Part shown: piece by piece, positions 1 to 64,000 of the stretch
Numbering within the stretch: position 1 is the first letter of the stretch
How the letters are laid out: every line of letters starts with the position of its first letter
NCBI GenBank assembly: GCA_944354535.1
Contig: CALVPY010000003.1
Span: 21,028 to 85,027, forward strand
DNA length: 64,000 bases
Direction: 5' to 3'
Origin: an uncultured Clostridia bacterium
GTDB lineage: Bacteria > Bacillota > Clostridia > Christensenellales > Borkfalkiaceae
Notes under the pieces: generated by a model
Told to the model about the DNA's origin: nothing
The model's database searches: none
The model's input: the letters and a program-made list of their open reading frames with translations, nothing else
Made by a program: the position numbers and the translations under genes

Positions 1-88
1 CTGAGGGAGTCACCGCGTCGCCGCAAGGCGCATATGCGAGCGATCGCCTTACGGCAACCGCTGCGCTTTTTACGCCTGCGTCTCCTTT

Positions 89-127
89 TCCCAAAAAATC
101 TTTTGCTTCGCAAAATCTTTTTTGGGA
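89..127. repeat. Hairpin with TC/TC (minus strand GA/GA) internal loop
   Basis: Arms TCCCAAAAAA (89-98) and TTTTTTGGGA (118-127) enclose a second stem TTTTGC (101-106) and GCAAAA (110-115). The stems are separated on both sides by TC, and the loop is ttc. On the minus strand this reads as a GC-GAA-GC cap above tandem G.A mismatches. It is one of five hairpins of this design in the window. Confidence 0.6.
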
Positions 128-240
128 GCCCTGCAATGTTAGCCTCCCCGGGGTCCCCAAAAAAAGACGAAGTATTTTTTTGGGGTGGTTTTAAGGGGCG
201 AGAAAGCGCTTCCTGAATTTGACTAAATTCCTCATTATAG

Positions 241-304
241 GCGCCTTCCCTGAGGGAGCTGTCGCGACATCCGAAGCTTGCTTCGGTGTCGTGACTGAGG
301 GAGT
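241..304 (+). repeat. Dispersed element with variable hairpin (family R2)
   Basis: The ends are conserved (AGCTGTC on the left, GTGACTGAGGGAGT on the right) and frame a private stem (CGACA-CCGAAG type with one bulged T) that differs in every copy. It is preceded by the motif taaattcctcattatag at about 223-240, which recurs before the copies at 827 and 2171. Other copies: 827-889, 2171-2230, 6021-6064 and 19576-19621 (inverted). Confidence 0.6.
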
Positions 305-360
305 AAAATACAGGGCTCCCGCAAAAATCGCGTCAGCGATCCAGGGCTCCCGCAAAAGTC

Positions 361-600
361 GCGCAGCGAGTTTTGCGGGAAGAGGGTGAGCAAGTGCTTT
401 CTTGGCAACGCCACGGTGTGGCGTTGACCACTTGCGAACTTGGAAATTTCCCATTGTGGGGAAATTTCCTGACCGAAGCGCGGGCTCTACCGCGCGAGAC
501 GAGCAAGCCGAGCGGTCAAGCCGCGAGGAACACAGCGGCGGACCTGCGGGCCTTGCCGCGACTCAGGGCTCCCGCAAAAATCGCATAGCGATTTTTGTGG
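361..600 (+). repeat. Dispersed two-hairpin element, copy 1 (family R1)
   Basis: Hairpin A is AACGCCAC-GGT-GTGGCGTT at 407-425. Hairpin B is GGAAATTTCCC / GGGAAATTTCC at 442-469. Between and around them lie constant strings (tgctttcttg, acttgcgaacttgg, ctgaccgaag). Further right are the recurring words ccgagcggtcaagccgcgagg and agggctcccgc. Compare copies near 2243, 5733, 52430, 63093 and 63285: stem sequences change but pairing is retained. Confidence 0.65.
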
Positions 601-826
601 GATGTGGAGGGCCGTGCTCTTTATCATACCATATTCCCGCCCAAAAGAAAAGACCCTCGCGCAAAATTTTTGCACTTTTTTCCGCGAAACCGGCGCCGCG
701 CGGAAAACGCAAGCGGCGGGCGGGGCTTTGCGCCCCGCCCGCCGCAGAAAAACTCATATGCGACCCATTCTAATTCTTCTTAAGAAAGATCGGTTGCTTC
801 CCCGATCTGTAAAATTCCTCATTATA

Positions 827-889
827 GGCGCCCCCTCGGGGGAGCTGTCTCATCGCTCGGCGTATGCCGATGATGAGACTGAGGGAGTC
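827..889 (+). repeat. Dispersed element with variable hairpin (family R2)
   Basis: It carries GGAGCTGTC, then a private stem GTCTCATC...GATGAGAC with inner CGGC/GCCG, then GACTGAGGGAGT. It sits about 60 bp downstream of the ilvE stop codon and could influence transcript 3' ends, but no T-tract follows. Confidence 0.55.
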
Positions 890-912
890 ATCCCTTCTGG
901 AGATCTTCACTC

Positions 913-954
913 TTCGATGAAAGATTTTTGCCTCGGCAAAAAGATTTCATCGAA
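913..954. repeat. Hairpin with GA/GA internal loop over the ilvE stop codon
   Basis: TTCGATGAAA (913-922), GA, TTTTTGCC (925-932), a two-base loop, GGCAAAAA (935-942), GA, TTTCATCGAA (945-954). The outer arm includes the ilvE stop codon. There is no U-tract, so it is a poor intrinsic terminator but could protect or process the mRNA end. Confidence 0.55.
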
Positions 955-2008
955 TAATTTTCCGCCAATGATAGGTATCCTCGAGCTTCCCGTACTGGAT
1001 GCCCGTGATGGTATCGTACAGCATCTTGGTGACGTCTCCCATCTTGCCGCCGTTGATGACGTAGTCCTCGTCCTTATAGCGGATGAGCCCGACGGGAGAG
1101 ATGACCGCCGCCGTGCCCGTGCCGAACGCCTCATCGAGCGTGCCGTTCTTGGAAGCTTCGATAACTTCGTCGATGGAGATGCGGCGCTCGCTGACGGGGT
1201 AGCCCTTGTCGCGCAGCACCTGCAAACAGCTCTTCCGCGTGATGCCGGGCAAGATGGAGCCGACGAGCGCGGGCGTCACGACTTCGCCGTCGATGACGAA
1301 GAACATATTCATGCTGCCCACTTCTTCGACGTACTTCTTGTCCTTGGCATCCAGCCAGAGCACCTGGTCGAAGCCCTTCTTTTCCGCTTCTTCGCCCGCC
1401 TTCATGGAAGCGGCGTAGTTGCCGAGGCACTTCGCCTCGCCCGTGCCGCCGATCGCCGAACGCACATAGAAGTCCTCGACGAGGAGCTTCGTGGGCTCCA
1501 GCCCGTGCGCATAGTAGCTGCCGACGGGCGAGAGGATAATGAAAAAGAGATACTCCGTCGAGGCATGCACGCCGAGCATGACGCGCGTCGCGACGATGGT
1601 CGGGCGGATATAGAGCGCCGTGCCGGGCTTCGTCGGGATCCAGTCCTTTTCGAGCTTCAGAAGCTCTTCAAGCCCCTCTTCCGCGACGTCTGCGGGAAAC
1701 TGCGGGATGCACATCCGCTCCGCCGAACGGTTCATGCGCGCCCAATTTTCCTCGGGGCGGAAGACGGCGATGGAGCCGTCGGGCTGGATGAACGCCTTCA
1801 TGCCCTCGAAGATGCCCTGCGCATAGTGGAAAATGGAGGTGCCGAGGTCGAACCGCTGCGGTTCGTTGGGCTCGATCATGGGATCGTGCCAGCCCTCGCC
1901 CTGCGTATATTTCATCGTGAACATATAGTCGGTGAAATAGTGTCCGAAACCCAGCTCCGTATCGGGCGAAGGCTTCTGCTTCAAAGTTTCCCGTTTGATG
2001 ATCTTCAT
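947..2008 (-). CDS. ilvE: Branched-chain amino acid aminotransferase
   Basis: A PLP-dependent class IV aminotransferase that interconverts Leu, Ile and Val with their 2-oxo acids, using glutamate/2-oxoglutarate. At 353 residues it matches the larger, eukaryote-like BCAT subgroup. The PLP lysine is K193 in the motif GGTGEAKCLGNYA, and FEGMKA lies near residue 67. The start has a GTGAGG ribosome site about 7 nt upstream. It is monocistronic as far as visible, flanked on both sides by repeat-rich DNA. No T-box or other leader was found in the 470 bp upstream. Substrate assignment is by family; a related aminotransferase cannot be excluded. Confidence 0.92.
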   Translation of the reverse strand: MKIIKRETLKQKPSPDTELGFGHYFTDYMFTMKYTQGEGWHDPMIEPNEPQRFDLGTSIFHYAQGIFEGMKAFIQPDGSIAVFRPEENWARMNRSAERMCIPQFPADVAEEGLEELLKLEKDWIPTKPGTALYIRPTIVATRVMLGVHASTEYLFFIILSPVGSYYAHGLEPTKLLVEDFYVRSAIGGTGEAKCLGNYAASMKAGEEAEKKGFDQVLWLDAKDKKYVEEVGSMNMFFVIDGEVVTPALVGSILPGITRKSCLQVLRDKGYPVSERRISIDEVIEASKNGTLDEAFGTGTAAVISPVGLIRYKDEDYVINGGKMGDVTKMLYDTITGIQYGKLEDTYHWRKIIR

Positions 2009-2038
2009 ACGATTACCTCACAAGCCGCTGAAAAAGCG

Positions 2039-2190
2039 GTAAAATTCCATATTTTAGGCGCCCCTTCGACGGCAAACAAATGCTTCTTGAATTTGGCTAA
2101 ATTCCTTATTGTAGGCGCCTCTTCGGGGGCGAGCAAATGCTTCCTGAATTTGGCTAAATTCCTCATTTTAGGCGCCTCTTCGGGGAGCTG
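2039..2190 (+). repeat. Tandem array of a 58-bp unit upstream of ilvE
   Basis: Two full units and a partial third begin with taaa(a)ttcc-ata/tta/tca-ttttaggcgcc and continue with cttcg, then a spacer ending tgcttcttgaatttggc. Units begin near 2039, 2098 and 2156. The same word also precedes the R2 elements at 241 and 827, so the array seems built from left ends of the R2/R3 repeats. Confidence 0.55.
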
Positions 2191-2230
2191 TCCTGTTGTC
2201 CGACGAACGTCGGCGACAGGACTGAGGGAG
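2171..2230 (+). repeat. Dispersed element with variable hairpin (family R2)
   Basis: The conserved GGGGAGCTGTC and GACTGAGGGAG ends frame a stem TCCTGT...ACAGGA with inner CCGAC/GTCGG and a bulged T before CCGA. The same bulge is present in the 241-304 copy although the rest of the stem differs. Confidence 0.55.
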
Positions 2231-2242
2231 TTGCCTCATTTT

Positions 2243-2440
2243 AGCCTCCCCTGTGTAAGGGGCGAGAAAGCGCTTTCTTGACAAAGCCCCGGTGGGGCTT
2301 TGACCGCTTTTGAGCTTGGAAATGGCACATGGAGCGTGCCATTTCCTGACCGAGGCGGCGTTTCCCTTGCGCCGCCGAGACGGTGTCTTGCCGAAGGCAA
2401 GACGGAGGGGTTGTTAAGCGCGGCGGGATGACTGAGGGAG
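2243..2440 (+). repeat. Dispersed two-hairpin element, copy 2 (family R1)
   Basis: Hairpin A is CAAAGCCCC-GGT-GGGGCTTTG (2282-2302); hairpin B is GGAAATGGCAC / GTGCCATTTCC (2318-2346). Flanking words gctttcttg, gagcttgg and cctgaccga match copy 1, but the stems have different sequences with pairing kept. It ends with gacggtgtcttgcc...ggcaagacggaggggttg. Confidence 0.65.
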
Positions 2441-2477
2441 TATTAGCCGGAGCTTTCCCCGCCAAACTCGTGCCCCC

Positions 2478-3104
2478 TCACACGGGGAAGGGGCGGAAAT
2501 AGCTCTCCCCTTCGAGGATATCGGCGCGCCCCAACAAAAGCTCGGTGACTTCCGCACGGAACGCCTCCGCATCCGCCTCCTTCACGGCGACGGTAAACAG
2601 CGCCCGCGCCCCAAATTCTTTAGAGAGCACCATCGTCCCCTTCGCGCCGAAAAAGCGCAGGAGCGGGTCGACTTCGGGATAGTCCGTCTCGATGAGGAGC
2701 TCGCGGCAGACGGTATAGAGGACTTTTTCCGCGCCCTCCACGCCCTCGGCTGCAAGGGAGGCATAGGCGCGCGTCAGCCCGCCCGCTCCCAGTTTGATGC
2801 CGCCGAAATAGCGCACCACGGCAACGGCGGTCTCGCGAAGCTCCTTCGCCTTCAGAACGCCCAGAATGGGCATCCCCGCCGTACCCTGCGGCTCGCCGTC
2901 GTCCGAAAAACGCTGCAAATTCCCGAGCCTGTCGCTGATATACGCCCAGCAGACGTGCGTAGCAAGCGGATGCTCCTTCCGAATGCGGTCCAAAAAGGCG
3001 CGTGCCTGCTCCTCGCCCGCCGTATGGGCGACGTAGGAAAGAAACCGCGACTTTTCGATGGTGCGTTCCGCCGTGTATTCCCCCGCGACGCTCAGAAAAT
3101 CCAT
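2478..3104 (-). CDS. yigZ: YigZ/IMPACT family protein
   Basis: A 208-residue protein of the widely conserved UPF0029/IMPACT family. The N-terminal IMPACT domain covers about residues 1-115 (SRFL, HVCWAY, FSDDGEPQGTAG and VVRYFGGIKLGAGGL are typical), and the C-terminal DUF1949 ferredoxin-like domain about 135-195. The bacterial protein's function is not settled; the eukaryotic relative is a translational regulator that binds GCN1. It follows tyrS by one base and is probably cotranscribed with it. Confidence 0.9.
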   Translation of the reverse strand: MDFLSVAGEYTAERTIEKSRFLSYVAHTAGEEQARAFLDRIRKEHPLATHVCWAYISDRLGNLQRFSDDGEPQGTAGMPILGVLKAKELRETAVAVVRYFGGIKLGAGGLTRAYASLAAEGVEGAEKVLYTVCRELLIETDYPEVDPLLRFFGAKGTMVLSKEFGARALFTVAVKEADAEAFRAEVTELLLGRADILEGESYFRPFPV

Positions 3105-3105
3105 G

Positions 3106-4302
3106 TTATTTTCTCACGATCTTGACGCGCACCTTCTTGCCCTTGAAGAGGGTGAACTCCCCTTCGGGCAGCGCCGCGTTGGGGTCGGTCGCCTTCTCGC
3201 CGTTCAAAGAGACGCCGCCCTGCTCGACGAGCCTTCTTGCCTCGCCGTTGCTCTTGCAAAGCCCCGCCTCGACGAGCGCCTGCGTCAAAGTAGCCGCCTC
3301 TTTGGAGATGGCCTTTTCGGGCATCTCGCCCTCGCCGCCGAACGCGGCGCGCGCCTGCGCCTGCGCAAGAGACGCCTTCTCCTCGCCGTGGACGAGCTTG
3401 GTGAGCTCGAAGGCGAGCCGCTCTTTTGCGGCGTTGATGCGCTCGTCGCGGTGCGCGCAGAGCTCCGCGATCTCTTCAAGCGGCAAAAACGTCAAGAGCT
3501 TGAAGCACTTCTCGACGTCATCGTCCGCCGTATTACGCCAGTACTGATAGAATTCGTAAGGGCTCGTCTTGTTCTCGTCCAGCCAGACGGCGCCCTTCTG
3601 CGTCTTGCCCATCTTCTTGCCCTCGCTCGTCGTGAGCAGGGTAAACGTCATCGCAAAGGCGGGCTTTTGCTCCTTGCGGCGGATGAGGTCGGCGCCCGCC
3701 AAAATGTTGCTCCACTGGTCGTCGCCGCCCAGTTCGAGCTGGCAGCCGTACTTGCGGAACAAAACCAGAAAGTCATATGCCTGCATGAGCATATAGTTGA
3801 ATTCGAGGAAGGTGAGCCCCTTCTCCATGCGGGAGCGGTAGCACTCCGCCGTGAGCATCTTGTTGACGGAGAAGTTCGCGCCGATCTCGCGCAGGAAGTC
3901 GATATAGTTGAGGTCGAGGAGCCAGTCGGCGTTGTCGACGATGATGGCGCCGTTCTCGCCCTCGAAGCGGATGAAGCGCGACATCTGCTTTTTGAAGCAT
4001 TCGACGTGGTATTTGACCGTCTCGCGCGTCATCATGGAGCGCATATCGGTGCGGCCCGAAGGGTCGCCGATCATGCCCGTGCCGCCGCCGATGAGGATGA
4101 TGGGCTTGTGGCCGGCGTCCTGCATATGGCGCATGGCGATGAGCTGCATGAAGTGCCCGACGTGCAAACTGTCCGCCGTGGGGTCGAAGCCGATATAGAA
4201 GGGCACGCTCTCTTTGCCGAGCTTTTCATAGAGCTCGTCCTCGTACACCGTCTGCTTGATGAAGCCGCGCGCACGCAGCGTGTCCATGACATTTTGTGAC
4301 AT
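3106..4302 (-). CDS. tyrS: Tyrosyl-tRNA synthetase
   Basis: A class I aminoacyl-tRNA synthetase that charges tRNA-Tyr. At 398 residues it has the HIGH-type motif HVGH at 47-50, the KMSKS-type motif KMGKT at 230-234, the tyrosine pocket word GGDDQW near 192, and a C-terminal S4 RNA-binding domain from about 335 to the end. The Shine-Dalgarno AAGGAG lies 10 nt before the ATG. It is preceded by a promoter, a 25-codon Tyr-containing leader peptide and a terminator (listed separately), which suggests control by tyrosine or Tyr-tRNA supply rather than by the usual Bacillota T-box. Confidence 0.96.
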
Positions 4303-4327
4303 TGTTCTTTACTCCTTGTGTTCAAAT

Positions 4328-4364
4328 AAAAAACGGTCTGCGCCCCGCATTTGAGCGCAAACCG
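4328..4364 (-). terminator. Leader terminator (attenuator) before tyrS
   Basis: On the minus strand a 10-bp stem CGGTTTGCGC / GCGCAGACCG (one G.U pair) is followed by six U residues, 26 nt upstream of the tyrS start codon. The 5' arm (4355-4363) can instead pair with 4392-4400, which overlaps the stop codon of the leader peptide; that pairing would prevent terminator formation. Confidence 0.8.
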
Positions 4365-4394
4365 TGCATGACCGTTTGTTCTGCCGCACCCGAT

Positions 4395-4472
4395 TTACGC
4401 GCAAAAGCACCCCGACGCTTCGCCGCGGTAAAGATACTTGCCGTAAATTGCGAGGGACATTTCGTGCTTCAT
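4395..4472 (-). CDS. Candidate tyrS leader peptide (25 aa, Tyr-rich)
   Basis: A 25-codon reading frame, MKHEMSLA-IYGKYLY-RGEASGCFCA. It starts at the first transcribed bases after a perfect promoter and ends inside the attenuator. Three Tyr codons fall within six codons (residues 10, 13, 15). The RNA segment spanning the first Tyr codon (AUUUACG, 4442-4448) is exactly complementary to CGUAAAU at the leader stop codon (4393-4399). That stop-codon segment (GCGUAAAUC) can also pair over 9 bp with the terminator 5' arm. This is the layout of ribosome-mediated attenuation. There is no room for a Shine-Dalgarno, so translation would be leaderless. Inference from sequence only. Confidence 0.65.
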   Translation of the reverse strand: MKHEMSLAIYGKYLYRGEASGCFCA

Positions 4473-4479
4473 GTCACTC

Positions 4480-4508
4480 ATTATACACGCGGAAATGCCG
4501 TTTGTCAA
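4480..4508 (-). promoter_or_regulatory. Sigma-A promoter of the tyrS leader
   Basis: The -35 is TTGACA (4503-4508), the spacer 17 nt, and the -10 TATAAT (4480-4485), a consensus match on the minus strand. The predicted start is about 4472-4473, at the ATG of the leader peptide. The leader transcript is about 170 nt. Confidence 0.85.
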
Positions 4509-4605
4509 CGAAACACGCATACCTTTGAGAAATTTATGCACTCGCCGCCCGCAAACGCCGACTGCGGCGACGTGCTCTGCCGAACCGCGGCGCGCGGCTC
4601 CCCTC

Positions 4606-4634
4606 TTGACAAAATATAAAAACCATGCTATCAT
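4606..4634 (+). promoter_or_regulatory. Promoter of the WYL regulator
   Basis: TTGACA (4606-4611), 17-nt spacer, TATCAT (4629-4634). It is divergent from the tyrS promoter, with about 95 bp between the two -35 boxes. The mRNA leader would be about 35 nt. Confidence 0.75.
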
Positions 4635-4674
4635 CTTGAAAACAACGGCAGAGCCGTGAGAAGGAGGAAGGAAC

Positions 4675-5601
4675 ATGAAGACGCAGACGCTCATCGGCAT
4701 CCTCTTTACCCTGCTCGAACGGCAGCGGATGAGCGCGGGCGAACTTGCCCAAAAGTACAACTGTTCGGTGCGCAGCATCCTGCGCTATACCGACGAGCTC
4801 ACCTGTTCGGGCATCCCCATCGACGTCGCGCGCGGAGCAAACGGCGGCATCGGCATTTCGGACGCTTTCAAGCTCCCCGGCGGGCTCCTCACGCGCGAAG
4901 AGGCGGCGCGGCTCCATGAAGCGCTCCTTGCGATCAACGAACAGCTGCGCGATCCCGCGCTCTCTTCCGCCATAAAAAAGTTTGAAGAACGGTACCCGTC
5001 CGAGGCAGGGGAGCCCGCCTCGCTCGGCAACATCCTCGTCGACAGCGGCTCCTGGGGGGATGAACACAACTTTTCCGACAAACTTGCCCTTCTCGACCGC
5101 GCCATCACGGAGCGGGAAGAACTTACGATCGACTACGTCGACCGCGAGGGCGAACGCTCCCGCCGCCGCATCCTTCCCCATCTTCTGGTGCTCAAACAAA
5201 ACGTGTGGTACGCCTTTGCCTGGTGCCGGATGCGCGAAGGATTCCGCCTCTTCAAGCTGGGGCGGATGCGCTCCGTGGTAAAGACGGGCAAGACGTTCGA
5301 ACGCCGCCCCTTTTCCCGTAAGGACATCCCGCTCGGCTTTTGGCCGACGGAGAGCACCACGGTGTATGCGCGCTTTGCAATTTCGCCCGAAGCGCTCCCC
5401 TTCGCGCAGGATTGGCTGGGCGTCGAGAATATCGTAACGCGGGAGGGCATCCACACCGCCGACGTCGCCCTCCCCGACGACGAGTCGCTCATCGGCAAGA
5501 TCTTATCGGCAGGCGCAGGGCTCAAGGTGCTCTCTCCCGGGTCGTTGAGAGAGCGCGTCGCCGCCGAAGCCCGCCGCCTCGCCGCACAATACGAGGCATG
5601 A
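4675..5601 (+). CDS. HTH and WYL domain transcriptional regulator
   Basis: A 308-residue YafY/DeoR-type regulator. A winged HTH_11-like domain lies at about 1-60 (LLERQRMSAGELAQKYNCSVRSILRY). A WYL ligand-sensing region spans about 140-215, with the Trp-Tyr pair in QNVWYAFAWC. A C-terminal WCX-type extension follows. WYL proteins bind ligands such as nucleotides or oligonucleotides and control diverse targets; the target here is unknown. The start has GGAGGAAGGAAC before the ATG. It stands alone between tyrS (divergent) and a repeat region. Confidence 0.88.
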   Translation: MKTQTLIGILFTLLERQRMSAGELAQKYNCSVRSILRYTDELTCSGIPIDVARGANGGIGISDAFKLPGGLLTREEAARLHEALLAINEQLRDPALSSAIKKFEERYPSEAGEPASLGNILVDSGSWGDEHNFSDKLALLDRAITEREELTIDYVDREGERSRRRILPHLLVLKQNVWYAFAWCRMREGFRLFKLGRMRSVVKTGKTFERRPFSRKDIPLGFWPTESTTVYARFAISPEALPFAQDWLGVENIVTREGIHTADVALPDDESLIGKILSAGAGLKVLSPGSLRERVAAEARRLAAQYEA

Positions 5602-5612
5602 CGGAGCATGAT

Positions 5613-5695
5613 AATAGGGCGGCGCGGCGGAAAATTCCGCCGCGCCAAAAAAGAAACGCCGCGGGGCGGACGCTGTTCGCGTCCGCCCCGCCCTG
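5613..5695. repeat. Pair of GC-rich hairpins (also at 6878 and 7753)
   Basis: The first hairpin is GGCGCGGCGGAA / TTCCGCCGCGCC; the second is GGGGCGGACGC-tgtt-CGCGTCCGCCCC. Nearly the same pair recurs at 6878-6955, and the first alone at 7753-7787, each time just 3' of a coding region. No T-tract follows on the plus strand, so classical termination is uncertain. Confidence 0.6.
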
Positions 5696-5732
5696 AATTA
5701 CACATCCGTGTAGCCGATGTTTTTTCGTTACC

Positions 5733-6010
5733 CACCTCCCCTGTGCAAGGGGTGAGCAAGTGCTTTCTTGCAAAGAGCCCGGTGGGCTCTTTGCCACTTG
5801 CGAACTTGGAAATGCCCCATTGTTCGGGGCATTTCAGGGCTCCCGCGCAGATGCGAAGCAGATGTGTGGGAAGAGGAGACGCAAGCCGAGCGGTCAAGCC
5901 GCGAGGAACGCAGCGGCGGACAAACGGGCTTTGCGGCGACGAGAGCGCGGTCTCTACCGCGCGAGACGGTGGCTTGCCAAAGGCAAGACGGAAGGGTTGT
6001 CATGCCCTCA
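5733..6010 (+). repeat. Dispersed two-hairpin element, copy 3 (family R1)
   Basis: Hairpin A is CAAAGAGCCC-GGT-GGGCTCTTTG (5771-5793). Hairpin B is AAATGCCCC / GGGGCATTT (5810-5834). An inserted agggctcccgc word carries a GA/GA hairpin at 5842-5870 (CCCGCGCA-GA-TGC-gaa-GCA-GA-TGTGTGGG). Right-hand words match copy 1 (ccgagcggtcaagccgcgagg) and copy 2 (gacggtggcttgcc...ggcaagacgg). Confidence 0.65.
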
Positions 6011-6020
6011 CGGCGCCATA

Positions 6021-6064
6021 GGCTCCCTTGTGTAAAGGGAGCTGTCACGAAGTGACTGAGGGAT
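6021..6064 (+). repeat. Short R2 element
   Basis: GGCTCCCTT-gtgt-AAAGGGAGC is followed by TGTCACGAAGTGACTGAGGGAT. This is the simplest version of the R2 design, with a 4-bp private stem (TCAC/GTGA). Confidence 0.55.
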
Positions 6065-6085
6065 CGTTCCCTGCTTTTTCAAATA

Positions 6086-6526
6086 TCAGACCCTTCCGAG
6101 CACATGGTCGACCGAGCAGCCAAAATGATCTGCAATGCGCACGAGACTGTCGGCAGAGGGCAGACACTTGCCCGTGAGCCAATGATAAAACACGCTCCAC
6201 GATATGCCCGTATCGTTGACAAAACGGTATTGACTTTGACCCGCCTCCCGCAAAAGAGCGCGCAGCCGCTCCCCGAACGGAGGCGCAGGTTTATACTCGA
6301 CTTCTTCCTGCGGATATTCTATCAACCCCAACACAAAGTCCGCCGAGCAATGAAAATATTCCACGAGCGATAAAAGCGTTTCAAAATTGGGAGCCCTGCT
6401 GCCCGTCAGATACGACGACAATTTGGAACTGCACGTTTTGATCTCTTGGGCAAGCGCCGTCTGCGTCAGACCCCGTTCATCCAATAGCTCCTGCAAGTTT
6501 TCCGCGACTTTCGACAAATTAACCAT
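6086..6526 (-). CDS. XRE-family regulator with two HTH domains (copy 1)
   Basis: A 146-residue DNA-binding protein made of two tandem Cro/CI-type helix-turn-helix repeats (about 8-65 and 84-146). Each ends in a similar signature (YFHCSADFVLG and HFGCSVDHVLG). It is divergent from a 61-aa gene whose promoter spacer overlaps an inverted repeat, so it probably represses that gene. A second such module lies immediately to the right (6967-7732). A weak AAAAGG precedes the ATG by 8 nt. The biological input is unknown; the arrangement could be a regulatory switch or a toxin-antitoxin-like pair. Confidence 0.82.
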   Translation of the reverse strand: MVNLSKVAENLQELLDERGLTQTALAQEIKTCSSKLSSYLTGSRAPNFETLLSLVEYFHCSADFVLGLIEYPQEEVEYKPAPPFGERLRALLREAGQSQYRFVNDTGISWSVFYHWLTGKCLPSADSLVRIADHFGCSVDHVLGRV

Positions 6527-6555
6527 AGAATAGACCTTTTTCTACAATCTATTCT
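6527..6555. promoter_or_regulatory. Inverted repeat next to the XRE start codon
   Basis: AGAATAGA and TCTATTCT arms (8 bp) are separated by 13 bp, immediately upstream of the XRE copy 1 ATG. It could be an autoregulatory operator. It has no counterpart of the same sequence in copy 2. Confidence 0.4.
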
Positions 6556-6561
6556 CTTCTG

Positions 6562-6606
6562 AATTGAAAGAAAATGTTTGCGTTCTTTCAGTTGAGAAGT
6601 TATACT
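6562..6606 (+). promoter_or_regulatory. Promoter and operator of 61-aa gene copy 1
   Basis: -35 TTGCGT (6578-6583), 17-nt spacer, -10 TATACT (6601-6606). An inverted repeat AATTGAAAGAA / TTCTTTCAGTT (6562-6572 and 6583-6593, one mismatch, 10-nt centre) covers the -35 box and part of the spacer. Copy 2 has the same geometry but a different arm sequence. Confidence 0.65.
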
Positions 6607-6651
6607 ATTGTCAAATAAGTCGATCTGCGCAGAGAACTTATTATTTTCAAA

Positions 6652-6907
6652 CAAAGGAGCACTACAAAAGTATGCTGCAAACACAAGAGAAAAATCAAAC
6701 GATGGACGAAACCCGTCTTTTAGAAGAACTTCTGCTCGCCGTGCGCGACGTTTTTGACTGCCTCATCGTGCAAAGCGGGCAAAAAGCCCTTCTGCATTTC
6801 GAAGAGGGCGTCTTCTGTCTTTCCCTGCAAAAGCTGCCAACACGGGATGGTACATAAGAGGATACCCCCATAAAACGCAGGCGGCGCGGCGGAATGCTCC
6901 GCCGCGC
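6652..6907 (+). repeat. Direct repeat unit 1 (61-aa gene plus 3' hairpin)
   Basis: About 255 bp covering the ribosome site, the 61-aa gene, the constant 3' sequence (gaggatacccccataaaacgcagg) and a GC-rich hairpin. It is nearly identical to 7530-7784. The duplication ends at the hairpin on the right. Confidence 0.75.
6672..6857 (+). CDS. Uncharacterised 61-aa protein (copy 1)
   Basis: A small protein of unknown function with an acidic, Leu-rich N-terminal half (LLEELLLAVRDVFDCLIV) likely to be helical, then LHFEEGVFCLSLQ, which looks like a beta hairpin, and a polar tail ending RDGT. It is 59/61 identical to the copy at 7547, and 5 of 9 base differences are silent, which argues that the protein is made and constrained. 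AAGGAG lies about 12 nt before the ATG; an internal ATG at codon 11 is an alternative start. It is divergently paired with an XRE gene. Confidence 0.7.
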   Translation: MLQTQEKNQTMDETRLLEELLLAVRDVFDCLIVQSGQKALLHFEEGVFCLSLQKLPTRDGT

Positions 6908-6955
6908 CGAAAAAGATACGCCGCGGGGCGGACGCTGTTCGCGTCCGCCCCGCGG
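6878..6955. repeat. GC-rich hairpin pair between 61-aa gene and XRE copy 2
   Basis: GGCGCGGCGGA...TCCGCCGCGCC and GCCGCGGGGCGGACGC...GCGTCCGCCCCGCGGC. They lie between two convergent genes and are near-copies of the pair at 5613-5695. Confidence 0.55.
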
Positions 6956-6966
6956 CATTTCAAATA

Positions 6967-7395
6967 TCAGACCCTTCCGAGCACATAGTCAACGGAACAA
7001 TGAAAATAGTTCGCGAGCCGCACGAGACTTTCCACGGTCGGCTGCGTCTTCCCGTTATGCCAACGATTGACCGTCTTTTCCGAAAGTCCCGTCTCCTTTT
7101 CGAGCCGATATTTCGTCGTCTTGAAATTGTGCAGCAAAAAGGTGAGCCGCTCTGAAAAAGGCGGCCGCTCCTTATAAGTCTCCTCCGTCAACAGATCGGT
7201 CAATCCCAACAGATAATCGGTCGAACAGTGAAAATGGTCGGCAAGCTTTACGAGCGTATCGACATATGGAAGCCCGTCTCCGCGCAGCAATGTCAGGATC
7301 GTAGAGGCGTCGATGCCCGTCGCTTTGGCAAGGGCAGGCGCATTGATCTCCGCCTCCTGCATCAAGTCTTTCAGATTCTCCGATAATTTCGACAT
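6967..7395 (-). CDS. XRE-family regulator with two HTH domains (copy 2)
   Basis: A 142-residue paralogue of the regulator at 6086, again with two tandem HTH domains, each ending in the FHCS-DY-LG signature (HFHCSTDYLLG, YFHCSVDYVLG). The start was chosen at the ATG preceded by GGGGA; a longer frame lacks support. It has diverged strongly from copy 1, although the adjacent 61-aa proteins are almost identical. It probably binds the inverted repeat at 7441-7470 that overlaps the promoter of the 61-aa gene. Confidence 0.82.
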   Translation of the reverse strand: MSKLSENLKDLMQEAEINAPALAKATGIDASTILTLLRGDGLPYVDTLVKLADHFHCSTDYLLGLTDLLTEETYKERPPFSERLTFLLHNFKTTKYRLEKETGLSEKTVNRWHNGKTQPTVESLVRLANYFHCSVDYVLGRV

Positions 7396-7440
7396 AATTC
7401 CCCAAAAATAGTGGTACTTCGTCAATAAATTATCGGACAA

Positions 7441-7484
7441 ACTCCCCTGATTTTGTTGATTCAGGGGAGTTGGAACGGTATACT
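7441..7484 (+). promoter_or_regulatory. Promoter and operator of 61-aa gene copy 2
   Basis: A perfect 10-bp inverted repeat ACTCCCCTGA / TCAGGGGAGT (7441-7450, 7461-7470) has a 10-nt centre. -35 TTGATT (7456-7461), 17-nt spacer, -10 TATACT (7479-7484). The right arm fills the promoter spacer, as in copy 1. Confidence 0.7.
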
Positions 7485-7529
7485 ATTCTTACAAAAGCAA
7501 TGCGCGCAGCTTTTGTCAAATCAAAAATA

Positions 7530-7784
7530 AGGAGCACTACAAAAGTATGCTGCAATCGCAAGAGAAAAATCAAACGATGGACGAAACCCGTCTTTTAGAA
7601 GAACTTCTGCTCGCCGTGCGCGACGTTTTTGACTGCCTCATCGTGCAAAGTGGGCAAAAAGCCCTTCTGCATTTTGAAGAGAACGTCTTTTGCCTTTCCC
7701 TGCAAAAGCTGCCGACACGGGATGGTACATAAGAGGATACCCCCATAAAACGCAGGCGGCGCGGCGGAATACTCCGCCGCGCCG
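7530..7784 (+). repeat. Direct repeat unit 2
   Basis: The second copy of the unit at 6652-6907, about 95% identical. Similarity extends from the ribosome site through the coding region and 3' flank into the first GC-rich hairpin (7753-7787), then stops. Confidence 0.75.
7547..7732 (+). CDS. Uncharacterised 61-aa protein (copy 2)
   Basis: It differs from copy 1 only at residues 4 (Ser for Thr) and 46 (Asn for Gly). Same ribosome site, same downstream sequence. Function unknown. It is divergent from XRE copy 2 and followed by a GC-rich hairpin and then murG. Confidence 0.7.
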   Translation: MLQSQEKNQTMDETRLLEELLLAVRDVFDCLIVQSGQKALLHFEENVFCLSLQKLPTRDGT

Positions 7785-7843
7785 CTTTCTCTCTATCCTC
7801 TCCCCCCGCGCAAGCTTTGCGTGCGCCTGCATATACTGATAGG

Positions 7844-8905
7844 ATGAAACACATCCTCTTCTGCGGCGGGGGGAGCGCGGGGCACACCGTGCCAAACCTT
7901 GCCGTCATGCAAGAACTTGAAGGCAAGTGCCGCCTTGCCTATGCGGGGAGCAGCGGCGGCATCGAAGAACGGCTCGCCAAAGAGGCGGGCTACCCCTTTT
8001 ACGGCATCCCCTGCCCCAAACTCGTGCGCAGCCTCACGCCCAAAAACCTCATGCTGCCCTTCCGCATGGTGCAGTCGGAGCGGCGCGCCTTCGCCCTTCT
8101 AAAAGAGCTGAAGCCCGACCTCGTCTTTTCCAAGGGGGGATACGCGAGCCTTCCCTATCTCTTCGCCGCCCGCCGCCTGCACATCCCCGCCCTCACGCAC
8201 GAGAGCGACCTTTCCCCCGGCCTTGCGACCCGCCTCACGGCGCGCCGCTGCAAGTTCGTCCTCACCTCCTTCGAGGAGACCGCCCGCCGCTTTGCAAACG
8301 GCAGATACGTGGGCTCGCCCATGCGAAAAGAGCTGTTTGCGGGCAGCCCGAGCCGCGCCCGAGCAAAATACGGCTTCAAAAGGGGAACGCCCGTGCTCCT
8401 TGTCCTCGGCGGGGGGAGCGGCAGCCGTACCCTCAACGAGGCAGTGAGAGCGCATCTTCCCGCCCTGCTCGAACAGTTCCAGATCCTGCACCTTTGCGGA
8501 AAGGGCAGCCCTCTTCCCAACGCGCCGTCAGACGTGCCGCGCGGATATACGGCGCTTTCCTACGAGCCCGATATGGCAAGCGCCTATGCGGCGGCGGACT
8601 TCGTCCTCTCGCGGGCGGGCAGCAACACGGTGTTCGAGGTGCTCGCCCTCAGAAAGCCAGCCCTTCTCGTGCCCCTCGAGCGCGCCTCCCGCGGCGACCA
8701 GCTCGAAAACGCGCGCTATTTCGAAGAGCGCGGGCTCTGCCGCCTCCTGCACGAACGCGAGCTCGCCCGCTCCGACGCCCTCCCTGCGGCGCTCTTTTCG
8801 CTTCGAAATGACGAGGCGCTTCGGGCGCGCCTTGAACATACCCCCGTCCGAAACGGCACGCCCGCTATCTTGTGCGCCATCGAAGAAACGCTCGGCACGC
8901 TCTGA
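7844..8905 (+). CDS. murG: UDP-GlcNAc:lipid I GlcNAc transferase
   Basis: A GT-B fold glycosyltransferase that converts lipid I to lipid II on the inner face of the membrane during peptidoglycan synthesis. At 353 residues it has the glycine-rich loop GGGSAGHT (8-15), the HESDLSPGLATRL region near 110 typical of Bacillota MurG, the second loop GGGSGS, and the donor-site words RAGSNTVFE and GDQLENA. The start at 7844 was preferred over an upstream ATG because MKHILFCGG is the usual N-terminus. A -10-like TATACT ends 6 nt before the ATG and no good ribosome site is seen, so the mRNA may be leaderless. It stands apart from other mur genes, so it may be a second or sporulation-stage MurG. Confidence 0.9.
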   Translation: MKHILFCGGGSAGHTVPNLAVMQELEGKCRLAYAGSSGGIEERLAKEAGYPFYGIPCPKLVRSLTPKNLMLPFRMVQSERRAFALLKELKPDLVFSKGGYASLPYLFAARRLHIPALTHESDLSPGLATRLTARRCKFVLTSFEETARRFANGRYVGSPMRKELFAGSPSRARAKYGFKRGTPVLLVLGGGSGSRTLNEAVRAHLPALLEQFQILHLCGKGSPLPNAPSDVPRGYTALSYEPDMASAYAAADFVLSRAGSNTVFEVLALRKPALLVPLERASRGDQLENARYFEERGLCRLLHERELARSDALPAALFSLRNDEALRARLEHTPVRNGTPAILCAIEETLGTL

Positions 8906-8956
8906 CCCGAAGGCGCGTTCTGACCCGAAGCGCGCGGGCACGCTGTAAGTCTTTTA

Positions 8957-8999
8957 CGGGGCGCGCCGCCTGCGCTTCGCAGGCGGCGCGCCCCTCTTT
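8957..8999 (+). terminator. Terminator after murG
   Basis: A 16-bp perfect stem GGGGCGCGCCGCCTGC / GCAGGCGGCGCGCCCC with a 5-nt loop is followed by TCTTTT. It lies between convergent murG and yunB. Confidence 0.85.
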
Positions 9000-9638
9000 T
9001 CACCCGAATAAGTCGGAATGCAAAATAAAGTCGGGCACTTCCCCTGAAAGCACGCTCTCGATGATCATCACCTCGGCGCTCTCGGAAAATTCGCTCGTGC
9101 CCGCAGGGAGCACGACGGTGATGTCGAGGACGATGTCGAGATAGACGGCATGGCGCGTCTGATTGATGCCCGCCGAGGTGAACGCGGAGCGGAAGGAGCA
9201 GTGCGCCGCGCCCACGGGCAGCAGCTTGAAGGTGACGGGCGGGCCGAAACCCGAGAGCGCCTCGATGCCCGAAAATGCCCCGAGCGGCACCTTGACGCCC
9301 GCTTCGGAGAGCACCTTAAAATTCTTCTGCGCAAGGTACGCCGCGTCCCGCGCGATGGTGTTGATGCGCTGCGCGTCGGCGGTCATCGCCGCGATCTCCC
9401 CCGTATCGCTCCGTTCCACTTGGATGAGATCGTCATACCCGACGCCCGAGAGCGTCGCCTCGATCGCATCGTGCATGGCGGAGGCGGCATTGGCGCGGAG
9501 CGCCGCCTCTGCGACCGAGCGGATGACGCCCGCCGCGCTGAAAAAGAGCCACAGGGCAAGCGCGAGCGGCAGCAGCACGAGCAGAGCAAAGAAAATGCGC
9601 CGCCTCCATCTCGTCCGCGGCGTCACATAATGTCTCAC
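9000..9638 (-). CDS. yunB: Sporulation protein YunB-like
   Basis: A 212-residue membrane-anchored protein with one N-terminal transmembrane segment (about 14-36) preceded by a basic Arg-rich stretch. The rest is the YunB domain (IQVERSDTGEIAAMTADAQRIN, VPLGAFSG, GPP-VTFKLLPVG, LDIVLDITVVLP). In Bacillus subtilis yunB belongs to the mother-cell sigma-E regulon and is needed for normal sporulation. It starts with GTG; a CATAAGAT string ends 5 nt before it, reminiscent of the other -10-at-ATG genes here. Confidence 0.85.
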   Translation of the reverse strand: MRHYVTPRTRWRRRIFFALLVLLPLALALWLFFSAAGVIRSVAEAALRANAASAMHDAIEATLSGVGYDDLIQVERSDTGEIAAMTADAQRINTIARDAAYLAQKNFKVLSEAGVKVPLGAFSGIEALSGFGPPVTFKLLPVGAAHCSFRSAFTSAGINQTRHAVYLDIVLDITVVLPAGTSEFSESAEVMIIESVLSGEVPDFILHSDLFG

Positions 9639-9698
9639 GCCTCATCTTATGCCGCGCACCGCGCAAAAAGAACGGCACGCCGTCTTATGCCTTCTCGT

Positions 9699-10313
9699 TC
9701 AATCAAAGAGCGTCTCCCGGCGATCGCTAAGATACGACGCAAAACACATTTCGATCTGTTCCCGGCTTGTCTTCTCTTCCGCGAGCGGTGCAGGCAGTTC
9801 TTCCATCCCGAAGTAAGCGATCTCCGTCGTTTCGCTGTTCGGGACAAAAGATCCGCCGATCACTTCGCATAAAACAAATATTTTACACACCCCATAGGCA
9901 TAGACGGGAACATTGTGTTGATTTCTGTCCTGCACGGCAATGAGCCTGACCGCTTTCGCAGTCAGCCCCGTCTCTTCCCTGACTTCTTTTACCGTATTGG
10001 ATGCGACCGATTCGAGGACATCGCACCAGCCGCCCGGAAGCGCCCAGGTGCCGTTCTTCTCGTGTACCAATAAGATCTTATCGTCCCGAAAAATCGCGGC
10101 CCGCGTATCCAGCTTGGGCGTCTGATAGCCCGTCTCGCTGCAAAAGAGTCCTTTCACTCTTTCAAGAGAAAGTCCCGACTTCTTGGAAAGCATTTCCGCC
10201 GCGATCTCACGCAGCCGCTCGTAGCGCTCGATATCATACACATTGTCCGTATAAGCAAGCCCCGCCTGGGCAAGGCTTTGGATCTCGATCGCCCACTTCA
10301 GCCATTGTTCCAT
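9699..10313 (-). CDS. NUDIX hydrolase
   Basis: A 204-residue NUDIX pyrophosphatase. The NUDIX box occupies about 94-117 (GGWCDVLE...KEVREETGL), with Lys in place of the usual Arg of the REUxEE motif. The N-terminal 65 residues (YERLREIAAEMLSKKSG) match the helical domain found on ADP-ribose or nucleotide-sugar type NUDIX proteins of Bacillota. Substrate cannot be read from sequence. GGGGAG precedes the ATG by about 8 nt. It ends close to yunB and may be transcribed with it. Confidence 0.85.
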   Translation of the reverse strand: MEQWLKWAIEIQSLAQAGLAYTDNVYDIERYERLREIAAEMLSKKSGLSLERVKGLFCSETGYQTPKLDTRAAIFRDDKILLVHEKNGTWALPGGWCDVLESVASNTVKEVREETGLTAKAVRLIAVQDRNQHNVPVYAYGVCKIFVLCEVIGGSFVPNSETTEIAYFGMEELPAPLAEEKTSREQIEMCFASYLSDRRETLFD

Positions 10314-10466
10314 TCCTTTTCTCCCCGCTCCGGCATTTCCGCCGGACGCTGCACATGGTCATAGCTCATGATAACATCTCCGATGCAAAAAGTCAATCGT
10401 CCACATAACGGAGCTCTGCCGAAAAAAGCCTTGGGATCAAACGGCACGCTTCGCCCCTGTTTTGCA

Positions 10467-10480
10467 TACAATGGAGCATG
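10467..10480 (+). promoter_or_regulatory. -10 element abutting the amidase start codon
   Basis: TACAAT (10467-10472) lies 5 nt before ATG 10478, inside the string TTGCATACAATGGA. Nearly the same string lies before alr. No consensus -35 is seen. Either an extended -10 promoter or a sporulation-sigma promoter (sigma-E -10 resembles CATACAAT) would fit. Confidence 0.45.
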
Positions 10481-10984
10481 GAACTTTTTGAAAAGCAATA
10501 TTCACGGGAACAGGCCGTCGCCTACGCGCGCCGCTGGGCGTTCGGAAGAAACCCCGACTACTACGATTTTTCCCGCCTCGGCGGGGACTGCACCAACTAC
10601 GCCTCGCAGGTGCTCTTCGCGGGCGCGGGCGTCATGAACTTCACCCCCACTTACGGCTGGTACTACCGCTCGCTCAACGACCGCACCCCTTCCTGGACGG
10701 GCGTCGAATATCTTTTTAACTTCCTCATCTCGAACGAGGGCGAAGGCCCGTACGCGAAGGAAGTCCCCCTCGACGAGCTCGAAAAGGGCGATCTTGTGCA
10801 GCTCGGAAGAGCCACGGGAGACTGGTACCACACGCCCGTCGTCGTGGGCTTCAAGGACGGAGAAATTTTAGTGGCGGCGCACTCCTACGACGCCTACAAC
10901 CGCCCGCTCTCCACCTACCCTGCGGCGAAATTCCGCGGGCTGCACATCCTCGGCGTGCGCGAGAAAAAGACGGAGACTACATAA
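10478..10984 (+). CDS. Amidase-domain protein (Amidase_6 type)
   Basis: A 168-residue papain-like fold protein of the putative amidase family seen in spore-formers. Expected catalytic Cys is C38 in GGDCTNYASQ; His candidates are H118 (DWYHTPVVVG) and H135 (AAHSYD). There is no signal peptide, so it is probably cytoplasmic or spore-associated. Family members are thought to act on cell-wall or peptide amides, but biochemical data are scarce. The ATG lies 5 nt from a -10-like box, suggesting a leaderless mRNA. A strong terminator follows. Confidence 0.82.
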   Translation: MELFEKQYSREQAVAYARRWAFGRNPDYYDFSRLGGDCTNYASQVLFAGAGVMNFTPTYGWYYRSLNDRTPSWTGVEYLFNFLISNEGEGPYAKEVPLDELEKGDLVQLGRATGDWYHTPVVVGFKDGEILVAAHSYDAYNRPLSTYPAAKFRGLHILGVREKKTETT

Positions 10985-10995
10985 CTTTTCAGTAA

Positions 10996-11026
10996 AAAGC
11001 GGTGCCGGGAAGCACCGCTCTTTTGT
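10996..11026 (+). terminator. Terminator after the amidase gene
   Basis: AGCGGTGC and GCACCGCT form an 8-bp stem with a 6-nt loop, followed by CTTTT. Confidence 0.75.
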
Positions 11027-11043
11027 GAAAATGTGTTGATTTT

Positions 11044-11095
11044 GGCGAAAAATAAAGTGAATTCGGGCAAAAATAAAGTGAAAATGCCGCTCAAC
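11044..11095. repeat. Short direct repeat downstream of rarA
   Basis: The word GCaAAAATAAAGTGAA occurs twice, 26 bp apart (about 11045 and 11070), with a third partial gtgaaaat. GGGCAAA and TTTGCCC also form an inverted repeat across the stretch. It is possibly the rarA transcript end, but the stem is weak. Confidence 0.35.
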
Positions 11096-11121
11096 AGTGT
11101 GAAAATTTGCCCGTTTTGCCC

Positions 11122-12429
11122 CTATTCCATGCCCTTTTCCTTGCGGATGCGCTTAACTTCCCGCTCGAACCCGTTCTCACCCGGCGTATAGTAAACGCGG
11201 TCTTTGAGCTCGTCGGGAAGGTACTGCTGTTTGACCCAGCCGCCGAAATCGTGCGGGTAGAGGTAGTTCTTCCGCTCCGCTTTCCGCTTGTCGTCCCCGT
11301 AGGAAATATCGCGCAAATAGGGCGGGACCGCCCCCAAAGGCGCCTCTTTCGCATCCTTTTGCGCCGCGAACATGGCGACCTTCGTCGACTGGCTCTTGGG
11401 CGCTTCCGCAACGTAGATGACGGCTTCCGAAAGGGGCAAAAGCCCCTCGGGCGCGCCTAAGTGCTCGAAGGCGGTGAGGGCGCTCGTTGCGACGGTGAGG
11501 GCGTTCGGGTCTGCAAGCCCCACGTCCTCGGCGGCGTGTACGACGGTGCGCCTTAAAATGAGGCGGGGGTCGCATCCTCCCTCGATGAGCCGCATGGCGT
11601 AGTAGAGCGCGGCGTTCGAGTCGCTCCCGCGCAGCGATTTGCAGAACGCGGAGAGCATATCGTAATATTGGTCTTCGCTGAAGGCGAGCGAGCGCCTGCC
11701 CGTCGAATTTTCCGCGTCTTGCAGGGTCACGCGGATGCGCCCGTCGCCCCCCGGCGGCGTCGTGAGGACGGCGAGCTCCAACGCGTTGTAGGCAAAGCGA
11801 AGATCTCCCGCCGCCGCTCTTGCGATATGCTCCATCGCCCCTTCGTCCGCTTCCGCCATGTAGTTGCCGAGGCCCTTGCGCTTATCTTTGAGCGCCCGGG
11901 AAAGCGCCTTTAAGATGTCGCTCTCTTTGAGCGGTTCAAATTCGAACACACGGCACCGCGAGACGATGGCGGGCGTCATGGAAGCGTACGGATTTTCCGT
12001 CGTCGAGCCGATGAAGATGAGGATGCCCTGCTCGACGGAAGGAAGCAGGGAATCGAGCTGCGCCTTGTTGAAGCGGTGGCACTCGTCTAAGAGGAGGTAG
12101 GTGCGGCGGCCGCGAAGGCGCAGGTTTTCCCGCGCTTCCTCGACGGCGCGGCGCACGTCCGCAACGCCCGCCGTCACCGCGTTGAGGCGCACGAACTCCC
12201 CCTCTGCCTGTGCGGCGATGACGTTCGCAAGCGTCGTCTTGCCGCAGCCGGGCGGCCCCCAGAAGATGCAGCTGCCCAGGCGGTCTAAGGCAATAGCGCG
12301 GCGGAGGAGCGAGCCTTCCGCAACGAGCTTTTCCTGCCCCACAAAATCTTTGAACGAGGAGGCGCGCATCCGCTCGGCGAGCGGCTTTGCCTTCTCCTCG
12401 TTGTCGTTGAAGTCGAAAAGATCGGTCAT
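11122..12429 (-). CDS. rarA: Replication-associated recombination protein A
   Basis: An AAA+ ATPase of the RarA/MgsA/WRNIP1 family that acts at stalled replication forks. At 435 residues it shows Walker A GPPGCGKT at 58-65, Walker B DECHRF at 115-120, and sensor words GSTTENPY and SRCRVFEF. The C-terminal half is the MgsA tetramerisation region. Its ATG overlaps the stop of the preceding patatin gene by 4 nt, so the two are translationally coupled. Confidence 0.94.
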   Translation of the reverse strand: MTDLFDFNDNEEKAKPLAERMRASSFKDFVGQEKLVAEGSLLRRAIALDRLGSCIFWGPPGCGKTTLANVIAAQAEGEFVRLNAVTAGVADVRRAVEEARENLRLRGRRTYLLLDECHRFNKAQLDSLLPSVEQGILIFIGSTTENPYASMTPAIVSRCRVFEFEPLKESDILKALSRALKDKRKGLGNYMAEADEGAMEHIARAAAGDLRFAYNALELAVLTTPPGGDGRIRVTLQDAENSTGRRSLAFSEDQYYDMLSAFCKSLRGSDSNAALYYAMRLIEGGCDPRLILRRTVVHAAEDVGLADPNALTVATSALTAFEHLGAPEGLLPLSEAVIYVAEAPKSQSTKVAMFAAQKDAKEAPLGAVPPYLRDISYGDDKRKAERKNYLYPHDFGGWVKQQYLPDELKDRVYYTPGENGFEREVKRIRKEKGME

Positions 12430-13262
12430 GCCTTACTTCCCCTCGGGACGCCCTCGCCCTTGACTTCTGTTTCCCCATCGACAAGCGCCTTGATCTCGTC
12501 GCGGTACTTCACCCCGAGCTCGTAGCCCTTGTCGAGCGCGAAATCGAGGTTCTTGACGAGGTACTGATCCATTGCGCCGAGCTCGGGCTCCAGCCACAGG
12601 TCGATATAGCGGGCGCGCGAGCGTTTCTTCCTCTGCGTGAGGCGGGTATCCATGATGTCGATGCAGCGAAGGAGGGTATCGACGAGGTTGGGCGACGCCT
12701 TCTTTGCGGTGAGATCGCCCAGAACGTCGACGGCGACGATAACTTCGGCGCCCATCTCGCGCACTTCCTTCGTGGGAACGCGCTCTAAGATGCCGCCGTC
12801 CACGAGCGTCTTATCGCCGATGACGGCGGGCGTGAACGCCCCGGGGATGGAGCTCGAAGCGAGGATGGCGTCGATGACGCTGCCCTCCTTGAGTTCGACC
12901 ACCTTCCCCGCCGCAAGATCGACCGCGATGCAGGAGAACGGGATCTTGAGGTCTGCAAAGGTGATGTTGCCGAGATGCTCTTCAAGGAGCTGACGCGCCT
13001 TGTTGAAGCGCAGGAGCCCGTTGGCGCGGATGGGATTGATGTTGAGCGTCGCGATCTTGGAAAGCTTCAAAGAGAGCGCGACTTGCCTCAGCGTTTCGAG
13101 CGGGAGCCCCGCGCAGTAGCACGCCCCCACGATAGCGCCCATCGAACAGCCCGTCACATAGTCGGGACGGATGCCCGCTTCTTCGAGCGCCTGCAAAAAG
13201 CCGATGTGCGCGATGCCGCGCGCCCCGCCCGAACCGAGGGCGAGCCCCAAAGTTTTGCGCAT
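12426..13262 (-). CDS. Patatin-like phospholipase (RssA-like), first of two
   Basis: A 278-residue patatin-fold serine hydrolase. The oxyanion loop GSGGARG lies at 10-16, the nucleophile serine is S40 in GCSMG, and the catalytic Asp is D155 in DGG. Such proteins are acyl hydrolases acting on phospholipids; the physiological substrate is unknown. It has a strong ribosome site (AAGGAGGAG) and overlaps rarA by 4 nt. Another patatin gene is at 31966. Confidence 0.9.
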   Translation of the reverse strand: MRKTLGLALGSGGARGIAHIGFLQALEEAGIRPDYVTGCSMGAIVGACYCAGLPLETLRQVALSLKLSKIATLNINPIRANGLLRFNKARQLLEEHLGNITFADLKIPFSCIAVDLAAGKVVELKEGSVIDAILASSSIPGAFTPAVIGDKTLVDGGILERVPTKEVREMGAEVIVAVDVLGDLTAKKASPNLVDTLLRCIDIMDTRLTQRKKRSRARYIDLWLEPELGAMDQYLVKNLDFALDKGYELGVKYRDEIKALVDGETEVKGEGVPRGSKA

Positions 13263-13292
13263 AATCTCCTCCTTCGGGGCGTAGGGTAACGT

Positions 13293-14228
13293 ATGCCCCG
13301 TATGAAAAAAATAACGTCCGCCGCCGCCTTTTTGCTGCTCGTTCTCTTTGCGGCGGTCTTTCTCTCGTCGCCCGCCCGTTTTGGGCAGAGCGTTCTGAAC
13401 GGTCTCATGTTATGGCTCACCGCCATCGTGCCGACGGCGCTGCCCCTGCTTGTCGTCCTTTCGCTGATGGTGCGCTCACCCGCCTTTTTCGCGGTCACAA
13501 GGCGGATCTCCCCCCTTGCAAAAAAACTCTTCCGCATCCCGGGCGCGGGAGCGGGCGCCATGCTGCTTTCGCTCCTTTCGGGCTATCCCGCGGGCGCGAG
13601 GACGGTCGCAGAGCTTGCTTCGGACGGACGCCTCAGAAAGGGCGACGTCTTTTACACCGCCTGCCTTGCCTCGACGTCGGGGCCTGCGTTCTGCCTCGGC
13701 GCGGCGGCGGCAATGTTCGGCTCGTCCGCAGCGGGGATCGTTCTCTTTTGTTCGCATCTTTTAGCGGTGTGGAGCGCAGGGCTTTTGCTCCCCCGCCTCA
13801 CGCGGCACAAAGCAGTGCCCGCGCCGCCGCCCCTGCCCAAAGCGCGGGAGCCCTTCTCGGCGCTCCTTATCTCCGCCGTGCAGGCGGTACTCTCGGTGGG
13901 GGCGCTCATCGCGCTCTTTTTCTGCATCAAAGAGATGCTCTTTTCCCTTCTCCCGCCCCTTTCGGGGTACGGGGAGGGCATCCTTTCGGGGCTTTTGGAG
14001 GTGACGGCGGGCGTTTCGGCGCTTGCAAAGCTGAAAACGCCGTTATCCCTTGCCCTTGCCGCCGCAGAGGTGAGCTTCGGCGGGCTGTGCGTCAACGCGC
14101 AGCAGCTCTCCTTCCTTACGGGAACGGGCGTGAAAGCGCTGCCCTTTCTCCTTGTCAAGGGTGCGCACGGGCTGCTCGCCTTCGCGTTTTGCTATCCCCT
14201 CGCACTGCTTATATTCCCCGTTCAGTAG
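13293..14228 (+). CDS. YlbJ-like sporulation/nucleoside-gate membrane protein
   Basis: A 311-residue polytopic protein with about eight hydrophobic segments. The words LSGYPAGARTVAEL and GPAFCLGA are typical of YlbJ-type proteins with the nucleoside-recognition (Gate) fold, which in Bacillus subtilis are sigma-E controlled and needed for spore cortex. The start could also be the ATG three codons later. It is divergent from the patatin gene with only 30 bp between. No good -35/-10 pair was seen. Confidence 0.75.
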   Translation: MPRMKKITSAAAFLLLVLFAAVFLSSPARFGQSVLNGLMLWLTAIVPTALPLLVVLSLMVRSPAFFAVTRRISPLAKKLFRIPGAGAGAMLLSLLSGYPAGARTVAELASDGRLRKGDVFYTACLASTSGPAFCLGAAAAMFGSSAAGIVLFCSHLLAVWSAGLLLPRLTRHKAVPAPPPLPKAREPFSALLISAVQAVLSVGALIALFFCIKEMLFSLLPPLSGYGEGILSGLLEVTAGVSALAKLKTPLSLALAAAEVSFGGLCVNAQQLSFLTGTGVKALPFLLVKGAHGLLAFAFCYPLALLIFPVQ

Positions 14229-15025
14229 GCGCCGATGATATGGAACTGGCGGCAGAACGCCTCCGCCTCTTTCAGGGCGGAAACGACTTCCTTACGGGCG
14301 ATGTCGCCGTCGATCTCGATGAAGAAGCGGTACTCGCCGAACACGTCGCGGATGGGGCGGCTCTCGATGCGGGTGAGGTTGATGCCCGAGCGGGCAAAGA
14401 CGCCCAAAAGCTCGTACAAAGAGCCGGGGCGGTGCTTGCAGGTGGCGCAGAAGAACACTTTTTCGCTGCGCTTCGGATGCGCTTCCTCCCGCCGCACGAG
14501 GCGCAGAAAGCGCGTGAAGTTGCGCTTTTCGTCGGCAATGTTCTCTTCGGAGAGCACGACGCCCTGCGTTTTCACATGCGCGCCGACGATGCCCGCCGAA
14601 TGCGCGTCGAGCTTTTCGAGGCTCTCCGCCGTCGAGCGGGTGTAGAGGAGCTTGGCGTTCGGGAAGTGCGTATGAAGATACTCCGCACACTGGCCGATCG
14701 CCTGTTCGTGCGAATAGATGCGCTCGACCGCATCGCAGGAAACGCCCTCGAGCGTTGCGAGGCGGTGGTCGATCGCAAGGACGAGCTCTTCGACGGCGAA
14801 GGGCGCGTCGGGGCGTTCGAGAAGGTCTAAATTCTTCAAAACGCCCCCCTGGATGGAGTTTTCGATGGGCAGAACGGCAAAGTCCGCCTCCCCCTTTTGA
14901 AGGGCGGAGACGGCGGCGTAAAAGTCGGGGCAGAGGACGATCTCCCCCTCTCCCCCCGAAAAGCGCAGGGCGGCGAGCTCGGAATAGCTCCCCTCGGGCC
15001 CGAGACAGCTATAGCGCGCGCTCAT
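14222..15025 (-). CDS. pheA: Prephenate dehydratase
   Basis: Converts prephenate to phenylpyruvate in phenylalanine synthesis. At 267 residues it is the monofunctional type: a PDT domain (GPEGSYSE at 9-16, ENS at 55-57, TRF at 171-173) and a C-terminal ACT regulatory domain with the Phe-binding ESRP at 221-224. It overlaps the preceding DAHP synthase gene by 4 nt. It is convergent with the ylbJ-like gene (7-nt overlap of 3' ends). Confidence 0.95.
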   Translation of the reverse strand: MSARYSCLGPEGSYSELAALRFSGGEGEIVLCPDFYAAVSALQKGEADFAVLPIENSIQGGVLKNLDLLERPDAPFAVEELVLAIDHRLATLEGVSCDAVERIYSHEQAIGQCAEYLHTHFPNAKLLYTRSTAESLEKLDAHSAGIVGAHVKTQGVVLSEENIADEKRNFTRFLRLVRREEAHPKRSEKVFFCATCKHRPGSLYELLGVFARSGINLTRIESRPIRDVFGEYRFFIEIDGDIARKEVVSALKEAEAFCRQFHIIGAY

Positions 15026-16050
15026 GCCTTCTCCGCAATGTCGAGGATGAGCCGTTCGGTATCCTCCCAGCCGAGGCAGGGATCGGTGATGGACTGCCCG
15101 AACACGATGTCGTGCTTCTGATTGCCCTCGACGAGGAAGCTTTCGATCATGAACCCCTTGACGATCTGTTTGAAATCTGCGTCGTAGAGGCGGTTCTGCA
15201 TGACCTCCTCCACGATCCTGATCTGCTGGCGGAACTGCTTGCCCGAATTGGAGTGGTTGGCGTCGATGATGACGGCGGGATTTTTGAGCTCGCCGTTGGA
15301 GCGGCGGTAGCCTTCGAAGACGCGCATCACCGTCTCGTAATGGAAGTTGGGGATGTCGTTGCCGTAGGAATCGACCATGCCCCGAAGGACGGCGTGGGCG
15401 TATTCGTTGCCGTCCGTCGCCACCTGATAGTTGCCGTATTTGAAGACCTGCGGGCTCTGCGCCGCATAGACGGAGTTGAGCATGACGGGGATGCTGCCGC
15501 CCATGGGGTTCTTGATGCCGACGGGAAGATCGATGCCGCTCGAAACAAGGCGGTGCATCTGATTTTCGCTCGAACGCGCCCCCACGGCGATATACGTCAA
15601 AAGATCTTCGAGGAAGGGATAGTTTTCGGGATAGAGCATCTCGTCCGCCGCCGAAAGCCCGCTCTCCTCGATGGCGCGGATGTGCAGCTCGCGGATGGTG
15701 CGGATGCCGCGGACGATGTCTTCCTTGTTTTCGGGGTCGGGCTGGGAGAACATCCCCTTATAGCCCACGCCCTTGGTGCGCGGCTTGTTGGTGTAGATGC
15801 GGGGGACGAGGACGAGCTTATCCTTGACGCGCTCGTTGAGCTTGCCCAAACGGCGCACATATTCGAGCACGGGCGCGCTCTCGTGCGCGGAACAGGGCCC
15901 GATGATGAGGAGGAGCTTATCGGTGCGCCCTGCGATGACGTCCATCGTAAGGCGGTCGCGCTCCTTTTTGATGGCGGTGAGTTCTTTGGTCAGCGGCAGC
16001 TCGTCGCGCAGCTGCTCGGGGGAAGGGATGTGAGCCTGTCTTGTGAACAT
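15022..16050 (-). CDS. aroF: DAHP synthase, class I alpha (AroFGH type)
   Basis: Condenses phosphoenolpyruvate and erythrose 4-phosphate, the first step of the shikimate pathway. At 342 residues it has the metal-ligand Cys in GPCSAH (C53), PRIYTNKPRTKGVGYKG, GIKNPMGG and IDANHSNSGK. This is the Escherichia coli-like type I-alpha form rather than the type I-beta form common in Bacilli. Sensitivity to Phe, Tyr or Trp cannot be told from sequence. It sits between coaD and pheA; AAGAGG precedes the ATG. Confidence 0.93.
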   Translation of the reverse strand: MFTRQAHIPSPEQLRDELPLTKELTAIKKERDRLTMDVIAGRTDKLLLIIGPCSAHESAPVLEYVRRLGKLNERVKDKLVLVPRIYTNKPRTKGVGYKGMFSQPDPENKEDIVRGIRTIRELHIRAIEESGLSAADEMLYPENYPFLEDLLTYIAVGARSSENQMHRLVSSGIDLPVGIKNPMGGSIPVMLNSVYAAQSPQVFKYGNYQVATDGNEYAHAVLRGMVDSYGNDIPNFHYETVMRVFEGYRRSNGELKNPAVIIDANHSNSGKQFRQQIRIVEEVMQNRLYDADFKQIVKGFMIESFLVEGNQKHDIVFGQSITDPCLGWEDTERLILDIAEKA

Positions 16051-16053
16051 AAA

Positions 16054-16527
16054 TTATCCTCTTGTTGTGATATATGAGTAAACTGCGGCGGGGACGTACC
16101 GTTCAAACGGCTTCCCGAACGAAATGCAGTTTTTGACTAAGGTCGAACTGATATGGAGGTGCTCCTTCTCGCAGGGGAGATAGAGGGTGATCATCTCCTT
16201 ATCGAGGTCGCGGCTCGCGTAAAAGTCGGCGTTCTCGTACTCGAAGTCCACCGTGTTGCGCAGCCCGCGCACATAGAAGCGGGTGTTTTCCTTTTTCAAA
16301 AGATCGACGATGACGCCGTCCCATGCGAGCACTCTGACGCGCGGCTCGTTTTCATAGGTCTTCTGCACCATTTGAAGGCGCTCTTCGAGCGAAAACATAC
16401 AGTGCTTGCGCTTGTTTTCGGCAATGGCGACAACGACTTCGTCAAAGAGCGCAAGGCACTTTTTCACGGTGTCGTCATGCCCGAGCGTGAAGGGATCGAA
16501 CGTCCCCGCGAATACGCATTTTTTCAT
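16054..16527 (-). CDS. coaD: Phosphopantetheine adenylyltransferase
   Basis: Transfers AMP from ATP to 4'-phosphopantetheine, giving dephospho-CoA. At 157 residues it has the nucleotidyltransferase TxGH motif at 14-17 (FDPFTLGH) and the C-terminal HISSTLVK, equivalent to ISSTxxR. The start was set at the ATG with GGAGGAG upstream, overlapping rsmD by 4 nt; a longer frame reads Arg-rich nonsense. Confidence 0.95.
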   Translation of the reverse strand: MKKCVFAGTFDPFTLGHDDTVKKCLALFDEVVVAIAENKRKHCMFSLEERLQMVQKTYENEPRVRVLAWDGVIVDLLKKENTRFYVRGLRNTVDFEYENADFYASRDLDKEMITLYLPCEKEHLHISSTLVKNCISFGKPFERYVPAAVYSYITTRG

Positions 16528-17066
16528 TGCTCTCCTCCTGCCGCAGGGCGGAAAAAATACACCCGCGTGCGGCCGTAACGGCGCGCATCGGCTGTTTCCC
16601 AGCCTATGGGGGCGCTCTCTTCGCGCTCCCCTTCGAAGACGACGAGCCCGCCCTCTTCCAAAAGCCCGCGCTCTTTCACGAGCGCCAGAATTTCCGCAAG
16701 GCATTCCATGCGGTAGGGCGGGTCGCAGAAGATGAGGCGGAACTTGCCCGAAATGCTCCTTAAACAGCTCTTATAATCGAGGTTGTAGACGGCCGCGCTC
16801 TCGCCCACTTTCTGCAAATTGGCGCGGCAGACTTTGAGGCTTTCCTTAGAGCTGTCGTTGAAGACCGCTTCCGCCGCCCCGCGGGATAAGCTCTCGATGC
16901 CGAGCGCCCCGCTCCCCGCAAAGAGATCGAGAACGCGCGCCCCTTGAAAGCAGGGCGTCAGGATCTGAAAGACGGACTCCTTGACGCGGTCGGCAGTGGG
17001 GCGGATGTCCATGCCCCGAAATTCCTGCAGGACGCGGCCGCGGTATTTTCCCGCAACGATCCTCAT
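16524..17066 (-). CDS. rsmD: 16S rRNA (guanine-966 N2) methyltransferase
   Basis: A Rossmann-fold SAM methyltransferase of 180 residues. SAM motif LDLFAGSGALGIE lies at about 46-58 and the catalytic DPPY at 115-118. The rsmD-coaD pair is a conserved bacterial arrangement. It overlaps both neighbours by 4 nt. Confidence 0.94.
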   Translation of the reverse strand: MRIVAGKYRGRVLQEFRGMDIRPTADRVKESVFQILTPCFQGARVLDLFAGSGALGIESLSRGAAEAVFNDSSKESLKVCRANLQKVGESAAVYNLDYKSCLRSISGKFRLIFCDPPYRMECLAEILALVKERGLLEEGGLVVFEGEREESAPIGWETADARRYGRTRVYFFRPAAGGEQ

Positions 17067-17827
17067 TTCTTTTTCTTGGACTGCAGCGTCTTTCTTCGCT
17101 GCGCCTCCGTCTGTTCGCGGTGGAGCCGCGCCTCGCGCGCAGCTTCCGCAGCCGCCTTGACGGCCGCCTCGCGCGCCTCCTGTTCGGCACGCTTGCGCTT
17201 ATTTGCATAGGCGCCGAGGATATAGAAGACACCGCTCACGACGATGGGCACGAGGATGGTGGGAATGGTCCAGAAATAGGAAAGGCTCCCGGGAGTGAAC
17301 ACGAAGTTCCTCAGCCAGGTGATGGGAACGACGGCGCACCCCGCGAGCAGGACGAACGCCAGGATGACGCGGCTGCCCGCCGGTTCCGTGCCCTCGAGCG
17401 CCCCCGAAAGGATGCCGAGGATGAGGACGGGAAGGCCGAGGAGCGCGCCGATAAAAAACCCCTTCCAGGGGCGGTACTCCCGTTCGAGATGATGATCGAA
17501 GGAGGCGGGGATGCCATCTTCCCGCTCCCGCTTGCGGAGGAGCTGCCCGGTAAGGAAGGTATCGTAATGGGTGCTCCCGAAATGGAAGAGGAGATGGGCA
17601 TTGAAAAAGATGCCGCCCGCGATACAGATGACGCCGAGCACGATCTCCAGCCAATCGAGCTCGACCAGCTGAGACGCCAACAGCAAGAGCCCCATGAAAA
17701 AATACATGAGCGCCGGGGTCATCACCCGCCGCCAGCCCTCCAGCTGCGTGCGCCAGAAGAGCTGCCAGCCGTTGGGATGCGCGTAATCGGTGCGTTTTTT
17801 GGGTTTTTTGGGTGCTTCGTTGAGCAT
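17063..17827 (-). CDS. Uncharacterised membrane protein
   Basis: 254 residues; not recognised. About five hydrophobic segments (beginning YFFMGLLLLASQLV, LEIVLGVICIAGGIFFNAHLLF, GFFIGALLGLPVLILGILSG, VILAFVLLAGCAVVPI, IPTILVPIVVSGVFYIL) are followed by a highly charged coiled-coil tail rich in Ala, Glu, Arg and Lys. It is the first gene of an operon with rsmD, coaD, aroF and pheA. The ATG at 17827 was chosen because GGAGGG precedes it; the frame extends further upstream without support. Confidence 0.75.
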   Translation of the reverse strand: MLNEAPKKPKKRTDYAHPNGWQLFWRTQLEGWRRVMTPALMYFFMGLLLLASQLVELDWLEIVLGVICIAGGIFFNAHLLFHFGSTHYDTFLTGQLLRKREREDGIPASFDHHLEREYRPWKGFFIGALLGLPVLILGILSGALEGTEPAGSRVILAFVLLAGCAVVPITWLRNFVFTPGSLSYFWTIPTILVPIVVSGVFYILGAYANKRKRAEQEAREAAVKAAAEAAREARLHREQTEAQRRKTLQSKKKK

Positions 17828-17869
17828 GGTTCCCTCCGTATGGACCGCTGCCGTACAGCGGCTCTCTTT

Positions 17870-17898
17870 ATTATACGCGCAAGTGCGCGCGCTGTCAA
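17870..17898 (-). promoter_or_regulatory. Promoter of the rsmD-coaD-aroF-pheA operon
   Basis: TTGACA (17893-17898), 17-nt spacer, TATAAT (17870-17875) on the minus strand. It begins directly after the 5-FCL stop codon. The leader is about 35 nt and includes a CCGCTG...CAGCGG hairpin. Confidence 0.85.
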
Positions 17899-17902
17899 GC
17901 AT

Positions 17903-18430
17903 TCACAAAAAGCGCGTGACGCCGAGTTCGGTGACAACTGCGTGAAGGGGCATATCCGTCTCCTCGCGGGGCAGCCCCTCCACGGCCTGTCCTGCATAAG
18001 AAAGCCCCACGCGCAGCACGTCGGGATGCAGGGCAAAGTACCTGTCGTAGTACCCTCCTCCGTAGCCGAGGCGATACCCCTCCCCGTCCCATGCAAGCAG
18101 CGGCGTGAGTGCGATGCGGCAGGTCTCCTCCTCTCCCCCTTTTGGCTGCAAAATGCCGTATGCGCCCGCTTCGAGGGGCTCCCGATAGCGCACGGAACGC
18201 ATGACGCCCCCTTCGATAAGGGGTACGCACACCCTCTTTCCGCGCGCAAGGAGGGAACGGACGAGCCCCTCCGTCGCGGCTTCCGAACCGAAGGAAAGAT
18301 AGACAAAGAAGCTCTCCTCTGCCCCGAAGGCGGAAAGCACGTTTTCTTCGATCAGCTTGTCCTTTTCGGGGCTTTTGAGCCCCGCACGCACTTCTTTCAT
18401 GCGCGCTCTTATCATTTTCTTTTCATCCAT
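17903..18430 (-). CDS. 5-formyltetrahydrofolate cyclo-ligase
   Basis: ATP-dependent conversion of 5-formyl-THF to 5,10-methenyl-THF. At 175 residues it carries the family signature GYGGGYYDRY at 122-131 and the N-terminal basic helix. Its start overlaps the end of alr by 8 nt, so both are likely read from the alr promoter. Called ygfA/fau in other bacteria. Confidence 0.92.
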   Translation of the reverse strand: MDEKKMIRARMKEVRAGLKSPEKDKLIEENVLSAFGAEESFFVYLSFGSEAATEGLVRSLLARGKRVCVPLIEGGVMRSVRYREPLEAGAYGILQPKGGEEETCRIALTPLLAWDGEGYRLGYGGGYYDRYFALHPDVLRVGLSYAGQAVEGLPREETDMPLHAVVTELGVTRFL

Positions 18431-19412
18431 ATCTCTTCTCCGCCCCCTGCAGAACGCGCAGAAGGGCCTCATATTCCGTTGTCCCGTGGGCGCGGGCATA
18501 TCCCGTGACATTGCAAAGGACGAGCTTCTGCGCCCCGACCTTCGCCCTGCCTCCGCGCACGCAGGCGTCCATGCAGAGCGTTTCGCCGAAGAGCCCGCCC
18601 GTGCGGAAGAAACCGTCGCCGTAGCCAAGCCGCAGCGTGTGAAAACACTTCTCTTCCCCCGCGCGCCCGTAACCCGCGCCGTCACCGACGCGCGTACAGG
18701 TATGAGAAACGGGCGCATAGATGCGGGCGGCAGGAGACAGCGGGAGCGCGCCCTCAAAGCCCGCGGGCGCATATCCGTACAGCCCGATGCCCGGCCGCAC
18801 GGCGTCCAAACAGTACTCCCTTCCTGCCAGAATGCCGCCCGTCGCCGCAAGATGGCGCACGGCGCCGGGGAAGACAGAACGCACCCCGTTTGCCGCCCTT
18901 TGAAAGAGGGCGAGCTGGCTCTTTCGCACGGCCTCCTCGTGCGGCGCCCAAAGGTGGGAATAGACGCCCGTAAGGCAAGCCCCGAGCGCCCTTGCCCGCC
19001 GCGCCATACGCCCCGCCCCCGCGGGAGAAACGCCGTAGCGGTTCATTCCCGTGTTGACGGCAAGATGAAAGGGAACGCCCGCCTCCGCCGCGAGCAGGAG
19101 GGAGCGGGGGGAAGAGACGGTCGCGGTAAGGCCGTATGCCCGAAGGCGCAGGGCGTCCTCTCTGTCGAGAGGCGGGGCAAAGACTAAGACGGGCGCGCGG
19201 ATGCCCGCGATGCGAAGGGCCGCGCCCTCTTTGACGGTCGCCGTGCAAAAGCCCGAGGCGATATCTCCGAGGGCGTGGGCGATATGTTCCGCGCCGTGGC
19301 CGTAACCGTCGTCCTTGACGACGGCATAAAGCGCCGTATTTGCCTTTTTTACAAGGAGACGCGCGTTCTTCCGGATGCGTCCGAGCGATATTTCCGCCAC
19401 TACTTGCTGCAT
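18423..19412 (-). CDS. alr: Alanine racemase
   Basis: A PLP-dependent racemase that makes D-Ala for the cell wall. PLP lysine is K33 in AVVKDDGYGHG; the second catalytic residue is Y248 in DGAGYGRAG. Other words are HLAVNTGMNRYG, YSHLWAP and VRPGIGLYG. At 329 residues it is shorter than the usual 370-390, mainly through a compact C-terminal domain. The start at 19412 was chosen because MQQVVAEISLGRIRKN is the usual N-terminus; a -10-like TACAAT lies 6 nt before it and no ribosome site is visible. It may be a sporulation-type paralogue. Confidence 0.9.
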   Translation of the reverse strand: MQQVVAEISLGRIRKNARLLVKKANTALYAVVKDDGYGHGAEHIAHALGDIASGFCTATVKEGAALRIAGIRAPVLVFAPPLDREDALRLRAYGLTATVSSPRSLLLAAEAGVPFHLAVNTGMNRYGVSPAGAGRMARRARALGACLTGVYSHLWAPHEEAVRKSQLALFQRAANGVRSVFPGAVRHLAATGGILAGREYCLDAVRPGIGLYGYAPAGFEGALPLSPAARIYAPVSHTCTRVGDGAGYGRAGEEKCFHTLRLGYGDGFFRTGGLFGETLCMDACVRGGRAKVGAQKLVLCNVTGYARAHGTTEYEALLRVLQGAEKRYG

Positions 19413-19432
19413 ACTTCCATTGTATGCAGAAC
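19410..19432 (-). promoter_or_regulatory. -10 element abutting the alr start codon
   Basis: On the minus strand, CTGCATACAATGGAAGT-ATG. TACAAT ends 6 nt before the ATG. The word CGTTCTGCATACAATGGA is nearly the same as that before the amidase gene (TGTTTTGCATACAATGGA). Confidence 0.45.
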
Positions 19433-19575
19433 GAGGCAGAGGGAGCGCAATTGCAGCCCCATCCACGCGAGAGGCGGCGCGTTATCCGAGGCTTACCTCG
19501 GCAACATGACGGAAGGAGTTCTGGCAGGAAAAAGAGAACTGCCGTTTTCGGAAACGAACCTACTAAAATCAAGGC

Positions 19576-19621
19576 GACTCCCTCAGTCGCCTTCGGCGAC
19601 AGCTCCCCCATGGGAGGAGCC
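19576..19621 (-). repeat. R2 element, inverted
   Basis: On the minus strand GGCTCCTCCCATGGGGGAGCTGTC-GCC-gaa-GGC-GACTGAGGGAGTC in outline: the conserved ends with the shortest private stem (GCC/GGC). Confidence 0.55.
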
Positions 19622-19785
19622 AAGAAGATCATCGCTCCCCTGCTTCTAAAATGAAATCCCGCGAGGAGGGTCTTACTTCCTCTACAATCACTTCCGCGAG
19701 CAAAACCACGCTTTTGCGCTGCGGGACCCAATTTGTACCCGCAGGGCATAAATGCCATACTTGGCACTTACTGTATCATAAGGAC

Positions 19786-19812
19786 AAAAAAGCGGGCGGC
19801 CGAAACCGCCCG
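19786..19812 (-). terminator. Terminator after the zinc-ribbon gene
   Basis: CGGGCGG and CCGCCCG (7 bp) with a 6-nt loop, then a run of T on the minus strand. It ends 60 nt past the stop codon. Confidence 0.6.
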
Positions 19813-19839
19813 TTAAATCAACCGACCTCACCCCTCACG

Positions 19840-19868
19840 GCATTTGTTTTGCGAAGCAAAAGAAATGC
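19840..19868. repeat. Hairpin with GAA triloop and G/G mismatch
   Basis: GCATTT-G-TTTTGC-gaa-GCAAAA-G-AAATGC. Same design as the hairpins at 89, 349, 913 and 5842. Confidence 0.5.
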
Positions 19869-19876
19869 GTGAACTT

Positions 19877-20575
19877 TTATTCTTTGTATATAAACCTGCG
19901 GCAGTGCTCGCATTCGATGACGTTGCCGCCCTCGAGCGCGCTCTGCTGGGCGATCGCGAAGTCCATGCCGCAGATGCACCGCCCATTCGTCAACGGCACG
20001 ATGACGGGGAAGATGCGGTCTTTGCGCTTGGCTTTATAGCGGGCGAGGATATCGGCGGGGATATTCTTGCCGATCGCATCGAGGCGGTCGCCTATCGCCT
20101 TGACCTCCGCCGCGCGGGATGCCTTGACCTCCTTGAACTTTTCGTTATATTCCTTATACTGTTTCTGCATGGAGATGGTCTGCTTCTTCATGCGCTGATA
20201 TTCTTCCGAAGCATTCTCGATCTCGGAGACGAGCTTGTTGAGCTCATTTTTGAGCGAGCGGAGCTGATCGGAGAGCGTCTGCACCTTCTTTTTATAAAAT
20301 GCGACGTCTCCGCCCGCCTCGATCATCTCGTCGATCTCGGCGTATTCCGAGATCGCCTTGTTGAGCTCCTGATAGTTGTGCGTGAGACGGATCGCCATCT
20401 CCTTGAGTTCGCGGGCGCGGGCGTCCATCGCTTCGAGCTTTTCCGCCGCCGTCTCCATGAACTTCTTGGCCTGGACGTACTTCTTGCGTTCGTCGCTCCC
20501 CGCGATCTCCTGCTCGATCTTGCGGAGTTCCGCATCCACCTTCTGATATTCGAGTAATTCCTTCGAAACTGCCAT
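19877..20575 (-). CDS. Coiled-coil protein with C4 zinc ribbon (CT398/zf-RING_7 type)
   Basis: 232 residues. About 170 residues of charged heptad-rich coiled coil are followed by a C4 zinc ribbon (CICG and CEHC). Family members are conserved next to nif3/YqfO in many Bacillota and Chlamydiae; the role is not established, though nucleic-acid or membrane-trafficking links have been proposed. A CCTGCC-ttcg-GGCAGG hairpin lies just before the ribosome site AAAGGAG. Confidence 0.82.
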   Translation of the reverse strand: MAVSKELLEYQKVDAELRKIEQEIAGSDERKKYVQAKKFMETAAEKLEAMDARARELKEMAIRLTHNYQELNKAISEYAEIDEMIEAGGDVAFYKKKVQTLSDQLRSLKNELNKLVSEIENASEEYQRMKKQTISMQKQYKEYNEKFKEVKASRAAEVKAIGDRLDAIGKNIPADILARYKAKRKDRIFPVIVPLTNGRCICGMDFAIAQQSALEGGNVIECEHCRRFIYKE

Positions 20576-20608
20576 TTTCTGCTCCTTTCCCTGCCCGAAG
20601 GCAGGCGA

Positions 20609-21385
20609 TTATAATAGACGCGCGTCCTCAAAGAACGCACATTCGATCCTGAAACTGCGCTTCACGCGCTCGAAAAAGCGCTTGAAACCGTAATTTTCCG
20701 CCGCGTAGTGGGTGAGGAGCAGCACGTTCATGCCGCCCTCTATTGCCATTGCGACGAGATGATGCTTGGGATCGGACGAAACGAAGGTATCCGCCCCCTC
20801 TTGAAGAGCGAAAGAAACGCTCTTTTCGTCCATGCCCGCGCCGCAGAAGCTTGCGACCCGTTTGACGGGCCGTTCGCCGTAAACGACGAGCCGCTCCGTT
20901 CGGAACGTCTCCTTGACGCGCGCCGCATATCGTTCGAGCGGCGCTTCTTCCACCTCGAAGACGCGCCCGTACGCGCCGCCCTCCAACCGTTCATACAGTG
21001 CAAGGGCCTGTTCCCCGCCGAGGCCGTACATGAGGCTCTCGTCGATGCCGCCCGCCGCCATATCGAGATTGAGATGGGCGGAAAGGACGGAGATGCCCTC
21101 TCTTGCCGCCGAGAGGACGTTTGCCCCCGCGCCTTCCGGCGTCAGGTTTTTGAGGGGCGCGTAGATGGCGGGATGATGGGTGACGATGAGTTCCGCCCCA
21201 AGCTCCTTCGCTTTTTTTACGGCGGCCGCCGAAAGGTCGAGAGAAAAGAGCGCTCTTTTCACTTCCCGCCCGCAGTCGACGAGCAGCCCGCTGTTGTCGT
21301 ATGCGCCGAACGCTTCGCAGTACGCCCTGCTCAAAGAGAAAGGCGCGATCGCGTCGACAAGTTCATATATCTCCTTCGATCGCAT
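20609..21385 (-). CDS. Nif3-like dinuclear metal centre protein
   Basis: 258 residues of the Nif3/YqfO/GTP cyclohydrolase I type 2 family, which form toroid hexamers with a two-metal site. Metal ligands are visible: HH at 70-71 (VTHHPAIY), HLNLD near 98 and the C-terminal LTHYAAEN. The YqfO-type PII-like insert is short or absent. The start overlaps trmK by 23 nt. Confidence 0.9.
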   Translation of the reverse strand: MRSKEIYELVDAIAPFSLSRAYCEAFGAYDNSGLLVDCGREVKRALFSLDLSAAAVKKAKELGAELIVTHHPAIYAPLKNLTPEGAGANVLSAAREGISVLSAHLNLDMAAGGIDESLMYGLGGEQALALYERLEGGAYGRVFEVEEAPLERYAARVKETFRTERLVVYGERPVKRVASFCGAGMDEKSVSFALQEGADTFVSSDPKHHLVAMAIEGGMNVLLLTHYAAENYGFKRFFERVKRSFRIECAFFEDARLL

Positions 21386-22031
21386 CGAGGATCACCTCCA
21401 GATCGTATCGTTTCCGCCGAAGCTCCTCGCGGCTCTCCCTGCCCATGTCGGGAGACAAGAGGTGCTCGCCGAGTTTTCTCCTCTCCTCTTTGACCCACCT
21501 CAAAAAGGCGGGAGAGGGAGAGAGCAGATTGTCCCTGCCGAAGCGCAGTTCCCATTCGGTATAGCCGTCCGCGCCGCCTTCGGAAGAGGGCGCCTCACCT
21601 GCGATGAGGTCGTAAAACTTGCCATCCTCGAAGGTATAGTCGAGGGTGATGGAGCAGCCCCTTCCGATCAGGAACCGCCGCACCTTTTCGCTGTTCTTCA
21701 TGGGCTGTAAGACGAACTTTTTCGGGAGATACCCGCGCTCCAAGATGCGCACGATCTCCTCCCCTCCCATGCCTGCGATGAGGACGAGATCGCACTCTTT
21801 GACGCCGTCCAGCCCGTCCGCGACGACGGGGATGCAGCGGCCTTCCTCCACCTCACGGCGAAGGAGCGTGCGCGCCTTCTGGAGGCTCCCCGCGCTGATA
21901 TCCGAGATATAGGCGAGGCGGCAGCGGCCGTTTTTCAGCATATACTGCGTGCAGTAGCCGTGATCGCAGCCGATGTCGGCAAACACGTCCGCTTCGGGAA
22001 GATGGGAGCAGATGATGTCGATGCGGCTCAT
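21363..22031 (-). CDS. trmK: tRNA (adenine-22 N1) methyltransferase, TrmK family
   Basis: 222 residues, class I SAM methyltransferase: DIGCDHGY (about 19-26), AGMGGEEI, QPMKNSEKVR. In Bacillus subtilis TrmK (YqfN) makes m1A22 in tRNA. The order rpoD-trmK-nif3 is the standard one. Confidence 0.92.
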   Translation of the reverse strand: MSRIDIICSHLPEADVFADIGCDHGYCTQYMLKNGRCRLAYISDISAGSLQKARTLLRREVEEGRCIPVVADGLDGVKECDLVLIAGMGGEEIVRILERGYLPKKFVLQPMKNSEKVRRFLIGRGCSITLDYTFEDGKFYDLIAGEAPSSEGGADGYTEWELRFGRDNLLSPSPAFLRWVKEERRKLGEHLLSPDMGRESREELRRKRYDLEVILDAIEGDI

Positions 22032-23135
22032 TTACTCCAAAAAGTCCTTGAGCTTGCGGCTGCGGCTGGGATGACGGAGCTTGCGCAGCGCCTTCGCCTC
22101 GATCTGGCGGATGCGCTCACGGGTGACGTTGAATTCCTTGCCCACTTCTTCGAGAGTGCGCGGCTTGCCGTCGTCGATGCCGTAGCGAAGGCGCAGCACC
22201 TTCTCTTCGCGGGGGGTGAGCGTGTCGAGCACGCTTAAAAGCTGCTCCTTGAGCATGATGAAGGAGACGGAGTCGCTGGGCGTCTGCGTCTTGTCGTCCT
22301 CGATGAAGTCGCCGAGATGCGAATCTTCCTCCTCGCCGATGGGCGTTTCGAGCGAGACGGGATCTTGGGCGATCTTCTGGATCTCCCTGACGCGCGCGAC
22401 TTCCACCCCCATGGCGTCGGCGATCTCTTCGGGCGTGGGCTCGCGGCCGTTCTCCTGCAAGAGGATGCGCGAAACGCGGGTGAGCTTGTTGATGGTCTCC
22501 ACCATATGCACGGGGATGCGGATGGTGCGCGCCTGATCGGCAATGGCGCGGGTGATGGACTGACGGATCCACCACGTCGCGTACGTCGAGAACTTGAACC
22601 CCTTCTGATAGTCGAATTTTTCCACCGCCTTCATGAGGCCGAGGTTGCCTTCCTGGATGAGATCGAGAAAGAGCATCCCGCGCCCCACATAGCGCTTGGC
22701 GATGGAGACGACGAGGCGCAGATTGGCCTCCGAGAGGCGCTTTTTCGCCGCCTCGTCCCCTTCCTGCATCCTGCGGGCGAGGTCGATCTCCTCGTCGCCC
22801 GAAAGGAGGGGCACTCTGCCGATGTCCTTTAAGTACATCTTGACGGGATCGTCAAGGCCGATGTCCGAGAGCGCCTGTTCGAAGAGCTCTTTATCCCGCT
22901 CGTCCTCGTCAAAGATCTGGATGCCCGCCTCGGGCAATGCCTTGTAGATCTTCTCGATCTGATTGGGGCCGAGATCGTATTTTTCGAGGACGTCGCAGAG
23001 CGCATTCGTCGAAATGCTGCCCTTCATCTTATAGGCGGAGACGAGCCCGTCGATGACCTCCCCGACCCTCTGATCGGCCCTCTGTTCCGCGGCCTCGGCC
23101 GCAGTCAGCTGCGTTGTCTGTTCGGTTTCTGCCAT
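22032..23135 (-). CDS. rpoD: Primary sigma factor SigA
   Basis: 367 residues. Region 1.1-like N-terminus, region 1.2 ([12 protein letters not shown]), region 2 ([17 protein letters not shown], then [13 protein letters not shown]), region 3 ([11 protein letters not shown]) and region 4.2 HTH ([30 protein letters not shown]). The start was set at the ATG preceded by GGAGGAAAACAT. It explains the TTGACA/TATAAT promoters seen throughout the window. It is in the dgt-dnaG-rpoD operon. Confidence 0.97.
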
Positions 23136-23221
23136 ATGTTTTCCTCCGTGTCCCGCTGCGGAATATTTCCGCAAGGGAGTCCTTTGAGTTGTCGGATGAT
23201 GATTCGGGGCTTCGGATCCCG

Positions 23222-24991
23222 CTATCGGAGCGAACCGAGCCTCTTTGTCAGTTGATTGAGGCGGGAGAGGATCTCCCGCTTTTCCTCGGAGCTTGCCGCA
23301 GCGTCGTAGCGCGAACGGTAGGCCGCGATCTCCATGCGGATGCCGCGCTCCTTCAGAAGGCGCAGGCTGTCGAAAAAGTAACGTTCGGCGCGCTCCCCGT
23401 CGAGATTGTCGCCGAGGTCGAGGTCGAGCACTTCGGAAAGCTCCCCCTCCGCGCTCATCTCGTCGAAAAGCCCGCTCGGGCGGATATGCCCCTCCTTTCT
23501 CCCCCGCTCGATGAAGTCTGCGATCGCGGTGAGTTCCTCGCTCGAAAACCGGATGCCCGAAAGATCGCAGTCTTTTGCATAGGGTTTGGAGAAGAGACAG
23601 GCGGCGAGGACAAAGCGTTCCGCCTTCCTGTCCCCCGCGGCGCCGTCCTCCTTGCGGGAGGGCTCGCTCTCCCGGGGAGCGGCGGGCTTTGGCGACGCTT
23701 CGAGGTCGCGCTGCAAGGCGCCGATGCTCACGTCCGCCTCCTCCGAGATGCGCTTTATAAGCTGCTCGCGTTCGGTGGCGCTCTCCGCCTCCCGCACGAT
23801 CTGAAGGGCGTCGCGCACATAGTCGCGCCGATCGTCCGAACGGGAAAGGTCGTACTTCGACTTTGCCGCATGGATACGGAAATCGATGAGCGGCATCGCA
23901 TGGTCGAGGCAGGCTTGGTACGCCGCAGCGCCCTGCTTTTGGATGACGTCGTCGGGGTCGAGCCCGTCGGGGAGGGGCACGACGCGCACTTTGAGCCCTT
24001 CCTGCTTCATGATGTCGAGCCCGCGAAGATTAGCCTTCTGCCCAGCGAAGTCGCCGTCGTAGCTGATGAAGACGTCGTCCGCATACCGCTTGCAAAGGCG
24101 CGCCTGGTCTTTGGTGAGCGAGGTGCCCATGCTCGCGACGACGTTGGGGAAACCTGCCTGCGCGAGCGAGATGGCGTCCATATAGCCTTCGACCATGATG
24201 AGCGAGTTGAGCCCGCCCGCACGGCGCAGCTTCTTGACCTGATTGAGATTGAAGAGGGTGCGGCTCTTGTTGAAGAGCACCGTCTCACGCGTGTTTTTAT
24301 ACTTGGCGCGGTCGGACTTTTCAAGGAGGCGCCCGCCGAAAGCGATGACCTCGTCCATCTGATCGATGATGGGGACGATGAGCCTGCCGCCGAGCGAATC
24401 GAAAATGCGGCCGTTCGTCTCTGAACAGGCGCCGCTTTCGAGGCACTCCTCCCGCGTGTAGCCGCGGTCCAGAAGAAATTCGGGGAGCGAACTAAAATCG
24501 AGCGAAGCGCCGAGGCCGAACTTTTTCATGATCGTGGGCGAGAGCCCCCTCTTTGCGGTGTATTCAAGATGCGCCTGCGCCCGCCCCGAGTAGAGGTTGG
24601 AAAGATAAAACCGCGCCGTATCGCGCATGAGAAGATGCAGCCTGTCGAGCTTTTTCTTGCGGCGGGCGGACTCCTCCGCAGCCCTGTCGTCGTAGGCGGG
24701 AACTTCCAGCCCCGCACGCGCCGCCAGGATTTCGACGGCCTGCCTGAAATCGACGTTTTCGTAATTCTTGATAAACCCGATGACGTCGCCCGAAACGCCG
24801 CAGCCGAAACAATGATAGTAGCGGTCGGCGGCGTTCACCGCAAAGGAAGGCGTCTTTTCATGATGAAAGGGGCAGCACGCCCAATAGGTGTATCCCCTGC
24901 GCTCGAGCTTGATATAGGAGCCGATCACATCGACGATATCGTTCTTCGCCTTGAGCTGCTCCATGAATTCGGGAGGAAAGATCATCTTCAT
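23222..24991 (-). CDS. dnaG: DNA primase
   Basis: Makes RNA primers at the replication fork. 589 residues: CHC2 zinc finger (C40, H43, C61, C64), RNA polymerase core and Toprim ([21 protein letters not shown]), and a C-terminal helicase-binding region. It overlaps dgt by 4 nt and is followed by rpoD, the macromolecular-synthesis operon order. Confidence 0.96.
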
Positions 24992-25980
24992 ACGCTGCCC
25001 TCCCGCGGCACGAACAGCCGCTTGAATGTGACGATCGCGTAGCGGTCGGTCATGGACGAAAGATAGTCGGAGACTGCCCGCTCAACGCCGTCGCGCTCGG
25101 CAAGCGCTGTATAGACGGACGGCATTTCAGAAGAATGTTTTACAAAATATTCAAAAAGTGCGGTGAGCATCCGCTCGGCGCTCTCCTGGATGAGCTTGTT
25201 GGCGCGCTCGTAGACGTGCTCGAACATGAAGGCGCGGAGCTCGTCCAAAGCCGCCTGCTTCTCCTCGCTCATGCGCACATAGGGCTTGCCGTAAGATTCT
25301 TCGTAAATATCGAGGACGGCGGTGTTGATGCGCTGAGAGGTATCCCGCCCGAAGATGCGCGTCGCGCTCTTGGGGAGCTCGTCGGGCGAAAGAAAGCCCG
25401 CGCGCACCGAATCTTCGATGTCGTGGTTGATATAGGCGATGCGGTCGGCAAGCGAGACGACCTTTCCCTCGAGCGTCGCGGGGCTGCCGCTCTTCGTGTG
25501 ATTGAGAATGCCGTCCCTCACCTCGAAAGTGAGATTGAGCCCCCTCCCGTCCTTTTCGAGGATATCGACGACGCGGAGAGACTGCTCGCTGTGGCGGAAG
25601 CCGCCGCTCGTGAGGCGATTCAAAACGCGCTCCCCCACATGCCCGAAGGGCGTGTGGCCGAGATCGTGCCCGAGCGCAATGGCCTCCGCAAGATCTTCGT
25701 TGAGGGCAAGGCACCTTGCGGCGGAACGGGCGATCTGAGAAACGTCGAGCGTGTGCGTAAGACGGGACATATAGTGGTCGCCGTCGGGCGCGTAAAAGAC
25801 CTGCGTTTTGTTTTTCAAACGCAGGAACGCTTTGGAATAGATGATCCTGTCGCGATCCCTCTGAAAGTCGGTGCGCATGGGGCAGGGCGACTCTTCGCGC
25901 GCCCTTCCGCGGCTTTTTTCGGACTTTTGCGCATAGGGAGAGAGGAACAGGGCTTCTTTTTCGTACGTCTTCTCTTTCAT
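24988..25980 (-). CDS. dgt: Deoxyguanosinetriphosphate triphosphohydrolase-like protein
   Basis: An HD-domain dNTPase of 330 residues: SRLTHTLDVSQIAR, LGHDLGHTPFGH, DRIAYINHDIEDS. It hydrolyses dNTPs to nucleoside and triphosphate in characterised relatives. The start at 25980 was chosen over an upstream ATG because the extra 13 residues are hydrophobic and atypical. No clear Shine-Dalgarno is visible. It is the first gene of the dgt-dnaG-rpoD operon; an array of ATAGTATT-type repeats lies upstream. Confidence 0.88.
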   Translation of the reverse strand: MKEKTYEKEALFLSPYAQKSEKSRGRAREESPCPMRTDFQRDRDRIIYSKAFLRLKNKTQVFYAPDGDHYMSRLTHTLDVSQIARSAARCLALNEDLAEAIALGHDLGHTPFGHVGERVLNRLTSGGFRHSEQSLRVVDILEKDGRGLNLTFEVRDGILNHTKSGSPATLEGKVVSLADRIAYINHDIEDSVRAGFLSPDELPKSATRIFGRDTSQRINTAVLDIYEESYGKPYVRMSEEKQAALDELRAFMFEHVYERANKLIQESAERMLTALFEYFVKHSSEMPSVYTALAERDGVERAVSDYLSSMTDRYAIVTFKRLFVPREGSV

Positions 25981-26065
25981 TGCCGTAAATCTAATAATTA
26001 TTACGACAAAACGAGGCAAAAGTCCTCTTTTTTACGGAAAATTTTAGCAAAAACAGGAGAATCCC

Positions 26066-26180
26066 TAATACTATGTCAGGCATAGTATTATTTATTATGC
26101 GTGACATAGTATTGCATTTTGAGTGAAATAGTACTGCATTTGACGTAAATAATACGCATTATGTCAGGCATAGTACTATG
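26066..26180. repeat. Array of ATAGTATT repeats and palindromes upstream of dgt
   Basis: A perfect 10-bp palindrome TAATACTATG-tcagg-CATAGTATTA (26066-26090) is followed by about 23-bp-spaced copies near 26105 and 26128, an inverted AATAATAC near 26147, and ATGTCAGG-CATAGTACTATG at 26161-26180. The AT-rich block stands out from the GC-rich surroundings. It is a candidate multi-site operator or promoter for the dgt-dnaG-rpoD operon. Confidence 0.5.
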
Positions 26181-26189
26181 TAAAAGCAT

Positions 26190-26225
26190 AAAAACTGCGG
26201 TCGCGCTTATGTTTTGCGCGACCGC
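26190..26225 (-). terminator. Terminator after the SDR gene
   Basis: A perfect 10-bp stem GCGGTCGCGC / GCGCGACCGC with a 9-nt loop, then AGTTTTT on the minus strand. Confidence 0.8.
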
Positions 26226-26264
26226 ATCTCATTCGTCTCAAATATCAGGTTTTTTCGTGGGTTT

Positions 26265-26978
26265 TCAGATGTGCGCTCCCCCATTGACCCCGAGGATCTG
26301 CCCCGTAATGTACGGTTCGCTCCCCAGGAAGAGAATGGCGCGCGCGACCTCGGCGGGATCGCCCATCCTGCCCGCGGGGATGCCCTCTTCCATCGCACGC
26401 AGCTCCTCGTTTGTGAAGCGCGCGTTCATCGCAGTATCGATGACGCCCGGCGCCACGCAGTTGACGGTGATCTTAGACGGCGCAAGCTCCTTTGCAAGCG
26501 CCTTGGTAAAAGAAATGACCGCCCCTTTGGATGCGGAGTACGCGCTCTCGCAGCTTCCGCCCGTCTCCCCCCAGATGGAGGACACGTTGACGATCGCACC
26601 GCCCTCGCCGACGTGCAGCATCTTCTTTACGGCATGTTTGCAGCAGAGGAACACGCCGCCCGCGTTGACGCGCATCACGCGTTCCCACTCGGAAAGGCTG
26701 ATGTCCTGCACCTGCGCAAATGAAGCGACGCCCGCATTGCAGACGAGGAGATCGATGCGCTCCATCCCCTCGATGAGCTCTTTCACGGCATTCTCGTCTG
26801 TTACATCCGCCTTCAGAAAGAGGACACATGGGAGCGCTTCCCGCGCGCGCGCCGCATCCTCCCCTTCCCGGGAGTACGTCGCCGTTACAAGATAGCCCGC
26901 ACTTTGCAAAAGCGCGGCAGTCGCAAAGCCGATGCCGCGCGTCCCGCCCGTCACGAGCGCATATTTTTGATTTTTCAT
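26265..26978 (-). CDS. Short-chain dehydrogenase/reductase (FabG-like)
   Basis: 237 residues, classical SDR: cofactor loop TGGTRGIG at 10-17, NAG at 80-82, catalytic Ser near 132, Y146 and K150 in YSASK, C-terminal ITGQILGVNGG. Closest in pattern to 3-oxoacyl-ACP reductase, but it sits at the end of the aro cluster rather than with fab genes, so the substrate is open. Confidence 0.85.
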   Translation of the reverse strand: MKNQKYALVTGGTRGIGFATAALLQSAGYLVTATYSREGEDAARAREALPCVLFLKADVTDENAVKELIEGMERIDLLVCNAGVASFAQVQDISLSEWERVMRVNAGGVFLCCKHAVKKMLHVGEGGAIVNVSSIWGETGGSCESAYSASKGAVISFTKALAKELAPSKITVNCVAPGVIDTAMNARFTNEELRAMEEGIPAGRMGDPAEVARAILFLGSEPYITGQILGVNGGAHI

Positions 26979-26983
26979 GATAT

Positions 26984-27514
26984 TCAGCCCTCGGAGAGCT
27001 CCCCCTTCTCCGCTTCGAGGAAGGTATTCAGGACGTCCGAAGCCACATCTTCCGCCGTGCGCCCGTCCGTATCGACGATATAGTCGGCGACGTGTTCATA
27101 GACGGGCGTACGCCACTCCATCAGCTCGCCGAGCTTTTCCGCCGTCTTGCCCGTATCCTTCAAAAGCGGCCTCGTCTCGTCTGCGCGGACGCGGTCGAGC
27201 AGCGTTTCGAAGCTCGCCCGAAGGAAGAAGATCTTGCCGTTTCTTTTGAGCATCTCGTTGTTTTCGGGCTTCAGGACGAGGCCGCCGCCCGTCGAAATGA
27301 CGAGCCCGTCCTGCCCCGAAAGCTCCTTGACGACCTTCGTTTCGAGTTCGCGGAAGTGCGCCTCGCCGTAATATTCGAAGAGGTCCGAAATGCGCCCGTA
27401 GCGGTCGGTGATCACGATGTCGGTATCGATCCAGCGCCGCCCCGTCAGCTCCGCGATGCGGATGCCGACCGTCGATTTGCCCACTCCCATCATGCCGCAA
27501 AGTACGATATTCAT
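26984..27514 (-). CDS. aroK: Shikimate kinase
   Basis: Phosphorylates shikimate at O3. 176 residues: Walker A GMMGVGKST at 7-15, DTD at about 32-34, GGG near 80, lid RPLL. The start at 27514 overlaps aroQ by 4 nt; longer frames are unsupported. Part of the aroC-aroB-aroE-aroQ-aroK cluster. Confidence 0.94.
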   Translation of the reverse strand: MNIVLCGMMGVGKSTVGIRIAELTGRRWIDTDIVITDRYGRISDLFEYYGEAHFRELETKVVKELSGQDGLVISTGGGLVLKPENNEMLKRNGKIFFLRASFETLLDRVRADETRPLLKDTGKTAEKLGELMEWRTPVYEHVADYIVDTDGRTAEDVASDVLNTFLEAEKGELSEG

Positions 27515-27933
27515 AACCAAAAACTCTCCAATGCAAGATAATAACTGTTCTTCCCGAAGCCGAGGATCTCCCCTTTGCACACTTCGGTAAGGACGGACTT
27601 GTGCCGAAACTCCTCGCGGGCGTGCACGTTGGACATATGCACCTCGACGACGGGCACGCTGATCCCCGCGATGGCGTCGCGGATAGCGTAGGAATAGTGC
27701 GTGAACGCGCCCGCATTCAGAACGATGCCGTCATACACGTCCTCCGCCTGCCCGACCTTCGTGCAGAGCTCCCCTTCCAAATCGCTCTGGAAGAAGTCGA
27801 CCTCATGCCCGTGCGCCTTTACGAAGTCCGCAAGGCCCTTGTTGATGCTCTCCAGCGTATCCGCGCCGTACACGCCCTTTTCGCGCATGCCCGTGCGCCC
27901 GAGATTGACGCCGTTCAAAACCAAAAACTTCAT
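27511..27933 (-). CDS. aroQ: 3-dehydroquinate dehydratase, type II
   Basis: 140 residues, the small dodecameric type II enzyme: LNGVNLGRTG, the Tyr-bearing loop REKGVYG, NAGAFTHYSYAIRDA, EVHMSNVHAREEFRH. AGGAG precedes the ATG. Confidence 0.95.
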   Translation of the reverse strand: MKFLVLNGVNLGRTGMREKGVYGADTLESINKGLADFVKAHGHEVDFFQSDLEGELCTKVGQAEDVYDGIVLNAGAFTHYSYAIRDAIAGISVPVVEVHMSNVHAREEFRHKSVLTEVCKGEILGFGKNSYYLALESFWL

Positions 27934-28009
27934 ATCCTGTCTCCTTCTCTCCGCTGTCCGATGCGCCCGGTGCGCCCTTATCGACGTTCCTGCGGCGCCC
28001 GTAGCGTGT

Positions 28010-28843
28010 TCAGTCTGCCCGCGCTTTTAAGTATTCCTCGTAGAGGCGCTTGGCTTCCTCCGCCTTCGGCTCCCGCCCCACATAGATGCAGTCGCCGTAA
28101 TACGCCTGGTAAAAGAGCATGGGGCCGCCCTCCACCGTCTTTTTGCCTAAGGTGCGCGCAATGCGCAAAAATTCCGACTCTTTCGGCACATAGATGAGAT
28201 CGACCGCCGTATCGCACAGAGCAAGGAGCTCCTCGCCCACGGGCTTCTCGCCCGCCTTGGTGCGCACGGAGGGCGTCATGCCCACCGTCTTGTGCATGCC
28301 GATGCCCGTGCAGTTGAAGATGACGTCGTACCGCCGCGCCTCCACTTCGGAAAGGGGAGTGAAGCAACCGAACTCCTCTGCAACTGCATGAAGGCGCTTT
28401 TCGTCGCGCTCGTAGGCAAAGACGTTCGCGCCCGCTTCCGCAAGCTTTTTGATGCAGCTCCTGCCCGCGCCGCCCGCGCCGAGGACGAGCACGTCCTTTC
28501 CCCGCACCGAAACGCCCGCGTTTTCGAGCATCAATAAGAACCCCATGCCGTCGGTGTTGTAGCCCGTGCGGCTCTTCGACAGCACGACGTTGACCGCGCC
28601 GAACGTCTTGGCGTCCCCTTTGAGCTCTTTCAGATAGGGCATGATGTCCGTCTTGAAGGGGATGGTGACGTTGAAGGCGTCGTAGGTCTCGAACAGTCCT
28701 TCAGCGCGTTCTTGGAATTGTTCGGGCGGGATGCTCACCGCCTCGTAGGAGCACTCCTCGCCCAGCGCGCGCAGCAAAAAGGTGTGCATCGCGGGGCTTT
28801 GCGACTGGGAAACATCCTTGCCGATGACAGCTAACTTTAACAT
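28010..28843 (-). CDS. aroE: Shikimate dehydrogenase
   Basis: NADP-dependent reduction of 3-dehydroshikimate. 277 residues: SQSQSPAMH at 13-21, FKTDIMPYL with the catalytic Lys, NTDGMGF, and the dinucleotide loop VLGAGGAGRS. It overlaps the end of aroB by 7 nt. Confidence 0.94.
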   Translation of the reverse strand: MLKLAVIGKDVSQSQSPAMHTFLLRALGEECSYEAVSIPPEQFQERAEGLFETYDAFNVTIPFKTDIMPYLKELKGDAKTFGAVNVVLSKSRTGYNTDGMGFLLMLENAGVSVRGKDVLVLGAGGAGRSCIKKLAEAGANVFAYERDEKRLHAVAEEFGCFTPLSEVEARRYDVIFNCTGIGMHKTVGMTPSVRTKAGEKPVGEELLALCDTAVDLIYVPKESEFLRIARTLGKKTVEGGPMLFYQAYYGDCIYVGREPKAEEAKRLYEEYLKARAD

Positions 28844-29901
28844 AACTTTGCCTGTATCTCCTCTGCCTCGCGCGCGTATTCCGCAAAGGGGAGCGCGATG
28901 AGGCGGTATGTTCCGCGGCAGACGGGCGCGGTGACGACCACGGCGTCCTTTGCCGTATTTTTCTTATCGAGCAGGGCGAGCGGCGCCCACTCCTTTGCAG
29001 GCGGCAGCGCGGGGATACTGCCCAGCACCTCTTTGCAAAGAGAGATGAGCCCGTCAAGGTACCCTTCGTCGTATGTTTCATGGCGTCGAGAAAGCTCCGC
29101 CTCGAAGATCGTGCCGAGCAGCACGCATTCTCCGTGCGACTTCGTTTTAAGCGCCAATTCGAGCGCGTGCGCCGTCGTATGCCCGAGGTTGAGGGATTTA
29201 CGGGGCCCGCTCTCTTTGGCGTCCTGCGCGACGACAGACGCCTTAAACGCGATGTTATCTGCAATGAGATCAACGGGCACGTTGAGCGCAGCCAGCTCTT
29301 TGCGCCGTGAAAGCAGCTTTTCAAAGAGCTCTTCCGAAAGCGCGCCGTGCTTTACCATCTCGCCGATGCCGCAGCGCACCTCGCGCGGGGGGAGGGTCGA
29401 AAGAAAGCAGGGGTCTGCGAACACCGCCCGGGGCTGGTTGAACGCCCCCACGAGGTTCTTGATGCCCAAAAAGTCGATGGCGGTCTTTCCGCCCACCGAG
29501 GAGTCGACCTGCGCCAGGAGGGTGGTCGGCACCTGGAAGCAGGCGATGCCGCGCATATAGAGCGCCGCCGCAAGCCCGCCGACGTCGCCCACGACGCCGC
29601 CGCCGATCATCACAAGGCAGCCCGTGCGGTGCAGCTGCGCCTTCGCCATCGCTTGTAAGAGGGCAAAGAGCGTCTCTTCCGTCTTGTGTTCCTCACCCGC
29701 GGGCATCGTGAATACGGGCACGTCGCCCAGCACTTCGCGAATGCGCGCCCCCCACAGCCGCGAAACGTTGCCGTCGGTGAAGACGAAGCGTTCGGAATAG
29801 CCTTCGAGCGCGCGGGGGAGCTCCCTTTCAAACGCGCCCACGCCGCAGTAAATGGTGCTTACAGAGGGCTGCGCCTCTTCGGTCAAGACGATCGTCCTCA
29901 T
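28837..29901 (-). CDS. aroB: 3-dehydroquinate synthase
   Basis: NAD- and metal-dependent conversion of DAHP to 3-dehydroquinate. 354 residues: GGGVVGDVGGLAA, KTAIDFLGIKNLVGAFNQP, and His ligands in GHTTAHALE. The ATG at 29901 overlaps aroC by 4 nt; the longer frame is unsupported. Confidence 0.95.
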   Translation of the reverse strand: MRTIVLTEEAQPSVSTIYCGVGAFERELPRALEGYSERFVFTDGNVSRLWGARIREVLGDVPVFTMPAGEEHKTEETLFALLQAMAKAQLHRTGCLVMIGGGVVGDVGGLAAALYMRGIACFQVPTTLLAQVDSSVGGKTAIDFLGIKNLVGAFNQPRAVFADPCFLSTLPPREVRCGIGEMVKHGALSEELFEKLLSRRKELAALNVPVDLIADNIAFKASVVAQDAKESGPRKSLNLGHTTAHALELALKTKSHGECVLLGTIFEAELSRRHETYDEGYLDGLISLCKEVLGSIPALPPAKEWAPLALLDKKNTAKDAVVVTAPVCRGTYRLIALPFAEYAREAEEIQAKLC

Positions 29902-31025
29902 TTCATCTCCTTGTAGCGGCGTCCGATCTCTTTCATATTGCTGCCGCCGAGCTGCTCCAAAACGACGCAGGCAAGCTCGAAGGCGAGCGCGCTCTCGAGG
30001 ACGACGCCGCACGCCGTAACGGCGCACACGTCGCTGCGCTCGGTGGAAGCGCGCGCGGCGACGTTCCCGTCCGTATCCACCGTCTGGAGCCCCTTCATGA
30101 GGGTGGGGATGGGCTTCATCGCGGCGCGGAGGACGAGCTCTTCGCCGTTGGACATCCCGCCCTCGATACCCCCGGCGCGGTTGCTCTTGCGGAAATAGCC
30201 GCGCCCTTCCTCGTAAAAGATCTCATCGTGCGCGAGGCAGCCGGGCAGCGAAGCGAGCGCAAAGCCCGCCCCCACCTCGACGCCCTTGACGGCCTGCACG
30301 CTCATGAGCGCGGCGGCAAGGCGGGCGTCCAGCTTCTCGCGATAGGTCATGCAGCTGCCGAAGCCGCGTTTGAGGCCGTGTACGCGCAGTTCCACCATAC
30401 CGCCGAGGGTATCCCCCTCCTCGCGCGCCCAATCGATGAGCTCCACCGCCTTTTGTTCCTTCTCCGCATCCACCATGCCGAGGACGGGAGACTTGTTTTG
30501 AAGCGCTTCGAAAGAATATTCCCGCCCGTCTGCGACGCTCCCCACAGAGCGCACATAGTGGCGAAGGCGGATGCCGAGCGCCTCTAAAAGCTGCACGCAC
30601 ACCGCGCCCGCCGCAACGCGGGCAGCCGTCTCGCGGGCGGAGGCACGCTCCAGGACGTTGCGCGCGTCGTCCGTATCGAATTTGATCATGCCCGTAAGGT
30701 CGGCGTGCCCCGGGCGCACGCGCGTTAAACGCCGCGCCGAAACGTCACACCCCTCGGGCGCCATATACGGCTTCCAATTTTCAAAATCGCGGTTGAAGAC
30801 GGCGAGCGTCAAAGGGCTCCCCAGCGTGACGCAGTTCCTTACGCCCGTCATGATCTCGGCGTGGTCTTTTTCGATCTTCTGCCGTCCGCCCCTGCCGTAG
30901 CCGCCCTGACGGAGCGCGAGCGCGCCGTCGATGCGCGAAAGGTCGAGGGTAAGCCCCGCGGGCACCCCCTCCAAGATGGCAAAGAGCCCTTTGCCGTGTG
31001 ATTCTCCCGATGTCGTCAAACGCAT
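29898..31025 (-). CDS. aroC: Chorismate synthase
   Basis: FMN-dependent final step of the shikimate pathway. 375 residues: GESHGKGLFAILEGVPAGL at 7-25, RPGHADL, RASARETAARVAAG, and SNGEELVLRAAMKPIPT. First aro gene of the cluster; 8 nt separate it from the upstream MBL gene. Confidence 0.96.
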   Translation of the reverse strand: MRLTTSGESHGKGLFAILEGVPAGLTLDLSRIDGALALRQGGYGRGGRQKIEKDHAEIMTGVRNCVTLGSPLTLAVFNRDFENWKPYMAPEGCDVSARRLTRVRPGHADLTGMIKFDTDDARNVLERASARETAARVAAGAVCVQLLEALGIRLRHYVRSVGSVADGREYSFEALQNKSPVLGMVDAEKEQKAVELIDWAREEGDTLGGMVELRVHGLKRGFGSCMTYREKLDARLAAALMSVQAVKGVEVGAGFALASLPGCLAHDEIFYEEGRGYFRKSNRAGGIEGGMSNGEELVLRAAMKPIPTLMKGLQTVDTDGNVAARASTERSDVCAVTACGVVLESALAFELACVVLEQLGGSNMKEIGRRYKEMK

Positions 31026-31033
31026 AAAAACCT

Positions 31034-32050
31034 CTATGTCTGATCACTGAGGCGATATTCTCCGCCCTTGACGGAGAGGACGATATCGCCCAGCTCGTCC
31101 GTTCTGAATATTTCCGCCCCGACGGCCTCCGCACGGGCAAGCGCTTCGGGCGCAGGGTGGCCGTAGTTGTTGCCCTTCCCGCAAGAGACGACCGCCTGTT
31201 CGGGCGAGAGCAGCGCGAGCCACTCCGCGGTGTTCGAAGACGCCGACCCGTGATGGGAAAGCTTCAGAATATCCGTCTCTTCGAGGCGCACGCGGTATTC
31301 TCCGCTGTCGAAGAGCCCTTCCATGAGCGCGTTCTCCCTTACGAGGCGGCGCTCCACGGCGGCGGAGATATCCCCCGCCAGCATGACGCCCACGCCCTCA
31401 TAGCGGAGATAGAGGACGGAAGAAGCTTCATTCCCCTCCTCTTCGTCCGTGCTGCGCGGCGAAACGCAGGCAAGATAGGCGCCCGAACTGTCTTCGATGA
31501 CGTCGTAGCGCGTCATCATATCCGTCTTCGCGCCGCTCTTACGGGCGGCTTTAAGGAGCGCCGCGTATTCGGGCGTCTCTTCCCCGTATGCGGGGAGATA
31601 GAAGGTATCCGCGCCGAACGATGTCACGAGCGCTTGGAAGCCGCCGTAATGGTCGGCGTCGGCATGGGTCAGGATCATTGTGAGCTTATCCAGCGCGAGC
31701 GCTTTCAAGTAGCGCACCGTGTGGTTGCGGTTTGTAAAACTGCCGTCGCCCGCGTCGATGACGACGACATCCCCCGAAGGGAATTCGATGATGGTGCAGT
31801 CCCCCTGCCCGACGTCCAGAAAGTGGACGCGGAGCTCCCCTTCTTCCCGCGCCGCCAACTTGTAGGCGGGCAGAAGGGAGGTAAGCGGCACAAAAATGTG
31901 CAAGAGCGCAATGACCGCGACAAGGAGCATGGCACAGAGGACGGGCAGCGCCCGCCTAAGCTGTTTCAGCCGCCGTTCTTTTTGGAAGGCTTTTTCCCGC
32001 TCCTCTCCTTCGAGAAGCTTTGTATCGCGCCCCTGATCTCCTCCATGCAT
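31034..32050 (-). CDS. Membrane-anchored MBL hydrolase (ComEC C-terminal-like)
   Basis: 338 residues. One N-terminal transmembrane segment (about 34-60) is followed by a metallo-beta-lactamase domain like the C-terminal part of ComEC/Rec2: VGQGDC, HADADHYGG, LAGDIS, LKLSHHGS. No ComEC channel domain is present. The start is supported by GAGGAGG 7 nt upstream, which makes the gene overlap the preceding patatin gene by 85 nt. Function may be extracellular nuclease or phosphodiesterase; not known. Confidence 0.8.
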   Translation of the reverse strand: MHGGDQGRDTKLLEGEEREKAFQKERRLKQLRRALPVLCAMLLVAVIALLHIFVPLTSLLPAYKLAAREEGELRVHFLDVGQGDCTIIEFPSGDVVVIDAGDGSFTNRNHTVRYLKALALDKLTMILTHADADHYGGFQALVTSFGADTFYLPAYGEETPEYAALLKAARKSGAKTDMMTRYDVIEDSSGAYLACVSPRSTDEEEGNEASSVLYLRYEGVGVMLAGDISAAVERRLVRENALMEGLFDSGEYRVRLEETDILKLSHHGSASSNTAEWLALLSPEQAVVSCGKGNNYGHPAPEALARAEAVGAEIFRTDELGDIVLSVKGGEYRLSDQT

Positions 32051-32838
32051 CGCTTGGCCTCCTCATAGCCGAGGGTGTACATCTCCTCCATCGCCGCCTC
32101 CGAAATGTCGGTGGAGCGGAACGCTCCGAGGGGCGGGCGCAGCATATAGTCGGCGCTCTGATAGCCCCGCTCGCGCTGATCCTTCATATACCGAACGGGC
32201 TGGATATAGGCGAGCGCGCTCCCCAAAAGCCGCGAAAAACGCCCCTTCTCCTCTTCGGGCTTTGCAAAAGCGCCGAGGTCGATGCCGATAACAAACTGAG
32301 CGCCGAGCGCGCGGCACACGTCGGTGGGAATGGCGTTCGTGAAGGCGCCGTCGTAAAGTTCGCGCCCATCCAGCTCCACCGCCTTGAAGAGGGGCGGGAT
32401 GGCGGAAGACGCCGTGACGGCGCGGGCGAGCTTGCCCTTTCTCAGGACGACGAGGCGGTTGTCCTTCCCGTCCGTCGCACAGGCGGCAAAGGGAAGGCGG
32501 AGCGTCGTAAAGTCGCCTTCGAGATAGTTTTCAAGGAAACGTTCTGCAAAGGAAAGATCGGCAAAGGGGCGCAGGTTTTTGGAAAATTCCCTGCGGTTGA
32601 CCCCCTCCACGATGCGGCGCATATCCTCCGAAGAATAGCCCTTTGCAAGCAGCGCCCCGACGACCGCGCCGATGGACGTGCCCGCGACGAAGGAAAAGGA
32701 GATGCCCGCCTCCTCGAATGCTTTGAGCGCCCCGAGATGCGCCATGCCCTTCGCGCCTCCGCTGCCGAAGGCAATGCCGAGCTTTACGGGCTCGGGCGCA
32801 GGAAAAAACAATTGTCTGAGGCGGGAAAATAACCCCAT
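31966..32838 (-). CDS. Patatin-like phospholipase, second of two
   Basis: 290 residues. GSGGAKG near 26, nucleophile in GTSIG, catalytic Asp in DGA (YDGAFTNAIP). A short basic/aromatic N-terminus (FSRLRQLFFP) may touch the membrane. It overlaps the ComEC-like gene by 85 nt. Confidence 0.88.
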   Translation of the reverse strand: MGLFSRLRQLFFPAPEPVKLGIAFGSGGAKGMAHLGALKAFEEAGISFSFVAGTSIGAVVGALLAKGYSSEDMRRIVEGVNRREFSKNLRPFADLSFAERFLENYLEGDFTTLRLPFAACATDGKDNRLVVLRKGKLARAVTASSAIPPLFKAVELDGRELYDGAFTNAIPTDVCRALGAQFVIGIDLGAFAKPEEEKGRFSRLLGSALAYIQPVRYMKDQRERGYQSADYMLRPPLGAFRSTDISEAAMEEMYTLGYEEAKRCMEEIRGAIQSFSKERSGKKPSKKNGG

Positions 32839-32958
32839 GCGGCTCCTTTTACTGAAAAATCTCCCGATAATACCCCCATTTTACTGCATTTTCGGGAAAA
32901 TGTAAACTGCTTTGAGGAAATTTCCCCCGCATTCGCCTGCAAATTGACGCAGCGGCGG

Positions 32959-32988
32959 TTGACGGAGGGGGGAAGTCGGTGCTATAAT
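32959..32988 (+). promoter_or_regulatory. Promoter of the DUF2238-like gene
   Basis: TTGACG (32959-32964), 18-nt spacer, TATAAT (32983-32988). The leader is about 25 nt with GGGAG before the ATG. Confidence 0.75.
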
Positions 32989-33019
32989 ACCACGGAGAAT
33001 ACCTTTTCGGGAGCTTTCT

Positions 33020-33787
33020 ATGACCCATTCCGCATCCGCACAAACGAGAAAGCGCGTCCTGATCGTTTCCTTCACCGTCTGCGCGCTCATCCTGATCGGC
33101 GGCATCGCCTTTACCGTCTGTATGTACTCGGACGGCGGTTTTGCACGGGGCGAACTTGTGCGCCGCCTGTGGTACGCCGTGCTCTGCATCGCCATGATCG
33201 CCGCCATTTTTATAGTGGAGCTTTTGTTCCGCATCCGCTTCCCGCTCGCCCTCGAAGTCTCCCTCATGGCGTTTGCCGTCGCCGCGCTGTGCGGCGGGAA
33301 CTTATACGGGCTTTACGGCTATGTCCCCTTCTGGGACAAGCTGCTGCACACGCTGAGCGGCCCGCTCTTTTCCATCGTGGGGCTCTCGTTCGGGACGCTC
33401 CTTCTCAAAGACATGCCCGAAGGCACGGGGAAGGCGGTCGCCGTCGCCCTGTTCGCCTTCCTATTTTCGCTCGCCGTGGGGTATTTGTGGGAGGTCTTCG
33501 AATACTCCGTCGACAGCCTGATGCCGGGCGGCTATAACAATCAGCGCTGGCAGAACGGCATCGTGGGGCAGCTCGAAAACGGGAATTGGGAGGTGACCGA
33601 ACCGCGCGGCACGGGCCTTATAGACACGATGAGCGATCTGATCTGCAATTTGATCGGCACCCTCTGCTTCCTCATCCCCGTCCTCATCCTCTTTGTAAAG
33701 AAGCCTTCGCGCGCCGATGCGTTCGCCCTCGAACGCCGCCAAAAGCGCGCGAAAAAAGCCCGCCCCTCACCCGAGGAACGGGAATAA
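33020..33787 (+). CDS. DUF2238/YjdF-like membrane protein
   Basis: 255 residues with about six transmembrane segments. The conserved words WDKLLHTLSG and GYLWEVFEY are typical of the YjdF family of inner-membrane proteins of unknown function. The C-terminus is basic. Single gene with its own promoter. Confidence 0.78.
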   Translation: MTHSASAQTRKRVLIVSFTVCALILIGGIAFTVCMYSDGGFARGELVRRLWYAVLCIAMIAAIFIVELLFRIRFPLALEVSLMAFAVAALCGGNLYGLYGYVPFWDKLLHTLSGPLFSIVGLSFGTLLLKDMPEGTGKAVAVALFAFLFSLAVGYLWEVFEYSVDSLMPGGYNNQRWQNGIVGQLENGNWEVTEPRGTGLIDTMSDLICNLIGTLCFLIPVLILFVKKPSRADAFALERRQKRAKKARPSPEERE

Positions 33788-33813
33788 CCGAAAAACTTTT
33801 GCGGCGCAGCCTC

Positions 33814-34638
33814 TCACCCGAGGAGCTGCGCCAATTTTTTTGCGACGCCGTCCTCCTCGTTGCTGCCGATGACCGCCGTCGCCCGCTCCTTTAAGGAAGG
33901 GACAGCGTTGGAAACGGCATAGCTCTCGTCGGCAGCTTCGAAGAGGGGGATGTCGTTCTCCGCATCGCCGAAGACGACGAGCCTTTTTGCGCCCAGCCGC
34001 GCTTTGAGCGCAAGGGCGGCGGAGGCCTTGCTCACGCCGAACTTGACGACTTCCAGCCACTGCGCTTTGAGGTAGATGTCGGGCGCGAAGAAGCAGCAGC
34101 AGCGGGCTCGGAGCGCCTCATAGACGGGCAGGAGGCGTTGCTTTTCCCCGAGGCAGGCAAAGTAGAAGACGTCGCCGTCCAAAATGCCGTCGGCGGAGAA
34201 CAGTTCGCGGGCGCGCTCGCTGCCCGCCGCGCTCCCCGTGCGCGTTGCGATGAACGCCCGCTGCGCCTCCCCGCTGCGCTCCCAAAAGTAAGAAAAGCGG
34301 TTCTTGCCCGCAAGAAAGGAGTAGGTGACGGGGAACAGCCCATTTGTAAGAAACGCCGCCAGAATTTCCTGCTTTTCCGCTTCGGAAAAGCGCGCGACAA
34401 AGAGCGGCTTTTTTTGCACGGGGTCGGAGACGACCGCGCCGTTGTGCAGGATGACGGGATCGGAAAACCGGATGCCGCGCGTGACGGCGGAAGATGTTTC
34501 CAGCGACCGCGCCGTGGCATAGGAGATGTGCGCGCCTTTTTTCAGGAGCGCGTTGAGCGTCTCTCTCGTCCGCTCGCTCACCGTCTGCGCGGGCGAGAGC
34601 AGCGTGCCGTCGAGATCGGCAAGATAGAGGGTAAGCAT
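33814..34638 (-). CDS. HAD-superfamily phosphatase, Cof type
   Basis: 274 residues. Motif I DLDGTLL at about 8-14, motif II with T in SYATARS, motif III Lys in KFGVSKASA, motif IV GDAENDIPLF. The IIB (Cof) cap implies sugar-phosphate or flavin-phosphate substrates. The start at 34638 is preceded by AAGGAG. Confidence 0.88.
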   Translation of the reverse strand: MLTLYLADLDGTLLSPAQTVSERTRETLNALLKKGAHISYATARSLETSSAVTRGIRFSDPVILHNGAVVSDPVQKKPLFVARFSEAEKQEILAAFLTNGLFPVTYSFLAGKNRFSYFWERSGEAQRAFIATRTGSAAGSERARELFSADGILDGDVFYFACLGEKQRLLPVYEALRARCCCFFAPDIYLKAQWLEVVKFGVSKASAALALKARLGAKRLVVFGDAENDIPLFEAADESYAVSNAVPSLKERATAVIGSNEEDGVAKKLAQLLG

Positions 34639-34699
34639 AACGGGGCTCCTTGATGTTTTTTTGAGGGGGGGGGGTAACTTCGGAAAGCAGTCGCCCGCA

Positions 34700-34792
34700 A
34701 GACAAGGAGAGCGCGGCTTTGCCGACAGGAGTTTACTAAAAAGTAAATGACTGAGGCAAAACGCAAGCTCGACACGGTATTGCGGGATGAAT
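34700..34792 (+). repeat. Intergenic repeat, copy A (left of PhnP-like gene)
   Basis: gcaagacaagga..., then aggagtttactaaaaagtaa, then atgactgagg..., then acggtattgcg. The centre is a GTTTACT/AGTAAAT hairpin. A matching copy lies at 35706-35797 on the other side of the gene. Confidence 0.55.
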
Positions 34793-34806
34793 GCTTTTCG
34801 CACATG

Positions 34807-35646
34807 TTATATCGAAACAGTCAGCCCGTCGTAGGCGGCAATGACGCCCAGCTCCCCTTCCGCGCGGCGGAGCTTTTCCTCCGTGGGTGCGCTGTTGTGC
34901 GAAAAGTGGGTGATGACCGCCTTCGTGTGCCCGTCCAAAAGCCCCATTTCCCGAAGACGGCGCAGCACTTCCGCGTTCTCCCTGACGCCCATATGGCGCA
35001 TGGAGTGGGAGGCGCCGTCATAGAGGAAGGTACAGTCGAGCGTCACGAGATCGCAGGGAGCGCCGCCCACCCGTTCGAGATAGGAATAGCTCTCTTCGGG
35101 CAGCGGACCCGTATCGGTGAGGTGCAGGATGCGCTTGCCCTTCCCCTCGAGAAGATAGACGAAGGGTTCTAAGGAGGAATGCATGGCCTTTAAGGGGTGC
35201 GCCGTCCAGTCGCCGAAGGAGACGGGCGAAAACGCCTTCAGGCAGGTGAGGGCATACAGCTCCTCCGTCTCGGGGCGCATCTCGCGGCGGACGCTCTCGT
35301 AAAAGACGTTGAGGACGTCCGCATTGCCCAGAATATGCAGGGCGGGCGAAGTCATGTTCAGAGCATACTTATAGCCGCGCAAAACGAAGTCGTGCGCGTA
35401 GAAATGATCGCAATGGGAATGCGTGACCAAAAGATAGCGGATGGCGGAAAGATCGACGCCCGCTTCTGCGCCGTGGTAGAAGGCGTCGGGCGGGAAATCG
35501 ATGCAAAGCTCCCCGTCGATAAGCACCTGCGATCGCGAACGCACCGCCCTTCCGCCGTGCAGGCGGACGGAGCGGCAGAAGTTACAGTTGCAAAAGAGCG
35601 CGGGGATGCCTTCTGCCGCGCCCGTTCCGAGAAATTGGATGTTCAT
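34807..35646 (-). CDS. MBL-fold phosphodiesterase (PhnP-like)
   Basis: 279 residues. Metal motif HSHCDH near 77, HLTDTG, and C-terminal ITHFSHNSAPT. The Cys-rich N-terminal loop CNCNFCRSV resembles the zinc site of PhnP. PhnP cleaves cyclic ribose phosphates in phosphonate catabolism, but no phn genes are present here, so the true substrate is unknown. Confidence 0.82.
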   Translation of the reverse strand: MNIQFLGTGAAEGIPALFCNCNFCRSVRLHGGRAVRSRSQVLIDGELCIDFPPDAFYHGAEAGVDLSAIRYLLVTHSHCDHFYAHDFVLRGYKYALNMTSPALHILGNADVLNVFYESVRREMRPETEELYALTCLKAFSPVSFGDWTAHPLKAMHSSLEPFVYLLEGKGKRILHLTDTGPLPEESYSYLERVGGAPCDLVTLDCTFLYDGASHSMRHMGVRENAEVLRRLREMGLLDGHTKAVITHFSHNSAPTEEKLRRAEGELGVIAAYDGLTVSI

Positions 35647-35705
35647 AAGTAAGTATTGCGAAGGAAATCTTCCTCATCCACGTCCGCCGTCAAGGAAAAG
35701 TTTCG

Positions 35706-35797
35706 AGCAAGACGAGGAGCCCGAGGAAAACCCGAAGGAGTTTACAAGGAAGTAAATGACTGAGGGTTGCCGCAGGGCGACAACGTATTGCGACGAA
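35706..35797 (+). repeat. Intergenic repeat, copy B (right of PhnP-like gene)
   Basis: gcaagacgaggagcccgagg, then aggagtttacaaggaagtaa, then atgactgaggg, then acgtattgcg. Shares order and most words with copy A in the same orientation. Flanking words attgcgaaggaaatcttcct (about 35657) and attgcgacgaaaatcttcct (about 35788) form a further direct repeat. Confidence 0.55.
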
Positions 35798-35816
35798 AAT
35801 CTTCCTTGCGCCCGTT

Positions 35817-36254
35817 TTAACATTCAAAAATAATCGTTACGGGTCCGTCGTTGTGTTGGGATATCTGCATATCCGCGCCGAAGACGCCCGTTTGGACGGG
35901 AACGCCCAGGGAGCGGAGATAAGAAACGGCGTGCTCATACAAAGCGTCGGCGCGTTCGGGGCGCTCCGCCTCGGAAAAAGAGGGGCGGTTGCCCTTTCTT
36001 GCGTCGCCGTAGAGGGTGAACTGCGAAACGAGCAGCACCTCTCCCTCAACATCGCGGACGGAGAGATTCATCTTGCCCGCTTCGTCTTCGAAGACGCGTA
36101 AAAGAGCAACTTTTTCCATCGCCTTTTCCGCCTGTTTTTCGTTATCGCCCGCTTTTACCCCGAGATAGACGACGAGCCCGCGCCCGATCCCGGACACGAG
36201 CTCACCGCTCACACACAGGGCCGCGGAGGCGACGCGCTGTGCCACAAATTTCAT
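35817..36254 (-). CDS. dtd: D-aminoacyl-tRNA deacylase
   Basis: Hydrolyses D-Tyr-tRNA and other mischarged D-aminoacyl-tRNAs. 145 residues: SQFTLYGDARKGNRPSF and the cross-subunit NDGPVT at the C-terminus. It follows efp by 2 nt. Confidence 0.95.
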   Translation of the reverse strand: MKFVAQRVASAALCVSGELVSGIGRGLVVYLGVKAGDNEKQAEKAMEKVALLRVFEDEAGKMNLSVRDVEGEVLLVSQFTLYGDARKGNRPSFSEAERPERADALYEHAVSYLRSLGVPVQTGVFGADMQISQHNDGPVTIIFEC

Positions 36255-36256
36255 CC

Positions 36257-36820
36257 TTAGACTCTGCCCATGTACTCGCCCGTGCGGGTGTCGATGCGGA
36301 TGGTATCGCCCTCGTTGACGAACATGGGGACCTGGAAGGTCGCGCCCGTTTCGACTTTGGCAGCCTTGGTGACGTTGGTCGCCGTGTTGCCGCGCACGCC
36401 GGGCTCTGCTTCGATGACTTTGAGTTCGACGAAGTTTTCGGGCTCGACGGAGAATGCGCTGCCGTAGAGGAATTTGACGGTGACGGTGTCGTTCTCGCGG
36501 ATGTAGCGGAGCGCGTCCTCGACCTGGGAGAAGTTGAGAGGGGTCATGTTGAACTCATCGTCCATGAAGTAGTAGAACTCGCCGTCCGTGTAGGAATAGG
36601 TCATCTTCTTGGTCTCGACCTGCGCCGTCTCGAGCTTTGCGGTGGGGTTGAAGGTCTCGTCGGAGAGCACCTGCCCCGTCACCACGTTTTTGAGCGTGCA
36701 GCGGACGAACGCCGCGCCCTTGCCGGGCTTGACGTGCTGGAATTCCGTCACGGTGTAAACGCCGCTCTTGTATTCGAAGGTAACGCCCTTTCTGATGTCG
36801 CCTGCCATGATCTGTGCCAT
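36257..36820 (-). CDS. efp: Elongation factor P
   Basis: Relieves ribosome stalling at polyproline. 187 residues with three OB/KOW domains; the loop PGKGAAF places the modifiable residue at K34. The modification enzyme is not in the window. The pepQ-efp order is conserved in Bacillota. AAGGAG precedes the ATG. Confidence 0.97.
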
Positions 36821-36856
36821 AATTCGTTCTCCTTGTTTTATCTAAAATTTATGCTC

Positions 36857-37912
36857 TTACAGAATGAGGAGATCTCTCTCCGTCTTGCCCATGAAGGAAT
36901 GCACCCTGCCCTCTTTGAGGCACACCGTATCTTCGATGCGGATGCCGAACGCGCCCGCTTCGTAGATGCCGGGCTCGTCCGAGAACACCATGCCGTCCGA
37001 AAGCACCTCTTCGCTTGACGGCGAAAGGCGGGGGAATTCGTGGATGAGGAGCCCCACGCCGTGGCCCAAAGAATGGGTGAAGAGTTTATCGAGCCCCGCT
37101 TTTCGCAGCGAGCCGCGGGCGATCTCGTCCGCCTCTTTGCCCGTCATGCCCGAAGTGAGCTTCTCTTTGACGAGCTCGTGCGCTTTCAGAACTTCCGCGT
37201 AGGCGCGCTTGAAGTCTTCGTGCTTTTTATCGTCGCCGAAGAGGAAGGTGCGCGTGATGTCCGAACAGTACCCTTCCACCTTGCAGCCGAAGTCGATGAG
37301 GATGGGATCGCCGAATTTAAGTTTGGTCTCCCCCGTCTCGTGATGGGGCACGCTCGCGCCCGCCCCGAAGGCGCAGATCGTCTCAAAAGAAGTGCCGCTC
37401 GCGCCGAATTTTCTCATGTTGTATTCAAGCAGCGCCGCGACTTCCGATTCCGTCATGCCCTCTTTGATGTCGGGCAGCGTCGCAAGGAAGCCGTCCTCTG
37501 CGATCGTGCACGCCCTTTGGATGAGGGAGAGCTCTCGTTCCGTCTTGAAGAGCATCGCGTCCTTCAAGGCGGGCATGCAGTCCACAAGGGCAAAGCCCTT
37601 CTTTTTCAGCTCTTCCGCACGCGTCAAATCGGTGTAAGGATAGGGGACGCCAAGCGTCTTGTAGGCGCTCAGAAGCTCCATTGCTTCCTTATAGGAGCCC
37701 TCGACGACCTCGATGCAGCTCGTTTTCAATGCCTTTTCCGCCGCCTCGAAGTAGCGGAGATCGGCGACGTAGCGGCAATGCTCCCCGTCGAGGATGACAA
37801 AGCCGTCCGTCGAATAAAATCCCGTGAGGTATCTGCGCAGGAAATCTGCCTCGACAAAGAGCGCGTCCGCGCCCGATGCCTCAAAAATACGCCTGAGTTT
37901 TTCTTCCAACAT
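36857..37912 (-). CDS. pepQ: Xaa-Pro aminopeptidase family protein
   Basis: M24 metallopeptidase, 351 residues: creatinase-like N-domain, then metal ligands in LIDFGCKVEGYCSDITRTF, HSLGHGVGLLIHE and EPGIYE. Removes residues preceding proline. The ATG is 6 nt from a TATAAT box with no Shine-Dalgarno, so the mRNA is predicted to be leaderless. Downstream efp is 36 nt away. Confidence 0.92.
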   Translation of the reverse strand: MLEEKLRRIFEASGADALFVEADFLRRYLTGFYSTDGFVILDGEHCRYVADLRYFEAAEKALKTSCIEVVEGSYKEAMELLSAYKTLGVPYPYTDLTRAEELKKKGFALVDCMPALKDAMLFKTERELSLIQRACTIAEDGFLATLPDIKEGMTESEVAALLEYNMRKFGASGTSFETICAFGAGASVPHHETGETKLKFGDPILIDFGCKVEGYCSDITRTFLFGDDKKHEDFKRAYAEVLKAHELVKEKLTSGMTGKEADEIARGSLRKAGLDKLFTHSLGHGVGLLIHEFPRLSPSSEEVLSDGMVFSDEPGIYEAGAFGIRIEDTVCLKEGRVHSFMGKTERDLLIL

Positions 37913-37918
37913 AGCTTT

Positions 37919-37947
37919 ATTATAACAAAGCGGTGAGGCAAAGTCAA
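37919..37947 (-). promoter_or_regulatory. Promoter of pepQ-efp-dtd, placing +1 at the ATG
   Basis: TTGACT (37942-37947), 17-nt spacer, TATAAT (37919-37924) on the minus strand; the pepQ ATG begins at 37912, so the predicted +1 is the A of the start codon. Confidence 0.85.
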
Positions 37948-38072
37948 TGCTTTTTGAGATTTTCTTGCCCTTTCCGCCGCGATTTGCGCTGAAAACGCGC
38001 CCGAATTGCGCCCCGCCGCAGAAAGACCGCCCGCTTGGGAAGCGCCGCAAAAGTCAGTTCCTTGCCGAAAAG

Positions 38073-38927
38073 TCAGTTCCCCGCCGCGGTAAGATAGACG
38101 CGCTTCATCTCGGCGGCGTCCTCCGCCTGCGTGCCGTCCGACTCGCTGACGATATACGGCTCGAGCTTCAGATCGCAAAGGACGCGGGCGAGCGGCTCGA
38201 ATTCGGGGCCGTACACCTTGTCTTCGAAGGTGAGGTGTTTGATCTCCCCCTTCGCCCCGTACATGATCTTGGAAAAATGCACATGGAAGTGCTTCATGCG
38301 CTCGTAGCCCAGAACGTCTAAAAAGCCTTCGAGGAGACGGCGGTAGTCCTCTGCCGTTCTGAGGCTCCCCTGCGTGCGGGCGTTGACGTGCCCGAAGTCG
38401 ATGCAGGGCGTAAAGACGGGGTCGATGGCAGAAAACGCCGCGATCTCCTCGGGCGTGCCGATCTGCGCGAGCTTGCCCATCGTCTCGGGGCAGAACATCA
38501 TGTCCTGCATCCCGTTGAGATAGATGTAGTCGCGCAGCACTTTCAGCCTGTCGACGCAGCGCATGACGGCGACGGAGCGCTCGTCTTTGCCTTGTGCCGC
38601 GGGGTGGAAGACGACGCGCTTTCCCCCCATCAGCCGCAGCATCTTTGCGCTGTCGAGGACGTAGCCGAAGGACTTCTGCGCCATCTCGTCGTCGGGGTTC
38701 GCAAAGTTGATGAAGTAGGGCGCATGGACGGAGAGCTCGACGCCCTCCTTTTTGAAGGCGCTGCCGATGGAGCGCGCCTTCTCCGCGCCCATGCGCACGC
38801 CGCGGCCGAAGGAATATTCGAAGCAGTCGAGGCCGCGCTCTTTGCAGTAGTGCGCCGCCTCTTCGGTGTGCTCGTAGCCTTCCTGAAAAAAACTTTCGGA
38901 ATTGCCGCTCGGGCCGAATTTGATCAT
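38073..38927 (-). CDS. nfo: Endonuclease IV-like AP endonuclease
   Basis: 284-residue TIM-barrel of the AP endonuclease 2 family: SVHAPYFINFANPDD, FHPAAQ, MFCPETMGK, CIDFGHVNAR and HVHFSKI carry the metal-binding His, Glu and Asp. It is shorter at some loops than classical Nfo, so a sugar isomerase-like role is a small possibility. It is the last gene of the long rimP-ribF transcription unit, 1 nt after ribF. Confidence 0.85.
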   Translation of the reverse strand: MIKFGPSGNSESFFQEGYEHTEEAAHYCKERGLDCFEYSFGRGVRMGAEKARSIGSAFKKEGVELSVHAPYFINFANPDDEMAQKSFGYVLDSAKMLRLMGGKRVVFHPAAQGKDERSVAVMRCVDRLKVLRDYIYLNGMQDMMFCPETMGKLAQIGTPEEIAAFSAIDPVFTPCIDFGHVNARTQGSLRTAEDYRRLLEGFLDVLGYERMKHFHVHFSKIMYGAKGEIKHLTFEDKVYGPEFEPLARVLCDLKLEPYIVSESDGTQAEDAAEMKRVYLTAAGN

Positions 38928-38928
38928 A

Positions 38929-39807
38929 TCATTTCTCCTCTTTCGCGCCGGCGAGCTCCAAAGCCGCCGTGCGGTCGGCTTCGAGCTGCGTTTCGAGCGC
39001 CTCTTTGCTTTGGAATTTTCGGACGGGGCGCAGAAATCTGACGGGGAAGAGCGTCACTTCCTCGCCGTAGAGATCGCCATGAAAGCCCACAAGGTGCGCC
39101 TCCGTCTTGCGCGCTTCCACCCCGAAGGTGGGGCAGGGCCCGAAGTTGACGATAGCGGGATACTCCGCCCCGTTTTCAAGCCGCGCCCGCGCCGCGTACA
39201 CGCCCTCTTTCAGGGGGAATTTGCCCGAAGGAAGGCGGAGATTGGCGGTCGGGAAGCCGTAGGTGCGCCCCACCGCCCTGCCGTGTTCCGCTACGCCCCG
39301 CACGAAATAGGGGGTGCATAAAAGCGCGTTGACCTTCCCGATCTCCCCCTCTGAAAGGAGCTGTTTGATGCGCGTCACCGCGATCTTCTCCCCGCCGAGA
39401 GCGGCAAGGGGCAGCACGGTGACGGGGCAGGGCGCTCTTTCTTTCAAAAGCTCGGGCGTGCCCGCAGCATCCTTCCCGAAGCGGAAGTCCTCGCCGCAGA
39501 ACACCGCCTTTGCGGGGATGCGGGAAAAGAGATCGCTTAAAAAATCTTTGGCGGGCGTTTCGCGGAACGCGCCGTCGAGGATATGCTCGTCGGCAAAAGA
39601 AAATCCGAGGGCGCGGAAGATCGATTCGCGCTCGGGCAGGGGGAACAGTTCGCCCCCCTTGCCGCCCGAAAGCGCCGTGAGCCCCACGGGAAGAGCGGTC
39701 TTCTTCGCGGCGGAAAGCAGGCTCCCGTGCCCTTGATGGAAGCCGTCGAACCCGCCTAAGAGCAGGGCGCAGGCACCCTTCGCCCCTTCGTCAAAGTATT
39801 TCAGCAT
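38929..39807 (-). CDS. ribF: Riboflavin kinase / FAD synthetase
   Basis: Bifunctional enzyme making FMN and FAD. 292 residues: N-terminal nucleotidyltransferase (GGFDGFHQGH, CGEDFRFGKDAAG) and C-terminal kinase (GRTYGFPTANL, VNFGPCPTF). Overlaps truB by 7 nt, the usual truB-ribF order. Confidence 0.95.
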   Translation of the reverse strand: MLKYFDEGAKGACALLLGGFDGFHQGHGSLLSAAKKTALPVGLTALSGGKGGELFPLPERESIFRALGFSFADEHILDGAFRETPAKDFLSDLFSRIPAKAVFCGEDFRFGKDAAGTPELLKERAPCPVTVLPLAALGGEKIAVTRIKQLLSEGEIGKVNALLCTPYFVRGVAEHGRAVGRTYGFPTANLRLPSGKFPLKEGVYAARARLENGAEYPAIVNFGPCPTFGVEARKTEAHLVGFHGDLYGEEVTLFPVRFLRPVRKFQSKEALETQLEADRTAALELAGAKEEK

Positions 39808-40634
39808 AATTTCTTTTCGGGGCGGAGCTCCCCGCCCTCCACGCGGCCGAGCCCGTAAAAGCCCTCCGCCGAGTAAATTTTATACAGCCCGTCCCCACGC
39901 GCGCAAGGGAGCCGCACGCCCTGAAAGTAGCGCCCATCCTCCACCGTCATAGACGGGAAGGGCAGCACGCTGTCCGTCGGGATGAGGTGCTTAGCGACAT
40001 TTTCGGGCGTGAGATCGGAAAGGCGCACCGCCGTTTCCAAAGAAAAGGGGCCGCTTCTCTCGCGCAGGAGCCCGCTCATGTACGCCCCCGTGCCGAGCTT
40101 TTGTGCAAGGTCACGGGCGAGCGCGCGGATGTAAGTGCCGCCGCCGCAGGTGATGCGGAAGGAAAATTCGTCCGCCCCCGTCTGCTCTAAAAGTTCGATG
40201 CCCTCGATGCGCACGCGCTTGGGAGAAAGGGTCACTTCTTTCCCCGCCCGCGCGAGCTCGTAGCTGCGTTTTCCGCCCACGCTCTTGGCGCTGAAAATAG
40301 GCGGGAGCTGATCGATCTCCCCCACAAAGCAGGGCAGCACGCTTTCGATCTCCGCCGCCGAAGGCACCCTTCCCGCGGGCCGCACGGCGCCCTCGCCGTC
40401 CAGCGTATCCGTCGTCACGCCGAAGCGGAAGTGCGCGAGATAGATCTTCGTCTTATCGAGGAAGAAGTCAAACAGCCGCGCTGCATTGCCGACGCCGACG
40501 GGCAGCACGCCCGAGGCGAGCGGGTCTAAGGTGCCCATATGCCCCGAAGGGGTGTGCGTGAGCTTTTTCACGCGCGAAACGGCGAAGGTCGAGGTATCCC
40601 CCGCCTCTTTGTAGATATTCAGAAAGCCCGTCAT
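39801..40634 (-). CDS. truB: tRNA pseudouridine-55 synthase
   Basis: 277 residues; catalytic Asp D37 in GTLDPLASG, SGHMG and KIYLAHFRFG near the N-terminus. Modifies U55 in the T-loop. Overlaps nrnA by 4 nt. Confidence 0.96.
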   Translation of the reverse strand: MTGFLNIYKEAGDTSTFAVSRVKKLTHTPSGHMGTLDPLASGVLPVGVGNAARLFDFFLDKTKIYLAHFRFGVTTDTLDGEGAVRPAGRVPSAAEIESVLPCFVGEIDQLPPIFSAKSVGGKRSYELARAGKEVTLSPKRVRIEGIELLEQTGADEFSFRITCGGGTYIRALARDLAQKLGTGAYMSGLLRERSGPFSLETAVRLSDLTPENVAKHLIPTDSVLPFPSMTVEDGRYFQGVRLPCARGDGLYKIYSAEGFYGLGRVEGGELRPEKKLC

Positions 40635-41602
40635 GCGTCCCCCATGTGGCTGTAAACGGCATAGCGAAGGCGGTCGACGACCTCTTCGAGATCGCCGAAC
40701 ACCATGCAGCCCGAAGCGAGGATATGCCCGCCGCCGCCGAAGAGCGCAGCCACTTCGTTGACGTTGACCTTGCCCTTGGAGCGGAAGGAAGCTTTATACT
40801 GCCCCTTCTTGACCTCCATCAGGCAGATGCTCACCTCGACGGAGTCGACGGTGAGGGCGTAATCGACGATGCCCTCGGTATCCGCCTGCGAGAGCCCGCC
40901 CCTTGAAAGCGCTTCCATCGAGACGACGGCGACGGCAAGCTTATCGTCCAAAAGATAGCGCAGGCGGGAAAGGACGCCGAGATAGAGCTCGGAGCGCGCC
41001 TTGCTCTGGCGGCGGAAGAGCTCGTTGGTGATACGATCGACCTTCGCTCCGCCGTCTGCGGCTTGGGCTGCCGCGCGGAAGGTGTCGCCGTTGACGTCCG
41101 AATGCGAGAAGCTGCCCGAATCGGTGATGATGCCCGTCATGAGGGCGGAAGAGATGACTTCGTCCTTCGGCACGCCGAGTTCTTCGATGAGCTCGGCGAT
41201 GTTCTCGCAGTTGCTCGAACGGCAGCGCACGAAATTATATTTACAGTAGCGCGTGTTGGAGATATGGTGGTCGATGTTCACCGTCACCTTGCCCTTGCCC
41301 GCGCCCTTCAAAAACAGCTTGCTAAGTTCGCCGAGGCGGCGCTCGTCGCTCGAATCGACGCAGATGTACCCCTCCGCATCCAACGTGGGGCGCGTTAAAA
41401 ACTTTTCCGCGCCCGCAAGGAAGCGGAACTTTTGCGGGATCTCCCCCTCGTTCACGAGCTGATTGGGAATATTAAGAAGATCGAGCGCGCGCGAAAGGGC
41501 GATGCCCGAACCCACGGCGTCGCCGTCGGGACGCATATGCGTGAAGATGACCGCGCTCTTCAAGGAGCTGAGAACGGCTGCGATCTCGGAGATGGTATTC
41601 AT
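40631..41602 (-). CDS. nrnA: DHH-family nanoRNase/pAp phosphatase (NrnA type)
   Basis: 323 residues: THMRPDGDAVGS (H22, D26, D28), DSSDERRLG, DHH at 111-113, and the DHHA1 domain ending FGGGGHILASG. Degrades short oligonucleotides, pAp or cyclic dinucleotide products. It lies between rbfA and truB, as usual in Clostridia. Confidence 0.94.
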   Translation of the reverse strand: MNTISEIAAVLSSLKSAVIFTHMRPDGDAVGSGIALSRALDLLNIPNQLVNEGEIPQKFRFLAGAEKFLTRPTLDAEGYICVDSSDERRLGELSKLFLKGAGKGKVTVNIDHHISNTRYCKYNFVRCRSSNCENIAELIEELGVPKDEVISSALMTGIITDSGSFSHSDVNGDTFRAAAQAADGGAKVDRITNELFRRQSKARSELYLGVLSRLRYLLDDKLAVAVVSMEALSRGGLSQADTEGIVDYALTVDSVEVSICLMEVKKGQYKASFRSKGKVNVNEVAALFGGGGHILASGCMVFGDLEEVVDRLRYAVYSHMGDA

Positions 41603-41662
41603 GTGGCCTCCTGAAAAAGCGCCGAGGGGACGCCGAAAGCGCGCCCCCTCGGACGAGAAGTT

Positions 41663-42019
41663 TTATTTTTGATTGAGCTCATCCAAGAGCTTATCCATAT
41701 GAGCGCCGTACGCCATGCTCCCGTCCTCAATGATGGTAAGCTCGGGCACGGTGCGCATACGCATGATGTGCGCGAGCTCACGGCGCAGGAAGCCCGCATT
41801 GGCGCGGAGGATGGAAAACGCCTGCTTCTTGTCCTCCTCGTTCTTTGCGAGCACGCTCACATAAATTTTCGCCGTCTTGAGGTCGGGCGCGACGTCTGCA
41901 CCCGTCACCGAGATGAGCCCGCGGAGCTCCGGCTCCTTATCTTTGAGCGGGCCCTGAATGAGCGCGGAAAGCTCCTTCTGCATCTCGCTGTTCACCCTCT
42001 GAGAACGCTGTCCTTTCAT
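41663..42019 (-). CDS. rbfA: Ribosome-binding factor A
   Basis: 118 residues, KH-like fold: N-terminal RSQRVNSEMQKELSALIQ and C-terminal FLRRELAHIMRMRTVPELTI. Needed for 30S maturation. Overlaps infB by 4 nt. Confidence 0.95.
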   Translation of the reverse strand: MKGQRSQRVNSEMQKELSALIQGPLKDKEPELRGLISVTGADVAPDLKTAKIYVSVLAKNEEDKKQAFSILRANAGFLRRELAHIMRMRTVPELTIIEDGSMAYGAHMDKLLDELNQK

Positions 42020-44631
42020 ACCGGCTTAATCTCCTCGATGAGATAGCATTCGATGAAGTCGCCCACGCGGATCTCGTTGAAGCCCTCGATCGCGCAGCCG
42101 CACTCGAAGCCGCCCGAAACTTCCTTGGCGTCGTCCTTGAAGCGCTTGAGCTGCTTGACGTTGCCTTCGACGATCATCACGTTGTCGCGGTAGATGCGCA
42201 GCTTCCCGCCGCGGACGAGCTTGCCTTCGGTCACATAGCAGCCCGCGACCGTGCCGACGCCCGTGATGTTGAAGGTCTGACGAACTTCCGCCTTGCCCAT
42301 GTAAATTTCCTGATACTTGGGCGAGAGCATGCCTTTGAGCGCCGCTTCCATGTCGTCGAGGAGCTCGTAGATGATGCGGTACATCCTCACATCCACCTTG
42401 CTGTGCTCGGCGAGCTGTTTTGCCTTGGTGTCGGGGCGGACGTTGAAGCCGATGATGACGGCGTTCGCAGAAGAAGCGAGCATGACGTCGCTCTCCGTGA
42501 TGGCGCCCGCGGCGGCGTGGATGACGCGCACGCGCACTTCCTCGTTCTCGAGCTTTTCGAGCGCGCCCTTGACGGCTTCGACCGAGCCCTGCACGTCCGC
42601 CTTGACGATGAGCTTGAGCTCCTTCATCTTGCCTTCGGCGACCTGGGCAAACACGTCGTCGAGCGTCACCTTCTGCGTCTCCTTGATCATGGATTCGCGC
42701 TGCTTGTTCTTGCGCTCTTCCTGCACCTGCTTCATGAGCGCCTGGTCGACGGCGAAGATGGTATCGCCCGCGTTGGGGACGTCTTCGAGGCCGAGGACGG
42801 AGACGGCGGTCGAAGGGCCTGCCTCTTTGACCGTCCTGCCCTTATCGTCGATCATGGCACGGACGCGGCCCATCGTGGTGCCAGAAATAAGGTTGTCGCC
42901 CGTGTGCAGCGTACCGTTCTGCACGAGCACGCTCGCCATAGGCCCCTTGCCCTTATCGAGCTTGGCTTCGATGATGACGCCCTTGGCGTTGCGGTCGGGA
43001 TCGGCGGTGAGTTCCTGCATTTCGGCGACCAGCCAGATGTTTTCGAGGAGGTCGTCGATGCCTGCGCCCGTCTTGGCGGAGACGGGCACGACGATGACGT
43101 CGCCGCCCCACTCCTCGGGCACGAGATCGTATTTCATGAGCCCCTGCTTGACCTTATCGGGATCTGCCTGGGGTTTATCCATCTTGTTCATGGCGACGAT
43201 GATGGGCACATCGGCGGCCTTCGCGTGGTTGATGGCCTCCACCGTCTGCGGCATGATGCCGTCGTCCGCCGCAACGACCAAAACGACGATGTCGGTGACG
43301 GACGCGCCGCGCGCACGCATGGCGGTGAACGCCGCGTGGCCGGGGGTATCGATGAAGGTGACTTTCTTGCCCTCGCCGAAGGAGACGGTGTACGCGCCGA
43401 TGCTCTGCGTGATGCCGCCCGCCTCGCCTTCCGTGACGTTGGTCTTGCGGATGGCGTCAAGAAGGGAGGTTTTGCCGTGGTCGACGTGGCCCATGACGGT
43501 GACGACGGGCGCGCGCGTCACGCTGCTTTCCGCGTTGTCCGCGCTGTCGTACTGTTCGAGGAGGGCGTCCTCTGCCGTCTTCGGGGGCTTGTATTCGAGG
43601 TCGATGCCGAGCTCTAAGGCGATGTATGCGGCGTTATCGTAATCGACGGACTCGTTGACCGTCTTCATCACGCCCTCGCGGAAAAGGCGCTTGGTGATCT
43701 CCACGGCGGAGATGCCCAGCTTTTCGGAGAGCGTCTTGATGGGGATCTCGCGCGTCGTCACGACGGCGTGATCGATCTTGACGGCGCTCGCCTCGCGCTT
43801 CGTCCCTTTCTTATTGAAGCGCGCCTTGCGGTAGCCGCTCTTGTTCTCGTCGAAGTCGCCCACATCCATGCCCTGCTGGCGCTGGAGCGCCCGCTTGTTG
43901 ACAGGGTGCTTTTCGACGTACGTCTTTTCAAATTTCTTGGGAGAAGAGAACTCCCTTCTCGGCGCCGAAGGCTGCGGCGCGGGCGCGACGGGGCGCGGGA
44001 TGCGGGGAGCGCCCGTACCCATCGGACGGGGGCCTCTTGCGGGGCCGTTCTGCCCCATCGGGCGTGCACCCTGCCCCTGCGGGCGCATCCCCTGACCGGG
44101 ACGCTGAGGGCCGCCCTGACCCGCCGGACGGGGACCGTTCTGAGGGCGGTCGGGCCGATAGGTCGGCCGACCCTGCTGCGCCTGACGATCGCGCGGTGCG
44201 CTCTCATGGCGCTGTTCCCTCTGCGGCTGAGCGGGGCGCTGCTGCGCTCCCTGCGGCGCGCTCTCACGGCGCTGTTCCCTCTGCGGCTGAGCGGCGGGGC
44301 GTTCCTCCCGCACGGGCGCATCTCTTTCGGGCGCGGGAGCAGGCTCCTCCGCCCGAACGGCAGGCTCTTCCTGCGGAACGGGAGCGGGCGCGGGGGCCTC
44401 TAATAGGACTTCGCCCGCTTTCGCCTTCTCCGCTTCGGCGGCGCGCGCCTCTTCTTCCTTGCGGCGCGCTTCCTCCTCCGCACGCTGACGGCCGATCACG
44501 ACCTCCCACTCGCCGAGTTTTTTGGATACCTCGACGAGCTTCTTTTCGCTGCCGGACACCGCCTTGAAAAGCGCGCGGATCTCATTGTCTCCCAGAAGGG
44601 AGCTCAATTTTTCGATATTCTCGTATGCCAT
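42016..44631 (-). CDS. infB: Translation initiation factor IF-2
   Basis: 871 residues. An N-terminal IF2_N motif and a long low-complexity linker rich in Pro, Gln, Arg and Glu (about 70-230) are followed by a second IF2_N segment, then the GTPase domain starting near 380 ([29 protein letters not shown]), and domains II to IV. GGAGG precedes the ATG. Confidence 0.97.
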
Positions 44632-44713
44632 GGAACCTCCATACCCTCTTGCGGAACGCTCCGCTCATCAAACTTTTTCATTTCCGCCCGTCACTTGCGG
44701 GCGGTCTGCGCCT

Positions 44714-45019
44714 TCACGGGCGCACCTCTGCGGCCGCCTCGGGATGCTCCCGGAGGATGGCCTCTGCAAGCTGCCTGTCGCGCACCGCTGCAAGTCTGCA
44801 GCCCTCTTTGCCCGCCATGGAGCCGAGATCCCCGACCCACACGATGGGGCAGGAAAAGCGCGATCTGAGCTTTTGTATCTCTTTTTTGGAATTATCCGAA
44901 GCACCTTCGTCTGCCACGAGCAAGTAAACCTTCTTCGCGGCAGCCGTGCCGTTGATGCCGAGCGTCAGTTTCCCCGCGCGCTTTGCAAAGCCGAGATAGC
45001 TCTCCGTCTTACTGCGCAC
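44714..45019 (-). CDS. ylxQ: L7Ae-family ribosomal protein (YlxQ)
   Basis: 101 residues, GTG start with GGAGGA about 9 nt upstream. LGFAKRAGKLTLG and VYLLVADEGASDNSKKEI are typical of the L7Ae/YlxQ RNA-binding fold. Overlaps ylxR by 11 nt; standard position between ylxR and infB. A longer frame in the same phase is not supported. Confidence 0.88.
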   Translation of the reverse strand: MRSKTESYLGFAKRAGKLTLGINGTAAAKKVYLLVADEGASDNSKKEIQKLRSRFSCPIVWVGDLGSMAGKEGCRLAAVRDRQLAEAILREHPEAAAEVRP

Positions 45020-45281
45020 GGCTGAATTCCTCCTCGATGCCCGCATACACCGCCTCGGGCACGTCGCACGAGAACGTTTTGTGCAGCAGTTTCTGCTTCC
45101 TGAGGCGGGCGATGCACGCTGCGCTGTTGCAGATATATGCCCCGCGCCCCGGGAGCTTGCCCGAAAGGTCGAGCCTGATCTCCCCCGCCGCATTGCGCAC
45201 GATGCGCAGCATCTCCTTCTTGGGTTTTTCCTCGCGGCAGGCGATGCAGGTGCGCATGGGGATCTTCTTTTGCGCGGGCAT
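45009..45281 (-). CDS. ylxR: YlxR-family RNA-binding protein
   Basis: 90 residues (DUF448): RTCIACREEKPKKEMLRIVR and GRGAYICNSAACI. In Bacillus subtilis and others YlxR binds RNA or acts as a nucleoid-linked regulator. Starts 1 nt after nusA. Confidence 0.93.
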   Translation of the reverse strand: MPAQKKIPMRTCIACREEKPKKEMLRIVRNAAGEIRLDLSGKLPGRGAYICNSAACIARLRKQKLLHKTFSCDVPEAVYAGIEEEFSRAQ

Positions 45282-46460
45282 TTATTCCTCCGAGCCTTCC
45301 GAAGGCGTTTCGGCCGCTTCTGCGGGTCCTGCGGTCTCTGCGGTCTCTTCGGCTTCGTCGGCAGTTTCGAGCGCCGCGGAGAGCGCTTCCTGCGCTTCCT
45401 TCGCCTGCTGTTCCATCTTGGCGGCGATGCTCTCGCTCTTGACGTCGATCTTCCAGCCCGTGAGGCGCGCAGCAAGGCGGGCGTTCTGCCCGTCGCGGCC
45501 GATGGCGAGGGAGAGCTTGTCGTCCGGCACGACGGCGATCGCCGACTTTTCGCCCGTCTGCGTCACCGAAACGACGGTCGCGGGCGAGAGCGCCTTGGCG
45601 ATGAATTCGAGGGGATTTTCGCTCCAGAGGATGATATCCACCTTCTCGCCGCCCAGCTCCTGTACGACGGCGTTGACGCGCGCGCCCTTGTTGCCGACGC
45701 ACGCGCCGACTGCATCCACGCGCGCATCTTCGGAAGCGATCGCCATCTTCGTCCTGTGGCCCGCCTCGCGGGAGACGGACTTGATGACCACCGTGCCCTG
45801 CTTTATTTCGGGTACTTCCTCTTCGAAGAGGCGCTTGACGAGCCCGGGCGCCGTGCGCGAGACGAGCACCTGCGCATTCCTGCCGCCGCTTCTGACGCGC
45901 TTGACGAACACCTTGATGCGGTCGCCCGCTTCATATCTCTCGCCGGGGACCTGATCCTGCGGGAGCATGAGCCCCTCGATCTGCCCCTTGCCGAGCTCGA
46001 CGTAGACGTTCTTCATGTCGATCTTGCGGACGAGCCCGCTCATGAGTTCGCCCTCTTTATCGGAAAATTCGCTGAGCGTGTTGTCGCGCTCCGTCTCGTG
46101 GATCTTCTGCAGAATGACCTGCTTTGCGGTCTGCGCGGCGATGCGCGTGAAGTCCTTGGGAACGAACTCCTCGGAAAGGACGTCGCCCGGCTTTGCGGAC
46201 TTCTTTTTCTTGAGCGCCTCTTCGAGGGTGATCTCCCCCTCCTGCGCCTCTTCGCTGTCGACGACGACGTGCGTCAGAAAGAACCGCAGCGTCCCCTTTT
46301 CTTCGTCTGCGCGTACTTCGACATTGCCCGTTTCGCCCTCGAACTGCTTCTTATACGCAGAGGCGAGCGCCGCGGAGAGCGCATCGAGGAACACCTGTTC
46401 GCTGATGCCCTTTTCCCGTTCCAGATCGGCAAGCGCCGCAAAGAAATCTTTATTGATCAT
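45282..46460 (-). CDS. nusA: Transcription elongation factor NusA
   Basis: 392 residues: N-terminal RNAP-binding domain, S1 domain (about 135-200), KH1/KH2 (VGACVGNKGARVNAVVQEL, AIGRDGQNARLAARLTGWKIDV) and an acidic Ala/Glu-rich tail. No AR repeats, as usual outside proteobacteria. Acts on pausing and termination. Confidence 0.97.
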   Translation of the reverse strand: MINKDFFAALADLEREKGISEQVFLDALSAALASAYKKQFEGETGNVEVRADEEKGTLRFFLTHVVVDSEEAQEGEITLEEALKKKKSAKPGDVLSEEFVPKDFTRIAAQTAKQVILQKIHETERDNTLSEFSDKEGELMSGLVRKIDMKNVYVELGKGQIEGLMLPQDQVPGERYEAGDRIKVFVKRVRSGGRNAQVLVSRTAPGLVKRLFEEEVPEIKQGTVVIKSVSREAGHRTKMAIASEDARVDAVGACVGNKGARVNAVVQELGGEKVDIILWSENPLEFIAKALSPATVVSVTQTGEKSAIAVVPDDKLSLAIGRDGQNARLAARLTGWKIDVKSESIAAKMEQQAKEAQEALSAALETADEAEETAETAGPAEAAETPSEGSEE

Positions 46461-46517
46461 ACTTTTACTCCTTCCGAAATGATCGTCCCGTGGTATTTTC
46501 CGTGGTATCGTAACTTC

Positions 46518-46973
46518 TTATACTTCGATATAGAGGCAGACTTTGGCGGCTTTTTCCCGCTCGAAGGTGCGCTCGCCCTTGTCCGTCAGAATGGTGAAGG
46601 TCTTTTCGTCGAAGGATACAAGCTCCCCTTCGTATTCCTTCTTCCCGTCGACGGGCGCGTAGAGGCGCACTTCCACCTTCTCGTGCAGCCGCCGCGCAAA
46701 GTCGCGGTCGGTCTTGATGGGCCTGTCGAGTCCCAGAGAAGAGCAGGTGAGCGTGTACGCCGCCCCGAAGGTGGGGTCGATGTCGTCGAGGAGCGCATCC
46801 GCCGCACGATGGAAGCGTTCACACGTGTTCATATCCACGCCGCCCTCCGCGTCGATCCAGAGGGTGAGCGAACGCTCGCGCATGTTCCACGCCCCGTCCA
46901 CGAGCTCCACGCCCGCCTCTTCGGCGGCGGGGGCAAGCGCTTCCAGGACTTCGGCAATGGGTTTGACTTTCAT
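46518..46973 (-). CDS. rimP: Ribosome maturation factor RimP
   Basis: 151 residues: VELVDGAWNMRERSLTLWID, SSLGLDRPIKTDRDFARRL. Needed for 30S assembly. The start is supported by GGGAGG; first gene of the nusA-infB operon. Confidence 0.94.
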   Translation of the reverse strand: MKVKPIAEVLEALAPAAEEAGVELVDGAWNMRERSLTLWIDAEGGVDMNTCERFHRAADALLDDIDPTFGAAYTLTCSSLGLDRPIKTDRDFARRLHEKVEVRLYAPVDGKKEYEGELVSFDEKTFTILTDKGERTFEREKAAKVCLYIEV

Positions 46974-47030
46974 TTCCGCCTCCCTTCCAAAGGGCAGCGC
47001 TCTGCGCGCCGTATGCCCCATATAACAAAT

Positions 47031-47054
47031 TTGAGAGCGGTCGCCCGCTCTCAA
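47031..47054 (-). promoter_or_regulatory. Leader hairpin of the rimP-nusA operon
   Basis: A perfect 10-bp stem TTGAGAGCGG / CCGCTCTCAA with a GNRA-type tetraloop GCGA, about 20 nt downstream of the predicted start, followed by AUUUGUUAU. A weak attenuator or stability element; no alternative pairing was found. Confidence 0.5.
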
Positions 47055-47081
47055 TCTCTGTTTCATCGATCAAGTACCCCG

Positions 47082-47110
47082 ATTATAGCACGCTTTTTAC
47101 GAAATTGCAA
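47082..47110 (-). promoter_or_regulatory. Promoter of the rimP-nusA-infB operon
   Basis: TTGCAA (47105-47110), 17-nt spacer, TATAAT (47082-47087) on the minus strand, about 110 nt before rimP. Confidence 0.75.
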
Positions 47111-47177
47111 GCGTTTTTTGCAAACTTGCGCATTTTTCCTTGCTCCGCCGAACGGAAAACAGTGCCGCTCGCGCCCC

Positions 47178-48689
47178 TTATTTTGGGATACCGCCGAGTT
47201 TGACGAGCTCCAGGAAAATTTTGGCGGTGACGAAGGCGTCGTCGAACGCCCTGTGATGGCGGAAGGTGAACCCGAAATAATCGGCGACCGTGTTGAGCTT
47301 ATAATTTTTCAGCCGCAGGAGCTGCTGGGAAAGCGAGACGGTATCGAGCGTCTTGGCGTCGAACAGATACCCCTCCTGCTCGCCGTAATAGCGGATGAAT
47401 TTGTAGTCGAACTGCACGTTATGCCCGACGAGCACGCAGCCCTCCGCAAACTTATAAAAGTCTGCCATGACCGTCCCCACGGGGGGCGCGCCGAGGAGCA
47501 TCTCGTCCTCGATGCCCGTGATGCCGACGATCTCTTCGGTGAGTTTGACGGGGCAGGCGACGAAGGTGGAGAACTTTTCCGCGATCTTCCCCCCTTCGAT
47601 CCTGACGGCGCCCACCTCGATGATGCGGTCCATCGGCCCCGCGACGGGATTGTTGTTGAGGCCCGTCGTCTCGAGATCGAAGACGACGTATTTCCCCTTT
47701 TCAAACCCCGCGGGGAGCTTGTGCTCGCCGAAGAGCATCCCCTGCACGAGGTCTTCGCAGGGCTCGGGGAAGACGGCGGTATAGCGGGGCGGGGCGGGGC
47801 GGGAGGGCCGCTCTTCGGGGACAAAGCCCTCGGGCGGCGTCCCATAGTCCACCGCCCTGGGGCGGAAGGAAAGCGAGCCGTTGAAGAGCTCCATATCCCC
47901 CGTGAAGCACACGGAATCTCCCGCCTTTAAGGCGCGCACCTTTTCGAGCGTCGCCTTTCGCGTGAAATAGGAAAGGCGCAGCTGCCCGCTGCCGTCCGAA
48001 ACGGTAAAGGAAAAGAAGGGCTTTTCCTTCTTCGTCATGCGCTCTTCGAGGAAGGAAATGGTGCCGCAGACGGTGACGCCCGTCTGCCCCGCCGCAAGGT
48101 CGGCGATATACACGGCGAGTTTGGGGGAAGCGCCGTCGATGGGCGCGTAGTTTTCGATGCGGAAGACGCGGGGCGCGATGATGACCTCGGGCGGAGGCAG
48201 CGGCTCCTCGGGGGGCGCTTCCATCGTCTTTTGAACGGAGCGGCAGTCGCCCGTCCATGCCCCGGGGAAGGTGCGGCAAAGGTCGGCGGCAACGCCGTCG
48301 AGGACGTTCCCCCGCACGAACTGCGTGCGTTCAGACTCGGCAACGCCGATCACGAACCGCCCGCCCGCGCCGTCGAGCTCCACTTTGATGTCCTCGGGCG
48401 AAACGAACGCCGCCGCCGCGGGGAAGTTGTTTTTCAAGACCTCCGCGATGCGCGCCCGCACGCCCTCCTCGCTCGGCACCGACTTGACGACGCGCACGTC
48501 TGCAAGACACCCCTCGGGCACGAATTCGTGCGTCACGGCGCGCGCCGAAACGACGTCTTCCTCGTGATAGGTCTCATCGGTGACGAGATGAAAGACCGCC
48601 GTATTCCCATCGACGACGATCTTTTTCAGCACCGCGCGGGAGAGCGCGGGGATCTCGCGGATGCGCTCCAGATATTCACGGCTCCTCAT
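47178..48689 (-). CDS. PolC-like OB-fold/exonuclease protein lacking the polymerase
   Basis: 503 residues. It sits between ispG and rimP, exactly where polC lies in Clostridia. The N-terminal about 170 residues resemble the PolC N-terminal region. An OB-fold follows at about 185-300 (VTVCGTISFLEERMTKKEKPFFSFTVSDGSGQL). A DEDDh exonuclease fills about 338-500: FDLETTG, HNVQFDYKFI, HHRAFDDA. The protein ends there: both halves of the PHP domain and the whole polymerase are missing, with no remnant in the 68 bp before the next promoter. It may serve as a stand-alone proofreading or repair exonuclease. The reading frame is intact. Confidence 0.82.
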   Translation of the reverse strand: MRSREYLERIREIPALSRAVLKKIVVDGNTAVFHLVTDETYHEEDVVSARAVTHEFVPEGCLADVRVVKSVPSEEGVRARIAEVLKNNFPAAAAFVSPEDIKVELDGAGGRFVIGVAESERTQFVRGNVLDGVAADLCRTFPGAWTGDCRSVQKTMEAPPEEPLPPPEVIIAPRVFRIENYAPIDGASPKLAVYIADLAAGQTGVTVCGTISFLEERMTKKEKPFFSFTVSDGSGQLRLSYFTRKATLEKVRALKAGDSVCFTGDMELFNGSLSFRPRAVDYGTPPEGFVPEERPSRPAPPRYTAVFPEPCEDLVQGMLFGEHKLPAGFEKGKYVVFDLETTGLNNNPVAGPMDRIIEVGAVRIEGGKIAEKFSTFVACPVKLTEEIVGITGIEDEMLLGAPPVGTVMADFYKFAEGCVLVGHNVQFDYKFIRYYGEQEGYLFDAKTLDTVSLSQQLLRLKNYKLNTVADYFGFTFRHHRAFDDAFVTAKIFLELVKLGGIPK

Positions 48690-48693
48690 GCCA

Positions 48694-49737
48694 TCACCTC
48701 AGCAGCTCTTCGAGGCGGGCAAAGAACGCCTGCTCCGCCTCATGTGCGGGAACGCGCACGTTCTCTTTGCCCTTTTCGAAGATGACGCAGTACTCCTGCC
48801 CGCCCGCGATCCCGAGATCGCACTCCTTCGCCTCGCCGGGGCCGTTGACGACGCACCCCATGACGGCGACTTTACACTTTTTTCTGACGTTGTGTACGCG
48901 CGCGGAAACTTTGTCGGCAAGCGCCATGCAGTCGTAGCGGCAGCGGCCGCAGGTAGGGCAGGAGACGACTTCGACAAACTCCCTCTCCAGCCCGCAGGCG
49001 CGCAAAATATCGTGCCCCGCATAGACTTCGCGCACGGGGTCGGCGGTGAGCGACACGCGGATGGTATCGCCGATGCCGCGGAGAAGGAGCGCGCCGATGC
49101 CGCAGCTGCTCTTGATGAGCCCCGCCCGCTCGGTGCCCGCCTCCGTCACGCCGACGTGGAGGGGATAGTCCGTCCTCTTGGACAGCAGTTCATATGCCTC
49201 CACGGTGAGAGGCACGTCGGACGCCTTGACGGAGATGACGATGTCCTCAACGCCGTGCTTTTCTAAAATGTTCACGTTATAAAGCGCGCTTTCGACGAGG
49301 GCGCGGGCGCTCCTTCCGTACTCTTTCAAAAAGTGCGGCTCGATGCTGCCCGTGTTCGCCCCCACGCGCACGGGGATATGATGCGCCTTCACGCAGTCCG
49401 CAACGAGGGCGATCTCCTTCTCCCCGCCGATGTTGCCGGGGTTGATGCGCAGCTTGTCCGCGCCCCCCTCCACCGCCATCACGGCAAGGCGGGGGGAAAA
49501 GTGGATGTCAGCGACGATCGGCACACGGACGCGCGCCTTGACGAGGGGCAGCGCCTTTGCGTCCTCCTCGTCGGAAACTGCGACGCGCACGATGCCGCAC
49601 CCCGCCTCTTCGAGGCGCAGAATTTGGGCGACGCATTGTTCCACGTCGCCCGTCTTTTCGGTAGTCATGCTCTGTACGGCAACGGGCGCACCGCCGCCGA
49701 GGGGGATATTCCCCACCATCACGCGTTTGGTCGGCAT
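48694..49737 (-). CDS. ispG: 4-hydroxy-3-methylbut-2-enyl diphosphate synthase (IspG)
   Basis: Iron-sulfur enzyme of the MEP isoprenoid pathway. 347 residues: N-terminal TIM barrel (MVGNIPLGGGAPVAVQSM, INPGNIG) and C-terminal Fe-S domain with Cys in SCPTCGRC and MGCVVNGPGE. Between nrdR and the PolC-like gene. Confidence 0.96.
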   Translation of the reverse strand: MPTKRVMVGNIPLGGGAPVAVQSMTTEKTGDVEQCVAQILRLEEAGCGIVRVAVSDEEDAKALPLVKARVRVPIVADIHFSPRLAVMAVEGGADKLRINPGNIGGEKEIALVADCVKAHHIPVRVGANTGSIEPHFLKEYGRSARALVESALYNVNILEKHGVEDIVISVKASDVPLTVEAYELLSKRTDYPLHVGVTEAGTERAGLIKSSCGIGALLLRGIGDTIRVSLTADPVREVYAGHDILRACGLEREFVEVVSCPTCGRCRYDCMALADKVSARVHNVRKKCKVAVMGCVVNGPGEAKECDLGIAGGQEYCVIFEKGKENVRVPAHEAEQAFFARLEELLR

Positions 49738-49738
49738 A

Positions 49739-50236
49739 TCAGATCTTCTCGGCGCGCTTTTCGCCCTTCTGCTCCTCTTCCGCCTTGTACTCCATCATCT
49801 GCTGCAATTCGCGCATGAAAGAGGAAATATCCTTGAAGGAACGGTAGACGGAGGCATAGCGCACATAGGCGACTTCGTCGAGCTCTTTCAATCCCTCCAT
49901 CACCATCTCGCCGATCTGCTTGGACGAAACTTCCTGGACCATGGAGTTGTAGAGCCTCTTTGCGACGTCGTCGGCGAGGGCGTCGATCTTTTCGATGGGC
50001 ACGGGGCGCTTTTCGCACGCCTTGATGATGCCGCGCTTGATTTTGCTCACGTCGAACGCCTGGCGGGTGCCGTCGTTCTTGACGACGAGGATGGGCTGGA
50101 CTTCGATCGTCTCGTACGTCGTGAAGCGCCTGCCGCAGCCCATGCACTCGCGGCGGCGGCGGATGGTGCGGTCGTCGTCCGCCGAGCGGGAATCGATGAC
50201 CTTGCTCTCCGTGCAGTTGCAGTATAAACAGCGCAT
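49739..50236 (-). CDS. nrdR: Transcriptional repressor NrdR
   Basis: Nucleotide-sensing repressor of ribonucleotide reductase genes. 165 residues: zinc ribbon with C3, C6, C31 and C34, then an ATP-cone domain (PILVVKNDGTRQAFDVSKI). The nrd target genes are not in the window. Confidence 0.96.
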   Translation of the reverse strand: MRCLYCNCTESKVIDSRSADDDRTIRRRRECMGCGRRFTTYETIEVQPILVVKNDGTRQAFDVSKIKRGIIKACEKRPVPIEKIDALADDVAKRLYNSMVQEVSSKQIGEMVMEGLKELDEVAYVRYASVYRSFKDISSFMRELQQMMEYKAEEEQKGEKRAEKI

Positions 50237-50301
50237 TGTGTTCTCCCTTCCCCCTTATTTTGGGTGCATTCTCTTTCGGGGGCACCATATATCCATATGT
50301 C

Positions 50302-50330
50302 ATTATAACACAGTCCGCCCGATTTGTAAA
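50302..50330 (-). promoter_or_regulatory. Promoter of nrdR-ispG-PolC-like operon
   Basis: TTTACA (50325-50330), 17-nt spacer, TATAAT (50302-50307) on the minus strand; leader about 60 nt. Confidence 0.75.
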
Positions 50331-50444
50331 GGGTTTGAAGGGAAACGCCGCGCGCTTTTCGCCCGAAGCCACCCGCAAAACCTTGCAGCCGGCGCGAAAA
50401 ACGCCCCGCCGTCCCCGCGGCGCATACGGGGCGCGCTCCGCCCG

Positions 50445-50473
50445 TTGACAGAAGCGCGAAAATGTGCTACCAT
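50445..50473 (+). promoter_or_regulatory. Promoter of tcdA, placing +1 at the ATG
   Basis: TTGACA (50445-50450), 17-nt spacer, TACCAT (50468-50473); the ATG begins 6 nt later at 50480 and no Shine-Dalgarno is possible in the remaining leader. Confidence 0.8.
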
Positions 50474-50479
50474 TGGCAT

Positions 50480-51274
50480 ATGAACGATTTTGACAATGAA
50501 AACGACAGGGAACGCTTTTCCCGCACGCGCGCCCTCCTCGGGGAGGCGGCGATGCAAAAGCTCGCTTCTGCCCGCGTGGCGGTGTTCGGGCTGGGCGGCG
50601 TGGGCGGCCACTGTGCCGAGGCGCTGGCGCGTTCGGGCGTCGGCGCGCTCGACCTTGTAGACGGGGATTTTGTCGCCCTCTCCAACTGCAACCGCCAGAT
50701 ATTTGCGACGGACAAAGCAGTCGGCATGCGCAAAGCGGAGGCGGCGAAGGAGCGCATCGCCCTCCTCTCCCCCCGCTGCCGCGTGACGGCGCACGATGTG
50801 TTTTTCCTGCCCGAAAATGCGGACAGCCTCGATTTTTCCGCCTTCGACTATGTGGTGGACGCCATCGACACGGTGAGCGGCAAAGTAGCCATTTTAGAGC
50901 GCGCCCGCCTTGCGGGCGTTCCCGCCATCAGCGCGATGGGCGCGGGCAATAAGCTCGACCCCACCCGATTCGAAGTCGCGTTTATCGAAGAAACTTCCGT
51001 CTGTCCGCTCGCCCGCGTCATGCGGAGGGAGCTCAAAAAACGGGGCATTTCGGGCGTCAAGGCGGTGTATTCCAAAGAAGAGCCCCGCCTCCCCCGCTTT
51101 GACGGCGAGCTGCAAGGCACCCACGCCGCTGCTCCCGCAAAAGGCGCGGATGAGAGCTCCGCGGGCGAAACGGCGAACCGAAAACCCGTCCCGGGAAGCG
51201 TCGCGTTCGTCCCTTCGGTGATGGGGCTCATCATGGCGGGCGAGGTCGTCAAAGACCTCACGGGCATCCGCTGA
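50480..51274 (+). CDS. tcdA: tRNA threonylcarbamoyladenosine dehydratase
   Basis: E1-like (ThiF/MoeB fold) enzyme that cyclises t6A37 in tRNA to ct6A. 264 residues: ATP loop GLGGVGGHCAEAL, DGDFVALSNCNRQ, and DAIDTVSGK. The Ala-rich insert near 215-235 is unusual but in frame. Start at 50480 chosen; an ATG 18 nt upstream lies before the predicted transcription start. Confidence 0.9.
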   Translation: MNDFDNENDRERFSRTRALLGEAAMQKLASARVAVFGLGGVGGHCAEALARSGVGALDLVDGDFVALSNCNRQIFATDKAVGMRKAEAAKERIALLSPRCRVTAHDVFFLPENADSLDFSAFDYVVDAIDTVSGKVAILERARLAGVPAISAMGAGNKLDPTRFEVAFIEETSVCPLARVMRRELKKRGISGVKAVYSKEEPRLPRFDGELQGTHAAAPAKGADESSAGETANRKPVPGSVAFVPSVMGLIMAGEVVKDLTGIR

Positions 51275-51297
51275 ACCCCGCCGTCCGCAACACCTGC

Positions 51298-51345
51298 CGC
51301 CGCCCGCGGCGCCTCCCGGAAAGAGGCGCCGCGGGCGGCGTTTTT
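51298..51345 (+). terminator. Terminator after tcdA
   Basis: An 18-bp perfect GC stem (51298-51315 with 51323-51340), 7-nt loop, followed by TTTTT. Confidence 0.88.
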
Positions 51346-51385
51346 CAAACGCGGCCTGCGATCGGGCGCTTTTTTCCGCAAGGGC

Positions 51386-51436
51386 TTGACAATGCACTCC
51401 CGCTCTGCTATACTGTCATAAAAATGCATGACAGTA
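51386..51436 (+). promoter_or_regulatory. Promoter with palindromic operator at +1
   Basis: TTGACA (51386-51391), 17-nt spacer, TATACT (51409-51414). A perfect 9-bp inverted repeat TACTGTCAT / ATGACAGTA (51411-51419, 51428-51436) with an 8-nt centre overlaps the -10 box and start site: a likely repressor site. No dedicated regulator adjoins. Confidence 0.7.
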
Positions 51437-51447
51437 CGGAGGCTCAT

Positions 51448-52356
51448 ATGACATCCCTGCTTGCGGCGCAGGTGGTGGCGCGCCGTGTCTTTTCCACCCT
51501 CTATATCTATCTCGACATCGCCTTTCTCGTCGTCCTGTGCGCCCTGCTCTTTGTGAAGAAGCGGCACCTGACCCTCCTCTTCGGGCTTGCGGGCGGCGTC
51601 CTCTATATGCTCGTCGATTACGGCATCTTCCATCTTCTGACGGGCTCCCGCCACATCGAAGGGGGCAGCCTCTTCTGGGTGCTCCTCTGGATGAGCATGA
51701 GCTACGGCATCACCAACTTCGTGCTGCTCTGGGTGTGGATGGGAAAGGACCGCCGCGCCGTCGAATGGACGCTCCTCATCTTCGTCTGGTGGATCGCCGC
51801 GCCCCTCATGGCCTCCGCCTTCGGACAGAGCTTCCCCACCGTCGCCATCTGGCGGGAGACGGAGGGCTATCACGGCTACATGGCGCTCGTGCTGCTTGCA
51901 GGGTATCTTTTCGGCATCCTCTATAACCTGCGGCAGAAAGAGCGCGGAAGGCGGCTGCCCCTTCTGAGGCTCTTTCTGATCGGCGTTGCCGTGCAGCTCG
52001 CGTGGGAGCTCGCGCTGCTTGTGGGCGGCATCCGCAGCGACGGTTTTTCGTGGGAGCAGAAGCTCAACACCCTCGTCGTCAACTCCCTGCTCGAGACCAA
52101 CCTCGGCGCGGTGCCCATCTTCTGCATCTACGCCCTCGTCACAGCGCGCTTTTCGGAGAGCGGCGCCCGCCGCCCCGCCGCCGCCTTTTCGGAGCGGGTG
52201 AAAGAGATCAACCTGCGCTCCTTCCGCGGGATGCCTCTCGATGAGCCCGCCCCCGCGCCCGATCCCGCATATTCCGCTGCCGCTCCCGTGACTGCTCCGA
52301 CCGGCGCAGACTCCGCAGAGCCCGCCGCAGAGCAAGGGCCTTCCATGCGGCAATAA
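51448..52356 (+). CDS. Uncharacterised polytopic membrane protein
   Basis: 302 residues; family not recognised. About seven transmembrane segments (for example YIYLDIAFLVVLCALLF, LLFGLAGGVLYMLVDYGIF, GYMALVLLAGYLFGILY, NLGAVPIFCIYALVTA) and an Ala/Pro-rich soluble tail of about 70 residues. Start at 51448 supported by CGGAGG. Single gene under a promoter with a palindromic operator, so it is probably inducible. Confidence 0.75.
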   Translation: MTSLLAAQVVARRVFSTLYIYLDIAFLVVLCALLFVKKRHLTLLFGLAGGVLYMLVDYGIFHLLTGSRHIEGGSLFWVLLWMSMSYGITNFVLLWVWMGKDRRAVEWTLLIFVWWIAAPLMASAFGQSFPTVAIWRETEGYHGYMALVLLAGYLFGILYNLRQKERGRRLPLLRLFLIGVAVQLAWELALLVGGIRSDGFSWEQKLNTLVVNSLLETNLGAVPIFCIYALVTARFSESGARRPAAAFSERVKEINLRSFRGMPLDEPAPAPDPAYSAAAPVTAPTGADSAEPAAEQGPSMRQ

Positions 52357-52370
52357 AACGCAATAATTTT

Positions 52371-52418
52371 CGGCGCGGGGCGCCCGCCACAGGCGGGCGC
52401 CCCGCGCCGCATTTTTTA
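52371..52418 (+). terminator. Terminator after the membrane protein gene
   Basis: An 18-bp perfect GC-rich stem (52371-52388 with 52392-52409), 3-nt loop, then CATTTTTT. Confidence 0.88.
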
Positions 52419-52429
52419 TTTGGTACCAT

Positions 52430-52650
52430 GCGGGCATGGCAACCCTTCCGTCAGGCTCGTTCCTCGCCTGCCACGTCTCGGCGGCGCAAGGGAAACGCCG
52501 CCTCGGTCACGGTTTTTGCCCGCAATGGCAAAAACCTCAGTTCGCCGCGCACGCACGCCACACCGTGGCGATGCGTATCATGCGCGGCTCACCCCCTTGC
52601 ACAGGGGAGGCAAAGAAATGCCCCCACCCCGCCGCCCGTGCCCTTCCATA
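52430..52650 (-). repeat. Dispersed two-hairpin element, inverted copy (family R1)
   Basis: On the minus strand hairpin A has ATCGCCAC-GGT-GTGGCGTG and hairpin B GGTTTTTGCC / GGCAAAAACC, then ctgaggcggcgtttcccttg as in copy 2 and gcaggcgagg. Almost identical to the inverted copy at 63285-63515. Confidence 0.6.
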
Positions 52651-52724
52651 AGGGCGGCGGAAGGCAAACATAAGAGTTTTTTATTGCAGCGGGGCAAAAA
52701 AGCGCTCCGCCGCCCCCGCGATAT

Positions 52725-52754
52725 TTGACAATAAAATGCGGCGCGTGTTATAAT
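52725..52754 (+). promoter_or_regulatory. Promoter of asnA
   Basis: TTGACA (52725-52730), 18-nt spacer, TATAAT (52749-52754). GAGAGG precedes the ATG. Confidence 0.8.
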
Positions 52755-52773
52755 TCCAAAGAGAGGTAACAAC

Positions 52774-53781
52774 ATGAACCGCATCGTCATCCCCGAAACT
52801 TACCGCCCCGCGCTGGGCGGCTACGATCTCCAGTGCGCCATCGGCTATATCAAACACGGCTTCCAGGCCGAGCTCGAGCGCTCCCTGCGCTTGAAGCGCG
52901 TCTCCGCGCCCCTCTTCGTCTCCGCCGACTCCGGCCTCAACGACGACCTGAGCGGCACCGAGCGCCCCGTCGCCTTCGACATCCCCGCCATCGGCAAGGA
53001 GGGGCAGATCGTACACTCCCTCGCCAAATGGAAGCGGCTGGCGCTCAAAAAGTACGGCTTTCAGATGCACGAAGGGCTGTATGCCGACATGAACGCCGTC
53101 CGCCGCGACGAAGCGCTCGACAATCTCCACTCCGTCTATGTCGACCAGTGGGATTGGGAGAAGATCGTCTCCCGCGAGGACCGCTGCACCGGCTTTTTGT
53201 ATGCGACGGTGCGCGCCATCGTGAACGCCGTGTGCAACGTGAGCGAGGCGCTGAAGCGCGAATTCCCGCAGATCGCCGTCTCCCTTTCGCGCGAGGTCGC
53301 CTTCGTCACTTCGCAGGAGCTCGAGGACCGCTGGCCCGGACTTACCCCCGAAGAACGGGAGACCGCCTTCGTCAAAGAGCACCCGACCGCTTTCATCACG
53401 CAGATCGGCGGGGCGCTGAAGTCGGGCAAGCCGCACGGCTGCCGCGCGCCCGACTACGACGATTGGCAGCTCAACGGCGACCTCTTCTTCTGGCACGAGA
53501 CGCTCGGCTGCGCGCTCGAAGTTTCGTCGATGGGCATCCGCGTGGACAGCGCCTCCCTCGACAGGCAGCTCACGATCGCGGGCTGCGACTACCGCCGCGC
53601 CTTCCCCTTCCACAAGATGCTGCTCGAAGGGGAGCTCCCCCTCACGATCGGCGGCGGCATCGGACAGTCCCGCCTGTGCATGCTGATGATCGGCTGCGCG
53701 CACATCGGCGAGGTGCAGGCAAGTCTGTGGGACGAGAACACCCGCGCTGTCTGCCGCGAAAGCCACATCCCTCTGCTGTAA
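52774..53781 (+). CDS. asnA: Aspartate-ammonia ligase
   Basis: Ammonia-dependent asparagine synthetase with a class II tRNA-synthetase-like fold. 335 residues: FVSADSGLNDDLSGTERPV, EGLYADMNAVRRDE, VYVDQWDWEK, and GGGIGQSRLCM (motif 3 Arg). Single gene with its own promoter and terminator. Confidence 0.96.
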   Translation: MNRIVIPETYRPALGGYDLQCAIGYIKHGFQAELERSLRLKRVSAPLFVSADSGLNDDLSGTERPVAFDIPAIGKEGQIVHSLAKWKRLALKKYGFQMHEGLYADMNAVRRDEALDNLHSVYVDQWDWEKIVSREDRCTGFLYATVRAIVNAVCNVSEALKREFPQIAVSLSREVAFVTSQELEDRWPGLTPEERETAFVKEHPTAFITQIGGALKSGKPHGCRAPDYDDWQLNGDLFFWHETLGCALEVSSMGIRVDSASLDRQLTIAGCDYRRAFPFHKMLLEGELPLTIGGGIGQSRLCMLMIGCAHIGEVQASLWDENTRAVCRESHIPLL

Positions 53782-53794
53782 AACCGCTTTTCAT

Positions 53795-53836
53795 ATAAAA
53801 AACCGCTCCCGAGCCTTCTCCTCGGGGGCGGTTTTG
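53795..53836. terminator. Bidirectional terminator between asnA and cpsB
   Basis: A 13-bp stem AACCGCTCCCGAG / CTCGGGGGCGGTT (one G.U) with TTTT on the plus side and a T-run on the minus side. Serves both convergent genes. Confidence 0.82.
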
Positions 53837-53850
53837 TGCATAAGATCGTT

Positions 53851-54537
53851 TCAGATCCAGGATGTCATGCCGAACAGCGCGGTAAAGTTGTTTTCGAACA
53901 GAGAGTCATACAGGCGCGGAAATTTGCGCTTGACGTACTTCTGCGCGGCTTCAAAGTCGACGGAGCGGGAACGGTCATCGTGCGCATCCGAAGCGATGGC
54001 GTCCACCAGCCTTTCCTTCAAAAGAAATTTCGCCGTCTTGACGGCGTGTTCGTGCGCGAACGCGCCCGCATTGAGCTGGATCATGCCGCCGCTCTCGCGG
54101 ATGAGGAAGTAATCGTCCTTTTTCAGATACCAATAGCGCTCGATGTGCGCCACGACTGGGCGGAACCCCGCCGCCGCAAGATCGAAGACGGCATCTGCGA
54201 TGGCCGTCTCCTCCCGCGTGGAAAATTCGACGAGCACGGCGCGGCTCCCGTTCAGGGTGAGCAGTTTCCCCGCGGCAAGGTCTTCCGCCATGCCGGGATA
54301 GTAGTAGATCTCCGCGCCGAGATAAAAGCTGACGGGAAGATCGCGCATCGCCTCGGAAAAGGACGCGAACGCTTCCTTCAGCCGCGCGGCATCCCGATGC
54401 TCCGCATTCTGATGGGGCGTGCAGATGACCTCCTCCACACCTGCCTCGCGGTACCGCTCTGCCATGGCGCGCGCCACGCCGAGATCTTCGGCGCCGTCAT
54501 CCACCCCGGGGAGGATATGGCTGTGGATATCGATCAT
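53851..54537 (-). CDS. cpsB: CpsB-type tyrosine-protein phosphatase
   Basis: PHP-fold manganese-dependent phosphatase, 228 residues: DIHSHILPGVDDGAED at 3-18, CTPHQN, EFSTRE, HIERY, SDAHDD. It dephosphorylates the BY-kinase encoded just upstream, controlling polysaccharide chain length. GGAGG precedes the ATG. Confidence 0.92.
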   Translation of the reverse strand: MIDIHSHILPGVDDGAEDLGVARAMAERYREAGVEEVICTPHQNAEHRDAARLKEAFASFSEAMRDLPVSFYLGAEIYYYPGMAEDLAAGKLLTLNGSRAVLVEFSTREETAIADAVFDLAAAGFRPVVAHIERYWYLKKDDYFLIRESGGMIQLNAGAFAHEHAVKTAKFLLKERLVDAIASDAHDDRSRSVDFEAAQKYVKRKFPRLYDSLFENNFTALFGMTSWI

Positions 54538-54561
54538 CGCGCACCTCCCTCCGTGCGGAAC

Positions 54562-56028
54562 TCAGTCATGGTGCCTGTCCGCTCTTTCGTTATCCGAATA
54601 ATAGCCGCCGTGGCTGTAATAGTAGTAATAATATCCGCCGCGGCCCTTGGGATCGCACTTCGTCGTGTTGATCCCGATGATGCGCGCGCCGACCAGCCTC
54701 AGGCTCGCAACGGCTTCGCGCGCGTCCTTCTTTTTGACGTCGCGCATGGCGACGTTGAAGATGACGCCGTCGCTGAACTTGGAGATCGCCTGGGCGTCCG
54801 AACAGACGAGCACGGGCGGAGCATCCAGAAAGATGTAGTCGTAGCGGATGCGAAGCGATTCGATGAACTGGCCGAGGCGGCTGTCCTCGATGACGGCAAC
54901 GGGATTGAGCACCTTCCTGCCCGCCGTGATGAGGTCGACGCCCGACGCGGTGTGCTTGATGACCTCTTCCTCACTGCGCGAACCGTCGAGGAAATCTACG
55001 ATGCCGCGTTCGCGCGGCACGGTGAACACGCGGTGCATGATCGCCTTGCGCAGATCGAGATCGATGAGGAGCACCTTCTTGCCGTTGTGCGCCGCACAGG
55101 CAGCAAGATTTGCAAGCGTCGTGCTCTTGAGCTCGCCCTCGCCCGTCGAGGTGATCATGATGACCCCGTAGGGATGTTCGAGATCGGAATAGCGGATGTT
55201 GGTGAGAAGGTTGTTGTACGGCTCGTAGCTGCGCACGGAGGGTTCCACCAGGCGCGTGGCGCTGTGGCTGCCGCGTCCTTTGCGCCGCCCCTTCTCCTTC
55301 TTGCTCTTGTCGTCGACGAAGGCGCCGATGACGCGGTCCTCGAGCAGCTCCTCCACTTCCTTGCGCGTACGGAATTTGTTGGACGCAAACTCTTTGATGA
55401 ACACGACGACGCAGCCCACGACAAGGCCGCCCAAAAGCGAGACCGCCGAATAGAGGACCTTATTGGGCGAAGAGTAGGTGCCGAGCTTGGCGTACGAGAT
55501 CCTCGTGACCGCATTCCGCAGGACGAGCGCCAGATTGTCGTCAGAGGTATTGGTATAGTTGATGAGCGCATCGACCACGAAATTCGCCATATTCATGGCG
55601 GTGGTCTTGTTCGGATGCTCTGCGGTGACCGAGATGATAAAGCTGTCGTCGCTCGAAGAGACGGTGACGCAGCTCCCGAGATCGGCTTCCGTGACGTCGG
55701 GATGGGCGTCTTCGACCATGCCGTAGATCTTATCGCCCTTGATCAGGCTGACCACGGTACCGATGAGTTTCTGCGAATTGGTGAGGTCGAACTCGTTGGA
55801 CGGCTGAGTGCTGTCCGCATCGTCGTTGATGACGACGGAAAAGGTCGCCGTAGAGGCAAATTTCTCTTCGGCGATCCCGAACGTATAGACGAGCCCCGCC
55901 GCAAAGATGACGGCGGTGATGACAGCGAGAAGGACGATGTTCTTCCAGAGCGCCGCAAACAGCTCGCCGAGACGGATGGTAGACTCCCGCTCCGGAGCTT
56001 CGTTCTGTATTCCCGTATTTTCTTCCAT
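54562..56028 (-). CDS. Polysaccharide co-polymerase / BY-kinase fusion (CpsC-CpsD)
   Basis: 488 residues combining a Wzz-type membrane domain (transmembrane segments at about 30-52 and 190-212) with a bacterial tyrosine kinase. Walker A' LLIDLDLR and Walker B FLDAPPVLV are normal, but Walker A reads STGEGELKSTTLAN, with Leu instead of Gly before the Lys and two extra residues relative to PGEGKST. The C-terminus carries a Tyr cluster (GGYYYYYYSHGGYY), the usual autophosphorylation tail. Glycosyltransferase genes of a capsule locus are not adjacent. Confidence 0.88.
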   Translation of the reverse strand: MEENTGIQNEAPERESTIRLGELFAALWKNIVLLAVITAVIFAAGLVYTFGIAEEKFASTATFSVVINDDADSTQPSNEFDLTNSQKLIGTVVSLIKGDKIYGMVEDAHPDVTEADLGSCVTVSSSDDSFIISVTAEHPNKTTAMNMANFVVDALINYTNTSDDNLALVLRNAVTRISYAKLGTYSSPNKVLYSAVSLLGGLVVGCVVVFIKEFASNKFRTRKEVEELLEDRVIGAFVDDKSKKEKGRRKGRGSHSATRLVEPSVRSYEPYNNLLTNIRYSDLEHPYGVIMITSTGEGELKSTTLANLAACAAHNGKKVLLIDLDLRKAIMHRVFTVPRERGIVDFLDGSRSEEEVIKHTASGVDLITAGRKVLNPVAVIEDSRLGQFIESLRIRYDYIFLDAPPVLVCSDAQAISKFSDGVIFNVAMRDVKKKDAREAVASLRLVGARIIGINTTKCDPKGRGGYYYYYYSHGGYYSDNERADRHHD

Positions 56029-56132
56029 TTCTTTCCTCGTTTCCTAATCCTGTGCGCGAAGGGGGCACGGAGATCGGCCTTGCATATCGGCCGCAGCGGA
56101 AAGACCCGCCTTCCTCACTTACCGATGAAATT

Positions 56133-56161
56133 ATTATAAAGTATTTGCCCCCTTCTGTCAA
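56133..56161 (-). promoter_or_regulatory. Promoter of the BY-kinase-cpsB operon
   Basis: TTGACA (56156-56161), 17-nt spacer, TATAAT (56133-56138) on the minus strand; leader about 100 nt containing a direct repeat of GGCCGAT. Confidence 0.85.
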
Positions 56162-56267
56162 CCCAAAGCCGCTCGTTTTTTCCATCTTTCTCCGCCTGTT
56201 TTCAATTTTTCTGAATGCAGGCCGAGGATTATTCGTTATTTTGTGCAGTATGTCAACAAAAATGTCC

Positions 56268-57962
56268 TCAAAAACGCCCGTTTTCCAATTCGGCGCGGCA
56301 CCCGAGGAAGTTGCCCTCGCCCGCCGGCACACCGTTCAGGTCCACGCGCGTCAGAAGGGGCGCATATGCAAAGGCATAGGGCGCGATCGCCGTCACGGGA
56401 TAGCTCTTTCCGCCCTTTTCGACGCGCTCGGGAACGCGATACTCCCCCGCCCGCCCCGAAGGGAAGGCCGTGAGCACGGCGCCCGCCCCCTCGAGGGAGA
56501 AGAGCACGCCGTCCGCGGCAAAATAGCGGGGATTTTCCTCCGCCACAAAAAACTCCCGCAGGCGGTAACAGCCCGAAAAGGCGCCCTGCCCGATCGTTCG
56601 GAGCGACGCGGGCAGCGTGACGAACTGCGCCCCCGAGCGGAAGAAGGCGAACTCCTCCACGGCGGGCACGCCCTCGCGCAGCCTGACCGTACGGGAATAT
56701 CCCGTATAAGCGAAGCCCTCCGCCCCGACGGTGCGGCAGGCGTGCTCCGTCTCTTCCCAGACCGCCGAGCCCGCGATGCCGAGGTTGCGCACGAGCCCGA
56801 CGACCCCTTCTGCGGCAAAGGTGAGCGTCTCCTCCTCGCGTACATTGCGCACATATCCCGCGAGGTAATCCTTCCCCTCATAGCGCACGGTGCGCCCCTC
56901 CGCCGCGGGCAGGAGCGCGCGGATCGCCGCCGTCTCCTCCGCCGTTCCCTCGCAGTTGACGACGGTGATGCGCGTACAGCCCGCAAAGGCGTCCTCCGGC
57001 ACATCGGAAAGCGCGCGCGGGATGCACAGGCGGGCGAGCCCTTCGCAGCCCGCAAAGGCCCCCGCCCCCAGAGCGCTCACGCCCGAGGGAAGGTCGGCGG
57101 CATACAGCGCCCTGCATCGGGCGAACGCCTCCGCGCCGATGCTCTCAAGCGCGGCGGGAAAAGTGACTTCCTCCAGATAGTCACAGCCCGCAAAGGCCCC
57201 CGCCCCGATCTTTTTTACGCTGTCGGAAAGGTTGACGGAGGTGAAATATGCCCCCGCGAAGGCGCCCTCCGGGATGGCGGCGACCCCCGCCGTCACGCAG
57301 AGTTCATAGCCGAAATAAGCGGGATCGGAGGCATCCGCCGCCTCGCGTTCGAGCTTCTTCCCCTCCGCGCGGTAGCCAAAGAGCGATCCCCCGTCATAAA
57401 AGAGGGTATGCGTAAAGTACTCCGCAAGCGCCGCACGCTCATATTCTCCGCCGGGGAGGGAGATCTCCCGTTCCCCCACCGACGCGGCGAGCGCTTCCGG
57501 ATCCGCCGTCCCGTTGAAGAGATGAAAATAATACTGGCTGTCCGAAAAGAGCGACGTGAGGACGACCTCACAGCGGCCGCGGAAGAGATCGATCCCCGAA
57601 CAGGAAGCGGTATGCCCGAGGGCGGCGGTGGAATACCAGCTCCGTTCCGCCGCAGGCGCGGCATAGAACGTGCGGCTGTTCCTCAGATAGAAGAGCTCCC
57701 CCCTGCGCTGGTCAAGGGAGAAGTCGGTATAGCCGTTCTCTTCGAGCACGGCGCGCGCGGCGGCAGGGCCGGACGCATCGGCGGGCACCTCCTCCTGATG
57801 CGCCGCAAGGACGGCGTTCATCGCCTCGATGCGCGCAAGGTCGCTGCGCTGAGAGATGAGATCTGCCGACTGCCACAGGGCAAGCCCCGCGGCAGCACAA
57901 AATGCCCCGGCGAGCAGGGCGACGATCATGCCGTGGATGAGTTTTACGAGCTTCTTCTGCAT
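56268..57962 (-). CDS. BspA-type leucine-rich repeat surface protein
   Basis: 564 residues. N-terminal signal anchor (KLIHGMIVALLAGAFCAAAGLAL), an alpha-rich region, then about ten LRR_5 repeats of the form IGAGAFAGC-L--V-LP--L--I. Probably membrane-attached with an extracellular repeat domain; BspA-like proteins often mediate adhesion. The start was set at 57962, 38 nt after the predicted +1; a GTG 54 nt upstream lies before the transcription start. No strong ribosome site. Confidence 0.82.
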   Translation of the reverse strand: MQKKLVKLIHGMIVALLAGAFCAAAGLALWQSADLISQRSDLARIEAMNAVLAAHQEEVPADASGPAAARAVLEENGYTDFSLDQRRGELFYLRNSRTFYAAPAAERSWYSTAALGHTASCSGIDLFRGRCEVVLTSLFSDSQYYFHLFNGTADPEALAASVGEREISLPGGEYERAALAEYFTHTLFYDGGSLFGYRAEGKKLEREAADASDPAYFGYELCVTAGVAAIPEGAFAGAYFTSVNLSDSVKKIGAGAFAGCDYLEEVTFPAALESIGAEAFARCRALYAADLPSGVSALGAGAFAGCEGLARLCIPRALSDVPEDAFAGCTRITVVNCEGTAEETAAIRALLPAAEGRTVRYEGKDYLAGYVRNVREEETLTFAAEGVVGLVRNLGIAGSAVWEETEHACRTVGAEGFAYTGYSRTVRLREGVPAVEEFAFFRSGAQFVTLPASLRTIGQGAFSGCYRLREFFVAEENPRYFAADGVLFSLEGAGAVLTAFPSGRAGEYRVPERVEKGGKSYPVTAIAPYAFAYAPLLTRVDLNGVPAGEGNFLGCRAELENGRF

Positions 57963-58006
57963 ACGTTCATGGGGATGCGCGCGGGCATCCGTTCCCGAAT
58001 GAGACC

Positions 58007-58035
58007 ATCTTACCACAAACCGCCGCTTTTTTCAA
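58007..58035 (-). promoter_or_regulatory. Promoter of the LRR gene
   Basis: TTGAAA (58030-58035), 17-nt spacer, TAAGAT (58007-58012) on the minus strand. Confidence 0.65.
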
Positions 58036-58136
58036 GTTTATCCGTCCGAGGGGACAAACTTTCACAAAAAAACAGGACGGGCTGCCTCGAAAGCTCCTTT
58101 GACCGCCCTGCCTGCAGGCGTTCTTTCGGCAAGAAG

Positions 58137-58165
58137 TTGACAACGAAGGGGCTGTATGCTACAAT
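58137..58165 (+). promoter_or_regulatory. Promoter of mscS
   Basis: TTGACA (58137-58142), 17-nt spacer, TACAAT (58160-58165); AAAGGAG before the ATG. Confidence 0.82.
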
Positions 58166-58217
58166 ATTGCCTGTATGCGGGCGCGCGCGCCCGCGACTAA
58201 AAAAGGAGAAATCTGCC

Positions 58218-59075
58218 ATGACTTTTTGGGAAAAGATCGTAAGCGGCATGAGCGCCTTCTGGGAGCAGTTCGTGAACAACACCGGCCTTGTCATCGTGCG
58301 CACGCTCGCCTTCCTCGTTTTGGGGCTCGTCGTCATCCGCATCGTACAGATCATCGCCCGCTCCGCCTCGCTCAAGAGCCGCAAGCTCGACCGCGCCGCC
58401 TCCACCTTTGTGCTGTCCATCCTGACGGTGGTGCTGTATATCGCGCTCGTCATCGTGCTCGTCAGCTCTCTGGGCTTCTCCACGGCGGGCATCATCGCGG
58501 CGTTTTCCGCCGTCGCCCTCGCCGTCGCCCTCGCGCTGAAGGACAGCCTCGGCAGCCTTGCGAACGGCGTCATCATCATCTTTTCAAAGCCTTTCAAGAA
58601 GGGAGACAGCGTCAAGATCGGCGACTACACGGGCAGCGTGCAGGAGATCCGCCTCTTCAATACCAAAATTCTGACGCCCGACAACGACACCGTCATCATC
58701 CCCAACAGCGACGTTTTGGGGAGCGAGCTCGTCAATTACAGCACCATGCCCATGCGGCGCATCGCCTTCGGCTTCTCCGTCGCCTACGGCGAAGACCCCG
58801 AGACGGTCAAGCGCGTCGTGCTCGAAGGGGTGAAGGCCATTCCCAACGTCGTGGATACGCCCGCGCCCTCCGTCGTCATCACCGACTATCAGGCGAGCGC
58901 CGTCGGCTATTCCGTGCGCGTATGGACGCCCAACGAATTTTACTGGACGACGCACGCCGCCATCCGCGACACCGTGCTGAAAGTCCTCAACGAGAACGGG
59001 CTCGAGATCCCCTACGACCGCCTCGAAGTCACGATGCGGCCCAACGCTTCCTATGAAAGAGGTGACAGACAATGA
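58218..59075 (+). CDS. mscS: Small-conductance mechanosensitive channel
   Basis: 285 residues, the size of Escherichia coli MscS. Three transmembrane segments; the pore helix reads AFSAVALAVALALKDSLGSLANGVIIIFSKPF; the beta domain follows (VKIGDYTGSVQEIRLFNT, VIIPNSDVLGSELVNYS). Protects against hypo-osmotic shock. Overlaps the next gene by 4 nt. Confidence 0.94.
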   Translation: MTFWEKIVSGMSAFWEQFVNNTGLVIVRTLAFLVLGLVVIRIVQIIARSASLKSRKLDRAASTFVLSILTVVLYIALVIVLVSSLGFSTAGIIAAFSAVALAVALALKDSLGSLANGVIIIFSKPFKKGDSVKIGDYTGSVQEIRLFNTKILTPDNDTVIIPNSDVLGSELVNYSTMPMRRIAFGFSVAYGEDPETVKRVVLEGVKAIPNVVDTPAPSVVITDYQASAVGYSVRVWTPNEFYWTTHAAIRDTVLKVLNENGLEIPYDRLEVTMRPNASYERGDRQ

Positions 59076-59578
59076 ATGTATTTCTGCTCCTGACCGAACC
59101 GGCCGCCGAAGCCGCCGGAACTTCGGGCGAACTGCTCCTCAATTACCTCATCTACGCCGCCATTATCGTCGTCGGCATCCTCATCCTGCTGTTTTTGAGG
59201 AAGGCCTCTCGCCTGCCCTCTCATGCGGAGATCAAAGAGAACATCACCGCCTTCTCTTCCGCCCTTGCCGACGCAGACGAGAGCGCGCCCGACCGCCTCG
59301 TCGAGCGCATCAACCGCGCCAACAAGCTCCTCGGCGACTGCGATAAGCTCGTCTACGCGACGAGCGCCGTCGCCCAGAAGGAACGCGACAGCGATATGGA
59401 CGGCGTCTGCACCCTCCTCGAGGGAGCGCGGGAAGAGCTTTCCGCCTTCCGGAACGGCGGCGGCGCGGAAAATTGGCGCCTTGCGGAGGCGCGCACCCGC
59501 GCCGAAGGGAGCCTCGCGCTCATGGAACGCATCCTCGAGCGCGACAAGGCCCTCAAAAAGAACAAGAAGCGCGCATAA
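59072..59578 (+). CDS. Uncharacterised small membrane protein downstream of mscS
   Basis: 168 residues; not recognised. One transmembrane segment (LIYAAIIVVGILILLFL, about 26-42) and a charged, helical cytoplasmic tail ending in a Lys-rich stretch. The 4-nt ATGA overlap with mscS implies translational coupling, so it may be a channel partner. Confidence 0.7.
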   Translation: MNVFLLLTEPAAEAAGTSGELLLNYLIYAAIIVVGILILLFLRKASRLPSHAEIKENITAFSSALADADESAPDRLVERINRANKLLGDCDKLVYATSAVAQKERDSDMDGVCTLLEGAREELSAFRNGGGAENWRLAEARTRAEGSLALMERILERDKALKKNKKRA

Positions 59579-59594
59579 AATACGCGTACGCCTG

Positions 59595-59645
59595 AGAGGC
59601 GCAGCCGCCCCCGCAAACCGCGGGGGCGGCTGCGCCTCTTATTTT
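59595..59645 (+). terminator. Terminator after the mscS operon
   Basis: A 20-bp perfect stem (59595-59614 with 59620-59639), loop AAACC, then TATTTT. Confidence 0.88.
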
Positions 59646-59833
59646 CGGAAGCTTCTAAGTACCCGCCCGTACGGAGCGCCCCGAGCGCAGTTCGGACGGG
59701 GCGGAACGCTCCCCGAAAACAGCTCAAACGAGGTCTGTTCGTCCGCGGGACGCAGCGGGAGATCGGCAGAAAAGCAAAGCCCTTCTCCCTGCCCCTGACG
59801 GCGGGGATCGCCCCCGAACCCGCCCGTGCGGAA

Positions 59834-59869
59834 CAAAAAGTAAGCGGTGCATCGTTTGATGCACCGCTT
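59834..59869 (-). terminator. Terminator of the candidate large RNA
   Basis: A perfect 12-bp stem AAGCGGTGCATC / GATGCACCGCTT, loop AAAC, followed by ACTTTTTG on the minus strand. Confidence 0.85.
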
Positions 59870-60596
59870 GTTGACGAATATGAAATTTATTGATCCGACC
59901 GCTGATTCCGAAAAGTATTCCTCATTGATCGAACTTACAGGCTTTTCCCTACTTTTTTCTTTCGGTCAAAATCTCGATCCGGAAAAATTTTTCTTTCCCT
60001 TTTACGATCTTCCCGCTCTTTTCTTCCCATCCATTCCGTGTCGTTTCTTATTTTTCAGAGCCTCCGATCGTTTCCCTATCTTTCTTCCCAACCAAGCTTT
60101 CATCTTGCCTGTTCCGAAAAGACAATTTTGCGATCTCTCTGAAATCTTTCTTTGACCCGATCTGAAAAGTTTCTTTCATTGGATCTTGAAAAAATGCTTT
60201 TCAAATTGCCAAAGACTTTGTTCCCTCTGAATGCGATTTGAAGGGTTTCGAGCAATAAATTTGATACTCGTCACAACAATTGGTAACTTTCCATCGGCTT
60301 TCCCGATCTCTTTCTGCGCCGGAAACAAACCGTCTGTGGAAGGAATCCCTGTTCTCTTGCAAGAGGTTCTCCAAACTTTTTCTAACCGATTTGGGGGAAG
60401 GCATATCTTCTTGGATACTTCGTTCTTGCAAAGGTCCTTGGTTTCAATTCCGTTTCGGAACCGTCCACAGATCAAACTTATGTTCCTTTGTTCAAACGAC
60501 TTATCCTTTCGGAATGCATCCTTTGACCGGGAAGTGAAATTTGGCTGTTCCTTTTGTTCGATTGAGGTTCGCCGTGTTGGTTACTTCCTTGTTGTG
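59834..60596 (-). ncRNA. Candidate large structured non-coding RNA (about 760 nt)
   Basis: A near-consensus promoter at 60602-60629 reads into it and an intrinsic terminator ends it. No frame encodes a protein-like sequence or has a ribosome site. Base composition (about 42% GC, purine-rich) is unlike the rest of the window. Long-range nested helices are visible: GUUCGAU-UGAGG (59920-59934, CAA bulge) with CCUCAAUCGAAC (60556-60567), 12 bp; CGGUCAAA (about 60522-60529) with UUUGACCG (about 59963-59970), 8 bp; UCUGUGGA with UCCACAGA (60464-60471 and 60333-60340), 8 bp; and a local UUCCG-AAA-CGGAA hairpin near 60454. It does not match RNase P, tmRNA or SRP RNA signatures. A member of a known large RNA class (OLE, GOLLD, ROOL and similar) cannot be excluded. 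Confidence 0.6.
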
Positions 60597-60601
60597 CCCT
60601 T

Positions 60602-60629
60602 ATTATAGCACACATTTTGTTTTTGTCAA
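60602..60629 (-). promoter_or_regulatory. Promoter of the candidate large RNA
   Basis: TTGACA (60624-60629), 16-nt spacer, TATAAT (60602-60607) on the minus strand; predicted start about 60596. Confidence 0.85.
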
Positions 60630-60712
60630 GCGTTTTGGTGAAAATTTTTTCCCGTTTTTGCAACTTTTTTTCGGAAATATTTTTCCCGCTCTCAAAGTCA
60701 CTCTGCCGCCCC

Positions 60713-61453
60713 TCAGAAGGGCTTGGCGTTGTAATTTTCGAGATAGCGGTTGATGCGCGGGAAATCGGAGGGGGTGATGATGGAGAGCGCCTTTTCGCCG
60801 AAGGTGCCGTTCTCCGTGACGATGACGGCGGTGAGATCGCGCTTTTCCTCGAAGGCGACGAAGACGTCGAAGACGGTCGCCTCCCTGCTCACGATGAGAT
60901 AGCGCTTCATCTCCTCCTCGTCCACGAGCTCGCGGCAGGGGGTCGTGAGGAGAAAGTCGGTAACGCTCTTGCCGGAGGCGGCCACCTGCAAGATCTTGGA
61001 ATAGAGAAGATAGGTGTTGACCGCGCCGATCATGGTGCCGTGGTCGTAGACGAGCAGCGTCTTCTGGCGGTAAGCGGCGAACGTTTCCACGGCGGAGATG
61101 GCGGGCTTATCGGCAAAGACGGAAGTGACTTTTTTGACCTTGATCGCATCCATGAGGCGGGGCGGGTGGCATAAGAGCTTTTCGATAAACTCGATGTGGC
61201 GCACGACTTCGTCGCAGGGAACGGCGATGACCGTCTCGCCCGCGCCCCCGTCCGTGCGGTGGACGATGGCGTTCCTCAGTTTGCCGTAGTCGATGAGCTC
61301 GCTCTCATAGCGGCGCACGGTGATGTCGAGGTCTGCGCAGCGCTTGACGAGGTCGGTAAAGTTCTGCGTCGCCTTGGCGTTGTACACGAGCTTGAGCTGC
61401 GCTTCGATGCGGTTGTAACTGTTGATGAACCGCGAGGCGTTGGAGATGTCCAT
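60713..61453 (-). CDS. HEPN-like and CBS-domain protein
   Basis: 246 residues. The N-terminal about 90 residues are helical and contain RNAIVH (R60 to H65), the Rx4-6H motif of HEPN ribonuclease or nucleotide-binding domains. The rest (about 95-240) looks like a CBS pair (VTSVFADKPAISAVETFAAYRQKTLLVYD, and VSREATVFDVFVAFEEKRDLTAVIVTENG). CBS pairs sense adenine nucleotides. Function unknown; nuclease activity regulated by nucleotide binding is one possibility. AAGGAGG precedes the ATG. It lies directly upstream of the candidate large RNA on the same strand. Confidence 0.7.
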   Translation of the reverse strand: MDISNASRFINSYNRIEAQLKLVYNAKATQNFTDLVKRCADLDITVRRYESELIDYGKLRNAIVHRTDGGAGETVIAVPCDEVVRHIEFIEKLLCHPPRLMDAIKVKKVTSVFADKPAISAVETFAAYRQKTLLVYDHGTMIGAVNTYLLYSKILQVAASGKSVTDFLLTTPCRELVDEEEMKRYLIVSREATVFDVFVAFEEKRDLTAVIVTENGTFGEKALSIITPSDFPRINRYLENYNAKPF

Positions 61454-61480
61454 AAGATCCTCCTTGTTGTTCCTGCCCTT

Positions 61481-61509
61481 AGTATAACATATCTTTTGAG
61501 AGATTTCAA
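61481..61509 (-). promoter_or_regulatory. Promoter of the HEPN-CBS gene
   Basis: TTGAAA (61504-61509), 17-nt spacer, TATACT (61481-61486) on the minus strand, about 20 nt leader. Confidence 0.75.
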
Positions 61510-61624
61510 GGGGGGATTTTTGCCTTTCGCCGCGGCCGCCGCCGAGCCTTCCGAGGCCGATCCGCCGAGTCTCTTTTCCCCTCCCCCTCGCCTCCCCCCT
61601 TGGAGAGAGAGAAACGGAGCGGAC

Positions 61625-61664
61625 AAAAGCGCCGCCGCGCGGGCAACTGCCCGCGCGGCGGCGC
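61625..61664 (-). terminator. Terminator after the zinc-ribbon membrane protein
   Basis: A 17-bp perfect stem (61629-61645 with 61648-61664) and TTTT on the minus strand. A near-copy of the stem recurs at 62962-62997. Confidence 0.75.
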
Positions 61665-61711
61665 CGAAAAAACGCTTTATTTTAGCTTGATCGTCTTTCC
61701 GCCTTTTACAG

Positions 61712-62680
61712 TCATTTTACATTACATCTTAAACTCTTTCTTTTCACTTTTCTTTTCTTGATCATAATAACAGTTGCGATAAGAATTGCCAAGACGACAA
61801 CAATTGTCAAAATCGACCAAGGATAAGATGATGTTGCAGCTGCCTCACCAGATGGTATTTTTGTCATTAGTGAGGTCTGCCCCCACGCATCATACCAGAT
61901 CAAATCATTGCCATTATCGTCTTCTTCCGCTGTTATTGTCGTTAACCGATAACTGCCGTCTTGATAATATATCTTGTAGATTATCTCATATTCTCCATCG
62001 TCTACATATGAAACCGAGAGCACTTCATACTGTTCTATCGATTTGCTTTCATCCTTTGTTTGTTCACTGCGCGATTTATCAAACGCGACGCTTGTGACAA
62101 CGCCTTCCGCATCAAATCGCACTTCGATGTATTTATATTCTTCCGTCTGCAATTTCTGCTCCAGCTCCATTGCTTCGTTGAAGGCATCCTCAAAGTCGCC
62201 CCAATCCTCGATGTCGTCGGAATCGAAGCTGTCATTCTTTTCCAAAAGCTTCAGATAATTGTTACTGTAATAGGTGAACACCGATCTGCTTTCCTGATAG
62301 TCGTATGGTTCGCCCAAAAGTTCGATGACGCTCTCGCGGCTGTCGCCGATCCCGATCTTTTCCACCACGCCGATGCGGAACTTGTTGGAGAGCACGGAAA
62401 CAAGCACAATGATCGCGATGACAACGAGCACGATCGCCGCGATCGCCGCCCACGCCTTCTTCGGCACCCTTTTGACGGCCTCCGCCGCCTTCGCGCCGAA
62501 ACTTACGCCCTCCTTCCGATCGGAACGCGCAAAATCGTAGCCGCATTTCGGGCAATAGCGGTCGCCCGCGCCCCGTTCCTGCCCGCACTTGGGGCAGACG
62601 GTCAGCTCCTTTTCTGCGGGCGTACCGCACTTGGGGCAGAAGTTGCCTTCGAACTTCGCGCCGCATTTCTTGCAGATCAT
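61712..62680 (-). CDS. Double zinc-ribbon membrane protein
   Basis: 322 residues. Two C4 zinc ribbons (ICKKCG...FCPKCG and VCPKCG...YCPKCG) fill residues 2-48; a transmembrane segment (AWAAIAAIVLVVIAIIVLVSVL) follows near 80; then an extracellular region beginning like a SmpA/BamE-type motif (VEKIGIGDSRESVIELLGEPYDY) and rich in acidic residues; a second transmembrane segment near 300 and a basic tail. Start at 62680 because GGAGG lies 9 nt upstream. Preceded by a structured leader with a terminator. Function unknown. Confidence 0.8.
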   Translation of the reverse strand: MICKKCGAKFEGNFCPKCGTPAEKELTVCPKCGQERGAGDRYCPKCGYDFARSDRKEGVSFGAKAAEAVKRVPKKAWAAIAAIVLVVIAIIVLVSVLSNKFRIGVVEKIGIGDSRESVIELLGEPYDYQESRSVFTYYSNNYLKLLEKNDSFDSDDIEDWGDFEDAFNEAMELEQKLQTEEYKYIEVRFDAEGVVTSVAFDKSRSEQTKDESKSIEQYEVLSVSYVDDGEYEIIYKIYYQDGSYRLTTITAEEDDNGNDLIWYDAWGQTSLMTKIPSGEAAATSSYPWSILTIVVVLAILIATVIMIKKRKVKRKSLRCNVK

Positions 62681-62713
62681 ATCCCTCACCCTCCAAAAAA
62701 TTTTATTTGCAGG

Positions 62714-62902
62714 GCAAAAAAAGAGCGTGCCCCCAAACCGAGGACACGCCCTGCATTCAGTATCCCCGATTTGTTGTCACGCAAACTCCCGAAAGGTTAC
62801 CATCGTATTGACGCAAACATGGGGATAAAGAGGATACGGAATACCATATTCCGATCCCCAATTTGCGTCAATTTTAACCCTTGCTATTCAGTTTGCGTGA
62901 CA
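62714..62902 (-). ncRNA. Candidate structured leader or small RNA with rod-like fold
   Basis: A transcript from the promoter at 62908-62936 would start at the base of a long nested hairpin: outer arms TTGTCACGCAAACT / AGTTTGCGTGACAA (14 bp; 62774-62787 and 62890-62903), a middle AAGG(G)UUA/UAACCUU helix, inner arms ATTGACGCAAA / TTTGCGTCAAT (11 bp; 62807-62817 and 62862-62872) and an apical GGGGAT/ATCCCC-CGGAATA/TATTCCG stem. A terminator follows at 62716-62749, then the zinc-ribbon gene. About 188 nt long. Size and rod shape with internal loops recall 6S RNA, but the 3' end is outside the closing stem; a ligand-sensing leader is equally possible. Confidence 0.55.
62716..62749 (-). terminator. 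Terminator within the zinc-ribbon gene leader
   Basis: GCGTGTCC / GGGCACGC (8 bp, one G.U), 9-nt loop, then TCTTTTTTT, ending 30-35 nt before the start codon. TGCAGGGC and GCCCTGCA bracket the whole structure and could form an alternative pairing. Confidence 0.75.
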
Positions 62903-62907
62903 AGAGC

Positions 62908-62936
62908 AGTATAACACAGAACGGAATAATTTGCAA
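62908..62936 (-). promoter_or_regulatory. Promoter of the structured leader and zinc-ribbon gene
   Basis: TTGCAA (62931-62936), 17-nt spacer, TATACT (62908-62913) on the minus strand; predicted start about 62901. Confidence 0.75.
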
Positions 62937-62961
62937 GGATTTGCCCGAGAAAAACTTTCTT

Positions 62962-62997
62962 GCGCCGCCGCGCGGGCAAATGCCCGCGCGACGGCGC
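62962..62997. repeat. GC-rich hairpin, copy of the 61629 terminator stem
   Basis: GCGCCGCCGCGCGGGCA / TGCCCGCGCGACGGCGC, one mismatch, followed by TTTTA on the plus strand. Same stem sequence as 61629-61664. Confidence 0.5.
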
Positions 62998-63092
62998 TTT
63001 TATACTCCTTCCGCCGAACCATCGGCGCATGCGCCGATGGCTCGGCACCTCCCTCAAAGAGGGAGGCAAGGGAAAAGCACTAAAAATGTTCT

Positions 63093-63270
63093 TTCTCACG
63101 CCCTCCCTGTGCAAGGGGCGAGCAAATGCTTTCTTGGCAACGCCACAGTGTGGCGTTGACCATTTACGAGCTTGGGGATGCCCCATTGTTCGGGGCATCC
63201 CCTGACCGAGCGCGGTCTCTACCGCGCGAGATGCTGCCGAGCGAAGCGAGGCGGAAGGGTTGTAAAGGTC
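63093..63270 (+). repeat. Dispersed two-hairpin element (family R1), direct copy
   Basis: Hairpin A is CAACGCCAC-AGT-GTGGCGTTG (63138-63158); hairpin B is GGGGATGCCCC / GGGGCATCCCC (63174-63202). Flanking words as in copy 1, ending ggcggaagggttg. Confidence 0.65.
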
Positions 63271-63284
63271 GGAACTACGCGAGT

Positions 63285-63515
63285 AAAACAACCCTTCCGT
63301 CAGGCTCGTTCCTCGCCTGCCACCTCCCCTTACACAGGGGAGGCTATATTGAGGAGGCCTTGGCAAGCCACCGTCTCGGCGGCGCAAGGGGAACGCCGCC
63401 TCAGTCACGGTTTTTGCCCACAATGGCAAAAACCTCAGTTCGCCGCGCGCGCACGCCACACCGTGGCGATGCGTATCATGCGCGGCTCACCCCCTTACAC
63501 AGGGGAGGCAATAAA
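63285..63515 (-). repeat. Dispersed two-hairpin element (family R1), inverted copy
   Basis: Faces the element at 63093. On the minus strand the hairpin B stem is GGTTTTTGCC / GGCAAAAACC, with gcaagg and gccgcctc words. Nearly identical to 52430-52650, including the caacccttccgtcaggctcg end. Confidence 0.6.
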
Positions 63516-63692
63516 ACAAACAAAGAACGCCCCACGCTTTTCTTCGCACAATTTTAACAAAAAACACATACGGCGATAACGCTATCTTCCATTTTTTTGG
63601 GTATAATCAAATACGAAAAAAGAGCAAACGGGCGCAGCGGCGAAAACCGCGCCCCGCGGCGAAAACCGCGCCCCCGCGCGCAGGAGGATATT

Positions 63693-63932
63693 ATGAAGCA
63701 ATTTGCAAAGACGGCCGCCATCTGCACGGCGGCGGGCATCCTCACCTTAGGGCTGGCGCTCACGGGGTGCTCCACGGGCGGCACTTCCAACGAGGTATAT
63801 GTGACTTCTATCTCTCAGACGACGGCATCGGACGGCACGCCTCAATACACCGTGTTCTATTCGGACGGCACCTCCGCCGTCCTTTCGGGAACTGCGTCCG
63901 AAAAAAACAGCAACACCGTAAAAGTGAAGTGA
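63693..63932 (+). CDS. Small lipoprotein
   Basis: 79 residues. Lipoprotein signal peptide with lipobox LTGC (cleavage before about C25) and a short Ser/Thr-rich exported part with the motif VFYSDGTSAVLSG. Function unknown. AGGAGG precedes the ATG; TATAAT lies near 63602 with a poor -35. The frame extends upstream but the earlier ATG lies at the predicted transcription start and adds Arg-rich sequence. Confidence 0.72.
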   Translation: MKQFAKTAAICTAAGILTLGLALTGCSTGGTSNEVYVTSISQTTASDGTPQYTVFYSDGTSAVLSGTASEKNSNTVKVK

Positions 63933-64000
63933 GCCCCAAAGTTTGGACAAAAATTTAATCAAATAGTTTGGCAATGAGTTCGGTACCCAACCGGACTCAT

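Follow-up and report, generated by a model that had tools for sequence, protein, structure and literature searches.

In Bacillota, tyrS is a textbook T-box gene, and Henkin et al. reportedly presented it as a classical T-box gene in 1992. Most aminoacyl-tRNA synthetase (aaRS) genes of Firmicutes use T-boxes, and, according to the same source, no Firmicutes aaRS gene was known as of 2005 to be under classical attenuation, while attenuators are given there for trpS and leuS in Streptomyces and for pheST in gamma-proteobacteria (PMC1262725). Leader-peptide attenuators have been described in Bacillota at several other genes: His leader peptides precede hisS*/hisZ of Bacillus (Naville and Gautheret 2010, PMC2965389), his-operon attenuators are reported from Peptostreptococcaceae, Lutispora, Erysipelotrichales and the B. 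cereus group (PMC9413887, 2022), and a leucine attenuator of the Staphylococcus aureus ilv operon is backed by mutant and reporter evidence (PMC5794164, 2018). By these accounts, the premise of an earlier note on the DNA analysed here, that leader-peptide attenuation is described mainly in Proteobacteria and Actinobacteria, was too narrow.

Here we describe the region upstream of tyrS in a gut Clostridia bacterium from a large genus of uncultured Clostridia (genome of 1.93 Mb in 53 contigs, approximately 93% complete). The window is the whole 64-kb stretch of this DNA that was analysed. The locus appears to carry a leader-peptide transcription attenuator of the trp/his type, sensing the charging of tRNA-Tyr and controlling tyrS, a reading to which we assign a probability of about 85% and under which the interpretation offered in the earlier note is supported in substance. 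The design is classical; the target tyrS and the specificity for tyrosine are apparently undescribed in the open-licence PMC literature, a search of which gave no report of tyrS or tyrosine leader-peptide attenuation among the matches listed.

Leader anatomy upstream of tyrS

The leader and tyrS lie on the minus strand of the window. The promoter, read in the sequence and recovered by a promoter scan, consists of a -35 box TTGACA (4503-4508) and a -10 box TATAAT (4480-4485), matching the consensus at 12/12 positions over 4508-4480 with a 17-nt spacer. The leader ATG (4472-4470) follows the -10 box by 7 nt and opens a frame of 25 codons plus TAA (4395-4472, stop at 4397-4395), which is predicted to be leaderless and has the same layout in related leaders. 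The window contains a single copy of the pattern of promoter and ATG, and none of 100 shuffles contains any. The encoded peptide, MKHEMSLAIYGKYLYRGEASGCFCA, has Tyr at codons 10, 13 and 15 (4443-4445, 4434-4436 and 4428-4430 in the reading frame). Segment 1 (AUUUACG, or ATTTACG in DNA; 4442-4448) contains Tyr codon 10 and can pair over 7 bp with segment 2 (GCGTAAATCG / GCGUAAAUCG; 4391-4400), which overlaps the leader stop and has either segment 1 or segment 3 as its partner. Folding and alignment place an inner hairpin between segments 1 and 2 (4408-4430); at this place most of the leaders compared by eye have a hairpin whose 5' arm carries the Tyr-Tyr codons and whose 3' arm carries the stop region. 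Segment 3 (CGGUUUGCGC; 4355-4364) serves both as the 3' arm of the putative antiterminator and as the 5' arm of an intrinsic terminator hairpin formed with segment 4 (13 pairs, 4333-4365), which runs into a U6 tract (4328-4333) whose first U is shared with the stem. Downstream follow a Shine-Dalgarno-like AAGGAG (4312-4317) and tyrS itself (3106-4302), the predicted regulated gene for tyrosine--tRNA ligase, whose product matches TIGR00234 with an E-value of 2.4e-125 and 418.8 bits against a cut-off of 113.8. The consensus promoter, the 25-codon frame with its three Tyr codons, the pairing of segments 1 and 2 and the terminator with its U6 tail had all been put forward in the earlier note and hold as described; the pairing of segments 2 and 3 (4400-4391 with 4364-4355) holds as well but spans 10 bp, one pair more than the 9 bp originally given.

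The leader RNA of the window folds with z = -2.85 (1 of 200 shuffles equally good) and its antiterminator piece with z = -2.55 (3 of 200). The 10-bp duplex of segments 2 and 3 taken by itself is marginal (shuffle p = 0.05); the strength of the case derives from the relatives.

Other features of the window

A divergent gene on the plus strand (4675-5601) resembles by eye a helix-turn-helix regulator, has no NCBIfam match and is preceded by a promoter-like site (4606-4634, 11/12). Elsewhere, a dispersed 74-nt repeat with a variable inverted-repeat centre occurs at 384-457, 2260-2333 and 5750-5823, the copies being 77-81% alike; its 9-nt core recurs at 63138, and a similar sequence was seen by eye upstream of a metS-like gene (L230). 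A 284-nt duplication (6626-6909 and 7501-7784, 92% identical) adjoins small ORFs that by eye resemble XRE-type regulators. ARAGORN reports a tRNA-Lys (ctt) at 50047-50125 on the plus strand, and the Rfam scan of the window at gathering score gives no tRNA; this tRNA may be degenerate or unusual.

Distribution among relatives

A covariance model built from 12 leaders was searched against 101 genomes of the genus and found the element in 39, the present genome included, each time 5' of tyrS and with one strong match per genome; 12 of these 39 matches are the model's own rows. All 39 matches with E <= 1.7e-5 are tyrS leaders, and the next one (L211, 1.8e-5) and four weaker ones (L212, L214, L215, L216) have neither a tyrS motif nor such an ORF. 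Two leaders from a search of a named collection (L044, L046) complete a set of 41; since the leaders are related and were found through similarity, counts over this set are descriptive rather than independent. The named-collection set comprises 80 loci, of which 29 were read upstream of tyrS (3 of them duplicates) and 20 screened with Rfam, with 3 shared between the two. A closely related locus, from the uncultured Clostridia bacterium isolate BRZ_FB__bin42, encodes a TyrRS 94% identical to that of the window, and Sheep_Colon and Roe_deer_Cecum are among the titles given to records from further relatives.

A set of 37 genomes of the genus, again with the present one, yielded readable sequence before tyrS in 35; the leader occurs in 15 of these and tyrS stands without it in the other 20. 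At the level of the order, 151 genomes were searched, at least 3 of them members of the family from outside the genus. Matches at E <= 0.05 came from 20 genomes beyond the genus, and the eight of these loci that were inspected (L195-L202) showed no tyrS motif in a narrow search and no adjoining short frame with promoter and ATG.

Tyr codons in the leader peptides

Conservation of the Tyr codons in relatives, which the earlier note had proposed as a check, is borne out in 41 of 41 leaders, that of the window and 40 related ones. Their ORFs span 14-27 codons with 2-6 Tyr codons each, in both spellings (85 TAC, 65 TAT), and in all 41 the ORF is followed by a hairpin and a T-rich tract, five being placed by hand (the terminator hairpins of L166, L170, L173 and L180 were set and L046 was added). 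Across 35 distinct peptides, Tyr accounts for 130 of the 626 codons after the start (20.8%), compared with a mean of 4.1% and a maximum of 6.5% in 300 dinucleotide shuffles of the same ORFs. The other two frames hold 2/591 and 9/591 Tyr codons, TAY triplets thus being nearly confined to frame 0. The listings of frames with promoter and ATG were made without requiring Tyr, and one later collection step took only frames holding it. In 37 of the 41 leaders, the segment 1 that was found contains a Tyr codon.

The common peptide type is MKHSLAVAIYGYAYYVLA. Sixteen distinct 18-codon ORFs keep the same amino acid at most of codons 4-15, a constancy expected if the nascent peptide itself arrested the ribosome in the manner of TnaC, the switch reading peptide sequence and free tyrosine rather than codon starvation. 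This subgroup was chosen by its SLA and AIYGY motifs, so that its constancy is partly by construction, and the conserved codons also form segment 1 and the inner hairpin, so that RNA pairing can account for it. The conservation does not extend to the whole set, in which strongly divergent peptides such as MKKQFPKTYFSYRPL, MNGTRFAIYLPYCG and MKTDLFAATYLYYRIG share, apart from the start, little except tyrosine. We regard peptide arrest as improbable, and read the Tyr codons as the sensor of tRNA-Tyr charging.

Competing helices and covariation

The longest duplex between segments 2 and 3 averages 10.8 bp, against 6.8 bp in shuffled sequences. It reaches p <= 0.05 in 31 of 41 leaders and exceeds it in 10, with L210 at p = 0.88. 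Position 6 of segment 3 was tabulated over 36 distinct sets of segments. With segment 4 it forms G-C in 28 sets, A-U in 7 and G-U in 1; segment 2 faces it with U-G in 24, U-A in 7, C-G in 4 and G-G in 1, proportions that lean upward because the register of segment 2 was picked for best pairing (in L044 it differs from the reading by eye), the duplex shuffles serving as the control. In the seven sets with A at this position the partner in segment 4 is U, a clear two-sided change in the terminator stem that the competing duplex follows, as the U of segment 2 still pairs (U-A). The changes between segments 2 and 3 at this position are each one-sided relative to the commonest pair, U-G.

In an alignment of 12 leaders, paired cells amount to 87.9% in the antiterminator form and 91.9% in the terminator form, and fall to at most 52.3% and 50.5%, respectively, when slid by 1-3 columns. 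For both forms, none of 500 shuffles and none of the slid versions attains the observed paired cells or covariation score; pair types are not exceptional (57 and 77 of 500 shuffles as high), and the observed number of pairs with two-sided change is reached by 20 and 11 of 500, two of the five covariation measures lying within reach of the shuffles. Two-sided changes affect three pairs of the inner hairpin and two of the terminator, and none relative to the commonest pair was found in this alignment between segments 1 and 2 or between segments 2 and 3. The pair counts given here are on the low side, as the alignment (A2) shifts segment 2 in L005 and in L007. Of the covariation proposed as a check for the four segments, the compensatory changes between segments 3 and 4 and the accompanying changes between segments 2 and 3 are thus present, but the pairing of segments 1 and 2 shows no two-sided change.

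Folding with and without a ribosome

From the parts, their conservation and their covariation, we infer a start site, translation, stalling, an order of folding and a response. Judging from the promoter, transcription would begin at the AUG or no more than a few bases from it, and the ribosome would start without a Shine-Dalgarno sequence. When Tyr-tRNA is scarce, the ribosome would stall on the clustered Tyr codons, leaving segment 1 unpaired and the inner hairpin open; segment 2 would pair with the emerging segment 3 as the antiterminator, and tyrS would be transcribed. When Tyr-tRNA is ample, the peptide would be completed, and a ribosome at the stop codon would cover segment 2 in a long leader such as that of the window; alternatively, the ribosome would depart and segment 1 would re-pair with segment 2. 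Segment 3 would then pair with segment 4 and transcription would end.

Equilibrium folding was computed with a ribosome on the Tyr codons, at the stop codon, or absent, for transcripts ending after segment 3 and for full transcripts. In transcripts reaching segment 3, the mean antiterminator probability over 41 leaders is 0.97 with the ribosome on the Tyr codons, 0.59 at the stop and 0.68 without a ribosome, the corresponding values for the leader of the window being 1.00, 0.04 and 0.82; the ribosome-free state, too, favours the antiterminator. In full transcripts, the mean terminator probability is 0.77, 0.89 and 0.85, and 1.00 in every state for the leader of the window. The computed folds agree with the proposal that a Tyr-stalled ribosome blocks the terminator only as long as segment 4 has yet to be transcribed; in complete transcripts at equilibrium, the terminator mostly prevails. 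The switch would therefore have to be kinetic, the antiterminator acting on a moving polymerase by pairing first and persisting for a sufficient time. For the nascent transcript, these computations make the starved half of the model a robust one.

The replete half, as modelled, depends on the size of the ribosome and the order of folding. With footprints of 10, 12 and 15 nt, a ribosome at the stop codon leaves the antiterminator of the window at probabilities of 0.02, 0.04 and 0.75. The 11 leaders of at least 24 codons give 0.12, 0.08 and 0.14, and the 30 shorter ones 0.81, 0.78 and 0.40. Masking of segment 2 by the terminating ribosome, as suggested in the earlier note, accordingly fits the long leaders, including that of the window, but not most relatives, whose ORFs are shorter and end approximately 7-15 nt 5' of segment 2. 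A ribosome just starting, at codon 2, gives antiterminator probabilities of 0.82-0.87, and in the leader of the window a ribosome placed almost anywhere ahead of about codon 20 leaves segment 2 free. With segment 2 freed at almost any early position, specificity would come from the Tyr codons and not from geometry.

The dominance of the terminator in full transcripts in all states of the window leader, together with the absence of the leader from 20 of 35 readable genomes of the genus, would be compatible with the hairpin being a constitutive partial terminator and the ORF non-functional. That the ORFs are enriched in Tyr in frame, keep the position of their ATG and lie among competing helices that change in coordination argues against this explanation, which we judge very unlikely.

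T-boxes and other RNA families

A T-box, or another riboswitch that binds tRNA-Tyr directly, with the ORF as an accident, is suggested by the standing of tyrS as a classical T-box gene and by six T-box matches in the same genome, two of them above the gathering score. Judging by eye from the frames that follow, these six precede leuA-, trpB-, pheS-, cysE-cysS-, thrS- and ileS-like genes; Pfam matches on the same contigs are consistent with pheS (PF01409), and for the thrS- and ileS-like genes they bear out the synthetase fold (PF00587, PF00133). None of the matches lies on contig 3, which holds the window. In the 64-kb window no Rfam 15 family, T-box RF00230 and the amino-acid leaders included, matched at gathering scores, and near the leader a search at E <= 10 gave no T-box, the sole Rfam match being a miRNA model on the opposite strand. 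A T-box at the tyrS of the window is rejected on these searches, in agreement with the earlier note, and the near confinement of TAY triplets to frame 0 speaks further against an accidental ORF; we consider a tRNA-binding riboswitch extremely unlikely here.

Among leader-free members of the genus, 19 of the 20 such loci (all but L120) were searched at the gathering score and likewise gave no T-box before tyrS, and near a second tyrS of one genome (L147 of G004; 31% identical) only a tRNA was found. In other families of the order, 20 pieces upstream of tyrS gave no Rfam match at E <= 0.01 (L130 and L144-L146 were left out); 20 more distant tyrS loci included one T-box (L110). The contrast with T-box control of tyrS in Bacillota therefore stands with respect to the literature but not locally, where the nearby families examined are also without a T-box at tyrS, and a direct replacement of a T-box by the leader is not demonstrated.

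Probable gain and loss of the leader

A TyrRS tree was built with 54 rows, of which 16 have the leader. The trait requires 7 changes on it, and 5 of these changes are forced by well-supported branches. Shuffles require 14.2 changes on average, and none of 500 was as low as 7. The tree left out L021, which has the leader, L027, which the search motif missed, the duplicates L037, L039 and L041, and L045, which is cut off upstream. Leaders are found on both early and late branches of the group. Two loci appear by eye to be remnants: L013 keeps the promoter and a terminator-like hairpin and has no Tyr ORF, and L052 keeps the promoter and the terminator and has no ATG. The first of these was also recovered as a weak match of the covariance model before the tyrS of G018 (E 0.11). 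From these sequences, a single gain followed by frequent loss is probably the best fit, several independent gains being a tenable alternative. The genus holds dozens of natural variants along with decayed remnants and relatives that lack the leader, and so allows the acquisition and loss of an RNA sensor to be compared directly at one gene.

Predicted leaderless initiation

Leaderless initiation is of the 70S type. The near-leaderless ORF is the most unusual trait of the element. The distance from the -10 box to the ATG is 6 nt in 23 leaders, 7 nt in 13, 9 nt in 3 and 10 nt in 1; these make up 40 of the 41, and the remaining leader (L046) has a poor -10 box, with a spacing of 9 nt by eye. The genome holds 17 sites with TTGAC, spacer and TATAAT followed by an ATG 5-9 nt on, and none with the reversed pattern. 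As 12 of the 17 open frames of at least 204 codons, leaderless starts look routine in this genome. In four leader-free members of the genus (L020, L024, L026, L028), the ATG of tyrS itself lies 6-9 nt past a -10 box and is apparently leaderless. Among 209 Firmicutes genomes, a survey found leaderless genes in 56, with a concentration in Lactobacillales and Mycoplasma (PMC3160421).

A second near-leaderless short ORF, MKTAFYVSLRGICFRGSKRKYQ, lies outside the window, on contig 20 of the same genome from base 204 (L159 / L234), and is followed by a strong terminator-like hairpin and then by a gene that resembles purE by eye. The peptide is similar in all five strong DNA matches, that of the present genome included (L234-L238); among the 101 genomes searched, six others gave short weak matches only and 90 none. 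It is not rich in any single amino acid and could be an arrest peptide.

A broader and rather doubtful reading is that the tyrS switch, with its AUG so close to where the transcript starts, would depend on leaderless initiation and belong to a class of leaderless attenuators, reading the capacity for leaderless starts together with the charging of Tyr-tRNA, the tyrosine leader being one member of a wider set in the lineage, with a second, conserved one before the purE-like gene and T-boxes serving other synthetase genes of the genome. The near-leaderless start in any case offers a natural test of whether leaderless initiation supports attenuation in a Gram-positive lineage.

Comparison with known attenuators

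The genome combines T-box matches before pheS-, thrS- and ileS-like genes with what appears to be, before tyrS, a tyrosine leader peptide instead. The T-box (RF00230) shares with the proposed attenuator both the target tyrS and the response to tRNA charging in other Bacillota, and none is found at the leader of the window. The leaders of Bacillus hisS*/hisZ are likewise attenuators before aaRS-type genes of Bacillota and are reported to have replaced T-boxes there; they concern histidine and Bacilli, in contrast to tyrosine, tyrS, Clostridia and a near-leaderless ORF in the present case (PMC2965389). The his-operon attenuators also consist of a leader peptide, an antiterminator and a terminator, and some of them are found in Clostridia (PMC9413887). 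The ilv leader of S. aureus is similarly a codon-rich leader peptide of Bacillota, but answers to leucine and precedes a biosynthetic operon (PMC5794164). The attenuators of trpS and leuS in Streptomyces and of pheST in gamma-proteobacteria share aaRS genes as their targets, in other phyla and for other amino acids (PMC1262725). A parallel for the position of the ORF is provided by trpL of Sinorhizobium meliloti (rnTrpL), whose attenuator RNA has the start of the leader ORF at its 5' end; that system serves trp genes in Alphaproteobacteria, and its RNA and peptide are described as acting also in trans (PMC7298713).
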